A stretch of DNA of 64,000 bases, taken from the NCBI RefSeq assembly GCF_947623445.1, contig NC_135244.1:8308001-8372000 (forward strand), given 5' to 3'. Position 1 is the first letter of the stretch. Every line of letters begins with the position of its first letter. The stretch is from Clavelina lepadiformis. Lineage: Eukaryota > Chordata > Ascidiacea > Aplousobranchia > Clavelinidae. The position numbers and the translations under genes were made by a program. Below the pieces are notes generated by a model. That model made no database searches. It was not told the DNA's origin and saw nothing but the letters and a program-made list of their open reading frames with translations. Shown here piece by piece: positions 1 to 64,000 of the stretch.

Positions 1-3000
1 TGCTGCATTTGATACTAGCAGTTCTAATGATTTTTCAGGTGAAAAACTTATATTAATTACACCGGTTGTATTTTTAAAATTTGTCAGGGTAACAAGTAAA
101 ATAAAAATCACATTTTTTGGTACAATGTTTTTTATTCTTTTCTGGTTAAATATGGCTATATCTCACATCAATATATGCCTGTCTGAGATTATATATTTTA
201 ATTGCAGCAACCACATCTTCTTTGCCAGTATCAGATAGTACCACAAACACTGCAGGTGAAATGTGTGTTTATGTTGCTTCTTACAATCTCTTGGCTTTTA
301 TTTAATTTTTCGAGAATGCAACCATATGAATTATGGTAGAAATTTGTTTTTCAGTATTTTGTTTTTTGCATGTTACTTAAAACTTTAACATCTTTAATGA
401 TTAATTTCTGTCAGACACTGCCACAAAATTATTAGTACTTGCTGAAAGCAGCACCGCACCTAGTATCTCAGATTTTTCAACCTTGGCTACCGACATTTCC
501 TCATCATCTAATAATACTACTCAAAGATATATAACAATGTTGAATGAATTGACTGAATCTCATTTTAATTCAGAAGGTGAAATGAGCTTTTAATTCTTCT
601 TAGTAATCTTAGAACTGCTTAATTTTGTCATTTTTGCACTCGATATTATGTTTAATATAAAAGTGTAGAGTTCTTGCAGCTTTTATCAGAGCTTTTCTTC
701 GTTTTTAATTTGGCTGATTGGTGACATGTCAATGCGTTAACCAGAAGCATTTATCAATTAATTATTTCTCAGCTTCTTTATTGTAATATATTTTACACTA
801 ATATATCTATTAATTGCTGATAAATTACTACCACAGCTACTTCAGAAACATCAGATTCCACAATTTACGTGACCAATTCTGACAGTGTGTCAGGTGAACA
901 TCTTGTGTGGTTGTGTTAATGTATTGTATAAAGTATGGTGAACTCGTTAACTCTCCGTAGTTTATAATTTGCGAAATAGCAACAAAACAAGGCACTGCAA
1001 ATTATGGTTTGCTTTTAATTACATTTATTTATAGTTAACGTTTTTGGCTTCCAGAAATGCTGATTAATACAAACCTAATTTATTTATACTGTTTGATACT
1101 TTTTCAAAATTTATGATTATTGTAATCTTTGCTGTGTGATTGCTGTCAGATATAGCAACAACATCAATACTTGGTGAAAGTAGCACCGAAAGTAGTATTA
1201 TACATTCTTCTCCCGTTGTCCCCTCCATTTTCCCAGCTACTAGTGACCTTTCGTCACGGTATAATACAGTTATTACTGATGTGACTACATCTAGTGTAGT
1301 TGACCCAACAGGTGACATTTCATTTTCTATTTTTTTAACCAATTTGTTGCTTTTTGTGACATTACTTTTAGTTTAATTGCTATAACTTTTGGTTGTGTGA
1401 TGCCACTTTTCGATTTTATGTTGTTAATTTTTATCAGCAGGTTAAAAAAATGTTGTGTGTATAGCATTTATGTCTCTTTTTTATTTATAAGTTTTTTCTT
1501 CATACACTCACGAAAGATAGTTTAAAACCATGATTCTTGTGTTGAGCTACCATAAAATATAACTGACTCTTGAAAATACTTCTTACCTATTTTCACATAT
1601 ATACCACAATCATAATTCAGTATAATACATCAGTTGGAAATTTTTTTATCATATATATGCTTCATTTACGTGGTAATATATATTATTATGATATATTTAT
1701 GAGTTACATTTATTTCTAAAAAAGAAGTTGCCAAATTAGTGAATGTAGTTTCGTTGTGTGCATTAGATGGATCTTCCACTACAAATGCCCCAGAAACTGG
1801 AATAAGCACAACTAATCCTGGTAGGTTTTTGTTTGAGTTTTTCTTTACTGTGTTTAAGGTTAGGGCACAGTGCAAACAGTTTATTGTGGCAATTATTAAC
1901 CATCACATGATCAAACATATTGGATTTGTTAGTTTTACTATTTTATGAGATAATGGTTGGTGTGTGTTAAACAGTCATGGTATGCTCTGTGCTATGCTCT
2001 TAATGCTCTACCTTAATAACTTAATAACTGGGTTGCATTGGTATTTCATTCAGAATACAGTTTTTAAAAGCCAACTGCGCTTCTTATTGTTTGGTATATA
2101 TTATGTCTGAAAATGTGATGAAACTGTCATGTGCTTTTTTCAACATCAAATGCTCACTGCAGCTATATGCACAAAAGTCAAGGCTACCAATTTATTAAAC
2201 AACACTTATTATAAATGCTTTCATAACAACTCAATAAATTTCATAGGTTTGAAATTTATGAGTACACTGTAGCTGCTTTTTGGTGTTGTTTTTAATAGAT
2301 TAGCTTATGTAATGTAAAATGCTACTTTAAAAAGTATAACGTATGATTGAATTGCCTTAAAGTTAAAACATCTTAAGAATTTACAGCCATTTTACTACTA
2401 TGCATATAGATATAACAATAATTAATTATTGGCAATGATCGACAACAAAAAATAACTAACATGGTGTCAAATGTGTAGGATTTTTGAAATTTAAAATTTG
2501 TTTACAGGATTTGTGGTAACTGAAGTTCCAATGGTGGAAGCTGCAACTTTATACGCAGTTGCTGGCACACTCGGTGGTCTTTTGTTTGTCTGTTTCATAG
2601 TCATTGCATATCTGGTGTATAAAATTTGCAAACCATCAAAAGATAGTGATGACAAATCGATTCTTGATGAAACTTCTTCAACTTCGGTAAATGCAATACC
2701 AGTAACTAACATGTGTTTCCTTGAATTTTGTTATTATTGTCACTTCTTGTGATAATTTTTGATTAGAACAACCTAGTAAGTATAATAGTATACGAACATC
2801 TTGTTTTTGAGTGGTATTGGTTGGAGTTATTTGTAAGAAAATTGGCATGTACTATTAATTGTAAATGCTGACTTTATTATAAATGACACAAATAACAATA
2901 TTTGCACAGCTATTGCTATATATAATGTAGTTGTTATTGGCATAATCTACATTCTATGATACTAATGTTAAAATTGAAAATTTGAGGTATAGTGTTATGT

Positions 3001-6000
3001 AACACTTTGTTTTATATGTAGTTATTTATCGTTTTCCTTATCGGGTATTGAATGAAAAATATTTGACAAAACCTTGACGTGAATATCATCCTATATTACA
3101 GCCAAGTGTAACCCACACAAATTTTGCTTACGAATACGGTGAAACAAATGATGATCATGATAATGAACCAGCACCTGCTGAAGATCCCACTTATGGTAAA
3201 TTTTCAATATATACAATATGCAACTTTAACCAATAGAAATTGCTTCACATCATTTACAGAACGCAATGTTGTTTGATAGAAAACGATCCTGCTCAAGCCA
3301 CTGAAGTAGAAGTCGAAGATGAAGCTTTGAACGTTCAGGAGGATGACAGTGGTACTGAAATAAATGACTATGAAGAGCTTGAAGAAAATGATGGTGAAAC
3401 ACCTGCTCCAATAGAAGAATATGAAGAGGCACCTCCTGCGCCTCCAATTGTTGTTAATAATGCTGAAGAAGCTGCGACATCATTCATAGATGAAATGTTT
3501 GTGGCGATAATAATTATAACACTTAACTGTTTTCTGTAGTTTGCTGTGAAACGTTGCTTAAAGTGGTACTTGGAGTTTGTAATAATTGATGCTATTTGTT
3601 TTTTAGCCCAAATGGCATTCCTGGAATAGCTGTTGCTGCTGCTGCCGCCTCTGCTGCAGTTGTTGCCGCAGCTGAATTTTCTTCCAAGGCAATTGACGGA
3701 GATGAAGAAGATGATATTCACGATTATGGCTATGCCTTTAAACAAGGACAAGTCAAAGCTGATAAAATTCTCAAGGTACTATAAATTGTTAAGATAACTT
3801 TTAAAACATTGTCGTGGTGCTCATTAACATGAAATTGAAACAAATTTTGTTCTGTTATGTTGTTAAAGAATGGAGAGTTTGGAGAGACACGGTTGGTCAC
3901 AATTGAAAAGTATGGATTGGATAGAACAGACACGCAGGCTGTTGTTAAAAGTTTGGAGTGAGTTGAAGTGCTTTTATCGTTCTTTTAAAATTGTTAATTG
4001 GAGGCAAACTATTTCACGATTTAAAACGTTTAATACTTCTGGAATTTTTGGCATAATTTTTATTCTATTGGTTTTCTACAAAATTCACTTTTCTATTAGA
4101 ATCGGTTCAGCATCAACTTCTGATGTGAATAGCTGCCATGCTAAAATTAGACTGATGAAAAAGGCGTGTGAACAAGAACATTCTAATATCTTGCAATTCT
4201 ATGGCACTCATGAAGATGCAGGTAAAAATAAAACTGATTACAGTATTTTAAAAAACAGTTCGCAACTGTTTTGTTTAATGTTTGACGTCTGTCGTTTTTG
4301 GTTATTTCAGGGCAGATTCACGTCGCTACCATGTATGCACCACATGGAGATTTAAACAGTTACCTGAAATCTGTTAAAGCTGCCGAAGATGTTGAACCTC
4401 ATCAACTGATGCTTATTATTGCTGGAATTGGAAAAGGCTTGCAGTTTTTACACGCCAAGTAATTACGGCATATTAGGCCTGAGAACAGACATCGTATTTC
4501 GGCAAATGAGCAGATATTTTATTTTATGCAGAAAGTCCAGTAAACTTTTGCTATATACGAAAGGGATTGGCTCAAAGCAATTTTAGAATAATGTCCCAAG
4601 CAGCAAAAGTATGATATTTTAATTTGAGTTGGGCTTTAGAAATTCCATTGACAAGTGAGACAGCTGCCTATAATCAGCTTTGTCTCCTGTTTGTTCAAGT
4701 GTCCTTGAATGGCCTGCTGTGATCTGAATGACTTAACGTAACGCCTATTACGTTAAATAACGATGTTCCCAATATCAGTTTATAAAGCTGGAGTTTGGCC
4801 AAACCAGTATGCTATGTTTGCCATAAAATAAGTAAAAATAACAACATGGCTAAAACGTTTTCAAACGTTAACGAAAGATATTACCTACAAAAACAGAAAT
4901 ACGTTTAAAAAAAGTGCGGGATAAATTTTGCTTTATGAAAGATCACGACCAAATTCATTCAAATTACGTTACTTGTTTAATGTTCATAAAATGTATTCGT
5001 GAAGCGACTACAGTTGGAAAATTGACTGGGATCTCCGTTGTTTTTGGAGTGCGTACTTATGTCTACCTTGAAGAGCAGCACAGAAAAGCAACTCTTGGAT
5101 TATTGATTAAGCTTACCCGTTTGATATGGTGATGTAAGGCGCGGAAAACATTTGTAAAAGTCTTAAACGGTTTATTTCAACGTTGCTTTACATATCGCTG
5201 TTTTCGAAACTGTACTGTGCGTTACAGAAACAACAAATATCATGATTGAGCTAAATATTATCTCGATAGAAAACAGAAAGTTAAGTGAACACATAGCCGT
5301 TTTAAAATTAATATTTTTTTGTGGCATTTGAACACTGAAATGATGTTTGTTTGCGAACGTAACAGCAAACAGTGCAAAGTTTGCTTAGTTATGTATATAT
5401 ATATACCTTCTATTAAGAGACCCTTCATTGTCAATCATCAACCTTATTCCTGCTTTGCTCTAGTTAGTGGTGTTGTATTAAATTTTTGTTCATTTCTTGT
5501 TTACAACATTTAAGCAATTTTTTTTAAATTACAGTAAATTTACCGTCAAAATAAACAGTTTAAGAAAACGATGTTTATACAGTAGTGCCATAATTTTTTC
5601 ATGTAAAATTGTTGATAAATACTTAGTTCATTTTATAATGGGTATTAACTATTTGCAGAGACATTGTCCATTGTCACTTGCGGTCAAAATGCATCATGCT
5701 GGATTCTGAATTTAATGCTATGATCAGCGACTACGAAAACAATGAAGTGACTTCAGTGAAGGTAATTTGACTTAATAAATAATTTAATGCGTTACGTGAT
5801 GTAGCGTACTTACAAAATAAGTTACTAAAACTCAGCGAGTGTATTGTGCAAATTTTATGTAGAAATAGGCCTCACCCTTTGACACAAAAGGAACTAAAAA
5901 GGCGCGTACCTTTTACAGCATAGTTGAACAATGCTGTTGTTCTGTTTTAATTGGTTTGTGCCTGTTTGCTATAGTGACGCGAACAAGATTGTAAATCGTA

Positions 6001-8856
6001 GATTGTTTGCTTTCCAGCCCGATGACGACAGAAAGAGATGGCAAGCCCTTGAAGTTCTCGGTGGCGAGCTCAGTGTTGCGGCGTCTGACATGTTAGTTTA
6101 AAAACATTTGTCGGAAGTAATAATATTATAAAGTACACAATCATACAGGCCTTTGTAACTCGTTCAGTTTACTGCTTTTAAGCTGATATAAAGTACAAAC
6201 GTGACTTATTTCACAGCTACAACAAATTTTAACCCTTGCATGTGTTTTCTGGAAGCAATTACGCTCATGTTCAATCGGTTTTCACAGCAGTTAGTATGCA
6301 TATGGGTTTACTTTCATTTCTGATGTAATCAGTAAAACAAAAGTGATAGTTATAAAAAGTGGTTGATGTATCAATTTAATATTAGATTTTGAAATGACAT
6401 TGTCCTATAGTTCAAAGACCCTGCAATCTTTGCTTATTACGTTTACCCACCTGTGACGCAAATAGCAATTGCACAGCTAAATATGGCATTGCTACAGTTA
6501 TTCAACTTTCGTGCATATATTGGCGTTCAATATATTTGCACCGTCTAATTTAAAGCAAGATATTTTTGTACATGCAAGTCAACCCGTTTTTGTTGGTTCA
6601 CTGATTGTGAAACAAATTTTCACATTTCTGGACAATTATTTTTTACAGATGGTCCTTTGGTGTTGTTATGTGGGAAATTACGTCATATGGAACAACGCCC
6701 TACGTGGACCTTTCCGAAAACGAACTATACAATTACCTTGCTGATAGCAACAGACTGAAGCAGCCTTCCGGATGTTCTGATTCTCTGTGAGTGGTAGATT
6801 ATGTTATTTTGTGTAGTTTTAACTCATTTCTTTGTTGCAAACTACATATTTGTGCCTTGATTGGTTCATAACAGTAACACACCTGGTCATTCACTAGTGA
6901 CTTTATATTGTTATACTTTTATCAAAGCATGCATGTATTCCGTAGTCCGCACAATTGCTGTTGGATAATGTCTCTACCGCACTTGCCTTCTATTCTTATT
7001 GCTTGACAAATATTTCCGTATTCTCGTAAAAAGAACTTTGTTCGCTACCGCTTTTTTTAGGTTTTACTTGATGGAGAGCTGCTGGAACAAGGACACTCGT
7101 TTCAGGCCTGACATGTACGTTCTCAATGGAAACTTGTCTGAGAAATTACTGGAAGATTCGAACGTAAGTGATAGGAATATCATTTGCACGTTTAATTGTT
7201 ATGCACGTTGTTATTTTGCAATTGACTTGAAGAAATTTCGCCGTTTGTTGATGGTATCGAAGGAGGGTAGGCCGTATATGATCAATTACTTGTATGGGTC
7301 AACACTAGTTTACGAAATGTTGGAAAGTGAGGAGAGTTGCTGATTATCTTGTTTTGAATTTGATTTGGTACTTTGAATAAAGCATAAGTTATAGAAGAGA
7401 ATTTTGGGGTTTTTCCACAACTTGCCGTAATATCAAAAAACATCTATTTGCCAGTGGCGCAATGCATTTTTGTCGTGTTTTTAACTATTATAAGAATAGC
7501 ATTAAACGTTGCGGTTTGCGTGCATCACATCAATAATCTCAAAGATTAAAAGAAGCTATTACGTAATCCATCACTTTCCGACATATCGTTAATTAGTACT
7601 GCTTATGTGTTTGTTTATTTTTATAAACATACCAACTATCTTTTGTGAGAACAATTTAAGGCACGTGATTGTGATGTGCGGTGGTGGATTATAAGGTGAA
7701 TCTGAAAATGGTTTATGATTGCGAACGGTATCCAACTATCCATGAAGTGCCAAATCCATTACATGCCGTTTGAGTTTGTGGCTGCTTCCTATATAATCTT
7801 GGCTCTTTTTGCTGAAAATCTTCAATAAAAATTCAAGCGAAATACGAATTCAAGAAATTTCTTATATTAGAGTAGCATTTCAATAGGTTGCTTTACTTAT
7901 TTATGCTTGTACCCGTTTTTTCAGCAACTTATTAAACCCCATGAGCATTTTGAACAACCATTGTTTTTGGGTCGGGCATCTCGTAGAATTATCCCTTTGC
8001 CCCTAAAAACTAGCAATGATTCGCTGGAGTTTTCCCCTGAGAGGTATAAACTTGGGACTTGAAAATCAAACTTGCATGAACGCATGAAATCTATCTGTAA
8101 TTGGTGTGGTAGATAACACCTGATCTTTTGCGTAGTAAAGTTTTAAAATTTTGCTGGTTGTCGAGTTACATTTTGTTGCTGCTGAAGCAAAGCATCGTAC
8201 ATATTCATTGTGTTAGTAATTGTCAGTTTGATAAACCTATTTGGAAAAACATGTATAAGAATAAGAATGCTGTTATCGAAGTGATACTTTAACTGAAGTG
8301 AACTGCATGCCGGCGTTTGAAAGCAGCATTTTCCCAAAAGCATGACGACAATAGTCTTCAGCAGACTTTTGGATATTTCACACATCATTGTTTGTTATTT
8401 ACCACCGTTTCTCATATAATTGCGCTTTTCTTGGTTGCAATTATACTAATTATACTACAGAGACCTAACCATGGGTCGATGTTGAAATAGCAGGAAACGA
8501 CCTGCTGTTGACTTTTACGCAATTCAATTACACAAAGACCGCACTCATATACTAACTTTTTAGTTATAAACATAACAGCACAGGCACCTATACCATGCAC
8601 CTGTATATGTGATCTTTTATGTCATCATTAAACAAACGATTTATTTCTTGCTCCTACATTCTTTTGAAAGTAATCAGCATATTCTGGCGCTTTGCAGGAA
8701 CTTATCGGCTTGGATTTAAGTTCAGGACCCGCCAATCGCGGTATTGACCCAAATGACGTTTCAATAACGATCCCCGATGACCCGACATCCCCTTACGATG
8801 TGATTGTGAAATCTTCGCAGCTACAACAACGTTCTGAAGACATCACCGCACTTTGA
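1..8856 (+). CDS. Receptor tyrosine pseudokinase, PTK7-like kinase domain, 3' part of gene
   Basis: Partial gene; the 5' end is outside the window. Exons read: 1-38, 208-255, 415-576, 837-893, 1150-1311, 1767-1820, 2508-2686, 3102-3195, 3280-3496, 3607-3775, 3869-3957, 4100-4221, 4311-4458, 5659-5761, 6018-6091, 6649-6786, 7061-7163, 7925-8043, about 8721-8856 (TGA 8854-8856); about 736 residues. The first six exons are all phase 1-1 and Ser/Thr-rich, giving a mucin-like ectodomain. Exon 2508-2686 holds one membrane helix (LYAVAGTLGGLLFVCFIVIA). An acidic, Pro-rich juxtamembrane part follows, then a kinase fold: glycine loop NGEFGE, beta-3 lysine in AVVKSLE, an APHGDLNSYL hinge, the C-lobe SDIWSFGVVMWEI and the RFRP motif. 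The catalytic HRD is HCH and DFG is DYE, so phosphotransfer is unlikely. The GEFGE...VKSL and LxQPxGC...LM..CW stretches look most like PTK7, but PTK7 has Ig domains and this does not. Splicing into the last exon is uncertain. The kinase fold is sure; the orthology is not. Confidence 0.8.
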
Positions 8857-11800
8857 AATCATCTGACTATGAACTCAACAAACTGTCGAGTTTAGTTCTT
8901 TTTGTTTGTTATCTTTGTCATTTTTGTTGTTATATGTTAATCAATTTTCAACTATTCTTGCTTTGAAAATCCTCTCCTACTCTTCATATACTCGTTAATT
9001 TAGTGTTTTACCATTTTCATATATTTTTTCAAATTTTTTGCGCAATTTCTGTGAAGATCTCCTATAATAATTTCTTGAGTTAAAACTGTTAATTTTGTGT
9101 TGACTGTGACTAATTACTGTGGACTTAAATTATGCTGTGGGCTTAGTAATTACAAACAAAAGTTATTTAATACGCCTCCCTATTGTTTATTTGCAATCTA
9201 ATTTAATTTTAATTGCTTCACTACTTTTCATGTTTTCCAGTTGTTTGAAGCATGTACTGCTATACCGTAATCATATCATTGTTTGATCATTCAGTGTCAA
9301 TGAAATGAAAACTGATCAAAGTTACCTTGTTTATTTAATTTTAAAATTATCGTCTTCCTCATTTTTACTGAAAATCGATGCCTTTACATTTTACTCGTTA
9401 TGTTCATCTTTTTTGTGTAGTCTTACTAAGCGGAAATAGTCAGTGCAATTTATGTAATTACAAGTTTAATTTTAAAAAGCTGAATCTGAATTCTGTTGAT
9501 TGCTGGTCATGAGGAAGGTTATTAATATAGAAATATTATAGAAGCATTTAGTATAAACATTAAACAACCTCCTAAGAAATGGTGCTTGACAGTTATTCTT
9601 TAATGCGAAGCTAAAGCGTTATACTTGTTATCTGTCTCAAATTTATCCCCGTTTATTTTTGTTTACTGAGATTCTCACGTAAGATGATAACATTCTTGGA
9701 CACGTAATGGATGTATAGGTTTCAGTTTACGGCTATATTACCAACGAGAATGAATTACTGCACGCAGACAAATGCTAATTGTTTACGTGCAATGATTCCG
9801 GCTGTAGGTCTTAGCAACAGTCTTGCAAAAGCATTAATTTACTTTTAAAAGTAAAAAAGAATGAAGTTATACACAACAAAGGTGTTGTTGTTGTTGTTAT
9901 TTTCACCAAATTTTTTCTACTAACTCTTGATTACTAACATCTTTGAGTCCAGTCGCTTTCTCGAAAGCTGACTCCTCGGCGCAGAGCAGACGTAAAAACA
10001 AGTAATTAATAATATTAACAAAACTAAATAAAAGCAATTAGCAATTCGACACCTGTTGAAAATGCCTGTTATAACTTAGACGTTTATATGACAATATATA
10101 TCATCCTCATGGCGAGCTTCTGTAAGGCTTTTCTTTGTCAGGCAAAATTGAAAAGTTTAAAAAGTTTGGCACATTCTAAAATTTTATACCGTTAACAACC
10201 TAATAGTTCCTTTATATTTGAAATAATGCGTATATGGTTGAAATGTTCTAAAAGTCCGTCCCCCAGGCCAAAGAATGCGCGGCAGCTCTAAATTTCAAAG
10301 TTTGATTTTAGAAATCATCCCGGCACTACATTGTATGTTCAACTTATGTCCATTTAAAATATTCATTTTAATTTCTAAAAACTTTGCTTTCACTCGTAAC
10401 TCGGGACATTAATCGGTTTTGCAATACTTTGCAATTAATTCACAAAAAATCTCCCTCCCTGTTGTCTAATGTTTTTGGGCACAAGCAACTATCTCGTCTT
10501 ATTAGAGTAAACCTTGCTTTTTATAACTGATCTTTCAAAGTATAAGGATATATGTTATAGGTATTATTTAAAAATGCTCAATAAGCAAATAAAATAAAAC
10601 CATCTTGGGAGGGCAGCAAGGATGGTCTGGTTAAAAACATGGATGGAATAGCCTTTTATAACTTAGTATATAGGTTGATTTGTGGGTAAAACGCGTGAAA
10701 AATAAGGGCTATGAAATAGTTCACAATACTTATATCAAAATATTATATCGCTTCAATTGATGTTATAAATCTACTTTGAAAAATGTAAAAAGGGCAAAAA
10801 ATTAAAGTTAAATCTCGTATTAGCTCATGATACTAAATATTGGCCTAGACCTCGTACCACCTAGTATAGTATTCTAAACATAATATGCTTTTCATGTATG
10901 ATTTTCTATATTTTACAAAAACATCAAAAACATAATTTAGCATCAAACACGACAGGAAATCATCGAATATACCAAGATATTTTATTTAATAAAGACAAAA
11001 CTTATCCTTCTTGATTTTTTATACCGTAGGTTTCTTGACTTTAACAAATTGAAACAGGCTGACTAAAACTTCAACGAACACAATAAAGTAAGGTTTTTAA
11101 AACAGCCCAATGAGACACCATACAATAATTGACTACTTAAAAAGATCTTGCGACAAAATATGGAGTTTCAAAATCACTATTCAAGTTCAAGTTTTGGATC
11201 GATACATAATTCAGTATACCATAGGCCGATATGGGTTATAAAAAGATTTTTCAAGAGAATTATTAATAGTCAGATGATTCCAGTAAACCTGCTTGATAAA
11301 AACCGCACCGAGAGTCACCTAATGTAATATCTAATTATCGACTATAATAAGCGAATCAGTCCAATCATGTTAATCATTTCTACACACTTTACACTTAATA
11401 TACAACACAAAAGGTAAAATTCTGTTTCATCCTACAGTTAACCCATAAATCAAGACGTATTTAGTTTCTTACTTATTAATTATTCTTACTTCAAAAGCCA
11501 TTACAAAATTGTCACGTTTCAATTTTAACAAAGAAGATTATCTGTGTAACTAAATTAATTATACGTTTTAAACCCACCACATTTCTCGCGTTATTATTCT
11601 CACGTTACTTAATTATAAAACAAATGCAGTTTTCACACTTATCGCGTCGTATAAAATGCTGTAATTGCTCTCATGGGTGTCCCCACAAATCAGTTAATTG
11701 GAGAAATATAAGTTTAATAGAAGGCAAGTTTTGTTCTGTGAATTATGGTGAAATGAAAACAAAGTAGATAAAAAGCTTGATTTGGAAGAACAAAGGGAAA

Positions 11801-12278
11801 AGCAAGGATCAAAATGTAACAAACACCATGACTATTTTTTGTTTATTACTAATATCACGTGCACAAAATTCCTAACAGTTACAATATGGATAGATACAGT
11901 TACAATATAAAAGCAAAAACCGAGAAAATCTACAATCCTGATTTCTATTTACACCGTACCGACTAACTACCGACTTATAAGTCGAGCTAAGATAAAGTTT
12001 ACCGTAATTATTTTATATTCAAAATACGCAATGAGCAAGCGTTATAAATTTTGTAAAGCACAGTTGCACAAGTTTGTTTTCCTTTTCCAAAAACAAAGCG
12101 TCAGCAAACAAATTGATCTGAATGCAGCACATCCCATGCACGCTTTCCTTTGAAGGACTTCTGGTTCAGCATAAATCATTAGATGTGGATCTTGGATTAC
12201 AGAGCTAGTCAAAAAAATGGTTATTAGATGTCGCCTTCTGTGCGAAATGTTTTAGGCTTATAACTATACGCATAATTT
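8857..12278. other. Intergenic, no gene recognised
   Basis: AT-rich sequence between the 3' end of the receptor gene and the 3' end of the LRR pseudogene, which converge. It holds a short (TTG)n microsatellite at 9882-9900. No exon-like stretch with matching splice sites was found on either strand. Confidence 0.6.
9882..9900. repeat. (GTT)n microsatellite
   Basis: Run of GTT units read directly in the sequence. Confidence 0.9.
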
Positions 12279-13137
12279 TTACTTTGATTCCTGCATCTGT
12301 TTTAGCCATTTCAGTTTGCAGTCGCATGTCCAGTGCTTTCCCCAAAGAAAGAACTCGGAAATGGAAGGAACAGTTTCACGTGCAAATAAAAGAGCATTTA
12401 ATGTCTTGAAGGGGTTATCGCACAACCAAAGAGTCTGAATTACGAAATACAGTATTCTTTCGGTTTAAGTTATCCCGTTTTTGAGTCCTTTCTACCCACC
12501 ATTTAACTAAATCAAAGTTGTGTAGACGTACAGTACACACCAGGTAATCAAACTTTGTACCAAGAATGAGAGATTTTCTTGACTAAAATTTTAGAAGCAA
12601 ATTACAACCGGTGACTTGTGATAATAAATTCTCGACAATACCTGCTGGTTGTGAAGACCGTCAAGGGCACCAACTTCCATTGTAGAAATGTTGCTCAAAC
12701 TGAGGTCAATTGTTTGCACCGATTTTAAGCCATCAAAGGTAAAATTGGTTTACGTGGCACTTCATGACATCTAATATTGTTAGTTTAGTTAAACCGTGGA
12801 AGGCGTGGTCCTCGATTGCTTTCAGGCTGCTTTCCCATAACTCCACTGCTTGTAACTGCATGCAAAAAGTTTTCAGAAAAATAGAAGGAAAATTGCGCAA
12901 CTCATAGGTAAAACCGGGTACGTAGAAATGCAGCAAGCTACCTCTGTTAGATTGCTGAATGTGTGGGAAGGCACGACTTTAAAAGGGTTCCCCACCATAT
13001 CAAAATGTTGATGAGTGCGAGGTAAATTTTCTGGAATTCTTGTGAGATGATTAAATCGAAAACTTAACATCTGCAACTGAGTGTTTCTTGTAAATAAAGA
13101 CAACACGATATGCGTAACTTGAATACAGTATCTAATA

Positions 13138-14072
13138 CAGTGAGACCTCGTTAATCCGGACCACTTCGTTTCGTCAAAAAATGTCGGTTTAGCGGGGTTT
13201 CCGGATTATTGGAAAGTAAAAAATCAATCAATCTTGCAAATGCAGCACCGTGTTCAAAACGCAGTATGCACCTTACTCCAATTCTAAGTACCGAGTTTCT
13301 GGCTGGACAGCAACAAAAATAAAATTATATTTTTTGTATGATCCGACCCAGTGTCGAACCCCAGAACCACCGTATTAAAGACGAATGCTCTAAGCCAGAA
13401 GTGACGAACATGCGGCCGCAAATCGGTTTGACAACCGCTCTTGCATGGCGAAGCATTCCGGCGGGACCAGCAGTCTAGAACTTTCTTAGGCCTGTTTCCA
13501 ATTTTTGCGCAATGCGATATCAAAAGCTGATAGCACGATTGAGTCGCAGCAGTATGTCTTCAATAGATTGCCGCACTCAACCTATGTAATGTACGTATTT
13601 TTTTGCGACCGCGGAAGCGTTGTTTGTTAGTGTTGATGAACAATTTATTTTTTCGTTTCTAAAATACTGTACAGTATTTCATAGTATGACTAAAAAGCTG
13701 TGCGGCTTACTCAGCTGTAACTGACAAAGTGGCTTGCCACAACGAATAGGACCGTCACCGCTGCTACAACGTCATTATGCAACACAACGTAATTATGCGT
13801 AGATAATAATCGGCTATTGTTTCGTCAACAAACTAACATACTGTATTAGGACAATCGTGAATCATTTTCGCTTAACTGTTAATAATCCGGTTTATCGGAT
13901 TTTATTGCTATTGATTTAGCACATTTGTTCCAAAACTTTTGTGTCGGAGTCGGACAGCGGGGTTTCCGGATTAAAGGGGTAAAATGCATAGGAAGAAATC
14001 CGTTCCCGGCAGTTTTGTGTCGGATAGCGTGGATTCCGGTTCATCGGGGTCCGGATTAACGAGGTCCCACTG
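13138..14072. mobile_element. Non-autonomous pogo/Tigger-like DNA transposon, 935 bp
   Basis: Ends are inverted repeats, about 25 bp with one mismatch: CAGTGAGACCTCGTTAATCC on the left and CAGTGGGACCTCGTTAATCC on the complement of the right. It is flanked by TA at 13136-13137 and 14073-14074, the target duplication of Tc1/mariner/pogo elements. CCGGATTA-type motifs recur inside near both ends. No transposase reading frame is seen. It sits in an intron of the LRR pseudogene, about 60 bp from an exon. Confidence 0.88.
13338..13402 (-). repeat. tRNA-like (SINE head) fragment inside the pogo-like element
   Basis: On the minus strand the segment reads like a degenerate tRNA: A-box-like GGCTTAGAGCATTCG, an imperfect anticodon arm, then a B-box-like GGTTCGACACT (complement of 13350-13360). 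It is probably the promoter head of a SINE. It is too degenerate to be a working tRNA gene. Confidence 0.5.
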
Positions 14073-16443
14073 TATTCTACTTATCAACTATATGGATTAT
14101 GTTCAACTGAACTATGGTTTCATTGAGAAAAATAAGATTATACATAATGGTAAATGTACTATAAATCAGTGGTGTTGAGAACATTGAAACTGTATTTAGT
14201 CAATAGCCTATACAATGTATCAATTTAAAAAGGTTTAGCCAGTAAGTATGTTTAATATGTAACAGTATCCATGTTTAGTATGTAAATACTACAAACCATA
14301 CTACAGAAATTTTACAGGTAAAGATATGAAAATTTCCGAAAAAAATAATAAAAATTTACAATATTTTTTGTAAAAACTGCTGCCAAGATTTAAGGGGTCA
14401 ATTTTACAGGATTTTTTTTAACAGTGATCAAAAGCAGTGGAAGAAACGCCGCTATTTTTGATTTGATTAAACGATACATCTAACGAAACAGCGTTCGGCA
14501 TTACCGCTATTACATTTTTGGGTAAAGACGAAATGGCGTTTTAGGACACTATATACAAGCGATCTCATATGCTTGTAAACACTTAATGAGATGACGAAAA
14601 GTCTACGAACTGAAAAACAAGCCATTGATGAACAGCAAGCATCATTGAAAACTAAGTGGGTATAAGTTAACCGGAAAACAACTAAATAGTTGGGTAAACA
14701 CAGTATACCTGGTTTCTATAAAAGTTTAATGACGTCAGCTCGGAAGGAAGATACTTGGATACTCCAATAAAAGAATTGTAACCAAAATACAACGTTTCAA
14801 GCTGTGTATAGTCCCCCGAAAAGACTGCAAGTATACACGTACTGTAACTGTGATGATGCTGTCATTATTTAACCTTACAAGATACTGCATATGTCATTGT
14901 CATGTTTATACACCATATTGAGCTGTGATTACGACAACAAAACGCAGACATATCTCAGGTACATATTTCACATTACAAGTCGCAAAGTAATATCAATTCA
15001 AATGAGACGTGTTTGTTGCTGACCTACATAAGGTTTGATGTTGTTGATTGACAGCTGATTGTTGCTAAGGTTCATCGTATTCAATTACTTTAGACCAGAA
15101 AAGGAATCGGCGTCGATAATTTTCAGTTTGTTAAGAGATAAATCTATGTTTGTCACATTGACTGGCATCTTCGGAATTTTTTCCAGATCTAATCTATAAA
15201 CAGCCTGGAAGTTTTCCCATAATATAATCTTAAAAATTCTTGCAACAAGTCGTGGCTATACTTAAAATATCACATTATTAAACTTTTACTCTGCAAGGTT
15301 TCTTGAAAAAATAGTTAGCCTATGTACAAAAAGTTCGATATAACCAGAACTCAAATAAGATGAAAAAAACACGGGTAACAAGTAAAAAATTAGATTGAAT
15401 CCACTCTGCAACATGTAGTCCTATACCAAATATTAAAAACAATTAATCGTTTGCTTCACTTGCCTGCTGCAGTTTACCATTCCTTCGGGAAAGCAATGAA
15501 ACTTTTCTGGACATTCGACAACGATTGCCTCATTGTGTGTAGAAATGTTTTTTTGTCAAATATTTCTTTGCTGTGAAGCTTTCTTGTCACAGTATGATAT
15601 CTCATTTTGCCGTGAATGTTCTTCCTTTGAACAATCTTTGCTTGCGCCTTTGCTGCATAAGTCAAGCATTTAATTGCAAGAGAATTGCAACTATTATAAG
15701 TATTGATCTAAATCTGAAACACATTTTGAAGTATACCAGGAATCAGCTGTCTATGTGTGGTTAGGCTAAAAAAACATTGAGTGCAGCGAACGCGTTAGCT
15801 AAACTGCCATTTCTTTGCTAATGACTGCCAAATTAAAAAGAGAAATCAAACAACATTGCCTTTTTACTTATTAACCAATACCCAATCAATGTTTGGAACT
15901 ATTTTACTGTTTTGCAGTTATTGTGATATCACACGTTTCTAAGAAAATATTTTTATTTACCTATTTCGTACTATGTGTATTCCATTGTGTTTCAGAAAAA
16001 TTTTAAGCATTGTTTTTTTAAGTTATAAGCAATACAGATAAGAAGAAGTAAGCGTAAAAGCAATGATACTTCTCCCTTTTCTTGAAGACCTCACTTTCAA
16101 TAATTTCAGTTTCAAAGCTAGCTTTTTATATTAAAAATAAATCTAATTCTGCAGCTATCACTGGCTTGACTTGAAGGCTTTTGCCCAGGAGGTACTGGTA
16201 TATGCGGCAACTGTGCTGGTATGTTGCTAAACAGAGTTTGGTCCTAAACTACAGGTTTATGTAATAATGGATAATAAAGTCATGGTGAGTAGCATTCTAT
16301 GACAGCGTTAAGGATTTCCAAAGTTTCATATAAGCTTGCTGTACAAAGTCTGTTGTTTTTAGTTAAACACTTGTCTCGTAAATTTACGGCATTTTCTTGA
16401 TTTGTTAGCCGTCCGCGGTCGGACATTCAAACACAACATGCAG

Positions 16444-16482
16444 GAACTCAAATTTAGGTTGAAAGGAACCTAAATTGAGTTC
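16444..16482. repeat. Compact inverted repeat (hairpin)
   Basis: GAACTCAAATTTAGGTT, a six-base spacer, then AACCTAAATTGAGTTC: a stem of 16 pairs with a single bulged base. No T-run follows that would suggest a terminator. Role unknown. Confidence 0.7.
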
Positions 16483-16965
16483 ACACAAACATTTTTCACG
16501 TTCATGTTTTATGTTTGATTAAACAGTAGAACGAGCGTGCTTGCTTAGTTAGAAAAACAAAAAATCCGAACGTGATAAAACTGATAATATTTATGTGGAA
16601 GTAGTCTTAAAATATTTGGAGTATTGGATATATGATGCACACCCGTGTGTTTGCCTCGTTTATATTGCAGGAGCAGACCAAAAGCAGCAACACAATTCGA
16701 ACTTAAGTTGATCTGTACAGATTTATAATAGTTAAAACAAACTGCTTTAGTTTATAATTGTGTTATCCCGATTGGTAACAGACATGATGAATGAGGAGAT
16801 AGCAAATTACAGAAAGTTGTATCGTCAGCAGTGAAGGTAGATTGCAGGATATACAAAGGTTGTTGCGGGGACAAACGATGATTGAGATGTGAGTTTACAC
16901 CCTACGGCTGACAAAGTTTTATTAAAATGAGAGAATCATTTTGCAATGAATTTTCATTCGGATAT

Positions 16966-16997
16966 TATTATTTATTTATTTATTTATTAATTTATTT
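16966..16997. repeat. (TTTA)n simple repeat
   Basis: Runs of TTTA/TTTATT read directly. Confidence 0.85.
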
Positions 16998-19254
16998 TCT
17001 CACTAATTACTTTGTTGAACCTTACACAACCTCAGCCGGTTTTGTAGATGCCCACAGATAGTGCAGGATAGTTTATGACAATTTTATGGTTACCTAACCA
17101 ACTGCAATCAATTACTGTAACGGTACAAACTTTTCTATTCCCTGTGGAACACCTGCAGGTACGTCGAGTTGCTACACAAAGAACTCCTTTTTGCCGACAA
17201 TAGAGCAATTGAATGCTGATAAATGTCATACGAAAAGTACAGGTTGTCGTAATAATTTTCTTTAAACAAAGAAACCTTCGTTGTAGAACAAATAAAATAG
17301 AAAATTTTAGAGTTAAGACGGAGATTAATACCGTTCATCGTTACCGTTTCCGCAGAAGTATTCTTATTGGCGAATACCCTACGGCCTAGTGTGTTTTCAT
17401 CTTTTTGTTCAGAGCTTAAATGTTTTTTTAACTGGATTTTCAATCCCTGATAATAATTCATAAATGTTAAACTGCGTGAACACAGAAAAACTACCTGTAC
17501 AGACGCTATCTAACAGAAAACGTATAAGCTAGTTGCTTATTAGAAAAGATATAGATAAGATAAATTTCAATAAAAACCGTAGGGCCTATGTTGATCCTAC
17601 TACCATTCTTAGCACGTTACGTTGTACAACAGTACAGATTATATTAAGGCTGTAAAAGACAGCATCAAATTTAGAGCTTGGCACAGATTTAAAATCCGAG
17701 GTAATTTTTGCACCGTCAGATTTTTCTGTGAAATAGAAATAGCCGGAAGAAGCATTTTTCCTACATTGCTGTTAACACTGTTGACGTTGGCTACAAATAC
17801 TTTTTTTTTTTAAAACTAATTTCTATCAAGCAGCAAAAGACATGATCTCATATCTCACTAATGAGATTCCTATACCTAACAACAATCATTTACAATCATA
17901 TACAAATTTTTTCAATAATTTTGCTAGGCCTTGACAATGTTAAAAAGTTGTTTGTGGACATGATTTCATCTTTTGGCCACATGGTAGCGCTACTTAACAA
18001 TGTTTAAAAAGTTGGTCAACGTCACCGGTTACTCCGTGAACGTTGGAACTTGGTTTGAAACAAGTTCAGCATGATGGCGTCGTTGTTCAGAGAGGTTGTT
18101 ATAACTTAGTTTCTACTGATAAAACGAAAACTTTAAAATCTTGAGGACGTTATCACTTGACGTCTCAGGGTGTACTTGTCAGACTATCTAGCTTTATTTG
18201 ATATATCACTTGACAATATAGTTCACTTAAACATTGTACATTTCAACAAGGCTTTGTGATTGTACGAAATGTTTTTAAAGCTCTACCTGGTATCACAGAC
18301 ATGCCGTTTAATCTAATGCTTTTGGTGGCAATGATGCGTTGATTTTTCGACAAACGATAAATATGAAAAGTGCAAGTTGTTGTTCTTTTTCAAGTAAGGT
18401 TTCATATATGTCGTTTGTATAACTTTTTAGAGTTCATCAAAAGAGTACGGCTCGATTTTAAAAATAGTGCAGTTCCGTAAATGTGTAAAAAGTGTATCCA
18501 AAATGTGAGGAAATGCGCTTGGTAATTAAGTCGCAAATTACGTTTTGAAAGACCCGTGGTCTATAATTATGAGGAGAAAAGGAACTGTACCCTCGGAGAA
18601 AAGTGGTCGCATTTCCCGTTTACGCAACTGCATCAACCTGTTTATTCAAATTCACGGGCCCTTTTCCGGGTAGTGTCTATTGACAGCATTTTACTGTCGC
18701 CGCCAGGTAGTAAACCTAGGCAAACCACCTGTGGTTGAATTGCTCAGATCTCACGTATTATTTGGTGATAAATGATATGATAATATGTAATAAATCCTTA
18801 TCAAAACGCTTTGGAAGCTATCAAATTTCATCTGTTCTACAATTTATTGCTTTTAAATTTTTGAATAATCGGTGATGTGTTGGCGGGGTATTTTGCAGAC
18901 GGAAATACGACCAGACAAAATTTCCATAGCGTACGACAAATGGTTGTTCAAGTATATTGGTATACTTAATACTTTGAAATGGGCTACTTATTGTGGAAAA
19001 GTTTGTACTTTATGAAACTCCTCGACCGTGAAAATTGCTATACCCTGTTTATATTATGACCAAACAAACAAAGGGTTTTACAGATTACATGTATAAACTG
19101 CATGTTAACGTATAAATTAGTCAAATACATCTTCAGCAGCCATAAAGTTTAAATGGCAAAACGTTATTATATAGAGAAGTTCTGTGGGGTCTAGACTGTA
19201 TACCGTCCCGTAATTGTCGCATATACACTATTTTGTCAAATCTTTGTTCTAGAT

Positions 19255-20314
19255 CAGGGGTTCTTAAACTTTTTGGCACACGCCCCCCTTGACGGTACCT
19301 AAAAATTTCGCGCCCCCCCTCATTGTAAAATAAAAAAGCATTAAACAAAACAACAATTTATTTTCAATTAACTTTCATTAATGAGAAGGATGTAGTTGTT
19401 TTTGGGAAACCAAACGATTAATTCGAGGCTTTGTGGAAGATAATGTACATCTTAGGTCGGCTGCACAGTCAAGTTTGTTCCTAGGTTTTGTCTTTATATT
19501 CATGAAGATGACGCTGCAAACGACTTGGTCTCAAAACGTCGTTGCTTAGCTTTTCTAAGCATATCACGCATTGCGGTACGACTTTTTCGTTCACTGTGGT
19601 AACTATACAGCCATACGTCAGATAATTTTGGTCATACTTTCTCTTTTTTCCACTCAACACAATTAGTTTAATTACTAAAATATCTGGTTATTAAATCAAT
19701 ACTAAATTTAAGTTTTACTTCATTTTACGGTTTTAATATTGGCTGACGTTGGTTTTACCGTATTTAAACCGGGTGCGCGACATTACTATTTTTATTATGT
19801 GTGGCCGACACTGCACACAAGTTTTCAATCGTTAATGACTCGAAAATTATACGTCGTAAACTTCGGATATTTACAGGTTAGTAGCAAAATCATCTGGCTT
19901 CCTGTATACATCATAATTGTAAAACTAAAGAAAATCCATTTAGTGTAAGTTAAGTATTTCTACAAGTGATACATTTGTAAAAGTTTTTCTTGTTACACCG
20001 CCCCCCGTTGTGAGAAAAACAGGTCACGCTAAAAGAGAACAGTTAGTCGAGCTAGGATTGCATGAATGAGTAAAGGAAAACAATACGCTTCAACGCGGAG
20101 AGACAACAGATATTATGACGTAACAATTGACGTATTTCAGAATCAAATTTCAAAAATACAATTGCCATCGTGACACACTTTAAAATTTTAATAAAAATGA
20201 ACCTATAGCGAAAGTCAAGAAAGCATGTTTAGACATAGCTCATATAATAGACAGTTTGTCATCTCTCGCGCCCCCCTTATGAATGTTACACGCCCCCCAG
20301 TTTAAGAACCACTG
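19255..20314 (-). mobile_element. hAT transposon deletion derivative with BED-finger remnant
   Basis: The 16-bp terminal inverted repeats (CAGGGGTTCTTAAACT and, on the complement of the other end, CAGTGGTTCTTAAACT) are flanked by a perfect 8-bp target duplication TTCTAGAT at 19247-19254 and 20315-20322. This is the signature of a hAT element. C-rich tracts (GCCCCCC) follow both ends. The minus strand at about 19485-19660 encodes a fragment of the N-terminal BED-type zinc finger region of a hAT transposase (see the separate entry); the catalytic part is missing, so it cannot move on its own. Confidence 0.9.
19485..19660 (-). pseudogene. hAT transposase N-terminal fragment (ZBED5-like BED finger)
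   Basis: The minus strand reads KKRKYDQNYLTYGCIVTTVN, then PQCVICLEKLSNDVLRPSRL and QRHLH, ending at a stop soon after. The lysine-rich start, the CxxC and the LxPSRLxRHL helix are typical of the BED-finger part of ZBED5/SCAND3-like hAT transposases. The second half of the finger and all later domains are absent. No start codon is apparent. Confidence 0.8.
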
Positions 20315-21186
20315 TTCTAGATAGACGGAAATATGCATTCATTCGAAACGACTTTGCAACTTAATTTCAACCCTAACAGAAATACTTTATTTGATTAAAA
20401 TATATTTAAACAATTGAAGAAGTGAACCTACAGCGTATAACGTAAACTTCAGGTGCGCTATACCTGTATTTTCGTTATATATTTTTACCGTTTTTTTTTC
20501 CTAACCATTCGAACACTGACTATTTTGTGTAACCATAGCTGAAATTTTCCACAGAGTGTAATTGCAAGTTTACTACTCAATTTAAAGATTATACTTTTTA
20601 GCGATGCTGCACGTTCTTTGCTGCTTTGAACAAAAGAGTTTTAAATGCACGGTTACTTTCAAAAAATCATATTCTTATTCCTTGTAGAAAATCAAATTGG
20701 TTTATGTAAATATCCAGGACAGTGTTGTTACACATATACTAACAAAATGTTTAGTGGTGCAAAATTTAATTTTATATAAGTCATGTGTAAATATGTTTTA
20801 CTTTGACAGCAATTACCTCATCGTAAATATAGAGCAGTTTCTGATTCCAAAATAGTGTTGTAATCATCTGTTATATACTGCGTGTTTACAACAATCTTAG
20901 TGATGTTTTACAAGACTTTAAAAGCACTCGTATGACAACTATTCATAAAAATAGATTTTTATGTTTGCTTCATAATGTTGGTTGCTTGCTACATGTAGTT
21001 CATTTGTTTGCGGTGTCAATATAAGATGACTAACTACCCTGTCTCTGACGTTGTTCCGATTCTGATGTTTGACAGTGAAAAACGAAATTCAAGACAAGCA
21101 GCCGGCATTTTTTGCTTTGGAAGTTTATTGCTTGGTTTTGATCGCGTTTTAAATTTTATATTTTGAAATGCTTCTGATATTGCAAG

Positions 21187-21246
21187 CACTTCCCTTTGGC
21201 GCGTTGCCTCATACTTCCACGTCATAAAATCGCCTAATCAGTTTCG
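21187..21246 (-). repeat. Inverted copy of GNAT1 upstream block
   Basis: The reverse complement matches 22537-22606 closely: GAAACTGATTAGGCGATTTT, then ATGACGTGGAAGT and CAACGCGCCAA. Similarity stops on both sides. Confidence 0.75.
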
Positions 21247-22536
21247 ATTTTCACTGCATTTTTTATTGTTGTCTTAGACTTACTGCTCGATATTACGCAC
21301 AAGTGTATATGTTTGTACATTGTAGCGGTCAAAAGGTAAAGCCCTTTTAGGTTCCAAGATGGTAAGTTTTAATTTTTGAAAAAGCCTTTGATATTGCAAA
21401 GTGCGATACTTTTAAATCTTTCACGCACCAGTCTTATGACCAAGCCAAAGGTTTTCAAAAAAGATCAGAAACTTTCCCACTTTTTATTGCAACGTGAATA
21501 ATACTTATACCTATATAAGATATTTTAGATATTGCATTGTTGTCAAGCACATGATCACAATGCGAAAAACTGCCCTATCAACTAAAAGCAAGAATGGGAA
21601 GTAATCTCGTGATATGACCTTCGGTGCACGTAGCCTACTTTTCATTGTTTATACTGCATTCCTTTTGCGAAGAACTCTTTTTCTCCTGCAACATATTCAT
21701 GGATAAATATTATGTAATATGTTATTTTTAATTCCCGTAAAGTAACAGCATTAAAAAAAAGCAAGAAACAATCAGCTGGAGCTTCAGAAAAAAACGTTTG
21801 TAACATTCATTACATCTATACATTTATTGTTTTGCATTTATTTATTTATTGTTACACTTTTCGATATTTTTATTAATTTTTTGAGACTTGCCTTCCTACC
21901 ATAAACATATAACAACTTCCGATTGAATCACGCCAGTCGAATCAGTCTGTATAGCAATACTAGTTCTTAAGTCCGTTACATATATTAAGTGCATGTACCT
22001 CATCAGAGGTTCCGCCTGAAGTGCTGGTGGTTATCTAAATTGAAGGCTTATGACGTACAAAAGTTCTAACTTTAGCGATGGGGTCCTGTATGAGACTGTG
22101 TGGGTGAAATCTTTTGATCCACTATCGCTTATAGAGAAAAGCGATGTTAACTTTACTTTTTATATAAAACTTTTAACAGCGTTTCAATCAAAATATCTTA
22201 TCAGATACCACAGTGTTGGTACAACTTTATGGCCAACTATCCCACTGGTAACAATGACTCAAAGCAAATATACTTAAGGAATATTATATTTATTTAACAT
22301 CAGGTATATACGGACGCCTGACATCATACAATTCAGGTTAGTATTCCTGACAATGTCACTAAACCAAGTGTGAAGGCTGGTTATAACGTTGCCTTTTTTG
22401 TATGCCTAAGAATCAAACAGTTAAATATCAAGTTAAATGTGGCGCGTGGTAAAACACTCGTAACCATGCCGTGTAACGATCCTTCGGGAAATTCCCCTTC
22501 GTCATATTCGATACTTTCAAAAAATATTACAACAGT

Positions 22537-22606
22537 CGGAAACTGATTAGGTGATTTTATGACGTGGAAGTTTGTTTCCTATGACGCAACGCGCCAAGGG
22601 GGAGAA
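22537..22606 (+). promoter_or_regulatory. Putative upstream control block of GNAT gene 1
   Basis: The block contains TTTATGACGTGG, a CRE/ATF-like core, and lies about 90-160 bp upstream of the TATA box at 22695. An inverted copy sits at 21187-21246. Its role in transcription is inferred from position and from the TGACGT core shared with the other two GNAT genes. Confidence 0.4.
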
Positions 22607-22694
22607 CTTCACACATCTGGCCAATAAAAGAAAACATGCTGTCAATCGCGGGACGCCCGCCTTTTTCCCATGAACTATTTTTATGCGCGAGGCG

Positions 22695-22702
22695 TATAAA
22701 TA
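22695..22702 (+). promoter_or_regulatory. TATA box of GNAT gene 1
   Basis: TATAAATA preceded by a GC-rich stretch (GCGCGAGGCG), about 300 bp upstream of the start codon. Several short upstream ATGs follow, so the leader is probably spliced. Confidence 0.55.
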
Positions 22703-22992
22703 CTGCAGCAACTACAACAAGACTGCAGATGAGTTCAGTTTGAGCGATAATAATTCGATCAGTTCTGAGGAACCGATGTTGGCAGCCAACGCGAAAGAAA
22801 CGGAATGTGAATTATATTAATACAAAATCAAACAGTATAGGTCTATACTTGTGATGCATGATATAATCAACACATACATTTTATGTTTGCAGTAATTTAT
22901 TAGAAAGCGAAAAGCATCTTTGCAAAATTGTTCTTCAAAGTGAATTCAACCGAAGTCAACCTACAAACTATAACAAACAGAGAAGCATTGCA

Positions 22993-24462
22993 ATGGACTT
23001 GACACGGTATAACCTTTTTATATTAATGGAAAAATAAAGTTATTTTTATGTATTTGCGCGTGGTTTAAAATCTCAAACTTACCTGCGATACCTACTTCTT
23101 TTTTTGAAATGCAGTATTTTTCGTTTTGTTGTGATTATATTGATTTGTAAATTATTTTCTCCGATAAAACTTTTCGAAAAAAACTGAACTTTGTTTTTGT
23201 TTGTACAGAGTCGTAAAAATAGAACAATCTACATCAACTGATGATTGGCTTCAAATTCGAGAGTGCTTTGTACACTCGTTTCGTCACTACCCGCTTTACA
23301 AATACATGGTCCCTGAGGAATCAAAGCGGGATGAATTTTTACGTGCCTACCTCGACGCAAATTACGAAGTCACTGTTGGTAGCGGACAAGGTATATTGTT
23401 GGCCGTCAAGATTCCTGCTGACGACAATTTTGCTTCAATTCCCAATGAGACTGCGGCAACACCATCCAAAGTGATTGGTGGTGTCGTGTTTCTACCCCCT
23501 TCTAATGACGGCTGTGGATGGGCGATTGGAAGTGACGAGCCATACTGGCAAGCTTACGAAAAATACGGACTTGCCAAAGTTTCAAAGACCGGATTTGAAA
23601 GAGTTTTGAGGTAAATTTTTAAGCCTACAAATTTTTGCTATGTACGGTCATTCAACAGTAGGTGTCATTAATACGTGTCACTAATTTCAAACACATGCTG
23701 ACAAAAAATTGTGCGGTTTAATTTAGATACGAAGCTTGGGAAAATGAAAATGTTGCTCAAAAAGCATCCAGGACCAAAATTCCTCTTTGGAATGGACTCT
23801 TTTGCGCCATCTCGCCCAAATACTCGTCCAAGGGACTGGGTACAACTGTTTACAAAGAAGCAATCAGAATAATGGCGAGCTACTGGGACGAAAATCATGT
23901 TGCAGTGAAAGCAAAATCCACCATTTCTATCGCTGAATCGGTTCGTCAGGAGAAGAATGGTTCAAAACCCTCCAACCAACTCCAACAAGAATCCAGCTTC
24001 CTTGACAAAATTGTTCGCAATTTATTTTTCAAGAACCTCCACATTTTCTCCTTACTTAGTCACAGACAGCTTCCCCAGCCGGTAATTGTGCAGACAAAAG
24101 ATTCCAAAATTAACTTAAAACCCAAACTCACATCAGCTCAAGCGAAAACCCAGTCAACCGATACAATGCACATGACCTCTGCACCACTGGTGGTAGCTAT
24201 AAGTCATAGCGATAGGGCTGCACATTTTCACCAAGCCAACGGCTTTCTTCCCGTACTTCGTATACCTTTTTACGATGAAGTGGAAAACATAACGCCGTTC
24301 TACACTCACGTTTTGATTCTCGACCCTTTCCGCACAGGAAAACTTGATGAGATTTCTTCCGGCTTACAAGCCCACGTAAATGAAGAAGACATAAAAACCT
24401 CCAGCCACGCCCACTTTAACAACTTAATGATTGCTCAACGAGATCCGTTAATTTTGCAATAA
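22993..24462 (+). CDS. GNAT-family N-acetyltransferase (gene 1)
   Basis: Three coding exons: 22993-23006 (ATG GAC TTG ACA CG), 23209-23610, 23727-24462; all introns are GT-AG and the phases fit, giving 383 residues. A GNAT fold is suggested by an N-terminal helix region (HYPLYKYMVPEESKRDEFL), a beta strand with VIGGVVFLPP, the acetyl-CoA loop of motif A in AISPKYSSKGLGTTVYKEAI (the R/Q-x-x-G-x-G/A pattern), and a motif-B-like HFHQANGF near residue 310. The layout resembles the puromycin-acetyltransferase-like branch. An insert of about 90 residues, rich in Lys, Gln and Ser, separates motif A from the later part; it differs completely from the insert in genes 2 and 3. The substrate is unknown. 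The very short first coding exon is chosen because genes 2 and 3 have an exon of exactly the same length and phase. Confidence 0.87.
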
Positions 24463-27400
24463 ACCAATGTTGTATTTTACTTATATACTGTTTTTCTGAA
24501 TATGCAATATTTTTAGATGGGCGTACCCTAGACTTTTATTTTTATTGCAAATTTATCGTCGTTTTTACCTTTTAAATTATTCTGCTTTTTGTGTCCTGTT
24601 ATGACTTTTACTTGATTTTTTAATTATACATACATATAGCCTACAATGACATTGATTGTTGAATATCTTTTAATAGAATACAGTACTTAAGAAAAACAAG
24701 TTGAGGTTTGCGTGCTTCATAAAGAGCATATTATAGATTCTGCGCTAAGTGCCAATTCGATTACTATACACTATCCGATTATTGGGAACAAAGTCTGCAA
24801 TCATTATAAAATAATCATTTCTACTATCAGTTATAAAGTAATTATTGAAATCAAAGTTTGCAGGAGAGAAAAAAACGACAACTAGGTCACAAACAACAAT
24901 TGACTGGCTTATAAGATTTTAATACCTCTTAACTGATTAAGTATTTGCGCTATTTCAAAAACCTTATCTTACTTATAACAATTTTCCCATTCAGTTGTCA
25001 ACAGAGCACATTGAAAATAATTACAGCATTTGCCGAAGATAGTTCAAATATTACGTTGCTTTGATTTAAAATTTGCTTTGTTTCTTTTTAATCATTTCAT
25101 TCCAAAGATGCAAGAAAAACATGGCAGGCTATAACAATATACCTGTAGACATATTGTTGACCGGTAATTAGGTTAATCTTAAAAACACCGAATTTATCTC
25201 TCAATACATCCATTATGATTTGTTTTTGTAAATTTGTTGTGTATTTTGATTAGATTAGTGTGCTATTATTTTTACCTTGAAGTTTTTTGTAGGACCTCAC
25301 CTGTCGCAAGAGTGTCAATTACACTTTTTTTAGCTTATTTAAATTGAGAATATATTATGGACGCTGTCATAATCCTACACCGCATTTTTGAAATACATCC
25401 TTTTTTCTCCTTTGCTTATTAAGTTTTCCATGTTCATATCTGTCTTCGCCGTCTGATGGAAAACGTGGTTATTTTTGCAACGTTTAAAGTCAAATTGTCT
25501 TGAAAGATTTTTTGACGCCTGCAAATATATTATATATAGATACGTTGAATGCATACCATGAACATGACGCGTTTTTTGATATAATTCAAACCTGCTAGAT
25601 CGTTTCGTTTGTACAAATGCATGGCAGTGTTTTCCATTGCGGTATAGGTAGCAATTTTTTAACAAAATAACAGGAGCTTACTTTGAAGGGATTTCGTCAT
25701 TTGTTGTTCTTCCTTATATGCGGCATTACGTGTCCGGTACTTGTCACAATAAATGTATGCTCTGAAGACTGATTATCTCTTAAAACTGTAAACGCTTGTT
25801 TTCAACAGCTATTAACATCGAGGAGCTTTACTAAAGTGGTCATCTTTATGCTAATCTTTTGCTTCGGGTCATTTCCCGCTCACGCTGCTGCAGTCTGATT
25901 GCTATCGACTTTATATAAGCCGTCGAACGGTCAGTGTATAAGCCTCTATTGCCCGTTGAAAAGTATCGGTCCCAAACTACTAAGCGCACCGAGACAAGTA
26001 CTCCTTTCACTCTGTAAGTAGAACTTCTCCCATTAACCGGAGTTCCATATCGATCTTATTCGATTTTAGCCTCTTGTCAAACACATTTTTGCTGATTTTG
26101 AAGTTTTGTTTGGCCATCGAGTAACCTGATCACATGATTGAGCTTCTCCACTACACAAACGCAATACAAAATAAAGAACAGAAAACGTTTTTAACTGCAC
26201 GACCAGGGGTATTGAATCACTGTTTAGCAGATTATTTGAAATTGGTCCATGTAATCGTTTGTGCTGATGTCTGATCGTTCTCTTTACAACTCTTTAGCTT
26301 TAATTAAACTTTAAATTCTAATTAAGCAAGATCGTTTTCGTTTTCGATTTTTTTCAAATAATGATTTCCCTACGTTAAAGTGACGACATCAATAAATATC
26401 AAACAATTTCAAGAATGTTTAATTGCTTATGGTTTCAAATACCTTATACAGCGGATTTAATGACTTAGATAGAATAAATGTACGCGAGCCTGGTAGCTTA
26501 TAGCGTAGGGAATATAAAGGCTACAGTATGCCTATAATACGTAACATCCGGCAGATATATAAAAAAGAGGAACTTTATTATCTGGAAGAAAATACGTTTG
26601 GAATATTTTTGTACCATAACTGCGTAACGTCTTGTGGTCACAGTTCCTCAAAACAGAAAACGTGATGACATCATTAACAAATACCACACGTTGTGAAGAA
26701 TGTGCTTGATTCTAAATTTAAGCTACGTTCCCCGACGACTATGTTTTTAGCAATACGCCGTTGAAGGAGATAACTGGCATATTTTAAGAATTGTTTTGTG
26801 AAAAACAAACCTACATATTTTGGAAGAAAATAACCGAAGAGTACTTTTCCGTATAGCTATAACCATGTTTCTCTCTTGGTCACACAGCAGTTGCTTTATC
26901 CAAATCATTGCGTATGGTCGTAAACCATTAAAGAACGGTTAGAAAATCATATCGACACAGCGGAACCGATTCACTATCTAGCATAAATTTTATTATTATA
27001 ATCTAACATAACATAATTTTTATATTAAACGGTTTTCTTGCACCTATGGGCTACAGCTTAGTTTTAATTCAACTCTAGCCAAAAAAATGTTAAAAACCAA
27101 AGGTGGGAAATATGAACTTTGTAGTTGAATTAATTCGAAAATGGGAAAACAGATGAAATAGGATTAGAACTGCTGACCTAAACCTAACCGCCTACGTTCA
27201 ACAACAGGCTGCGTGACCTACATATACAGTGAAATAGTCACCTTGTTTCCAATGTCGTGGTAATGACAACAAGCACATCAAAACTATTTCAACACTTTGT
27301 TCTTACTCTTACCACACTTGGTTTATTTACTACGTTAACTTTATTTTTACCTTTATTTTCCGTTGTTTGCCCGGTTAGTTGTCCTATTCTTTCTGACCAC

Positions 27401-28405
27401 TTCTAGGCCAATTCTAGTTTCCAGTATTTAGGGTTCCTAGCACATTGACGTAAACGTCTTTCATAACGGTGTGCACACGATGTCCAAAAGACAATGAGAT
27501 TATAAATTGTAAAGGTTTGCAAATTCCTCTGAGGTCGTAGTTCATCGTTCTGTTTCTAGAGTTGCTGCTGGGATGACGCAGCTTATAATGCTTGAATAGA
27601 ATGAACGTCAAGACGGATAAAGGAGAAACATAATTCTGCAAATCTTTGCTCTTGACGAAAGTATTTTTTTGCGTTGAAATATTCGTTGGTTATAACTTTA
27701 TAAGCTTGTAGTTTGGTATAGGCTGCAAAACTCGATAATGGATAAGTATTTGTGCTATTTGCTTTGCTTGAAGTTTGTCTCATGTGTATTTGCAAAACTT
27801 TCAAACTTTCGTTTCTTATAACTCTAAGATAATGTTACATTACTTCACTGTTTAATACGTTTAAATTTATTTGTAAGGTTAAAAGTTCCCATTGATAGTA
27901 AATATCACGTGAGCGTTTTTGATTTTAACGACTCAGTTGCGCGGAATACCGGTGTTGTATTTTTGCAAACGTCGCACACGCCAGCAACGACATTCTACTT
28001 GAAATGTATGTTATGGTTGTACATTGTACAAGAATATCTCACCTAAATCTTAATTCAGCAAAACCAAGCAGCAAACGCCGCATTTAACATTGACGTCATA
28101 CTATGTAAATGTTCATAGTTTATTTTGCAGAAAGAACATATCAACATAACAATCAATCTCATATGAGCGTTAATTCTTGGTCAGACAAACAAGTAGGCAG
28201 TTTGTTCAAAGCGCTTTTAACCAGGGGAAATTGAACTATAATCTTTGTTAATTAGCTACGCTTTTAGCACGCACTTCTTGTTAACCAATTAGCCTCACAA
28301 TAATCGAATTACAAGCACCGCTTTTACGCAGCTATTTTAAAATCAGCAATTTACTATTCCGAGCAATTTCCTGACATAAACGTCAGGTACAAATAAAGTG
28401 GCTTG
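24463..28405. other. Intergenic; contains an orphan promoter-like site
   Basis: No coding exon recognised. An orphan TATA motif with a downstream splice donor lies at 25912-26013, and a degenerate tRNA-like, possibly SINE-derived, stretch lies near 27160-27230 on the minus strand. Confidence 0.5.
25912..26013 (+). promoter_or_regulatory. Candidate promoter and noncoding first exon
   Basis: TATATAAG at 25912-25919 sits in a locally GC-richer stretch. It is followed about 95 bp later by CACTCT|GTAAGTAG, a strong splice donor at 26014. This is what a TATA promoter with a short 5' UTR exon would look like, but no coding exon that could follow was recognised downstream on the plus strand. Confidence 0.35.
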
Positions 28406-29213
28406 TTTCGATATTTAAACCTGTTTTGCTTAAAACATAACGTATAATGGTAACTCCACAACAAAACCACTACTAAGATATATAGGCAGCAACAACGGGC
28501 GTAAGTGTAGGTTCACAACAATGTTTATGAATAGTTTTAAAGCTCTTCGATATTGCGCCGTATGGTTAACATATAATGTTTGAGACATGCCTCAAAAAAT
28601 CAAAGTTGAACGGTTTTGGCAAAAAACTTACTCGAAATGAAAAAGCAAATTGAATAAAAATTGCTTATAAATTTTGGTATAATGTCTATAGGCGTATTTC
28701 TATTAAATTATCCGATCTATAGAGTTAGTTTATAGCTTCCAATATATTGTATGACTTTTGCTACGACAAAAAAAATAGTTATATATTACATATAGTAATA
28801 TACAATACACACTATGAAATGAAGTACAATATAATTTATTTTCATAAAATATCGCAGTGAAAATATTTTGAATTTTAACAAACCAAAAAACGCTGATCAA
28901 AGTTGCAATCAAAATCAATAATGTAATTAATTATATTAAAAGCATTTATTAATATTTTAACATTAACATCAACACATTAACATTTAAAATTGAAAAAAAT
29001 AATTGATAATATCAAAAGTAGGTAACTAAGTTACATATATGACATATAATACTTCGTGAAGGCAATAAGTTTCATCATTGTTTCAATAAAAACACATTGT
29101 TGTGAGTACACGCTTTTTTAATTAATACCTATATACTATATACGTATATAATATTGATACCTATGTTACGTTTAACATGCAAACAAATCAAATAATCATT
29201 GAAAAATATGAAG

Positions 29214-30553
29214 TCATTTCACAATAATTTTATCGGTTGGTGCAGATTTCAGAGTGTCGTACAAATGGCTTGTTTGCGTTATCTCCAAATCTGTCGTCAA
29301 GGAAACATCTTTTTGCATGCCGCTGGTTAATTCGTGGAGTCTTCCTGTTGAAAATGGGTCAAGTGCGAGAATGTGGGTGTTAAAATGGGTTATATTATCG
29401 GAGTCGTCAAAAAACGGAACTTTTGACACCGGATGAAAACCATTTGATTTATGGAAATGGGCAGCCCTATCGCTGTGACTAATAGCGACCACGAGAGGTG
29501 CTGAAAATCGGGCTTTGTTGCATTTCATGTTGGTAAAGTGTGATATAGTGTCTTTGGAAACAAATTCGTCCTTAAGTACTGTAAAATGTTCTTTCAGTTC
29601 TTTCAAAGACAAACGACGCTTACACAATGAAACAATTTTATCCACTTGTTCCATTCTTTGCTGTTTAGTTTCCTTGACGGATTGAGATCGCTGGTAAGTT
29701 TGTCTGATTTTCGTCGACATTTGCTTTTGAAGCCAGTATTTCGTCATTATGTCGATGGCTTTCTTATAAACGAGCGTTCCCAGACCCTGAGAGGAATACT
29801 CGGGCGAAATTGCACAGAACAAACCATTCCATAGAGGTATACCTAGTTTTGAAACCTTTTTGTTAACCTTTTCATTCTCCCATGCTTCGTACCTGATACA
29901 GAAATGAGTGTAATTAGCATGTTTATTATAGACTTTTAAGTCAACGTTTACATAATCCATCTCTAAACGATCACTTTGCGACAGCATCTATGAATAGTAT
30001 TGCAAACTTATTTTCGCACATACCGAATTACTCTTTGGTATCCTTCTTCAGAAATTTTTGCAAGGCCATGTTTTTCGTAAGCTTGCCAGTAGGGTTCATC
30101 ATTTCCGATTGCCCAACCACAGCCGTCTGCAGAAGGTGGAAGAAAAAGGACTCCGCCGATAACTTTCGTTTCTTTCGAGTTGGTTTCTGGGTCATTGTTA
30201 CTGTCATCAGAAGACCAAAACCGAATGACCAGCAGTATTCCTTGGCCGCTCCCAACTGTAACTTCGTAGTTGGCGTCCAAGTATGCGCGTAAAAAATCGT
30301 CTCTCTTTGTGTCATCTGGCACCATGTACTTGTATAGTGGGTAGCGGTGGAACGAACGGACGTAGCACTCGCGGACTGCTTCCCAGTCTTTGTAAGATTT
30401 CGACAGTTCAATTTTCAAATTTCTGGAAATCGTAAGTTTAAAGTTTTTTAAATAAAACTTCGCTGTTTTACATTTCCAAGACCAGTATTGATTTATAATA
30501 ACTTTAAGTAGGGTATATGTTGATTATAGTAAAGCTCACCTCTTTGAGTCCAT
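29214..30553 (-). CDS. GNAT-family N-acetyltransferase (gene 2)
   Basis: Minus strand, three exons: 30553-30540 (ATG GAC TCA AAG AG), 30422-30024, 29892-29214 (stop TGA); 363 residues. Exon lengths and phases match gene 1 (14 bp, about 400 bp, last exon). Conserved blocks: RYPLYKYMVPDDTKRDDFL, VIGGVLFLPPSADGCGWAIG, the acetyl-CoA loop in AISPEYSSQGLGTLVYKKAI and HFHKSNGF. The roughly 80-residue insert after motif A is Lys/Arg-rich and probably helical (QRMEQVDKIVSLCKRRLSLK), unlike the insert of gene 1. It is nearly identical to gene 3, with scattered substitutions (for example HFHKSNGFHP against HFHQSNGFRP). The frame is intact, so it is likely functional. The substrate is unknown. Confidence 0.87.
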
Positions 30554-30690
30554 TGCAAATAGCTCTGAGTGCGGAATTCTTTGATAAAAATTTGTACCCT
30601 CGAAGATATACGGTTGGTGCTGATTCACTTAAATCGCTTGCTTGGAAACACTCTGAAAAGGAATTAATGTCGGTTATGTGCCAGGGCAGG

Positions 30691-30700
30691 CTATATATGA
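30691..30700 (-). promoter_or_regulatory. TATA box of GNAT gene 2
   Basis: TCATATATAG on the minus strand, about 140 bp upstream of the start codon. It is preserved in gene 3 at 36426-36435. Confidence 0.5.
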
Positions 30701-30852
30701 GCTTGCAAGAGAAAAAGATAATTCAAAACATTTGTCGTTGTACCATCTTATCGATTGTTTGTTGCTAAAGTTTTCTCAACAAATAGTAAGCGTCTAAGCC
30801 GGGGAATATAGCTACAGCTATTAATCATCAATGTTACCCCAGTTTGAACGTA

Positions 30853-30864
30853 TTACGTCACGTG
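30853..30864 (-). promoter_or_regulatory. CRE/E-box composite upstream of GNAT gene 2
   Basis: TTACGTCACGTG (complement CACGTGACGTAA) about 150-170 bp upstream of the TATA box. The same 12-mer is kept in gene 3 at 36588-36599, and gene 1 has a TGACGTGG at a similar distance. Confidence 0.4.
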
Positions 30865-33414
30865 CCTATAAGTGCCTAGTTTGTTCAGACAACAGAGTAA
30901 TTCCATGTACATATACGGTGTGTTATACTCTTTAGCAAACAACGTCATTTGCGTTGAGTTAATAAATAATAGTTTTATTACCAAACACTGCTATTATTGG
31001 TTAAACCATTAAATTAGGTCAGAAAAGGAGAAATGCTGATTGGAAATATCCTATATCTTATACTTAACTCAGTGGTTATTACAAACCTGAATAAACAAGT
31101 ATAAATTATTATAGTTTTTCCATGTTAATTTTTTTTGTTTTTGTTTAAAATTAATTACAAAATGTACAAAAAACTCCAAGTAAAACTTATTTTTCTATCA
31201 CGCATCTAACTATGCCAGGCTGTGCGTTTTTTTTGAAGAAATTGATCAACAACTATGGCTTTGGACGACTTTTGAGAGATTATCAATAAACAAATTGAAT
31301 TATTTATTCGAACCTCAGTTTTTGAGTAATGCATTTCAGACAAATCAGCGTTCATGAAAGCAACATCTTTTTGTCGGATAGACGAATTATTTGCAATGGC
31401 GGTTTAACCATGAAAAGTGATGTGAAATATTTTGAAAATCATTTTTAACTAAATAAATATTTTGATAATTCGATCGAGTTATTAATTTCCAATTAATTCA
31501 GTCTTTAAGTAAAAAATTACAAAACATCATTAGTCGGTGAGTGATTCATTTATAAGAGTAGTAACGGCGCCACATCCCATGTGCCATCTAACATATTTGT
31601 TTTCCAAAGCAAAGTATATCGGAGTATGTGTTCTTTTTGGATGGCTTGGTCAATATTTGCGTGCAACTAATTTCGATGTTGTGACTTTACCACGCCTCCA
31701 CACAACGGCAACGCTTTGGTTTATTTTACGCCGACTTTAAGGACCAAAATAGAATCAAGATTCTAAAATAACCTGCCCAACCATATAAGGTTGCATTCAT
31801 TTAACGATTAATTATTTAAGAGATGACCTATAGAATTATTTCTGGACAAATTTTCCTTATCAAACTTGAGGTTAAGGAGCAACGTCGTAATTTCGGAACT
31901 GACGTGTATCAAATTTCATCACTTTGACGATTTGTTTAATTGTCAACAAAGTTTCCAAATATAGAACCGTATTGATGACAAATTGATAATTTTTTTAGCA
32001 CTTTACTTCATTTATTTTAGAACTATTCGTTGAAGGTCACCTTTACAGCTTGAAATATGCATGTCGCGATGAAAACATTTCTTTATTATGCCGATTACAT
32101 ACGATTGCTTTCACTCTCTTCAACGTTTGTGGTTACTTCCTGGTCAAAGTTACAGCGTGTAAACGAACTTTAACCTGGTTTTTCTGTTGGAAACCTGTTT
32201 TACTATAAACTCATAATTGATGCATTAACTCGTATTTTCCAGTTTTTGATTGTGTCATTACAAACTTTTGACTTGCATTCTTAACAGAAACTTCCACAAG
32301 GTGCAATATGCCACAAACGGACGCTTTGTAAATTTTGTGAGTGTGCTTGTAATTGCTTCCTTATTAATCAAACAGGCTTTTGTCCAGGAAAATGTTTAGT
32401 AACGAACCATTTCAAGCTAAAAACAACTTACCTCGCAATTTTAGCTATAGGATTATTGCAATACTTACAGCCAAAGAGAAAAGTAAAAATGTCGGAATGA
32501 AGTGGTTTTGTGTCAAATGAACTTTATTTGCTGGAAACTAAAACTGATGAGTCACGAAAGCTATATACTATGGTTTTGTTTAGTTATTGATAGGATTGGT
32601 GAACGACAAAACAAAGTAAACAAATGTTTTTTAACTGCTGTGTAATAAAAATACCCAACCTATCTTTGGGTTAAATTTAGGCTACTAAATCATCGAGTAT
32701 AGATTTCTCAAAGTCGAGCTCAAAAATGTACCTTTAACGTTTGACTAACATCACAGCAAAGACAGCTGCTAAAGCGATTTTATACATTTTAGTATTATTA
32801 TTACATGATCTTAGAATGACTACTGGTGGTTTTAGTTAAATTTTGAGTGTGTGTTTGCGTTTGCGTATCTTTTTTATATTTTCATTAAAAATTATACTTT
32901 TCACCAAGTTACTATTACAAAAGGTTTTGCAAAGTTTTTTGGTTCAGATTTTTGTGCTAAACTTCCTTTTTTGAGCATTTCCCCTCAATGACACAAATTG
33001 AAAGTCGTTGACGCTATTTATCTTGTCAAATTGCTAAAGAAGTTACAAGATTTTCTTGTTATACCCTTATACTTGACAATAGCGTATTTTTTACAGATAA
33101 TATTCAGTCTTTCAAGGTTAATTGTCTGATCAAGCAAAAGAGCGCAATAAACTTGCAAGAAAACTTTTTGTTTGTATAATCTATACAACAAATAACATTG
33201 CCGGTATTGATTAACGTTTGTTTGCACAATTCTCAGTGCTTATAGTCGTAAAGAATTAATGAGATATAAAGAAATAAGTCAACGCACAAAGATTTTGTAA
33301 ACATTTCACTTGTTTTATGAAATTAAATCAAACTAACTCGTTAGTTTTTGAAATATCGTATGTTGTACGTTTAAGCCCTTTGCTCTCTGATAAGTGATAA
33401 CTTATGGGTATTCT

Positions 33415-33800
33415 TCAAAATAAAATATCCGCTTGGTCAATATTTGCGCGCAGTTAACGTCGATGTTGTGACTTTACCACGTTTCTGCACAACAGCGACT
33501 GGTTTTGTTAACTTTACGATGACTATCACTATACGAATCAAAATAGAACCAAGATCCCAAAATAACCTGAACCTGAAAGGTTGCGTTTCAATGATTATAT
33601 TCTTCACACAAATGACCTAAAATTTTGCTTGATCAAAATTGAGGTAGAGCGATGACGTAACTTGGAATTTGACGTGTTGAAGTTGAGTCATGACCGCGAT
33701 TCATTTTATTGTCCATAAAATTTTCCTAAAGTGGATTCTTTCAAGGACAAGTTGATAATTTTGTTAACACTTATCATCATTTACTTTAACACTGATCATG
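33415..33800. repeat. Older diverged copy of the GNAT unit flank
   Basis: Matches 31640-32040 in order and orientation (CTTGGTCAATATTTGCGC, then GATGTTGTGACTTTACCAC) with many differences, so it predates the A/B duplication. Confidence 0.75.
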
Positions 33801-34115
33801 GAAGGTTACCGTTCTATAGCTTCCTTTGGCATTTATTGAGCTCTCGTTTCTATCATATCAATGAAAGGTATAAATATAAGATTGCAATTAAAAAGATTTT
33901 GAAACAAAACGATGTAAACACATGAAAGAATGCGACAAGGACCCTTTATATATAATTATATATACTGTATAGTTTTTATCTACGGTAAATAGGTTTTAAA
34001 CATAATTGGTACCAAAGCCTGCGACCATATTTTATGCTGAATATACGGGACCCGCCCCGTGAACACAGTGCAGGAAAGCGTTAACTGGAATTTTCTTGCT
34101 TTATTTTGTTTTTTT

Positions 34116-34140
34116 GTTTGTTTGCTTGCTTGCTTGCTTT
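34116..34140. repeat. (GCTT)n/(GTTT)n simple repeat at duplication junction
   Basis: Short tandem run read directly. It lies immediately before the start of duplication copy B. Confidence 0.8.
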
Positions 34141-34953
34141 TGTTTTCGACATTTAAACGTGTTTTGCTTAAAACATAACGGATAATGGTAACCCCACAAC
34201 AAAAGCATTACTTAGATATATAGGCAGCAACAAAGGGCGTGAATGTAGATTCACAACAATATTTATGAATAATTTTAAAGCTCTTTGGTATTGCGCTGTA
34301 TAGTTAACATATAATATTTGTGACATGACTGAAAAAATCAGAGTTGAACGGGTTTGGCAAAAAAACTTACTCGAAATGAAAAAGTAAATTGAATGAAAAA
34401 TGCTTAAAATTTTAGGCATAATGTCTATAGGCGTATTTCTATTAAATTATTATCCGACCTATGGAGTTAGTTTATAGCTTCCAATATATTGTATGACTTT
34501 TGCTAAGACAAACATAATAGGTATATATCAAATATAGTAATATACAATATACACCATGAAATGAAATACAATATAATTTATTTTCAAAAAATATCACAGT
34601 GATAATATATTGAATTTTAACAAACCAAAAAACGCTGATCAAAGTTTCAATCAAAATCAATAGTAAATAATTATATTAAAAGCATTTATTAACATTTTAA
34701 CATTAACATCAACACATTAACATGTAAAATTGATAACAACAATTGATTATATCAAAAGTAGATAACTAATTTACGAATATAACGCATAATATTTAGGGAA
34801 GGCAATAAGTTTCATCACTGTGTCAATAAAAACACATTGCTGTGAGTACACGCTTTTTTAATTAATACCTATATACTATATACGTATATAATATTGATAC
34901 CTATGTTACGTTTAACATGCAAACAAATCAAATAATCATTGAAAAATATGAAG

Positions 34954-36288
34954 TCATTTCACAATAATTTTATCGGTTGGTGCAGATTTCAGAGTGTCGT
35001 ACAAATGGTTTGTTTGCGTTATCTCCAAATCTGTCGTCAAGGAAACATCTTTTTGCATGCCGCTGGTTAATTCGTGGAGTCTTCCTGTTGAAAATGGGTC
35101 AAGTGCGAGAATGTGGGTGTTAAAATGGGTTATATTATCGGAGTCGTCAAAAAACGGAACCTTTGACACCGGACGAAAACCATTTGATTGATGAAAATGG
35201 GCAGCCCTGTCGCTGTGACTAATAGCGACCACGAGAGGTGCTGAAAATCGGGCTTTGTTGCATTTCATGTTGGTAAAGTGTGATATAGTGTCTTTGGAAA
35301 CAAATTCGTCTTTAAGCACTGTAAAATGTTCTTTCAGTTCTTTCAAAGACAAACGACGCTTACACAATGAAACAATTTTATCCACTTGTTCCATTCTTTG
35401 CTGTTTAGTTTCCTTGACGGATTGAGATCGCTGGTAAGTTTGTCTGATTTTCGTCGACATTTGCTTTTGAAGCCAGTATTTCGTCATTATGTCGATGGCT
35501 TTCTTGTAAACGAGCGTTCCCAGACCCTGCGAGGAATACTCGGGCGAAATTGCACAGAACAAACCATTCCATAGAGGTATACCTAGTTTTGAAACCTTCT
35601 TGTTAACATTTTCATTCTCCCATGCTTCGTACCTGATACAGAAATGATTGTAACTAGCATGTTTATTATAGACTTGTAAGTCAAAGTTTACATAATCCAT
35701 GTCTAAATGATCACCTTGCGACAGCATCTATGAATAGTATTGCAAAATTATTATCGTACATACCGAATTACTCTTTGGAATCCTTCTTCAGAAATTTTTG
35801 CAAGGCCATGTTTTTCGTAAGCTTGCCAGTAGGGTTCATCATTTCCGATTGCCCAACCACAGCCGTCTGCAGAAGGTGGAAGAAAAAGGACTCCGCCGAT
35901 AACTTTCGTTTCTTTCGAGTTGGTTGCTGGGTCATTGTTACTGTCATCAGAAGACCAAAACCGAATGACCAGCAGTATTCCTTGGCCGCTCCCAACTGTA
36001 ACTTCGTAGTTGGCGTCCAAGTATGCGCGTAAAAAATCGTCTCTCTTTGTGTCATCTGGCACCATGTACTTGTATAGTGGGTAGCGGTGGAACGAACGGA
36101 CATAGCACTCGCGGACTGCTTCCCAGTCTTTGTAAGATCTCGACAGTTCAATTTTCAAATTTCTGGAAATCGTAAGTTTAAAGTTTTTTAAATAAAACTC
36201 CGCTGTGTTACATTTCCATGACAAGCATTGATTTGTAGTAACTTTAAGTATATGTTGATTATAGTAAAGTTCACCTCTTTGAGTCCAT
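34954..36288 (-). CDS. GNAT-family N-acetyltransferase (gene 3)
   Basis: Minus strand, exons 36288-36275 (ATG GAC TCA AAG AG), 36162-35764, 35632-34954 (TGA); 363 residues, the same structure as gene 2. The acetyl-CoA loop SSQGLGTLVYKKAI and the HFHQSNGF block are intact, with no stop or frameshift. Differences from gene 2 are few and concentrated outside the conserved blocks and in the introns. The short first intron happens to be open in frame, so an unspliced reading would add an unrelated N-terminus; the three-exon model is preferred because all three paralogues share it. Confidence 0.87.
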
Positions 36289-36425
36289 TGCAAATTGCTC
36301 TGAGCGCGGAAATCTTTGATAAAAATTTGTACCCTCGAAGATATACGGTTGGTGCTGATTCACTTAAATCGCTTGCTTGGAAACACTCTGAAAAGGAATT
36401 AATGTCGGTTATGTGCCAGGGCAGG

Positions 36426-36435
36426 CTATATATGA
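36426..36435 (-). promoter_or_regulatory. TATA box of GNAT gene 3
   Basis: TCATATATAG on the minus strand, at the same distance from the start codon as in gene 2. Confidence 0.5.
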
Positions 36436-36587
36436 GCTTGCAAGAGAAAAAGGTAATTCAAAACATTTGTCGTTGTACCATCTTATCGATTGTTTGTTGC
36501 TAAAGTTTCCCCAACAAATAGTAAGTGTCTAAACCGGGGAATATTGCTACAGCTATTAATCATCAATGTTACCCCAGTTTGAACATG

Positions 36588-36599
36588 TTACGTCACGTG
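36588..36599 (-). promoter_or_regulatory. CRE/E-box composite upstream of GNAT gene 3
   Basis: TTACGTCACGTG, identical to the site at 30853-30864 although neighbouring bases have changed. Confidence 0.4.
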
Positions 36600-38269
36600 C
36601 CTATAAGTGCCTAGTTTGTTCAGACAACAGAGCAATTCCATGTACATATACGGTGTGTTATACTCTTTAGCAAACAACATCATTTGCGTTGTGCTAGTCA
36701 ATAATAGTTTTATTACCAAATACTGCTATTATTGGTTAAACCATTAAATTAGGTCAGAAAAGGATAAATGCTGATTGGAAATGTCCTATATCTTATATTT
36801 AACTCAGCGGTTATTACAAACCTGAATAAACAAGTATAAATTATTACACTTTTTCCATGTTAAATTATTTTTGTTTTTGTTTAAAATTAATTACAAAATG
36901 TACAACCAACTCCAAGTAAAACTTATTTTTCTATCACACATCTAACTATGCCAGGCTGTGCGTTTTTTCTTTTTGAAGAAATTGTTCAACAACTATGGCT
37001 TGGGACGACTTTCAAGAGTTTATCAATAAACGAATTGAATTATTTATTCGAACCTCAGTTTTTGAGTAATGCATTTCAGACAAATCAGCATTCATGAAAG
37101 CAACATCTTTTTGTCGGATAGACAAATTATTTGCAATGGCGGTTTAACCATGAAAAGTGGTGTCAAATATTTTGAAATTCATTTTTAACTAAATAAATAT
37201 TTTGATAATTCGACTGAGTTATTAATTTCCAATTAATTCAGTCTTTAAGTACAAAAGTACAAAATTACAAAACATCATCAGTCGGTGAGTGATTCATGTA
37301 TAAGAGTCGTAATGGCGCCGCATCCCATGTGCCATCTATCATATTTGTTTTCCAAAGCAAAGTATATCGGATTATGTGTTCTTTATGGATGGCTTGGTCA
37401 ATATTTGCATGCAACTAATCTCGATGTTGTGACTTTACCACGCCTCCACACAATGGCAACCGGTTTGGTTTATTTTACTCTGACTATAAGGATCAAAATA
37501 GAATCAAGATCCTAAAATAACCTGCCCAACCATAAAAGGTTGGGTTCATTTAACGATTAATTAATTATTTAAGAGATGACCTATAAAATTATTTCTGGAC
37601 GAATTTTCCTTTATCAAACTTGAGGTTAAGGAGCAACGTCGTAATTTCGGAACTGACGTGTATCAAATTTCATCACTGTGACGATTTTTTTAATTGTCAA
37701 CAAAGTTTCCAAATATAGAACCGTATCAATGACAAATTAATAATTTTGTTAGTACTTTACTTCATTTATTTTAGAACTATTCGTTGAAGGTCACCTTTGC
37801 AGCGTGAAATATGCATGTCGCGATGAAAACATTTCTTTATTATGCCGATTACATACGATTGCTTTCACTCTCTTCAACGATTGTCGTTACGTCCTGGTCA
37901 AAGTAACTGCGTGTAAACGAACTTTAACCTGGTTTTTCTGTTGGAAACCTATTTTACTATATACACGCATAATTGATGCATTAACTCGTATTTTCCAGTT
38001 TTTGATTGTGTCATTAAAAAGCTTTGACTTGCATTCTTAATAGAAACTCCCACAAGGTGCAATATGCCACAAACGGACGCTTTGTATATTTTGTGAATAT
38101 GTGCTTGTAGTTGCTTCCTTATTAAATAAAAGTAGCTTTTGTCCAGGAAAATGTTTAGTAACGAACATTTTCAAGCTGAAAAACAACTTACCTCGCAATT
38201 TTAGCTATAGGATTATTGCAATACTTACAGCCAAAGAGAAAAGTAAAAATGTCGGAATGAAGTGGTTTT

Positions 38270-38827
38270 GTGTCAAATGAACTTTATTTGCTGGAAACTA
38301 AAACTGATGAGTCACGAAAGCTATATACTAAGGAAAAGCGAGGTTTCGTCGTTCCATTCTCTATAAATGACTGTACACAATATCCACAGATTACAGAGCA
38401 AGCAAATCTGTTGTTTCTTACACCAACAATTATACTGACACATTATTGCGCCAACAGCGTCACGGGTCAGTTGCTCTATTGGGGTCTGCTCAGCTGGCGA
38501 AGTGGACGTTACGTCAACACGAGTTATGTTACGTCACAGTATACAATTTTAAACGATTTGGAAAAACAGTCTATTCTCGCACATACAATCGTACATAATA
38601 ACAACCCAAAAAAAAGTTTGAAACAGTGTGTGACAAAACGACGCGTGAATTGGCTACACTTGACGAAAAGCACAATGTCAAAAGCCCTCATCAGTCCGTC
38701 TGCGATAGCGCTCAATTTTATGCGATCGTGTTCCGAAAATATTATAAGGTTCTTATATACAGTATATATATATAAATATTATAATTCTTGGGTGTTGGGT
38801 TTTGGTATTTTAATATACTCGTGGTAA
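38270..38827 (+). other. Unassigned 185-codon open frame after the copy B breakpoint
   Basis: Open from an ATG at 38270 to a stop at 38825-38827. The first 20 codons lie in the duplicated flank; the rest is unique sequence with higher GC than its surroundings. A second frame at about 38608-38755 is also open and reads like ordinary protein (CDKTTRELATLDEKHNVKSP). No domain is recognised in either frame. It may be a decayed transposon or chance. Confidence 0.2.
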
Positions 38828-39358
38828 TACATAAATAATACAGAATACAGAAACAAATGGGGTAAGTCGGTACCGATTTATAAGCGGTGGGGTTTATTGG
38901 CTGTGAACTTATGCAACAGCGATCACTGGTTACAGTTTATAGTAAACTATTCGGTAGCCTGCGAGCAAAACACGTTGAATTCAATTCTATCTCGATTAAT
39001 TTGGAATTGGGGGCAACGTTCAGGCAAGCCAATACTTGGATGAGTGACTGCTTTAGCGTACACATTTTAGGATTAATCCTTTCACAACTTTTGTTGTTAC
39101 TATTTTGCTGAAATTTGGCTTAACTGCTATTAGCTGATATAGCAAAGCCACGAAACAAAAATTGTCAATTGTTACGTAAAATTATCAAATAATTCTGTCA
39201 AAATATAAGATCATCACTGGAACAAAAATAGAAAGAAATGTGCCCATAAATATTTCCGTGTCTTGTACTTTCCACAAAAGTATAGGCCATTTTGATTTTC
39301 CTACGTGAATTGTTCCTTTCTAACCATTTGCTGTGGGACCAAACTAAAGCACTATATA

Positions 39359-39705
39359 CAGGGTTACCATCGTTCGTGACTCACAAATAAGGATGACTAG
39401 GAAACAAAAGAAGAATGCAACCTAGTGTTTGCATTTGTGGTCGAAACAGTATTGCACACCAGGAGAAAGCGATCGGAATTTCTAAAAAAAAAACGGAACG
39501 CTATTTGCATGTTCTTAGTTTTGGTCTCTCTATGGTTAAAAATAGCGTAGGCTATTAAGGGGTCGAAATGCCCAAAATCAAAACCTCTGCCATAAAAAAT
39601 AAGACAAAATAAGGACGTAAATGGAAATAAGGATAAAAAATTTCTAAGACACAGACCTTTAAAATAAGAACAAACATTAGAAATAAGGACGGTATGGCAA
39701 CCTTG
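39359..39705. mobile_element. hAT-type MITE, 347 bp
   Basis: Ends CAGGGTTACCATCGT and, on the complement of the right end, CAAGGTTGCCATACCGTC. They are flanked by a perfect 8-bp duplication ACTATATA at 39351-39358 and 39706-39713. AATAAGGA motifs recur near both ends. No coding content. Confidence 0.85.
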
Positions 39706-39713
39706 ACTATATA

Positions 39714-39740
39714 TATTTATATATATATATATATCTACCG
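39714..39740. repeat. (TA)n simple repeat
   Basis: Direct run of TA directly after the target duplication of the hAT MITE. Confidence 0.8.
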
Positions 39741-39829
39741 TTAGAGCACAATAAAAATATTTCTACAACTAATCAACTTGCGTCGCGCGTTTTCAAATTG
39801 GCAAAATTTATCTTACAAATAAACGCATA

Positions 39830-40740
39830 GGTTTACTCCAATACTTAACCAAAAAAAAAAAAAATTGACAATTTTAGCGCTGAGATGGTTTTGCGTCAAG
39901 TGAGCATTATTTGCTGGAAACCTCAACTGATGATTCACTTAAATGACTAAAGTTTTCTTTAATTATTGAGAGGTTTGTTGAACTATAAAACAAAGTAAAA
40001 ACTTATGTTTTCCATTTAACTGCTTCATAGCAACATTACCCATTCGGTATTTGGGTTAAATTTAGGTTACTATGACATCGAGTATAGGTTTATTTTAGTA
40101 AAAGGTCGAGTGCAACAACCTACTTTTACAACGCTTGACTAAATTCACAGCAAGGTAAGCTGCTAAAGCGATCCTATACATTTTAACTTTAATCATTACC
40201 ATGATCTTAAGTTGCCTTAAACGTCATATAGGAGAAACGGCTTTCACATTGTAAGGGCAATATGACGTTGTGTAGTTTCGTTCAACTGTTGGTTTTATTT
40301 ATACTTTTAGTATGAGTTTGTGATTTTTTTGTATTTTGATCAAGAATGATACATTTCACTAATGATCCTCCTACGTGATACTAAAAACAGGTTTTGCGTA
40401 AAATCTTTATTCGGTTTCCGAACTAATCACTAAAACAACCATTTCCACCTTCTGACACAAATCAAAAGTCAACGACGTTAACCATAATTTTTTTTTAGAT
40501 GAATTATAAGATTTGTTCAAGTTATCTTTATACTTACTAACATCATTTCTTCACAGGTAATCAATCGTTCAAGTTTGGTTGTCTGCTTAAACAAAATGGC
40601 GCAACGCACTCTCAATAACGTAGTTTTATTATTGTATAATAAACTGTAGGCTACAGCAAAAACTTTGTTTGCACAATTTCCTGATCGTGCTGAAATATGT
40701 AGTCGCAAAATGTTAATGAGATCTCAGCAAACATATTTTT
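39830..40740. repeat. Third, eroded copy of the GNAT unit flank
   Basis: Aligns with about 32460-33290 in order and orientation, including GGGTTAAATTTAGG, GCTGCTAAAGCGAT and CAAGTTTGGTTGTCTG blocks. The GNAT coding part is absent. Confidence 0.75.
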
Positions 40741-40841
40741 AATTATAAACAGGAAATTATTGTAATAATTCGATTCTTTTTTTTGAAATTATTATTGAAC
40801 TTAAGTTTTAAATAATAATAATGGAAAGTTTAATATTTCGT

Positions 40842-40985
40842 TCGATGCATATTCAAAGCGATATCTATACCATATTACATGTCAATACCATATAGCCATA
40901 TAGCCATATACCATGCATATCCAAAGCGTTTTCTATACCATACATACCATACCAATACCATATATAGTATACACCAAACGTATCC
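40842..40985. repeat. ATACCATA-rich tandem repeat
   Basis: ATACCATA and CCATATAG units repeat. A longer unit starting at ATGCATATTCAAAGCG recurs about 68 bp later as ATGCATATCCAAAGCG. Confidence 0.75.
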
Positions 40986-41579
40986 AAAAGGAAATTTGTG
41001 GCGAACGTTGATGTTGATGATCACGGAGTGTAAAATACATTTTTTTACTGCGCTTTGTCAACACCAAGTGGTAAACGTTGTTGTATTGTACGTTGCTGTT
41101 CTGTGACTGTTTGCAGTGCCATTATTGCTAGATTGCAGCGTGCTGTGCTGATTACAATGTGATTATTAGCCTATCATTAGGTTAGTTAAGATATGGAATT
41201 ATTACGGAATAGTCTAGAACGAATTTAGAGAAAAAGGCTAACATAATTACGTAATATTATTAACTATTAATAATAAGGGCAATAACAAGATTCATTATGT
41301 AGTTATGCAATTAAACTCTTAAATACCATCGATGTTTGCAGTAACTTAATTACTTTATATTCTTTCTCAAATACTCCTTAAATGTTCATAAATTTTATTC
41401 TTTTATATGTCACAGTATAGTTAAAGCAAAATCATTATATATAGCAGGTTGTAAGATTAACTTTAACTTTGGCTTACAATATGTACACTTGTGTCGTCAA
41501 TATAGGTCTTTGAAATTATTAAAACTGTTTTAATTCTTTTCACACCATTTGCAATAGATTTGCATATGTTCAAAATTAA
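40986..41579. other. Intergenic, no gene recognised
   Basis: Plain AT-rich sequence; nothing recognised. Confidence 0.5.
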
Positions 41580-43440
41580 TTACTTATCGATTATAAAATG
41601 AATAGTTATGAAATACATTGATAATATGGAAAAGTGAAAACGGCAAACACATAAGTATTATAGAATAAATGCAAGTGTAGGCCTCACAATTGAATATAAT
41701 TACATATAAATACTATAAGTTATATAGGCGAACTGACGAACAAATAAACAAAGTTTTAAAGGGGTGAAGATAATTAATTATCCAGGTGTTTATTCACGAC
41801 TTTTCATTGTTTTTGCTTCCAAGCAAAAAGCTTTTAGTTTTCAGTTGATTTGAAGACGATTGAGTTCTGCATGTTCTGGTCGTGGCATAGAATGCTTATA
41901 CTCATTTGTTTGACAAAAATTTCAAAAGATATTTTAACTAATTTAGAATGGAATAATTTTTATTACTATCAATTCAGGGAAAACCAGTCTAAGTATATAC
42001 CTGATTTTTCGTTATCCTGGTCTATATTGATTCAACTCTTGCAAACGTAAACTTAAAGACAGAAACATATTTTAATTATAAAATTTCCTATATTGCAAGT
42101 TCGTAGGACGAGTAGGTTTGCAATTACATAGACAAGGTTTAAAGTGATATTAAACATCTTTTTATGGGTGTCTTACTGTGGCTAATAACGCTTACGCACG
42201 TCACATCGGTAAGTAATAAATATTTCATAATCATATCGATTCAATTCTTGAAAACACGACCAAAATATACCTCCGAACTGTTGCAGAAACTTTACAGTGC
42301 ATTGACAATATAGGACAACGATTTTACATCAATTTGATTATGAAAAGCCGACGATCGTTTTTGAAGTGACCAGCATGCCATAACGTTTGTAGATGAGTAA
42401 AATCGATTTATCTTTAAACAATAATATTTCAAATTTGTGATAAATTGTAGACTTTAGATATGGTCGGTAAAATGAAATACAAAAAGATTTTTCTTGAAAA
42501 TTCTTGCATATACAGTATTATGTAAGATTATAAGCATTTGTAAGCATTAGATTTCTTGCAAAATATTACAAGCCTATATATAGACACTTTCACGTTTTTC
42601 TATTTGTATCCTACCAATTAGCACTTATAACTGACATATTTTAGCAGAAAGTATTATGTTTATTGCATGGTATATGTAAGTGTTAGGCATTAATTATTCT
42701 TGTAATTTATAATAATTTTTCGTATTTGCTAATTGACCAAATTGAAGCTATAATTGAAGCTTGTTCTTTAATTTAACTATCATTTTGTAACATAATATAT
42801 CGTATATATTACATAAAGCACAAACTTTCAGGTCGATCGTATTTCTGTATAGCGATTAAGTAATTTTGACCAGGTTTGAAACACGTTTGAAGTGTATTGT
42901 AACTTTGTAAGAAACATTAACCTCCATTGTTTTAGCATAAAGTATAATGTTTATTGCATGGTAAATGTAAGTGTTAGGTTTTAATTATATACATTGTGAA
43001 ACGTTCATGCGCTTCGCAATGCAAAAAAAACGGGGATAAAACCCAATTAGATGCACGCTGTAGTGACAACGTGCGTTGATATCGTGATATAGTCAATGAA
43101 GCATGTAAGTATAAACAAGTAGCATGTCAGTACACTAAATTTTAAGGTTTGGAAATTTTTTTCATAATACAACTACAGTACATGTTTAAAAGTTCACCGA
43201 ATAGTTGGTTTGTCATCGAAAGGTCACTTTAAAAATCTTGAAACTTTAAAATTATGAAAGTTACTAACATGACATTTTACTGCAAAATTATGGTATCTTG
43301 CGTACGTCACTGTAGATGTTGCACGTTTTTAGTCATTTAGGTTGGAAAAAATTAGTAACGTTATACTATAGGAATGAAAAAACATATGTCAGGCTATAAG
43401 AAATGAAATTTCAAGTAATTACTTCTCTTGAGCTTTGCAA
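41580..43440. repeat. Ghost unit: duplicated flanks of the ShKT gene without the gene
   Basis: 41580-41790 matches the 3' flank of the ShKT gene (43530-43740, up to its stop codon). 41845-43440 matches its 5' flank (45080-46700). Only about 55 bp lie where the 1.3 kb gene should be. An internal repeat (GTTTATTGCATGGTA, then ATGTAAGTGTTAGG) occurs at about 42658 and 42951. Confidence 0.8.
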
Positions 43441-43732
43441 GATGCAGAGTAGACCGACTATGTGGTGTAATTGTTAAAAGCTCATTAATTTACATTGCAA
43501 CACAGCTAAAAAGTCATTAAATAAACGTGTTACTATAACATGGCAACAAATGAAATAAAATACATTTATAACCAGGAAAAGTGGAAACGGTAAACATATA
43601 GATAATATAGGTTAGTATAAATACAAATGCAAGCTATACAATTAAAATAAATACACATATAGAGACATAAGTCCCGTATGTTAAAGGCGACATGACAAAC
43701 TAATAAATAAAGATTCAAAGACGTGTAGGTAG

Positions 43733-45069
43733 TTATCTAGGTGTCTCAGTGGTCTGTTGGAATGAAGGAGGAAGTGGAGGCAAAGCCGTGTTAGACTCTG
43801 GGCAACGAGTGCATGATCTACAAGACAAGGGACACACAGTGATCGTGTGTGGGAAGCCGAGTTCACTCCTGCAATAACCCTGATCCCTCCACGACGGACA
43901 AGCGGCGTGATTATCCTTGCAATCTGTACAATCGTGAATAATGCGTGTTAAAACTAAATTTGTAAAAACTTTTCACAGGTTTATGAAACGTCTGAATTAA
44001 CCTATGACCTACATAACAACAGCAAAAATGTAACATTGCCTACCATCACTACAAGGTGGTGCAGTAGGAGGAAGAACGCACTCTGTGCATAAACTGCATG
44101 TTTTCTTGCATTTGGTCGACACAAAGGCACATTGGTTCCGGCCTTTAAATATGAAGCAGTATGCAGCTGGCCACTCGTCGCGGCAATCTGTTAAGGCGGA
44201 TATACTTATTAGGATTAGATGAAAGGTTATTGTGTCAAGTTCATTGCGCCATTCTAGGGATGTCTGTACATGAAGGTCAATTATGGGCTGTTTGTTTAAA
44301 TGCCTTTGATGTTATAGCATAACTCTCTCACCGATTTCGCAGTTGGATTGGGAAATGCTTAACGACCTTGATGAAACGCAGGGTGTGCATAGACCACACG
44401 TTTTAGAACAGGAAAGCTGTATACCAAGAGACCATCTGCTATTTTTGTTGCATCGACCAGCAAATAATCGACAATATAATGCACTTTTATCAACGCAGTT
44501 TCCTGTAAAACCAGTGTTTAGATTAATAATCAAGCCACCCTTGTATTAATTTAATAGCTAAACGCCAATTGCTTCATTTATTGGAATTGAAAACTTTCAT
44601 CTAAATAGCATGACATACGACAATTTGTTGTAGGTCTCTGCTGTACTGGTGATGGATTGAGACCAGAATTCTGCCCAAATCCTAATTGCGATCCTCCACC
44701 AGTGTTTTGTTGGTTCGAAACCTGGTTTCCACCGGAAGGCTGCGATCCTCCACCAGTGTTTTGTTGGCTCGAAACCTGGTTTCCACCAGAAGGCTGCGAT
44801 CCTCCACCAGTGTTTTGTTGGCTCGAAACCTGGTTTCCACCTGAAGGCTGCGATCCTCCACCAGTGTTTTGTTGGTTTGAAACCTGGTTTCCATCAGAAG
44901 GCTGCGATCCTCCACCAGTGTTTTGTTGGTTTGAAACCTGGTTTCCACCGGAAGGCTGCGAACCTCCACCATAACTTGAATACTGGCCGTAGTAATTGTA
45001 TTCGTATTGCGCATGACTCGCTAAACCATTGCAGCAAATCAGTAAAGCACATATCAAAAAACTATTCAT
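43733..45069 (-). CDS. Secreted repeat protein with three ShKT domains
   Basis: Minus strand, four exons: 45069-44619, 44502-44332, 44187-44044, 43923-43733 (TAA); 318 residues, all introns GT-AG and phase 1. It begins with a signal peptide (MNSFLICALLICCNGLASHA) and a Tyr-rich stretch, then five tandem copies of an 18-residue unit GGGSQPSGGNQVSNQQNT and part of a sixth. Each of the last three exons encodes one ShKT domain with six cysteines in the usual spacing (CVDKSALYCRLFAGRC...SCSKTCGLC; CRDEWPAAYCFIFKGRNQC...TCSLC; CKDNHAACPSWRDQGYC...SCRSC). Phase-1 exons fit one-exon-per-domain shuffling. ShKT domains occur in many secreted metazoan proteins, including matrix, peptidase-linked and channel-binding ones; the function here is unknown. 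A TATA box lies at 45135-45144. Confidence 0.87.
44688..44965 (-). repeat. 54-bp tandem repeat within the ShKT gene
   Basis: Five in-frame copies of a 54-bp unit (TGCGATCCTCCACCAGTGTT on the plus strand and onward) differing at only a few positions, so the array is young or being homogenised. Confidence 0.93.
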
Positions 45070-45134
45070 TTTCTCGCTTTAAAGTTTGACTCTAAAGATG
45101 ATGGAATTCTGTATGTTTCTGTCGATATAGAGTG

Positions 45135-45144
45135 CTTTTATATA
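45135..45144 (-). promoter_or_regulatory. TATA box of the ShKT gene
   Basis: TATATAAAAG on the minus strand, about 66 bp upstream of the ATG, predicting a leader of roughly 40 nt. Confidence 0.65.
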
Positions 45145-46887
45145 CCATTTTGTTTGAAAAAAATTTCAAAGGATGTTTTAACAAATTTAAAATGGAATGC
45201 TTTTTATAACTAATTCAAGGAAAACGAGACTAAAAGTACTCGATTTTTCGTTATCCTTGTCTATATTGATTCAAACGTTTGCAAACGAAAACTGAAAGAT
45301 GGAAACATTTTAATTATACTTAATCCAATATTATAAGTTCAGAACACGAATATGCGTTGTCATGTCGTATAATTAGATAAACAAAGTTTCAAAGTATCAT
45401 CAATCGTTTATTTACGGGCGTCTTTCTATGGCTGAAAATGCTCACGCACGTTATATTGTTATCTAATAAATAGTTCGTGTAATCGCCGTCAATTCTTATA
45501 AACACGACCAAAATATAACTTATACCTTCGAATTGTTGCAGATACTTTACGATGTATTTAGAATACAGGACAACGATTTGACGTCATAGTGATTAGAAAA
45601 GGCCGACTATTGTTTTCGAAATAACAAGTATACCAGAACGTTTGTAGATAAGTAAAATGGATTTATTTTTAAGCAATATTATTTCAAGCTTAATAATAGA
45701 TGAAAATTGCACATTTTGAAAGTATTGTACACGTCAGATATGGTCCGTAAAAATAAAATAGGGAGAATGGTAAACGAAAGTTCTAACAAAAATTAATAAA
45801 AGTATTTAAGATTTGGGGTTTGAGTAAGATAAGAAATTTGGGATTTGGAATAAGTAATTTTATATGGTCTTGACCGCCCCAAGACTGTAGGGCGTAGGCT
45901 ATGATCACAAAAAAGCAGTAGCTAATTTATTGGTAAATGTAAGAGTTAGATTTAGCTATTGTTAATCACTTGGTTAAACTTGGTCACTAATTAATTTGGA
46001 TCAGCTTTCAAACACGTTTGAATTATTTTTGGAACATTTTCTGTGAGAGAATTGTTTTGTTATAAATAAACCTTTGCTTTATTTGCTGCTTATCGCCAAA
46101 ATTATGAATTGGGCTCCAAATCGTTTTTTAAACAAATATTTTCTGATTGTGTTTTATTTTAAATCAAAACGTAATTCTTGGAAAGTAGCTTATATTGGTA
46201 TTTAATAATTGGATATATCGCAGGCTGCTTCCATTAGCATTTCTGAAGAAAACGCAATTTAGCAGTGTCTGGTTCATTTTTCCAGACGTTTCCTATTTTT
46301 GTAAAAACATTAAAACTAGACGGCGTGCATTGACAAAGTTAATAAAGATGCAAGTATAGACAAGTGTCCCATATTGTTACACTAAAAGTTATGGCTTGGA
46401 ATTTTCCTTCCTAAACTATATACAATAGTCGTTTAAGGGATTGAGACAAAATTGTCTTGTTATCGAAAGGTCACTTTTAAAATCGTGAAATATTCACAGT
46501 TATGAAAGTTACTTACATAACATTTACTACAAATTTATAATTCCGCATGCACGTTGTTATAGACGTGGCACGTTTTTAGTGATTTAAGCTGCAACAAGTC
46601 GGTAATGTTATAACAAGAATCAGAAAACATATGCCAGGCTAGGAAATGAAATTTCAAATAATGTTCTTATTCTAATTTAATATGCCAGTTACCAGAAGCA
46701 CAAAAGATTTCTTAGATTGTGTGATGTTTAACTTATACTTCAAAATAAAATAATTCATTAAAAATACTTTCTTGGAGATATATTCGGTAACGACTGCGTA
46801 TAGACTCATTTACAACGAAGTGAAATTTTGAAGCAGGATATCTAAGTAGAGTATCAAAGAACCATACATAAAATAGAACGTCTAGAA

Positions 46888-47150
46888 CAGTGATTTTCAA
46901 CGGAAGCCACTTGGTTTACCACGGGAGCAATTTAAAACTTTGGAAAAGGAAATGAGAAATCTGAGGATTTCAGGTTTATCGGCGCATTAATTATCTTCTT
47001 TCAACTTTTGCTGCCGAGTAAACCTCACATTCCATTGCCACAGCATAATACATTCAAACTTACGTGTTAGCACTAATTTATGTTGGGAAGAATTTTAAAA
47101 CGTTTGGGAACATTCAGTGAGGAATACGAAAAAAAAGTTTAGAACCACTG
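46888..47150. mobile_element. hAT-type MITE, 263 bp
   Basis: Ends CAGTGATTTTCAAC and, on the complement of the right end, CAGTGGTTCTAAACTTTTT. Flanks GTCTAGAA (46880-46887) and GTCCAGAA (47151-47158) differ at one base of the 8-bp target duplication. No coding content. Confidence 0.75.
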
Positions 47151-47163
47151 GTCCAGAATTTTC

Positions 47164-47169
47164 TTTATT
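47164..47169 (-). terminator. Candidate polyadenylation signal of CCDC153
   Basis: AATAAA on the minus strand, about 385 bp after the stop codon. It is the clearest hexamer seen in this flank. Confidence 0.35.
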
Positions 47170-47552
47170 GCTTTATAACGTTTTGTATTAAAAACAATTA
47201 ACGTCGAAGTAAACAGAACGTACAAATGCAAAACAAATTTGGCACTCGATATTTCATTGAAAATATTCTGTTTAAGATAATTAATATAAACAATGTCTGA
47301 AAGAAAAATGTGGTTCACAGTTAAAAATTCATCACAGTATCCATTGTAAGGTAATGTTTTATAAAGTACACAAGGTAAAAAGGTTGTGCAAAACGCCAAA
47401 AAATACTTGGAAAAACATATTTCTGATACAGTACCATTACGCAATCAAGCTTCATATGTTGTAAACAGAACAATGCAATATATTGCAAGGGCACATGGTA
47501 GAATATGGTTATTTAATAGCTCGGTTTCTATAAGTTAAACTTAGAACATTGC

Positions 47553-49048
47553 TCATATATCAAGGTGATTGAGACCAAATTCCAGCAAAGTCTTCTTGTT
47601 TTGTTCCTGGATCACAACACTTTCTCCTTCCCACTTGCTTTTTGTTGTTTCAATCTTGCCAACCAAAGAATCTAACGCTTCAGTTAAAACTCTTTCATAT
47701 GCCCCCTTCAAAGTTAAAATAGATGCAAAATGTTAAAGATACAGAATGTATTTTAGTGAAAAGCAAATTAAGATTTAAAAAAGATATTGTGGTAGATTCT
47801 GCTAATAAAGTTAATTGGAACTAAGTTGATTTCAGAAGAAAGAGCACACTGAATGAATAGTGAAGACTTATGAAACATACTAAGACCATCAAATCGATGT
47901 TTATTATGATACATATACTGATTTATTTTATAATTCCTGTAGCAGAAAAATCATACTTTTTCATTGTCACAGTCTGTAAACACATCCATGAATGCTGTTC
48001 ACACGCTTATTTACTTTTAAAGGGATGTTTACATGAACAATCACCTTTTGACCAGAGACTCAACTTTTTAAACTTTGTTTCAAGAAGATCAAAGCAAGTG
48101 GTTCTATTTTATAAGCAAGATCTACTATAATGTAATGTATTTGCAAGCAATTTGCAGTAAAAAGCTTACTTCCATTCCATCAATTCTCATTTCTAAATTA
48201 GAAATTTTTTCATTCTTTTCAATTTCCATTCTCTCCTTGGCCAGCTTTGTACTTTGCAGCTCTTGTTGTGTGTGGGATAGTTGCTGGCGTAAGTGTCCCA
48301 CCTTAGTTTAATATATCAAATCAAGTAAAACGGGATGACACAACATCTTGGGCAATTAATTGGAAGCTCTGATATAGTAAAATTATGTTTCATTTTCAGA
48401 AAGGAGAACCAAACCTCAGCTTCAAGCTGATGGACATGAATTCCCAATTCTGTTTGCATGGTTTTGTACTGCCTGGTCAAGTCTGCACTGATATTTTTTT
48501 GTTCATTTTGTTGTTCTTTAAGAAGATCTTCAGCCTGGTTGCATTTCTCACGAGCATCTACAGCTGCAGCTTGTGATCTGCGAGCGATCTCATTCCGATG
48601 AGCTTCAGATTGAACAAATACAAGAATGTGGAAATGCAAGTTTTACACTATGTTAGTTTAAGCATGCACAATTCTGGTAAAGTCAAACATTAACTGAGTA
48701 TGTAAGTTTGGTGGTCATACCAGATGGCTGCTCCACTATAATTAATACCACCATTGAATTAAACATCTGGCACAGTTAAATCCCTTGAGGCTTTGCCAAT
48801 TTTCCCATTTGGGAATTGCATGAAAGAATGTTTTTTTTCTATTGAGCTGTAACCATTAGCACCATTTTTTGCTCCTCACAGTTTATGGTCAAAAATACAC
48901 AATATCAAATTATCGTTTTACCTAAATGATCTTTTAAAATTTCAATTTCACGAGCGGTTTTCTTGAACTTGTCTTCTTCCTTTGCTTCATCTTTTTTCCC
49001 CTTTTTTCCTTTCTTTTTTCCCTTTCCTTTCTTCTTTTTTGGTGGCAT
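47553..49048 (-). CDS. CCDC153: Dynein regulatory complex subunit 12 (CCDC153)
   Basis: Minus strand, exons 49048-48922, 48602-48415, 48301-48170, 47705-47553 (TGA); 199 residues, all introns GT-AG with consistent phases. It starts with a basic MPPKKKKGKGKKKGKKGKK segment, then long coiled coil: EIEILKDHLG, ISADLTRQYKTMQTELGIHV, HQLEAEVGHLRQQLSHTQQE, LEMRIDGME. It ends with YERVLTEALDSLVGKIETTK and a short KKTLLEFGL tail. This follows the vertebrate CCDC153 order (Pro-Lys start, RxHxLQxE-type coil, LEEEVxxLRxQL, YEEILxxSLDxLLxK, W, xxFGL end) at about the usual length. The known role is as a coiled-coil subunit of the nexin link (N-DRC) in motile cilia and flagella. Confidence 0.9.
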
Positions 49049-50700
49049 GATTAGTTACAGAATTTTTAGTGCTAAAATCTGTTAATTAACAATTTTGCTT
49101 ACTGTGGAAACACATAATATTATGTTACTAACCAGTTAATAAAACCATTTAAAAATGAACAGCATACAATGCACAATTACAATGTATTGTAAAACATAAA
49201 CATATTAATGTATGAAGCATTAGTTACAGATAGAGAATAAAAACATTATTCAAGCCGGTTTTGAAAATTGGTAACATACTTCCATAATGACGTCACATAG
49301 ATGCATCATGAGTATTCTGAAGTAATTCATCAGTTTATATCCTGGCAATTGTAAATCTAAGTTTTTATCAAAAATTTTAAATACTCCACCATGCCCTGAT
49401 GAAGCTAACTGCAACAGATTTAGCGAAATGTTGGCAGAAAATTTTTAGGGCTTCACCAATAGAGCATTGTATTTGCTGTTAGTATGCCTGGTAACAACCA
49501 GAGTGTAAATGAAAAATGTTCCGCTACTGTCATATTCGGTTTTTCAAAGCTCTGCAATTCTTTTAACTCATAGCCTATATTTAAAATACCATATTTTTCA
49601 TACATAACCATACTGTTATTATGGCAGTTAGCACTCATACATTTATTCTACTCTCCCTTTATATTCCGGCAGTCGTAGCTTCATTTCTCACACTTAATTT
49701 GTACGGAAACACCTTTCAGATAATGTATTATGTTCATTGCTGTTTTAAAAAAACTAAGATAGATATGATACATGAAATGGCTGAACGAAGTTCAACTTCA
49801 ATCCGACTATGCAAGAAGACTCTGTTATGCACTATAGACCTAGTTGGACTCATGGGCAACCGAATAGATATATATATATTTGTCTTCTGAGAGAAAAAAA
49901 ATTTTAAAGACAGGACTTACAACAAGAAACTTTGCAAATGGGTACACAAAAGTATTGCACTAGTTTAAATAATACCACCTATTATGCTGAAACACTATTA
50001 CCAATTTAATCGCTTACATAAAATAACTAGTGTTAACTGTTATTCAAACAAAGCTGGACAAAGTTATTACCAAGGTATTTGAAAACCTATCTCTCTAAGT
50101 GTATTCTAAACTGTTTAAGAGAGAATTGGTACCTTAACCATGACCCTAATATATCCACCTACTCGGCATACTGTATTTATTATTAAAAATGTTAGTTAGT
50201 CGTCTTAATTGTAATTCTTTAGACTTGTTTTAAATGGTGAATACTAAGTTTGTGATTGTGTGTAATAATCGGAACCTGTACAGTTCCTACAATAAAGGAC
50301 CGTTTCTGACAAACTGTATCTGTAATCGTAAGAGCTTTCGGCTAGTAAAAGGTTAGGTTAGAGAATTCTAACCGCACGCAACCACGGAGTCAGATCATTA
50401 ATTCGGCAGGTAAATTAAGTCCGAATATCATAAGTTAAGACTGATAAGCAGTGCAGCAACCTCTGCAAACCAGACGTAGAAAAAAATCTAGCTTAGCCTA
50501 CAACCTGTAGTTTTCCTAGGTTCGGCAGTTGGCCTGATGATTTTTAAGGAGTTTTCTTGAAATTTAATTGTTACAAGCAATTTAAACTTTACGTAACAGT
50601 CATTGCTAAAAGTAGGGTAACACCACCCTTTCTGTACGTGTGCTACACCACTACCTTGAGCGGACGTGTTAAGTGCGTCAGGCACGCAACAACGCAACGC
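49049..50700. other. Intergenic between CCDC153 and the NRF1 region
   Basis: CCDC153 and NRF1 are divergent. No gene recognised. Confidence 0.5.
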
Positions 50701-50970
50701 TATGTGATGTGACGACGGCCATATTGAAATTGTCCGTTTCAGCGGTCTTTCATTTGCTGTTCGCTTAGCAGTAGCAGAAATCGTACCACGAAACAGATGA
50801 GCAAAAGGACAGGCTGGCTTTGTTAAAGATTTGTCTAAACTGCTCATAGTGTGCGCAAGGTGACTTGCGATGATCTACCATCATTCACATAACAGTTGTA
50901 TGTCAGGTTTAGTTTATTTGAAAAGCTTTACTAGAAGGCTAGCAACAACTGTTAGTGCGCAGGCGCATGA
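50701..50970 (+). promoter_or_regulatory. Candidate NRF1 promoter region with NRF1-like motif
   Basis: A locally CG-rich stretch contains CGGCCATATTG (YY1-like core), TGTGCGCAAGGTG, a possible splice donor AAG|GTGACT at 50860, and GTGCGCAGGCGCA at 50955-50967. The last is one mismatch from the palindromic NRF1 motif TGCGCATGCGC. NRF1 coding begins 2.6 kb downstream, just after an acceptor-like TTAGATTAG, so a spliced leader from here is possible but unproven. Confidence 0.3.
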
Positions 50971-51390
50971 ACATGCTCAGTGTTGCGACATGTTTCTGCG
51001 CCTGTCAAAACGTTTTGAAATCATGAATAAAAACATAATCGGGAAAAAACCCTACAACAAAACACCTCAGTGCGTTTTCAATCAAAAATGATTATATTAT
51101 TTAACGTCGACATGAGTTGGAATACAAATAATTTAAATGTCAATATATTTTGTAACCACGTCTGTGTGATCCTGTCCACCAATCCTTCTACAAGATTACC
51201 CAAAACTTCAACTATACACATTACATAAACGAATAGACTTATGCTGTAATCGTTTAATAACACTTGTAACACAAGTTTATGTTGAATTTGATTTAGATCT
51301 GGTGCCTTTTGCATGGCTATTTGACCAATGTTATAATTGATGCAGTATTAGAGTAAGTGATGCCAAACATGTCCATAGGGACAATGGTGT

Positions 51391-51695
51391 TATGGTATTG
51401 TTATTCTCGGACTGAAGTAAGTCTTTGCTCGACTTAAACTCAGCGATGATTCCTCATCGCTCAAGTCCTGGTTACTAGCCGTTGCACAATTTCTGATTGA
51501 TACACTCACTTCTTTAATTTCTTTACATTTTAGCCTATTGCTCGAATTTAGGACTGTTTACGAGGACCACAGAACAGGAGCAAGCATCGTTAATGTCTTG
51601 CCCAAAGGCATTACAACAGTAACGCCACTGGATATCGAAAATGGGCCGCGTTAGTGCAAGCATAATGCTTTAACTACTCGACTACTAAGCCGTTA
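51391..51695 (-). mobile_element. tRNA-derived SINE copy 1
   Basis: The minus strand starts with a tRNA-like head (GGCTTAGTAGTCGAGTAG, then TTTCGATATCC as a B-box-like element) and ends with a tail that shares TAACCAG, GATGAGGAATCA and a GACTTACTTCAG-type block with the copy at 52741-52938. Confidence 0.6.
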
Positions 51696-52740
51696 ACAAT
51701 GGCGATCTTAGTATTGATTTTGTAAAGTTAAGTAATAACACTCTTAGACAAATTTTTTGCACACTTATTGATAACAAGAATTATAATTTCTATACATTAC
51801 TGGTGCTGGTTAAAGTTTAAAACCTGATGATCTCCGCGAACCGGTTGTTAACAAACGTATGTATAGGCCTATGTGTATATCAACCCAGGGTCAATATGGC
51901 AAACTGTTAGTGAGAGAATTGGACGTTAAAATATTTAATCCCACCACTGGTTTCAAGTAATATAAACACAATGCCCAGCAAAGTGCAGCTGGTCCGTTTG
52001 TTCTCGTGTGCAGCGACTTACTTTCATTATGGAGTAAACATTGTCACTCACATTTTTATGGTAATTGTGCCATGAACAATTGCACCCATTTATTCAAATT
52101 AACACGATATCTTTCATGTGAAATTCATGTGCCTTCAGTTCATTTTAATGCCATCTGTGAAACCGCAAACATACTTTTCTTCAATTACATCTATGATACT
52201 TAATGTTTTGATAAAATTCCACAAATTACAAGATATGATACATATATAAAATCTGCTCAGTTATGCCCCAGAGTTTACTTTACTAAAGCATGGACAAATT
52301 CAATAATACACGTTTCTATCGCCATATCTCAATTTCTTACTAGTTTTCTAATGTTGTGCAAGATGCATTTGATGCAATTCATTGGTGAATTAAGCCAGTC
52401 TGCGTGAACAGGTTGCTAAAATGAGCAAACCAATTGTTAAAAAGTTTTTTCTCAAAAATTCTGTTATCTTATGGCCCTTGTTGCTATTGAAAAGATTTTG
52501 TATTGTTTTTGTCTTTTTAATCTTTGTTTCTCGCCAATGGTGCAATTACACATTTAGGCAAAATTACAATAAGGTTTTCATATTGCTGATAGCAATTTTG
52601 TTGGGTACTGGTTCCCTCATTCATGCTTTCAACTTTTATTGTAGATTGATTTCCTAATTGCATTGTTAAGCACTGGTACAGCAAAAATTGCTTTATGTAT
52701 ATGAAGACAGGACATTAGCTAGTGTATTCTATACTTTTTA

Positions 52741-52938
52741 TGGTGTGGTGATATGATAGTTTTACCCTCATCCTGAGAAAAGTTTTTGCCTGACTTACTC
52801 GAAAATCCGGCATTGATTGATTCCTCATTGTTCGAGCACTGGTTATCAAATAAGCAATGACAACAAGCACCACTGGTTATCGAACACTGTATATGGGCAT
52901 TATTGCAAGCCCAGTGCTCTTACCAGCTTCTGAGCCAA
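52741..52938 (-). mobile_element. tRNA-derived SINE copy 2
   Basis: The head reads GTTGGCTCAGAAGCTGGTAA, GCACTGGGCTTGCAA and GTGTTCGATAACC: A box, Ala-like anticodon arm and B box of a tRNA. It then shares CAATGAGGAATCA and CTCAGGATGAGGGTAAAACT-type tail sequence with copy 1. An ascidian SINE is likely; the family was not checked. Confidence 0.65.
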
Positions 52939-53569
52939 CTAAACTCATATATAACCATATTACTAACACGTTATTTATTACGTATTTAGAGCTTTAAGCT
53001 TAATAGTAAACATACTGTAGCTTAAGAATGTGAAGTGTCCTTTCATGCTACAGCGTGTGCAATCGAGTGCTAAAAGTATATTCCCATTAGTACCGGAGTC
53101 AAATGTTGGTGGCACTTCACCAGGACACGTTTATAATGTTTGATATAAATAAATTCTTCAATGAAAAATAGTGTTTTGGCCTGCAAAATCTTTAATCTTT
53201 AAAACTTGAATGATTTGAGTTCATTCCAAAGATTAAGTTAGGCAAAACTTCGTTCTGTAGAAAATATACATTGTGTTGAAATTATAAATAGAATTAATCT
53301 AATTTATCCTACATTTTGATAAATGTACAAGCTTTTGCTTTAATGATATTCAGAAATGTAAACATAGTTTTAACCTATTTTGCAAAGGTCATGTATCCCA
53401 GCTATACTTTTTTGCTTTTGTTGAAGATCCCATGGAGCGTGATCTGACAGAAATATATATTGACTAAAAAGTGCTTAGATGAGCTTAATTTGTCTTTTAT
53501 TTGATCAATAATGAAGCTGTGGTTTAAAAAGTTTTTTATGGATATTGTTAGATTAGGTTCAAATTGGTC

Positions 53570-56500
53570 ATGGAAGCAAATCTTTCATCCAACCTTATTA
53601 TGAGTATGAATGATGTGCCAGTTCGATTAAATCTTATTAGTGATGATGAAAATGATGTAGAAGAAGAGGAATCGTTTACAACAGCTGAACTGTTAAATGT
53701 CACCGAGCAAGTAAGATGATTTATAATATTATTGTATGGATTGTGTGCAAAAATTTATACCTAGATGTTGGGGCAGTAGTGCTGGTAGTTAGAGTATGCT
53801 AAGACAAACAGGTTGGATTTAAAAAAATTTATTCAAGTATATAAAATTGTAAAATGTAACAACTAGCAATTTATCCTATAAGCTTCAGGTTTTTCTTCAG
53901 CCTAGAATAAACTATCAAATTGAAGATATTAGCATTATTTCAAAAAATATTAACAGGATCATGTTAGCACTTCCCTCGTAGAATCTGGAACAATTCCAGG
54001 ACTTGCTGCAGCGGCTGCGTTAGTTACTTCCAGAAAAAGACAGCGTCCATATAACTTTGAACTGAACCCATCTGCTAGAAAGCGTCAACACACACGTCTA
54101 ATCAGGTGGGACAGTTCTTTGCAATATGTAGTTACTTAGTTTTGCTTTGCTTGTTTTCAAATCGGATCTTTATGCATTGTTGTGTAGAGGAAGAATGTAG
54201 CGATAAATACACACAGTTTTTGACTTGAGCATACAAAAGATATTTTTTAGCGAGCTGCACTTAGTACTCATTCTCTAATTAATTTCAATCCAGAAAGTTG
54301 AAGCAAACAATTCATGAGTTGTGCACGCGGTGTGGTCAACAGGCAATCGTACTGTGTGTTTCTCCTGGAAAAGAAAACCCGAGTTTTCGAGTATTTGGTT
54401 CTTCCCCGTTAGATCAAGTGGTAAGATTTCCCAAATTTATCCTGTTCTGTGTGACCTGCATTAGGCCATTGTTTGAATTGTTTAGGCGATTTTTTTAATC
54501 CTACCAAAATTTAAATGATTTTAGCTGTTATGGAGTATGGATATATTAAATTTGTTTATTATCAGGTGAAAAATTGTCAAGGGATAATATTTCGTGATCT
54601 TGAAACAGAACTACAAGACAAACTTCCATCACAAAGAGATGGAAGTAATGAATTGTTTGAACTACCTAGTTTGATGGTCGAAGGTATTCCAACCACCATC
54701 GATGAAATGAATCAGGTATATACCATGCCTCCAATAAAGTTGAATCGCAATTTGAGTCTCTTTATGCGGAACGTATGTATATTTGTAATGAGTGTGTAGT
54801 ACTATTTTAACTTTAATTTGTCTTAAAGTGTAATCGCAACACTAAAATAAGTTTACTGTACCAAAAAGTAAAATATGCAGTATATAGCTAATATATTTGC
54901 GCAATATGCATGTTTTACCTGAAAACTCAATTTTGAAAAGTAAGAAATTGTCCTTGCCCCACTGCCCACAATCATTTTAATGTCATTACCCCCCACATAC
55001 TTTGTGCATGAAAGACGCGATTGATTAATCGATTCATGCAAGCAAGTACCTGGAAGACTATAAAATCACAATGATCATAATGTGGGTGAAATTTTTCGTA
55101 TTTCTGCCAATTGTTTGAGTTTTGTGTTGAAACATGCACACTGCACAGTTAGATTTCAAACAATGTACTGCAAACTTTATTTTATGGTATGGTAAACTTG
55201 TCTCTGTTTTGTATTATTACTTTATTTTAAGACAATTTGGTTTTAGCATTGCGATTGCATTTTAGCATGAAAATAAGTTTGCTTATACAGCTTATCATAT
55301 ATTAATATTTTTATTTTTTAATGTTTTCTGCTTGAAACAGTCCCAGCTGCGTATGTTTATCCCTGAGATGTTAAAATATTCAACTGGCAGAGGTAAACCC
55401 GGATGGGGTAAAGAGTCAACCAGACCAGCATGGTGGCCTCAGGATGTTCCATGGGCGAATGTGAGGAAGGATGCTAGAAATGAAGAAGCTAAGTTAAAGG
55501 TATAGTCTAGTCATGGATCATTTCCTGCTGTGTACTGTTCTTATGAAAAACATACATATCACAACAAAGAGAGGGCCAAAAATGTTACCCTTTTAAATTC
55601 ATACCAGTTTCCACAACACCTAACTCTTACTTTTAGATAAATTATAGAAAGAGCCTTAGATCTTTATCTTAAAGCATCGATGCATGTAACAATTCAATAC
55701 GTTTTGAAAAAGACAGTAACATTTTGGAATCGTATTTTATAGCAAAATTGGTAGTCTGCATTCAGTGACAATTTAAGAGTGTCTTTGACTTTTCTGGGAA
55801 AAACACCTCCTTAGAAGATGATGTTTGTCACAGAAGAGTAATCTTTTATGTGCAGACTGATGCTAATAAAAAACATTCATTTCTATTAAAATATTTGCTG
55901 CAATCTGAGCGTGCAAAATCTGAATTCTGCTTGGAAACAAGTAAAGAGATGTTTACTTTATTTGTCTAAGGCAGGGACGGGCAACTTCTTCGGTCGGCAG
56001 GCCTGATATGAGAAAATGAAGTACTTGGCGGGCCGGATTCCTGAATAGATTGGAACGCAGCTTTGTCTTATTAATGTTCATGGTCGAAAATGTTTGCTCA
56101 TAAATGTATGTAGACCCGAACAGAACAAGTATATTTATGGCCATCTTTCTCAGGTTGGCAAACTTGGACTTATTCAGTGACGCAATACAGGGATTGTGGC
56201 AGAATGTGGCCGCAGGCCACATTATCATGTAAGACCGGAAACTGTCTGCGGGCCGCTCAAAATCCTGTCGCGGGCCGTATGTTGCCCACCCCTGGTCTAA
56301 GGGTTGCCTCAAGAGAGTAGTCTCCAGTGGAAAACATTTTGTTAGTAATTTCTTCAAATGTTGTCTCAGATTCGTAAGGTCATTGGTTATCAGGGTACAC
56401 TGTGGTCTACCACTATGTTCCTGTCACCAATTGATCCTGAAATTTTTGGGAGATGCCTGATTGTGAGTTTCTTGGGAAGATTACTCATGAGAAAATCTAT

Positions 56501-58297
56501 CTTAAGTTTTCTCTTGGTGTACGGCGTGGTTTCGTTGCAAAATATGCCCTCTATTTCAAACTGTTTCAGGTTGTTGGATTCATTGATGCTTTGAGATAAA
56601 ATATATCAGGTTTATCTAAAAATAAGAACTACAAATTAGTTACTGGAGACTTGGAAAAAATTTTGAAAAGATATACTGTATAACATTATTTGGCCCACGA
56701 TGCATATGCAATTTTACTTATATGAATTCACATTTGTAGGTTACATGTATAGATGGTTTACAAAATGTTTTACGACATTGTGTGCCACTTAAATTTCATT
56801 TCAGACACGTTACTTGACTTGAATATTTCTGCTTTATGGTGATGAAGAAATTATGATTTCTTTGATATTGTGTTTACTAATCAACATAGAATTTTTGAGC
56901 TAGGTTTCATGGACTCAAGCACTCAGGCAAATCGTGAAAAACTGCTATCACTATCATGGCCGAGAAGATTTACTGAGGAGTATTAATTCAGACAGAAATT
57001 TTAAAACTAATTCTTCAGCAAGTAACCAAAGGTACCATTTAGGGGAAGTTTTCTTTTTGTATGTTGTCATTATTTACTGTTTTGTCAAAAGCTTAAACAG
57101 CCTATTTTCCTATAGAAAGAGGTTTGGAAAAGGTGTAGTGTCACCCGTGAATGTAACACCTCCCACTTTGGTACAGACAGTGCATAATGCCGATGGATCT
57201 GTGTCATTAGTTCAGGTTTGTATTAAAAAAGACTGTGAAAATCTTTTTTGTATTATGGCATTGAATTTTGCAAAGATGTATGTTATTACAGATATTGAAA
57301 TCAATACACTGGTAACTATTTTTCAATAGACAGGAAGTCCATGAAATGTGTAACCTTTTGAATCTTCTTTCCCTCTCAGCTTGATTCTGGGCAGACAATT
57401 GCAACTATCACCCGTGATCAAACCGGCAGCGCTGTAGCCACTCTCACAAACCAGGACACTGATTCACAAACGCACATGGACATATCAATGGAAGAGGTAA
57501 TAAATGCAAGACTAAAGTAGTGAACAAGACCCTCCCGTATTTAAAACAGCATTGTTTTTGAGTCTTCATCTTTTTGATTGTACGTGTTTTATTGTTTTTT
57601 CAGATAGCAAATGCCGATTGGCTGACCGGCCAGGATAGTAACATTGGTGCCGCATATAGTGTAATAACCAATGTAAGTGGAGATAACGCTGAGGGTTCCA
57701 AACTCTCAGAACAGAACAGAATTGAGCTTTCTTTCGATTCAAACCAACAGGTGCTTTGCATTATTTATTTACTTTTCCATGTTGTTTCGTCTTCCAATAC
57801 ATTAGAACGGTCTGTCTAGGCTTCCAATAAGATTAGATCGGTGTGTCTAGGCTGAGTGTATGTAGGTTTCCAACAGTGTAAGGTTTGCTTTTATTTTTAT
57901 CAGATAATAAATGCTGCTGGATTAACGGATAGCGTTGCATTGCCATCTACTGGTGAAGGTAAGGTGTATTGGTTTGCACAATAAAATCTCATAAAAACGT
58001 TTTAGCACTTTTATCCATGCAAATTGATAAACAGAGTCTTGAAGTGATATTTAAAAGATTATGACACAGTTGTAAATTTGCCTAACCGTACTTCATTTGT
58101 TTACAGCAATGGTCCAAATTCCGGTCTCAGTATACGAAAAGATCGCTAACTCCATTCAAGGTTCCGGTGGCCACCCAACGGTGTCCATATCGGCTGATGG
58201 TAGCATCCAATTACAACCCTCTGTTATTAATATAGAAGACAAAGCATCGATCAAGTCAGATAAAGACAATATTAATGTCGCTGCGTCATCGACATGA
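53570..58297 (+). CDS. NRF1: Nuclear respiratory factor 1
   Basis: Eleven coding exons: 53570-53710, 53957-54105, 54294-54420, 54566-54715, 55341-55499, 56904-57031, 57116-57215, 57380-57496, 57604-57750, 57904-57958, 58107-58297; 487 residues, every intron GT-AG and all phases consistent. The DNA-binding/dimerisation region is strongly conserved: RKRQRPYNFELNPSARKRQH, LCTRCGQQAIVLCVSPGK, RMFIPEMLKYSTGRGKPGWG, WWPQDVPWANVRKDAR and VSWTQALRQIVKNCYHYHGR. The N-terminus is acidic and Ser-rich. The C-terminal half is the Gln/Thr/Val-rich activation part and ends with a VQIPVSVYEKIANSIQG block like vertebrate NRF1. The protein is a homodimeric transcription factor binding GCGCA-rich promoters of nuclear genes for mitochondria and growth. 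A hAT MITE sits in intron 5. The start ATG is followed by an acidic segment; an upstream noncoding exon is likely. Confidence 0.97.
55972..56294 (-). mobile_element. hAT deletion derivative in NRF1 intron 5
   Basis: Ends CAGGGACGGGCAAC and, on the complement of the right end, CAGGGGTGGGCAAC, with a perfect 8-bp duplication GTCTAAGG at 55964-55971 and 56295-56302. The minus strand inside encodes a C-terminal hAT transposase fragment. Confidence 0.92.
56038..56181 (-). pseudogene. hAT transposase C-terminal (dimerisation) fragment
   Basis: The minus strand reads FANLRKMAINILVLFGSTYI, then YEQTFSTMNINKTKLRSNL. This is the hallmark C-terminal hAT dimerisation block (LxxxALxxLSLFGSTYxCEQxFSxMNxxKxxxRxxL). 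The rest of the transposase is missing. Confidence 0.88.
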
Positions 58298-58356
58298 GTA
58301 ACTGGTGGGAATGTGAAGTTTATGTTGACACATGCGACAGACAAGCGCACTGTCTT

Positions 58357-58362
58357 AATAAA
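58357..58362 (+). terminator. Candidate NRF1 polyadenylation signal
   Basis: AATAAA 60 nt after the NRF1 stop codon. A longer 3' UTR using later signals cannot be excluded. Confidence 0.45.
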
Positions 58363-59712
58363 GCGTTCTACCAATCTACCCCGGGCAGTATGTAGCTGCA
58401 TTTCACGCTGCACCCTCCACAAGGAGCTCGTCTACTGTTCATTATTATCTAACAACAGACTTTTAACCAGGTACAGACATGTTAATCGTTGCCTGGGCTT
58501 TGGACATTATCTTGACGAAAGGGTTGTCCCCTGAATGGCCATGAAGTGACCGTGACCACGTTTTCTTCTGTTATTTACTGTTAAATTGTTTTAAACAAAT
58601 TAACGTTGTTTTGAATAGCGTTAGGTATCGATTCATAGGCTGTGTGGCAGTAAGACAACTGTTTGCGCAAATCTTTTCCGTTATACATTTGCTTATGGGT
58701 TATCATAAACGACAGCTTTAGCCTGACATAGTTTATGTTTAATACATTATAAAGATTAACCTTTTTAAATAAATCTTGTCGAGTTCTCATCGAACTGATG
58801 ATTCAGGTATCACTTCGGCTTCCATATGTCAATCTCTGCGAAAAGAATACCAGCACGGTCTCAAACGGCTTTTGGTGTTTGTCAATTCTTAGATTGAAAG
58901 AATCGAAATAAATTATGCATAGTTTTTAGCAGATGGAATATCGATTACGACCGGACGCTGCAACCCACTTAGTCACTTCTTTAATTTCTTCTCAGTAAAA
59001 TTTAACTCCAAACTCCCACATTGTGGATCCACGATTTGTGGTACCATATACTACATACAGTATAATGTATGATATACACTGTACAGTATATAATCCAAAC
59101 AAAGCAAATATGTGTGTTTGACTTCTGCCTGTTTAATAGATTGGTTTTGGTTTGAAGTACACATTGTATCCTGCTGCGATTTGTTGTGTCATTGCATCAG
59201 TTAACGTTTGTGGAAATGTTTTCTGTAATAAAAGGTTTACGACGTCATGTACTTGGTCTTATTCTGTAATGATTTAAAGGTCAAGAACAAACGAAGACCT
59301 TAACTATATCACAAGAAGTATCTTTAACCGCCAAACGGCTGGAAATCAATTAAAACCGGTCTCAATCTTCCTTGTCAAAAGGAACTATTTGGGCGTTTGT
59401 CTTTTAGTTGCTGCCAAGGCAATCAATTTTTGAATCATACTTGCCGTATTTTTTCAATCTCGCAATTGTCCGAATGGCTACGTGAAGGCGAGAAACAGCT
59501 GTTGGCATCCCGGCCTTAAGTCATCAATATTTCATTACCTTGTCGTGGAAGTACGGGCCCGAGATCAATGGATCAATGCTCGTCCTGGAAAAAAGCACAA
59601 GTCAATTTTGCACAACTTTGAAGTATTGATGAAACTTTCAGACGTTGATGTGAATCTCATTCGTGTTGGCCAATATCTCTGTTCAAACTTCACACCGTGG
59701 TCAATGCGGGGT
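58363..59712. other. Intergenic between NRF1 and the miRNA cluster
   Basis: Convergent flank. It contains TACAGTATA/ACTGTACAGTATATA-type short palindromes near 59040-59095. No gene recognised. Confidence 0.5.
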
Positions 59713-59790
59713 TCTAGTGTTTGGCAAGATACAAACCACTGGATACGCTAAATGATCCAACGTGAGTTCTATATTTTGCCAAGTACCATA
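59713..59790 (-). ncRNA. mir-182: miR-182 precursor
   Basis: On the minus strand a hairpin with 5p arm CTTGGCAAAATATAGAACTC (mature about 59783-59761) and 3p arm TGGTTTGTATCTTGCCAAAC. Human miR-182-5p has the same seed (TTGGCAA) and the same 3' part TAGAACTCAC; the 3p arm keeps the TGGTT...CTTGCCAA pattern. The arms pair over about 20 nt with a few mismatches and a roughly 20-nt loop. The middle of the mature RNA differs, with one extra nucleotide compared with human. In vertebrates it is co-expressed with miR-183 and miR-96 in ciliated sensory cells. It is the last hairpin of the cluster in the direction of transcription. Confidence 0.87.
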
Positions 59791-60025
59791 CCTCGCTGCT
59801 CAAGTTACTGCCTACCTCGACCTTTCTCCTGCAATTCGACGAAAACTTTCCATGTATGATGTACCCTTGCGTTACTTTGTAACCTTAACCTGCACACGAA
59901 AGTTGCCACGTGACCACTAACAAGTTAGAATGTTAAGAAATACAGTAACTTATACGTATATAATGATAGGATAGCTTTCGACGGTTACCTCAGTGGTCTA
60001 AACTGGTTGCAGATAGCTTGAAACG

Positions 60026-60094
60026 CCTTGATTAGCACTTTGTCATGATTGATTCACCTTCCGTATCAATTATGTGCAAGTGCCAAACCAAACG
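60026..60094 (-). ncRNA. mir-96: miR-96 precursor
   Basis: On the minus strand, mature 5p at 60087-60066 begins TTTGGCACTTGCACATAA. The first nine bases, including the whole seed, match vertebrate miR-96 (TTTGGCACT), and GCACAT follows in the same place. The 3p arm AATCATGACAAAGTGCTAAT pairs with it and resembles human miR-96-3p (AATCATG...GTGC.AAT). The loop is about 11 nt. It lies about 280 bp upstream of miR-182 on the same strand, so probably in one primary transcript. Confidence 0.92.
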
Positions 60095-61317
60095 AAGCAA
60101 CACTGTTGTGACTTTCGTAATAACTTGAAACTCATATTCGCAACACTGTTTATAAAAGAAGGGATAGTGAAAGTTTTTTTTGTAGCTGTGAGGCACGACT
60201 ATGTCATCTCTTTGGAAGAGAAATGCTTCTGGAATGCATAAAAACTCCAGCTTTGCTTTACGCACCGTTAGTCTGTCACTCTAATCTGGTTAACATGAAC
60301 AGTGTCTCTATATCTGGTTGGGCATAGACTAGACAACGACAGTCACACTATTTTCGATCGTTCGTTTAATAAGCAATACAATACCTCATTCTAGTTTCGT
60401 TTTGTAGGCTGCTTGTTCTAATATCTACAAAGCGCACGTGAGGCTTTCAGTAGACTACAAAAGTACTCGGTAATTGTCGATTGTCTTTCCATGAGGATCG
60501 CGGTACAGCCATTCACCGCTTTTCACCACATGGTCAGCTGATGGTCATCGTCCACCTGCCAAACACGACCTTTAAGGTTAGCGCTTTTACTGCGTGTAGA
60601 ATGATGGCTACAAGAGGACCATTTTATAAACCTTTTCCCTTTTTCTTAACTGATTACTCCACAGTCTTATGATGCGTTTCAAACTGGCGGCAGCTTTGCC
60701 CTTCCACAAAGTACATTAAGATGGTACGCGCGTCCAATAAAAGATATAATTAATCAAGTTTGTAAATCCGTTTCGAACGTTAAAAGAAGTCTTCTTATTA
60801 ATTTATGCTACTGCTGATTCGTGACGTAACGATTTAATAAATGATCAGCTTCATGTCTCGTGGTCTCGTGGAATGACGTTTTATCCATCTACTAAATTAA
60901 TAACTTACCGTAACTTAAAAAATTGGCAATAACCATCGTAAATTTAAAATACAGCAATGCAAAAGCTTATGACAGTGGATTATGTTTCACTATAAATCTA
61001 TATTTCCATTATAAGTGATTATACGTGTAGGCAATATGGCTATCTCCTGATATGCATTTATTGTGAAATTAACAAAAGCTAAAGTTAAAACTCTGAACGT
61101 GCAAACAAAAAGCGGACGCTCAGTATTGCCTTCGACATTTCAAAACAAGTACATATCGCACAAAAATTTTGGTTCTATACTGATGTATCAAAAACCCTGG
61201 TAACGCTCTGAAATAAATGAATAAAGTAATGAATATATGAATATATACCAAAAGCTGAATAGCTCAAAACATATTTGCAGATCGTAAACATGCCGTGTGT
61301 AGACGTTGAGAGAATTC

Positions 61318-61388
61318 TGTGCTAATTATGGCACTGGACAAATTACTGGTGTACACAACAGTGAATTCTACCAGTGCCATTTGTAGCA
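61318..61388 (-). ncRNA. mir-183: miR-183 precursor
   Basis: On the minus strand, mature 5p (about 61381-61359) reads ATGGCACTGGTAGAATTCAC, matching vertebrate miR-183 over this whole stretch; the related insect family is miR-263. The 3p arm CCAGTAATTTGTCCAGTGCC pairs with it, and flanking GCTA/TAGC bases extend the stem. It is the first hairpin of the cluster, about 1.3 kb upstream of miR-96. Confidence 0.95.
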
Positions 61389-64000
61389 AAGAACAAAGTC
61401 ATATTTTCTTTTAGTATCATGCTGACTTATCTATCATAAGATCCAGTTATTCTTCAGATTTGCACACTTTCAAACTTTCATACATTCGCCACTTATACAT
61501 GTGGTCTAAACGTTTTTTTTACCAAAAGCACTTTGTTATTTGTTTCATCTTTGTTGAAAGCTGTCAAATATCTACAATCGTTAAGTGACATTTAACATCC
61601 ATCACTATACGTATAAAACTGGTCTGCTTAAGTCATTATTGATAAAAAGTGCTCGTAAAAAAGTTGCGCTAGTAAAGAAAAACAGATCTGTGCGTGGTGA
61701 CGTTGGCGTTACTTTATTACATAAAACAATAGCGGTATGTGGTAGGAAGCAGTTGATAGATAACGTATTGTACGTGGTTTCCAAAGAATGCATACAGCTG
61801 GGCTCTGGGGCACTGGTTAAACGTATGCTAATTTATACATAACCGGAAGGGTTTTGCTGATGAATTAGACGTGCCGATTTGTTTCTTATCTCAATGTTCT
61901 TTATATTTACAGGCCTTGTGATTAGTCTTAAGTAAACACGCTCTAATATTTTACCTATACTGTAATGAATTTGTAATCTTGTGTCTCTTTTAAAGATTTA
62001 CTTTCGTTCGTGCAAGTCGCACATAAAAAGCCCATTATTGCAAGTACACCTAATAACTACTAAGATTTAGCGGACGTATCCGCAATAGGCCTTGATTACC
62101 TCGTCATTTACCGGTTTTAACAAGCGCCTGAGTTGCGTGGGATTTTGCAAATGAATGTTCGTAAAGCAAATGAGAGTTTTAGAACGGTTTCAGCATCAGA
62201 CTTTGTTGAAAAGGGCCACTTAAAAGGTTGCAAGTATTAATTAGCGCAAACATTTGTATTAAGGCAATATAAAACAGATCTATACGCATTTTATTTACTA
62301 TAATCCAAAGTTTATTAAACGCTAAGAAGTGTAAGTATACCAACATAAATGTAGGCTTTTGCCTGATGTAGCTTAATACAACCTGACATTTCAGGAGATG
62401 GCTCAAACCGACCACTAAACTTGCCGACTCGTCTGTAAAGTGTTGCTCGTAGAAGAATTGTTTGACGGTTGTTGCTGTTATTAGGAACACTTCTATAACC
62501 GTTTGCTACGTGTGTTGAATCTCAGTATTATTTGCGCTATGTACCGTAGTGTATTATGCAAATTTTTTAATCAGTATAATTTGCTGATTAACGGTAAGAT
62601 AAATTTGTAAATATGACCGTCAAGCGGCGCTATTCGACTTTATACAAGAAGTTTTCTTTGATATGACCTATATCCTTGACGTCTGTGATCGTATTGAAAG
62701 AATCATTTTTCTGTATTCGTGAAAAAGATAGAGACTAACAATTTTGTCTCTGTAACAACACTAAATTTATACGTACTGAATGGTAAGTAAAATTAAAAGC
62801 AAAAACAGTGTTATATAAATTATATGATGTTTTCCATTTATAGTATTTAAAGCGTCTGAATCCTATTCATTTTTAAAGTAAGACTGAAAACACAATTTTC
62901 TCACTCAAGACAGCAGTTTACCAATCACCTTAGGCCAACATACCTGGGTAATGCAAGATAGAAATAATAGGTATTAACTAAATATGTTCTAAGCGGTAAG
63001 AAATACGCAGTAGGCAATTCTAAAGCGCTCTTCCGTTACGTTTCGGTATGATACAACGCCCATACTCCCCCATTGGTTCATAGCAGTCACCTGACTTCCT
63101 ACTTCCTTCCGAACGATTCTGACGCATTATGAAGCGCGTGGGCCTCAGGAGACGCCCACGTTTGCTTGGTTTTCACGCCAAATTTATCTGGGTACGAACC
63201 CATTTACATAATATTTGTGCACAGATATATTGTGAGCAGCCTTCTCATAAAATTTTTAGTTCAAAAATTTCGTCCACGAAAAGCAAATATCCTGATTATA
63301 AGCTTGTAAAATTCGCCCCAACTTTTAATATTTTATTATACTTACTGTTCTTATATACTTTTCTAAATGAGTGCGTCGTGTCCTATATTGTCAGTTCGAT
63401 ATCAATTCCGATATCACTGTATGTATCATGGAGTTTTGATCAATATTTAAGTACAACTTACGGTAAATACAGAAAACCTAAAAGCAAACCTTTCTCCGCA
63501 CCATAGCGTAATTCCATTCATGAAAAATATGGCACCGGGTTAAGTAGAGCGCTATTGAGACCAATTCAGGCAGATATATTGCAAATATATAAAATGGTTT
63601 AGAATCGTAGCGTTTGACATTGTGACTGTTATACTTTTCGAGTATCCCGTGAGATATATTACGCCGATTACCAACAGTTCAACAACACACTTTCATTTTG
63701 CTCTAGAGATCGTTTTATGGTAATTGCTGTGCAAATTGCAATTGCAATTATGGCAAACTTTAATTACCACAGTTTCTTAGCAAATAAACCCGCTCAACTG
63801 GCTCACCCGCTTAAGAAATGTGATATTCTTTTACAATCATCTTTACATGTCTTATTCTATGCAATAGTGTTGAACAATATGTACCTTCGCATTCAGTCTT
63901 TATTGAAATACTGTACCGTCATTCATATACTGTATACTATATAATTGCTGTAACGCATTATTGTTATAGGAATAAAGCAAAAAACCTAGTTATAAATTTA
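61389..64000. other. Region upstream of the miRNA cluster; no protein gene recognised
   Basis: It may contain the promoter and 5' part of the miRNA primary transcript (minus strand). A GC-rich patch around 63050-63170 with CCTACTTCCTTCC and a CGTGGGC...GCCCACG inverted repeat (63137-63160) is the most promoter-like stretch. Open frames here (for example 63129-63506) show no recognisable domain. Confidence 0.4.
63137..63160. promoter_or_regulatory. GC-rich inverted repeat in candidate promoter
   Basis: CGTGGGC, a ten-base spacer, GCCCACG, in otherwise AT-rich DNA. It is placed about 1.75 kb upstream of miR-183. Role inferred only. Confidence 0.25.

What the first reader, a model, noticed from the sequence alone, without database searches (positions are those of the whole stretch)
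53570..61388. NRF1 linked to a convergent miR-183/96/182 cluster, as in vertebrates
The sequence shows NRF1 on + followed by three hairpins on - in transcription order miR-183, miR-96, miR-182. In human 7q32 the same cluster lies just downstream of NRF1, on the opposite strand and in the same order (established knowledge). Keeping gene pair, strand and order in a genome this rearranged suggests a shared regulatory domain, or that cluster control elements sit in or beside NRF1. The spacing differs: here 96 and 182 are about 0.3 kb apart and 183 is 1.3 kb away, whereas in mammals 183 and 96 are the close pair.
Basis: partly seen in the sequence, partly recalled or inferred. Interest (0 to 1): 0.88.

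Follow-up and report, generated by a model that had tools for sequence, protein, structure and literature searches.

The report
Sea-squirt NRF1 beside miR-183/96/182 cluster
In a sea squirt, a sensory-cell microRNA cluster sits tail to tail with the gene NRF1 just as it does in mammals, so this gene neighbourhood most likely dates back to the common ancestor of tunicates and vertebrates; why it has lasted is not shown.

Summary
The window matches chromosome 5 of the ascidian Clavelina lepadiformis by length. NRF1, whose DNA-binding domain matches nowhere else in the assembly, runs on + from 53570 to 58297. Three miR-183-family hairpins follow on -: miR-182 (59713-59790), miR-96 (60023-60095), miR-183 (61316-61392). 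miR-183 passes Rfam's threshold. The other two fall below it but match Halocynthia roretzi miR-96 and miR-182 at 18/20 and 20/20 bases. Human and mouse papers put the cluster between UBE2H and NRF1. Here UBE2H is 12.7 Mb away and two other 7q32 genes are on other chromosomes, so only the NRF1 side is kept. The spacing (96 and 182 close, 183 distant) also occurs in Halocynthia. A shared regulatory domain is plausible but untested; passive retention of a 1.4-kb gap fits about as well. No 7-mer target site for the three miRNAs lies on + from the NRF1 start to the miR-182 hairpin. My searches found no printed report of the linkage outside vertebrates, but two key papers were not read. Verdict: a real, probably inherited linkage; a new instance of a known arrangement.

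The parts
53570..58297 (+). NRF1 gene: coding exons from ATG (53570) to TGA (58295-58297), about 11 exons, splice sites read by eye
   Evidence: tblastn and splice reading, PF10491, solved human NRF1 8k4l E 2.7e-90
58298..59712 (.). Tail-to-tail interval between NRF1 and miR-182; AATAAA on + at 58357, 58768, 58907, 59227; on - ATTAAA at 59137, 58985, 58743 and no AATAAA; no 7-mer target site (m8 or A1) for the three miRNAs on +
59713..59790 (-). miR-182 hairpin; mature CUUGGCAAAAUAUAGAACUC at 59764-59783
   Evidence: Rfam RF00702 28.6 bits, E 0.0031, below gathering; 20/20 identical to Halocynthia miR-182; z -3.5
60023..60095 (-). miR-96 hairpin; mature starts UUUGGCACUUGCACAUAAUU at 60068-60087
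   Evidence: Rfam RF00669 21.6 bits, E 0.66, below gathering; 4 mm of 23 to human, 18/20 to Halocynthia; z -3.8; exact 20-mer once in genome
61316..61392 (-). miR-183 hairpin; mature AAUGGCACUGGUAGAAUUCACUGU at 61358-61381
   Evidence: Rfam RF00706 52.5 bits, over gathering; 21/22 to human, 21/24 to Halocynthia; z -6.6

Best explanation
This is the ascidian counterpart of the vertebrate NRF1 / miR-183-96-182 locus, inherited from the common ancestor of tunicates and vertebrates. The three hairpins on - are most likely processed from one pri-miRNA that starts beyond 61.4 kb, runs 183 -> 96 -> 182 and ends in the 1.4-kb interval where NRF1's own + strand transcript ends. Shown: gene identities, order, strands, one genomic place for the NRF1 domain and for the miR-183 match, the same cluster order and spacing pattern in Halocynthia, and displacement of the three other 7q32 neighbours that were answered. 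Inferred: a single pri-miRNA, ciliated sensory-cell expression (reported for the family elsewhere), and the reason the NRF1 side stayed together. My slight preference for that reason (about 45%) is that elements the cluster needs lie in the interval or in NRF1 introns; passive retention of a short gap is nearly as likely (40%).
For: NRF1 identity and domain uniqueness; three hairpins in order; one genomic miR-183 match and one exact miR-96 match; Halocynthia scaffold S181 carries miR-182, -96, -183 all on - in the same order, with 182 and 96 close and 183 4.5 kb off; mouse cluster lies between Ube2h and Nrf1; in human NRF1 and UBE2H are the flanking genes and UBE2H is immediately upstream on the same strand, and NRF1 is named as a flank again; UBE2H, ATP6V1F and ZC3HC1 are elsewhere here. 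My arithmetic, not from a call: a random minus-strand position falls within 1.5 kb 3' of this one gene about 4 times in a million.
Against: miR-96 and miR-182 are below Rfam's gathering scores, and miR-182 is no closer to human miR-182 than random sequence (8 mismatches). Against a single pri-miRNA: minus-strand poly(A) hexamers lie between miR-183 and miR-96 (AATAAA 61062; ATTAAA 60838, 60370), while the interval after miR-182 has only ATTAAA; these numbers are near what composition gives (1.2 per hexamer expected), so they say little either way. No small-RNA reads were available. Human NRF1 orientation and the mammalian distances are recalled, not read in a call. NRF1 linkage was not checked in any other tunicate, amphioxus, hemichordate or echinoderm. 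UBE2H orthology rests on exon identity (64-72%), not on a tree; a longer but weaker UBC match on C8 (36%) had the best E-value.
Confidence: 0.86

Rival explanations
1. Passive retention (a rival only about why the link was kept): the linkage is inherited but has no function. The interval is so short (1.4 kb, flanked by coding exons and hairpins that cannot be broken) that few viable breakpoints fall in it, so the pair survived by luck while the UBE2H side was lost.
For: Short gap; UBE2H side broken; no 7-mer sites for the three miRNAs in the interval or across NRF1; no functional data.
Against: In mammals the NRF1-cluster gap is much larger (about 13 kb, recalled) and still unbroken. Rearrangement here is extensive: all 3 other 7q32 genes answered, of 5 tried, are elsewhere.
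Confidence: 0.4
2. Genomic regulatory block (likewise about why): NRF1 introns or the interval carry enhancers of the sensory-cell cluster, so a break between them is selected against; NRF1 is the bystander.
For: One-sided retention. The 22.6 kb on the 5' side of miR-183 (61.4-64 kb and the next 20 kb of the contig) show no Pfam domain in a six-frame read-through scan (positive control), so no close gene competes for the neighbourhood as far as that scan can see.
Against: No enhancer, contact or reporter evidence. The 5' side, where promoter-proximal elements are expected, is the side whose gene neighbour changed, and it has room for the enhancers. The scan is insensitive: it also missed the CCDC153-like gene at 47.6-49.0 kb.
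Confidence: 0.45
3. Direct coupling: the cluster and NRF1 regulate each other, through convergent transcription or miRNA sites in NRF1.
For: Poly(A)-type hexamers on both strands lie in the same 1.4 kb, so the 3' ends may overlap.
Against: No 7-mer seed match (m8 or A1) for miR-183, -96 or -182 on + from 53570 to 59712; only three 6-mer positions, 55105, 57941 and 59412. No full NRF1-type motif (GCGCATGCGC and near forms, recalled) anywhere in the window; the half-site TGCGCA occurs 8 times, once in the interval at 58664.
Confidence: 0.1
4. Chance adjacency: the two genes came together independently in ascidians and vertebrates.
For: Linkage not checked in an outgroup here.
Confidence: 0.02

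Closest known systems
Mammalian miR-183/96/182 locus (human 7q32.2, mouse chromosome 6, between UBE2H and NRF1)
   Same: Three family members, with NRF1 on the 3' side of the cluster; same transcription order and NRF1 convergent (both recalled for human).
   Different: UBE2H is not the 5' neighbour here (12.7 Mb away); 96 and 182 are the close pair instead of 183 and 96 (mammalian distances recalled); NRF1-to-cluster gap is 1.4 kb against about 13 kb (recalled).
Halocynthia roretzi miR-182/96/183 on scaffold S181 (PMC5399378, Table 1 passages)
   Same: Order, single strand, 96-182 close and 183 distant, mature miR-182 20/20 identical.
   Different: 96-183 gap is 4.5 kb rather than 1.2 kb; NRF1 neighbourhood not stated in the passages seen.
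Ciona miR-183 and miR-96 (PMC3145563 and PMC2884542, passages)
   Same: PMC3145563 says the two genes appear to be adjacent in Ciona intestinalis; both families were identified in Ciona.
   Different: No distance, no miR-182 in that statement, and no NRF1; so it neither confirms nor excludes the 96-182-close pattern in Ciona.
Amphioxus, sea urchin and acorn worm miR-183-family linkage (PMC2728532, PMC3145563, passages)
   Same: Members of one family linked in invertebrate deuterostomes.
   Different: Term search for 'nrf' gave 0 occurrences in both main texts.

Membership tests
miR-183/263 family (Rfam RF00706, clan CL00093) | Covariance-model score over the gathering threshold | tested here: met
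   miR-183 hairpin 52.5 vs 51.3 bits
miR-96 (Rfam RF00669) | Covariance-model score over the gathering threshold | tested here: not met
   21.6 vs 65 bits. Called miR-96 by mature identity (4 mm of 23 to human, 18/20 to Halocynthia), hairpin fold and position, not by Rfam.
miR-182 (Rfam RF00702) | Covariance-model score over the gathering threshold | tested here: not met
   28.6 vs 71 bits, E 0.0031. Called miR-182 because the mature is 20/20 identical to the Halocynthia miRNA of that name and by position, not by Rfam.
miR-183/96/182 cluster | Three family members on one strand in the order 183, 96, 182 within a few kb | tested here: met
   61316-61392, 60023-60095, 59713-59790, all -, accepting the naming of 96 and 182 above
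miR-183/96/182 cluster | Mature small RNAs from the three arms, one pri-miRNA | not testable with these tools
   No small-RNA or RNA-seq reads. csa-miR-183 is expressed in Ciona savignyi larvae, and miR-96 was detected by RT-PCR in Halocynthia embryos.
NRF1 | Nrf1_DNA-bind domain and C-terminal VQIPVS motif | tested here: met
   PF10491, 8k4l E 2.7e-90; C-terminal exon aligned to human residues 442-495 with only E 0.058 by itself
Vertebrate NRF1 / miR-183 locus | Cluster on the 3' side of NRF1, opposite strand | tested here: met
Vertebrate NRF1 / miR-183 locus | UBE2H as the 5' neighbour of the cluster | tested here: not met
   Best-identity UBE2H exons at C5:21.10 Mb; window at C5:8.31-8.37 Mb
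Genomic regulatory block | Cluster enhancers inside or beside the bystander gene | not testable with these tools
   No chromatin or reporter data

The most novel reading that the evidence does not exclude
NRF1 and miR-183/96/182 form one of the few genomic regulatory blocks kept from before the tunicate-vertebrate split: enhancers of a ciliated-sensory-cell miRNA cluster lie within NRF1 or in the short interval and have pinned the pair together while the other neighbours moved, so the sensory control of the cluster would be homologous between sea squirts and the mammalian ear and retina.
Probability: 0.3. Interest if true: 0.72.

Novelty: new member of a known kind. Interest (0 to 1): 0.5.

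Why it matters
A gene-miRNA linkage kept between a sea squirt and mammals gives a short stretch (1.4 kb here, plus NRF1 introns) in which ancient control elements of a sensory-organ miRNA cluster could be sought, in embryos suited to reporter tests. It would date the cluster's neighbourhood to before the tunicate-vertebrate split. It also shows that 96-182 closeness is shared by two ascidians of different orders, and that published absences of miR-182 in tunicates may be threshold misses: this hairpin scores 28.6 bits against Rfam's gathering score of 71.

Tried and rejected
Exact 21-nt miR-183 pattern in viral contigs and genome contigs: 0 matches each, so no second eukaryotic locus could be fetched. 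COX1 for species naming: no match in this copy of the assembly; the species was taken instead from chromosome 5 length (24,617,235 bp, against 24.62 Mb in Table 2 of PMC10884593). The assembly copy has 95 contigs and 209.06 Mb, while the paper gives 102 scaffolds and 210.1 Mb; Ascidia mentula also has 95 scaffolds but only 197.0 Mb. miRNA target sites in NRF1: no 7-mer m8 or A1 sites; only 6-mers at 57941, 55105 and 59412. GCGCATGCGC-type NRF1 motif: none; half-site TGCGCA 8 times. Repeats at 58.3-64 kb: only short two-copy families and the miR-183 hairpin arms stood out. Pfam read-through scans for neighbours: 43.6-53.6 kb both strands gave only a ShK domain on -; 33.6-43.6 kb - strand gave nothing, its + strand and 1-33.6 kb were not scanned this way; 61.4-64 kb and 20 kb beyond the window gave nothing. 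Searches held only two of three minus frames by my slip; one search added the third. The positive control on NRF1 worked, but the scan missed the CCDC153-like gene. Ten window ORFs scanned singly gave one weak match, SPATA1_C below its cut-off, in an exon of that gene. I read two ORFs beyond the window by eye as sulfotransferase- and tetraspanin-like; Pfam did not confirm either, so I dropped both. TMEM209 and STRIP2 families as further synteny controls did not complete, so the neighbour test is 3 genes of 5 tried. Two papers that would be the best place to find the linkage in print, Pierce et al. 2008 (not held) and the deuterostome linkage paper cited as reference 13 in PMC3145563, were not read.
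Full report
What the window is. The assembly's fifth contig is 24,617,235 bp, matching chromosome 5 (24.62 Mb) of Clavelina lepadiformis in Table 2 of PMC10884593 (passages seen). The window is C5:8,308,001-8,372,000.

NRF1. The start codon is at 53570 and the stop at 58295-58297. The DNA-binding domain family PF10491 matches five places in the genome, all of them these exons. The N-terminal 284 residues, joined by hand from those exons, match solved human NRF1 (8k4l) at E 2.7e-90. The C-terminal exon is weaker by itself (E 0.058) but carries the VQIPVS motif in order.

The three hairpins. miR-183 (61316-61392, -) passes Rfam's gathering score and is the only RF00706 match reported in the genome (with 54 of 12172 first-look candidates scored). 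miR-96 (60023-60095, -) and miR-182 (59713-59790, -) are well below theirs (21.6 against 65 bits, 28.6 against 71). Their naming rests on mature sequence and position. miR-96 differs from human at 4 of 23 positions, which 0 of 100 random 64-kb sequences reach, and from Halocynthia at 2 of 20, which 1 of 100 reach. miR-182 is not recognisable against human miR-182: 8 mismatches, the median of random sequences, and the best place in the window for human miR-182 is in fact the miR-183 arm. But it is identical over 20 of 20 bases to Halocynthia miR-182. All three fold better than all 300 shuffles (z -6.6, -3.8, -3.5). By folding alone 96 and 182 would not stand out: three other single-loop minus-strand windows in the same 5.7 kb, apart from miR-183, are more stable. 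The exact miR-96 20-mer occurs once in the genome; the four 2-mismatch matches are at the level of the reversed-pattern control (5 matches in all against 6).

Comparison. The table in PMC5399378 (passages seen) lists Halocynthia scaffold S181: miR-182 at 160894-160804, miR-96 at 161093-161016 and miR-183 at 165741-165631, all -. The order and the spacing pattern (121 nt, then 4.5 kb) are those of the window (232 nt, then 1.2 kb). Halocynthia and Clavelina belong to different ascidian orders (Stolidobranchia, recalled, and Aplousobranchia), so this pattern may be old in ascidians. For Ciona I saw only the statement that miR-183 and miR-96 appear to be adjacent (PMC3145563, passage), with no distance and no miR-182. 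The contrast with mammals, where 183 and 96 are the close pair, is recalled. Mouse: the cluster lies between Ube2h and Nrf1 on chromosome 6 (PMC4468907, passages). Human: NRF1 and UBE2H flank the cluster and UBE2H is immediately upstream on the same strand (PMC5580467, passages); a HepG2 study puts a microRNA cluster, identified by its references as this one, between a lincRNA and NRF1 (PMC7137282, passages). NRF1 therefore lies on the 3' side of the cluster in human, as here. That human NRF1 is on the opposite strand is recalled.

How rearranged is the neighbourhood? Of five other human 7q32 genes tried, three were answered. The best-identity UBE2H exons (64% and 72%) lie on the same chromosome 12.7 Mb away, ATP6V1F on C9 and ZC3HC1 on C1. 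TMEM209 and STRIP2 did not complete in ten attempts (see Tried and rejected). The gene 5' of NRF1, divergent, is a CCDC153/DRC12-like gene (47553-49048, -; closest solved chain CCDC153, E 4.8e-11). Human CCDC153 is on 11q, recalled. So the NRF1-cluster adjacency is kept while each other neighbour that was answered is elsewhere.

Mechanism. The likely anatomy is one pri-miRNA on - starting beyond 61.4 kb and ending between 59.7 and about 58.7 kb, where minus-strand ATTAAA hexamers lie (59137, 58985, 58743), facing NRF1's AATAAA hexamers (58357, 58768, 58907, 59227). Against a single transcript, minus-strand hexamers also lie between miR-183 and miR-96 (AATAAA 61062; ATTAAA 60838, 60370), and the canonical AATAAA is absent on - after miR-182; composition alone predicts about 1.2 of each hexamer in such stretches, so neither result is strong. 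The two 3' ends may overlap NRF1's; this is inference. miR-183 itself rises in Ciona savignyi larvae at 42 h (PMC5831862, passages). miR-183 homologues are expressed in ciliated sensory cells in flies and nematodes and in potential neurosensory cells of an acorn worm (PMC3145563, passages). No 7-mer target site for the three miRNAs lies on + between the NRF1 start and the miR-182 hairpin, so direct feedback through this stretch has no support.

Why was the link kept? By my arithmetic chance reunion is negligible. Between constraint and luck the data do not decide. For constraint: retention is one-sided. For luck: the gap is only 1.4 kb. The 61.4-64 kb stretch and the 20 kb beyond the window on the promoter side show no Pfam domain (control), which would leave room for enhancers there instead. 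The scan is insensitive to short or divergent exons: it missed the CCDC153-like gene.

In print. Searches for miR-183 with NRF1 and Ciona or synteny gave no paper, and broader ones gave none that, from its listing or the passages I opened, ties NRF1 to the cluster outside vertebrates (20 of 48 and 20 of 89 hits listed). Only open-licence papers are held, Pierce et al. 2008 is not, and the last topic search failed twice. The statement is therefore limited to those searches. Of note, PMC8704543 (passages) reports miR-182 as not found in Didemnum vexillum and absent in C. savignyi and O. dioica. A hairpin like the one here would be missed by Rfam's threshold, so those absences deserve another look.

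Verdict. The most economical reading is a conserved ancestral linkage, a new instance of a known vertebrate arrangement, with a spacing shared with another ascidian. A regulatory block is an attractive, testable but unproven extension.

Noticed in passing
window 47553-49048 (-): CCDC153/DRC12-like ciliary gene, head to head with NRF1; closest solved chain is CCDC153, E 4.8e-11.
   Followed up: yes
window 55972-56294: A 323-bp element in an NRF1 intron with hAT-like ends (CAGGGACGGGCAA ... TTGCCCACCCCTG) and an 8-bp target duplication GTCTAAGG; the hAT label is recalled.
   Followed up: partly
window 61316-61392 (+): The antisense strand of the miR-183 hairpin also scores 34.7 bits against mir-263; in Ciona 44 of 380 predicted miRNA loci appear to give antisense products (PMC2884542 passages).
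   Followed up: no
window 59713-59790: miR-182 was reported not found in Didemnum vexillum and absent in two other tunicates (PMC8704543 passages), yet a miR-182 identical over 20 nt to Halocynthia's is present here and scores far below Rfam's threshold; earlier absences may be threshold misses.
   Followed up: partly
window 60096-61315 (-): Minus-strand poly(A)-type hexamers between miR-183 and miR-96 (AATAAA 61062; ATTAAA 60838, 60370), near the number expected from composition.
   Followed up: partly
window 23168-24459 (+), 29217-30523 (-), 34957-36359 (-): Three ORF groups that look alike by eye, perhaps recent paralogues of one gene; no Pfam match for the five of these ORFs scanned.
   Followed up: partly
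window 44387-45078 (-): A secreted-looking ORF with a tandem repeat (by eye), followed downstream on the same strand by a ShK-like domain.
   Followed up: no
outside the window: G000 C5:21098574-21103129 (-): The best-identity UBE2H exons lie on the same chromosome as NRF1 and the cluster, 12.7 Mb away, possibly a trace of the old linkage.
   Followed up: partly
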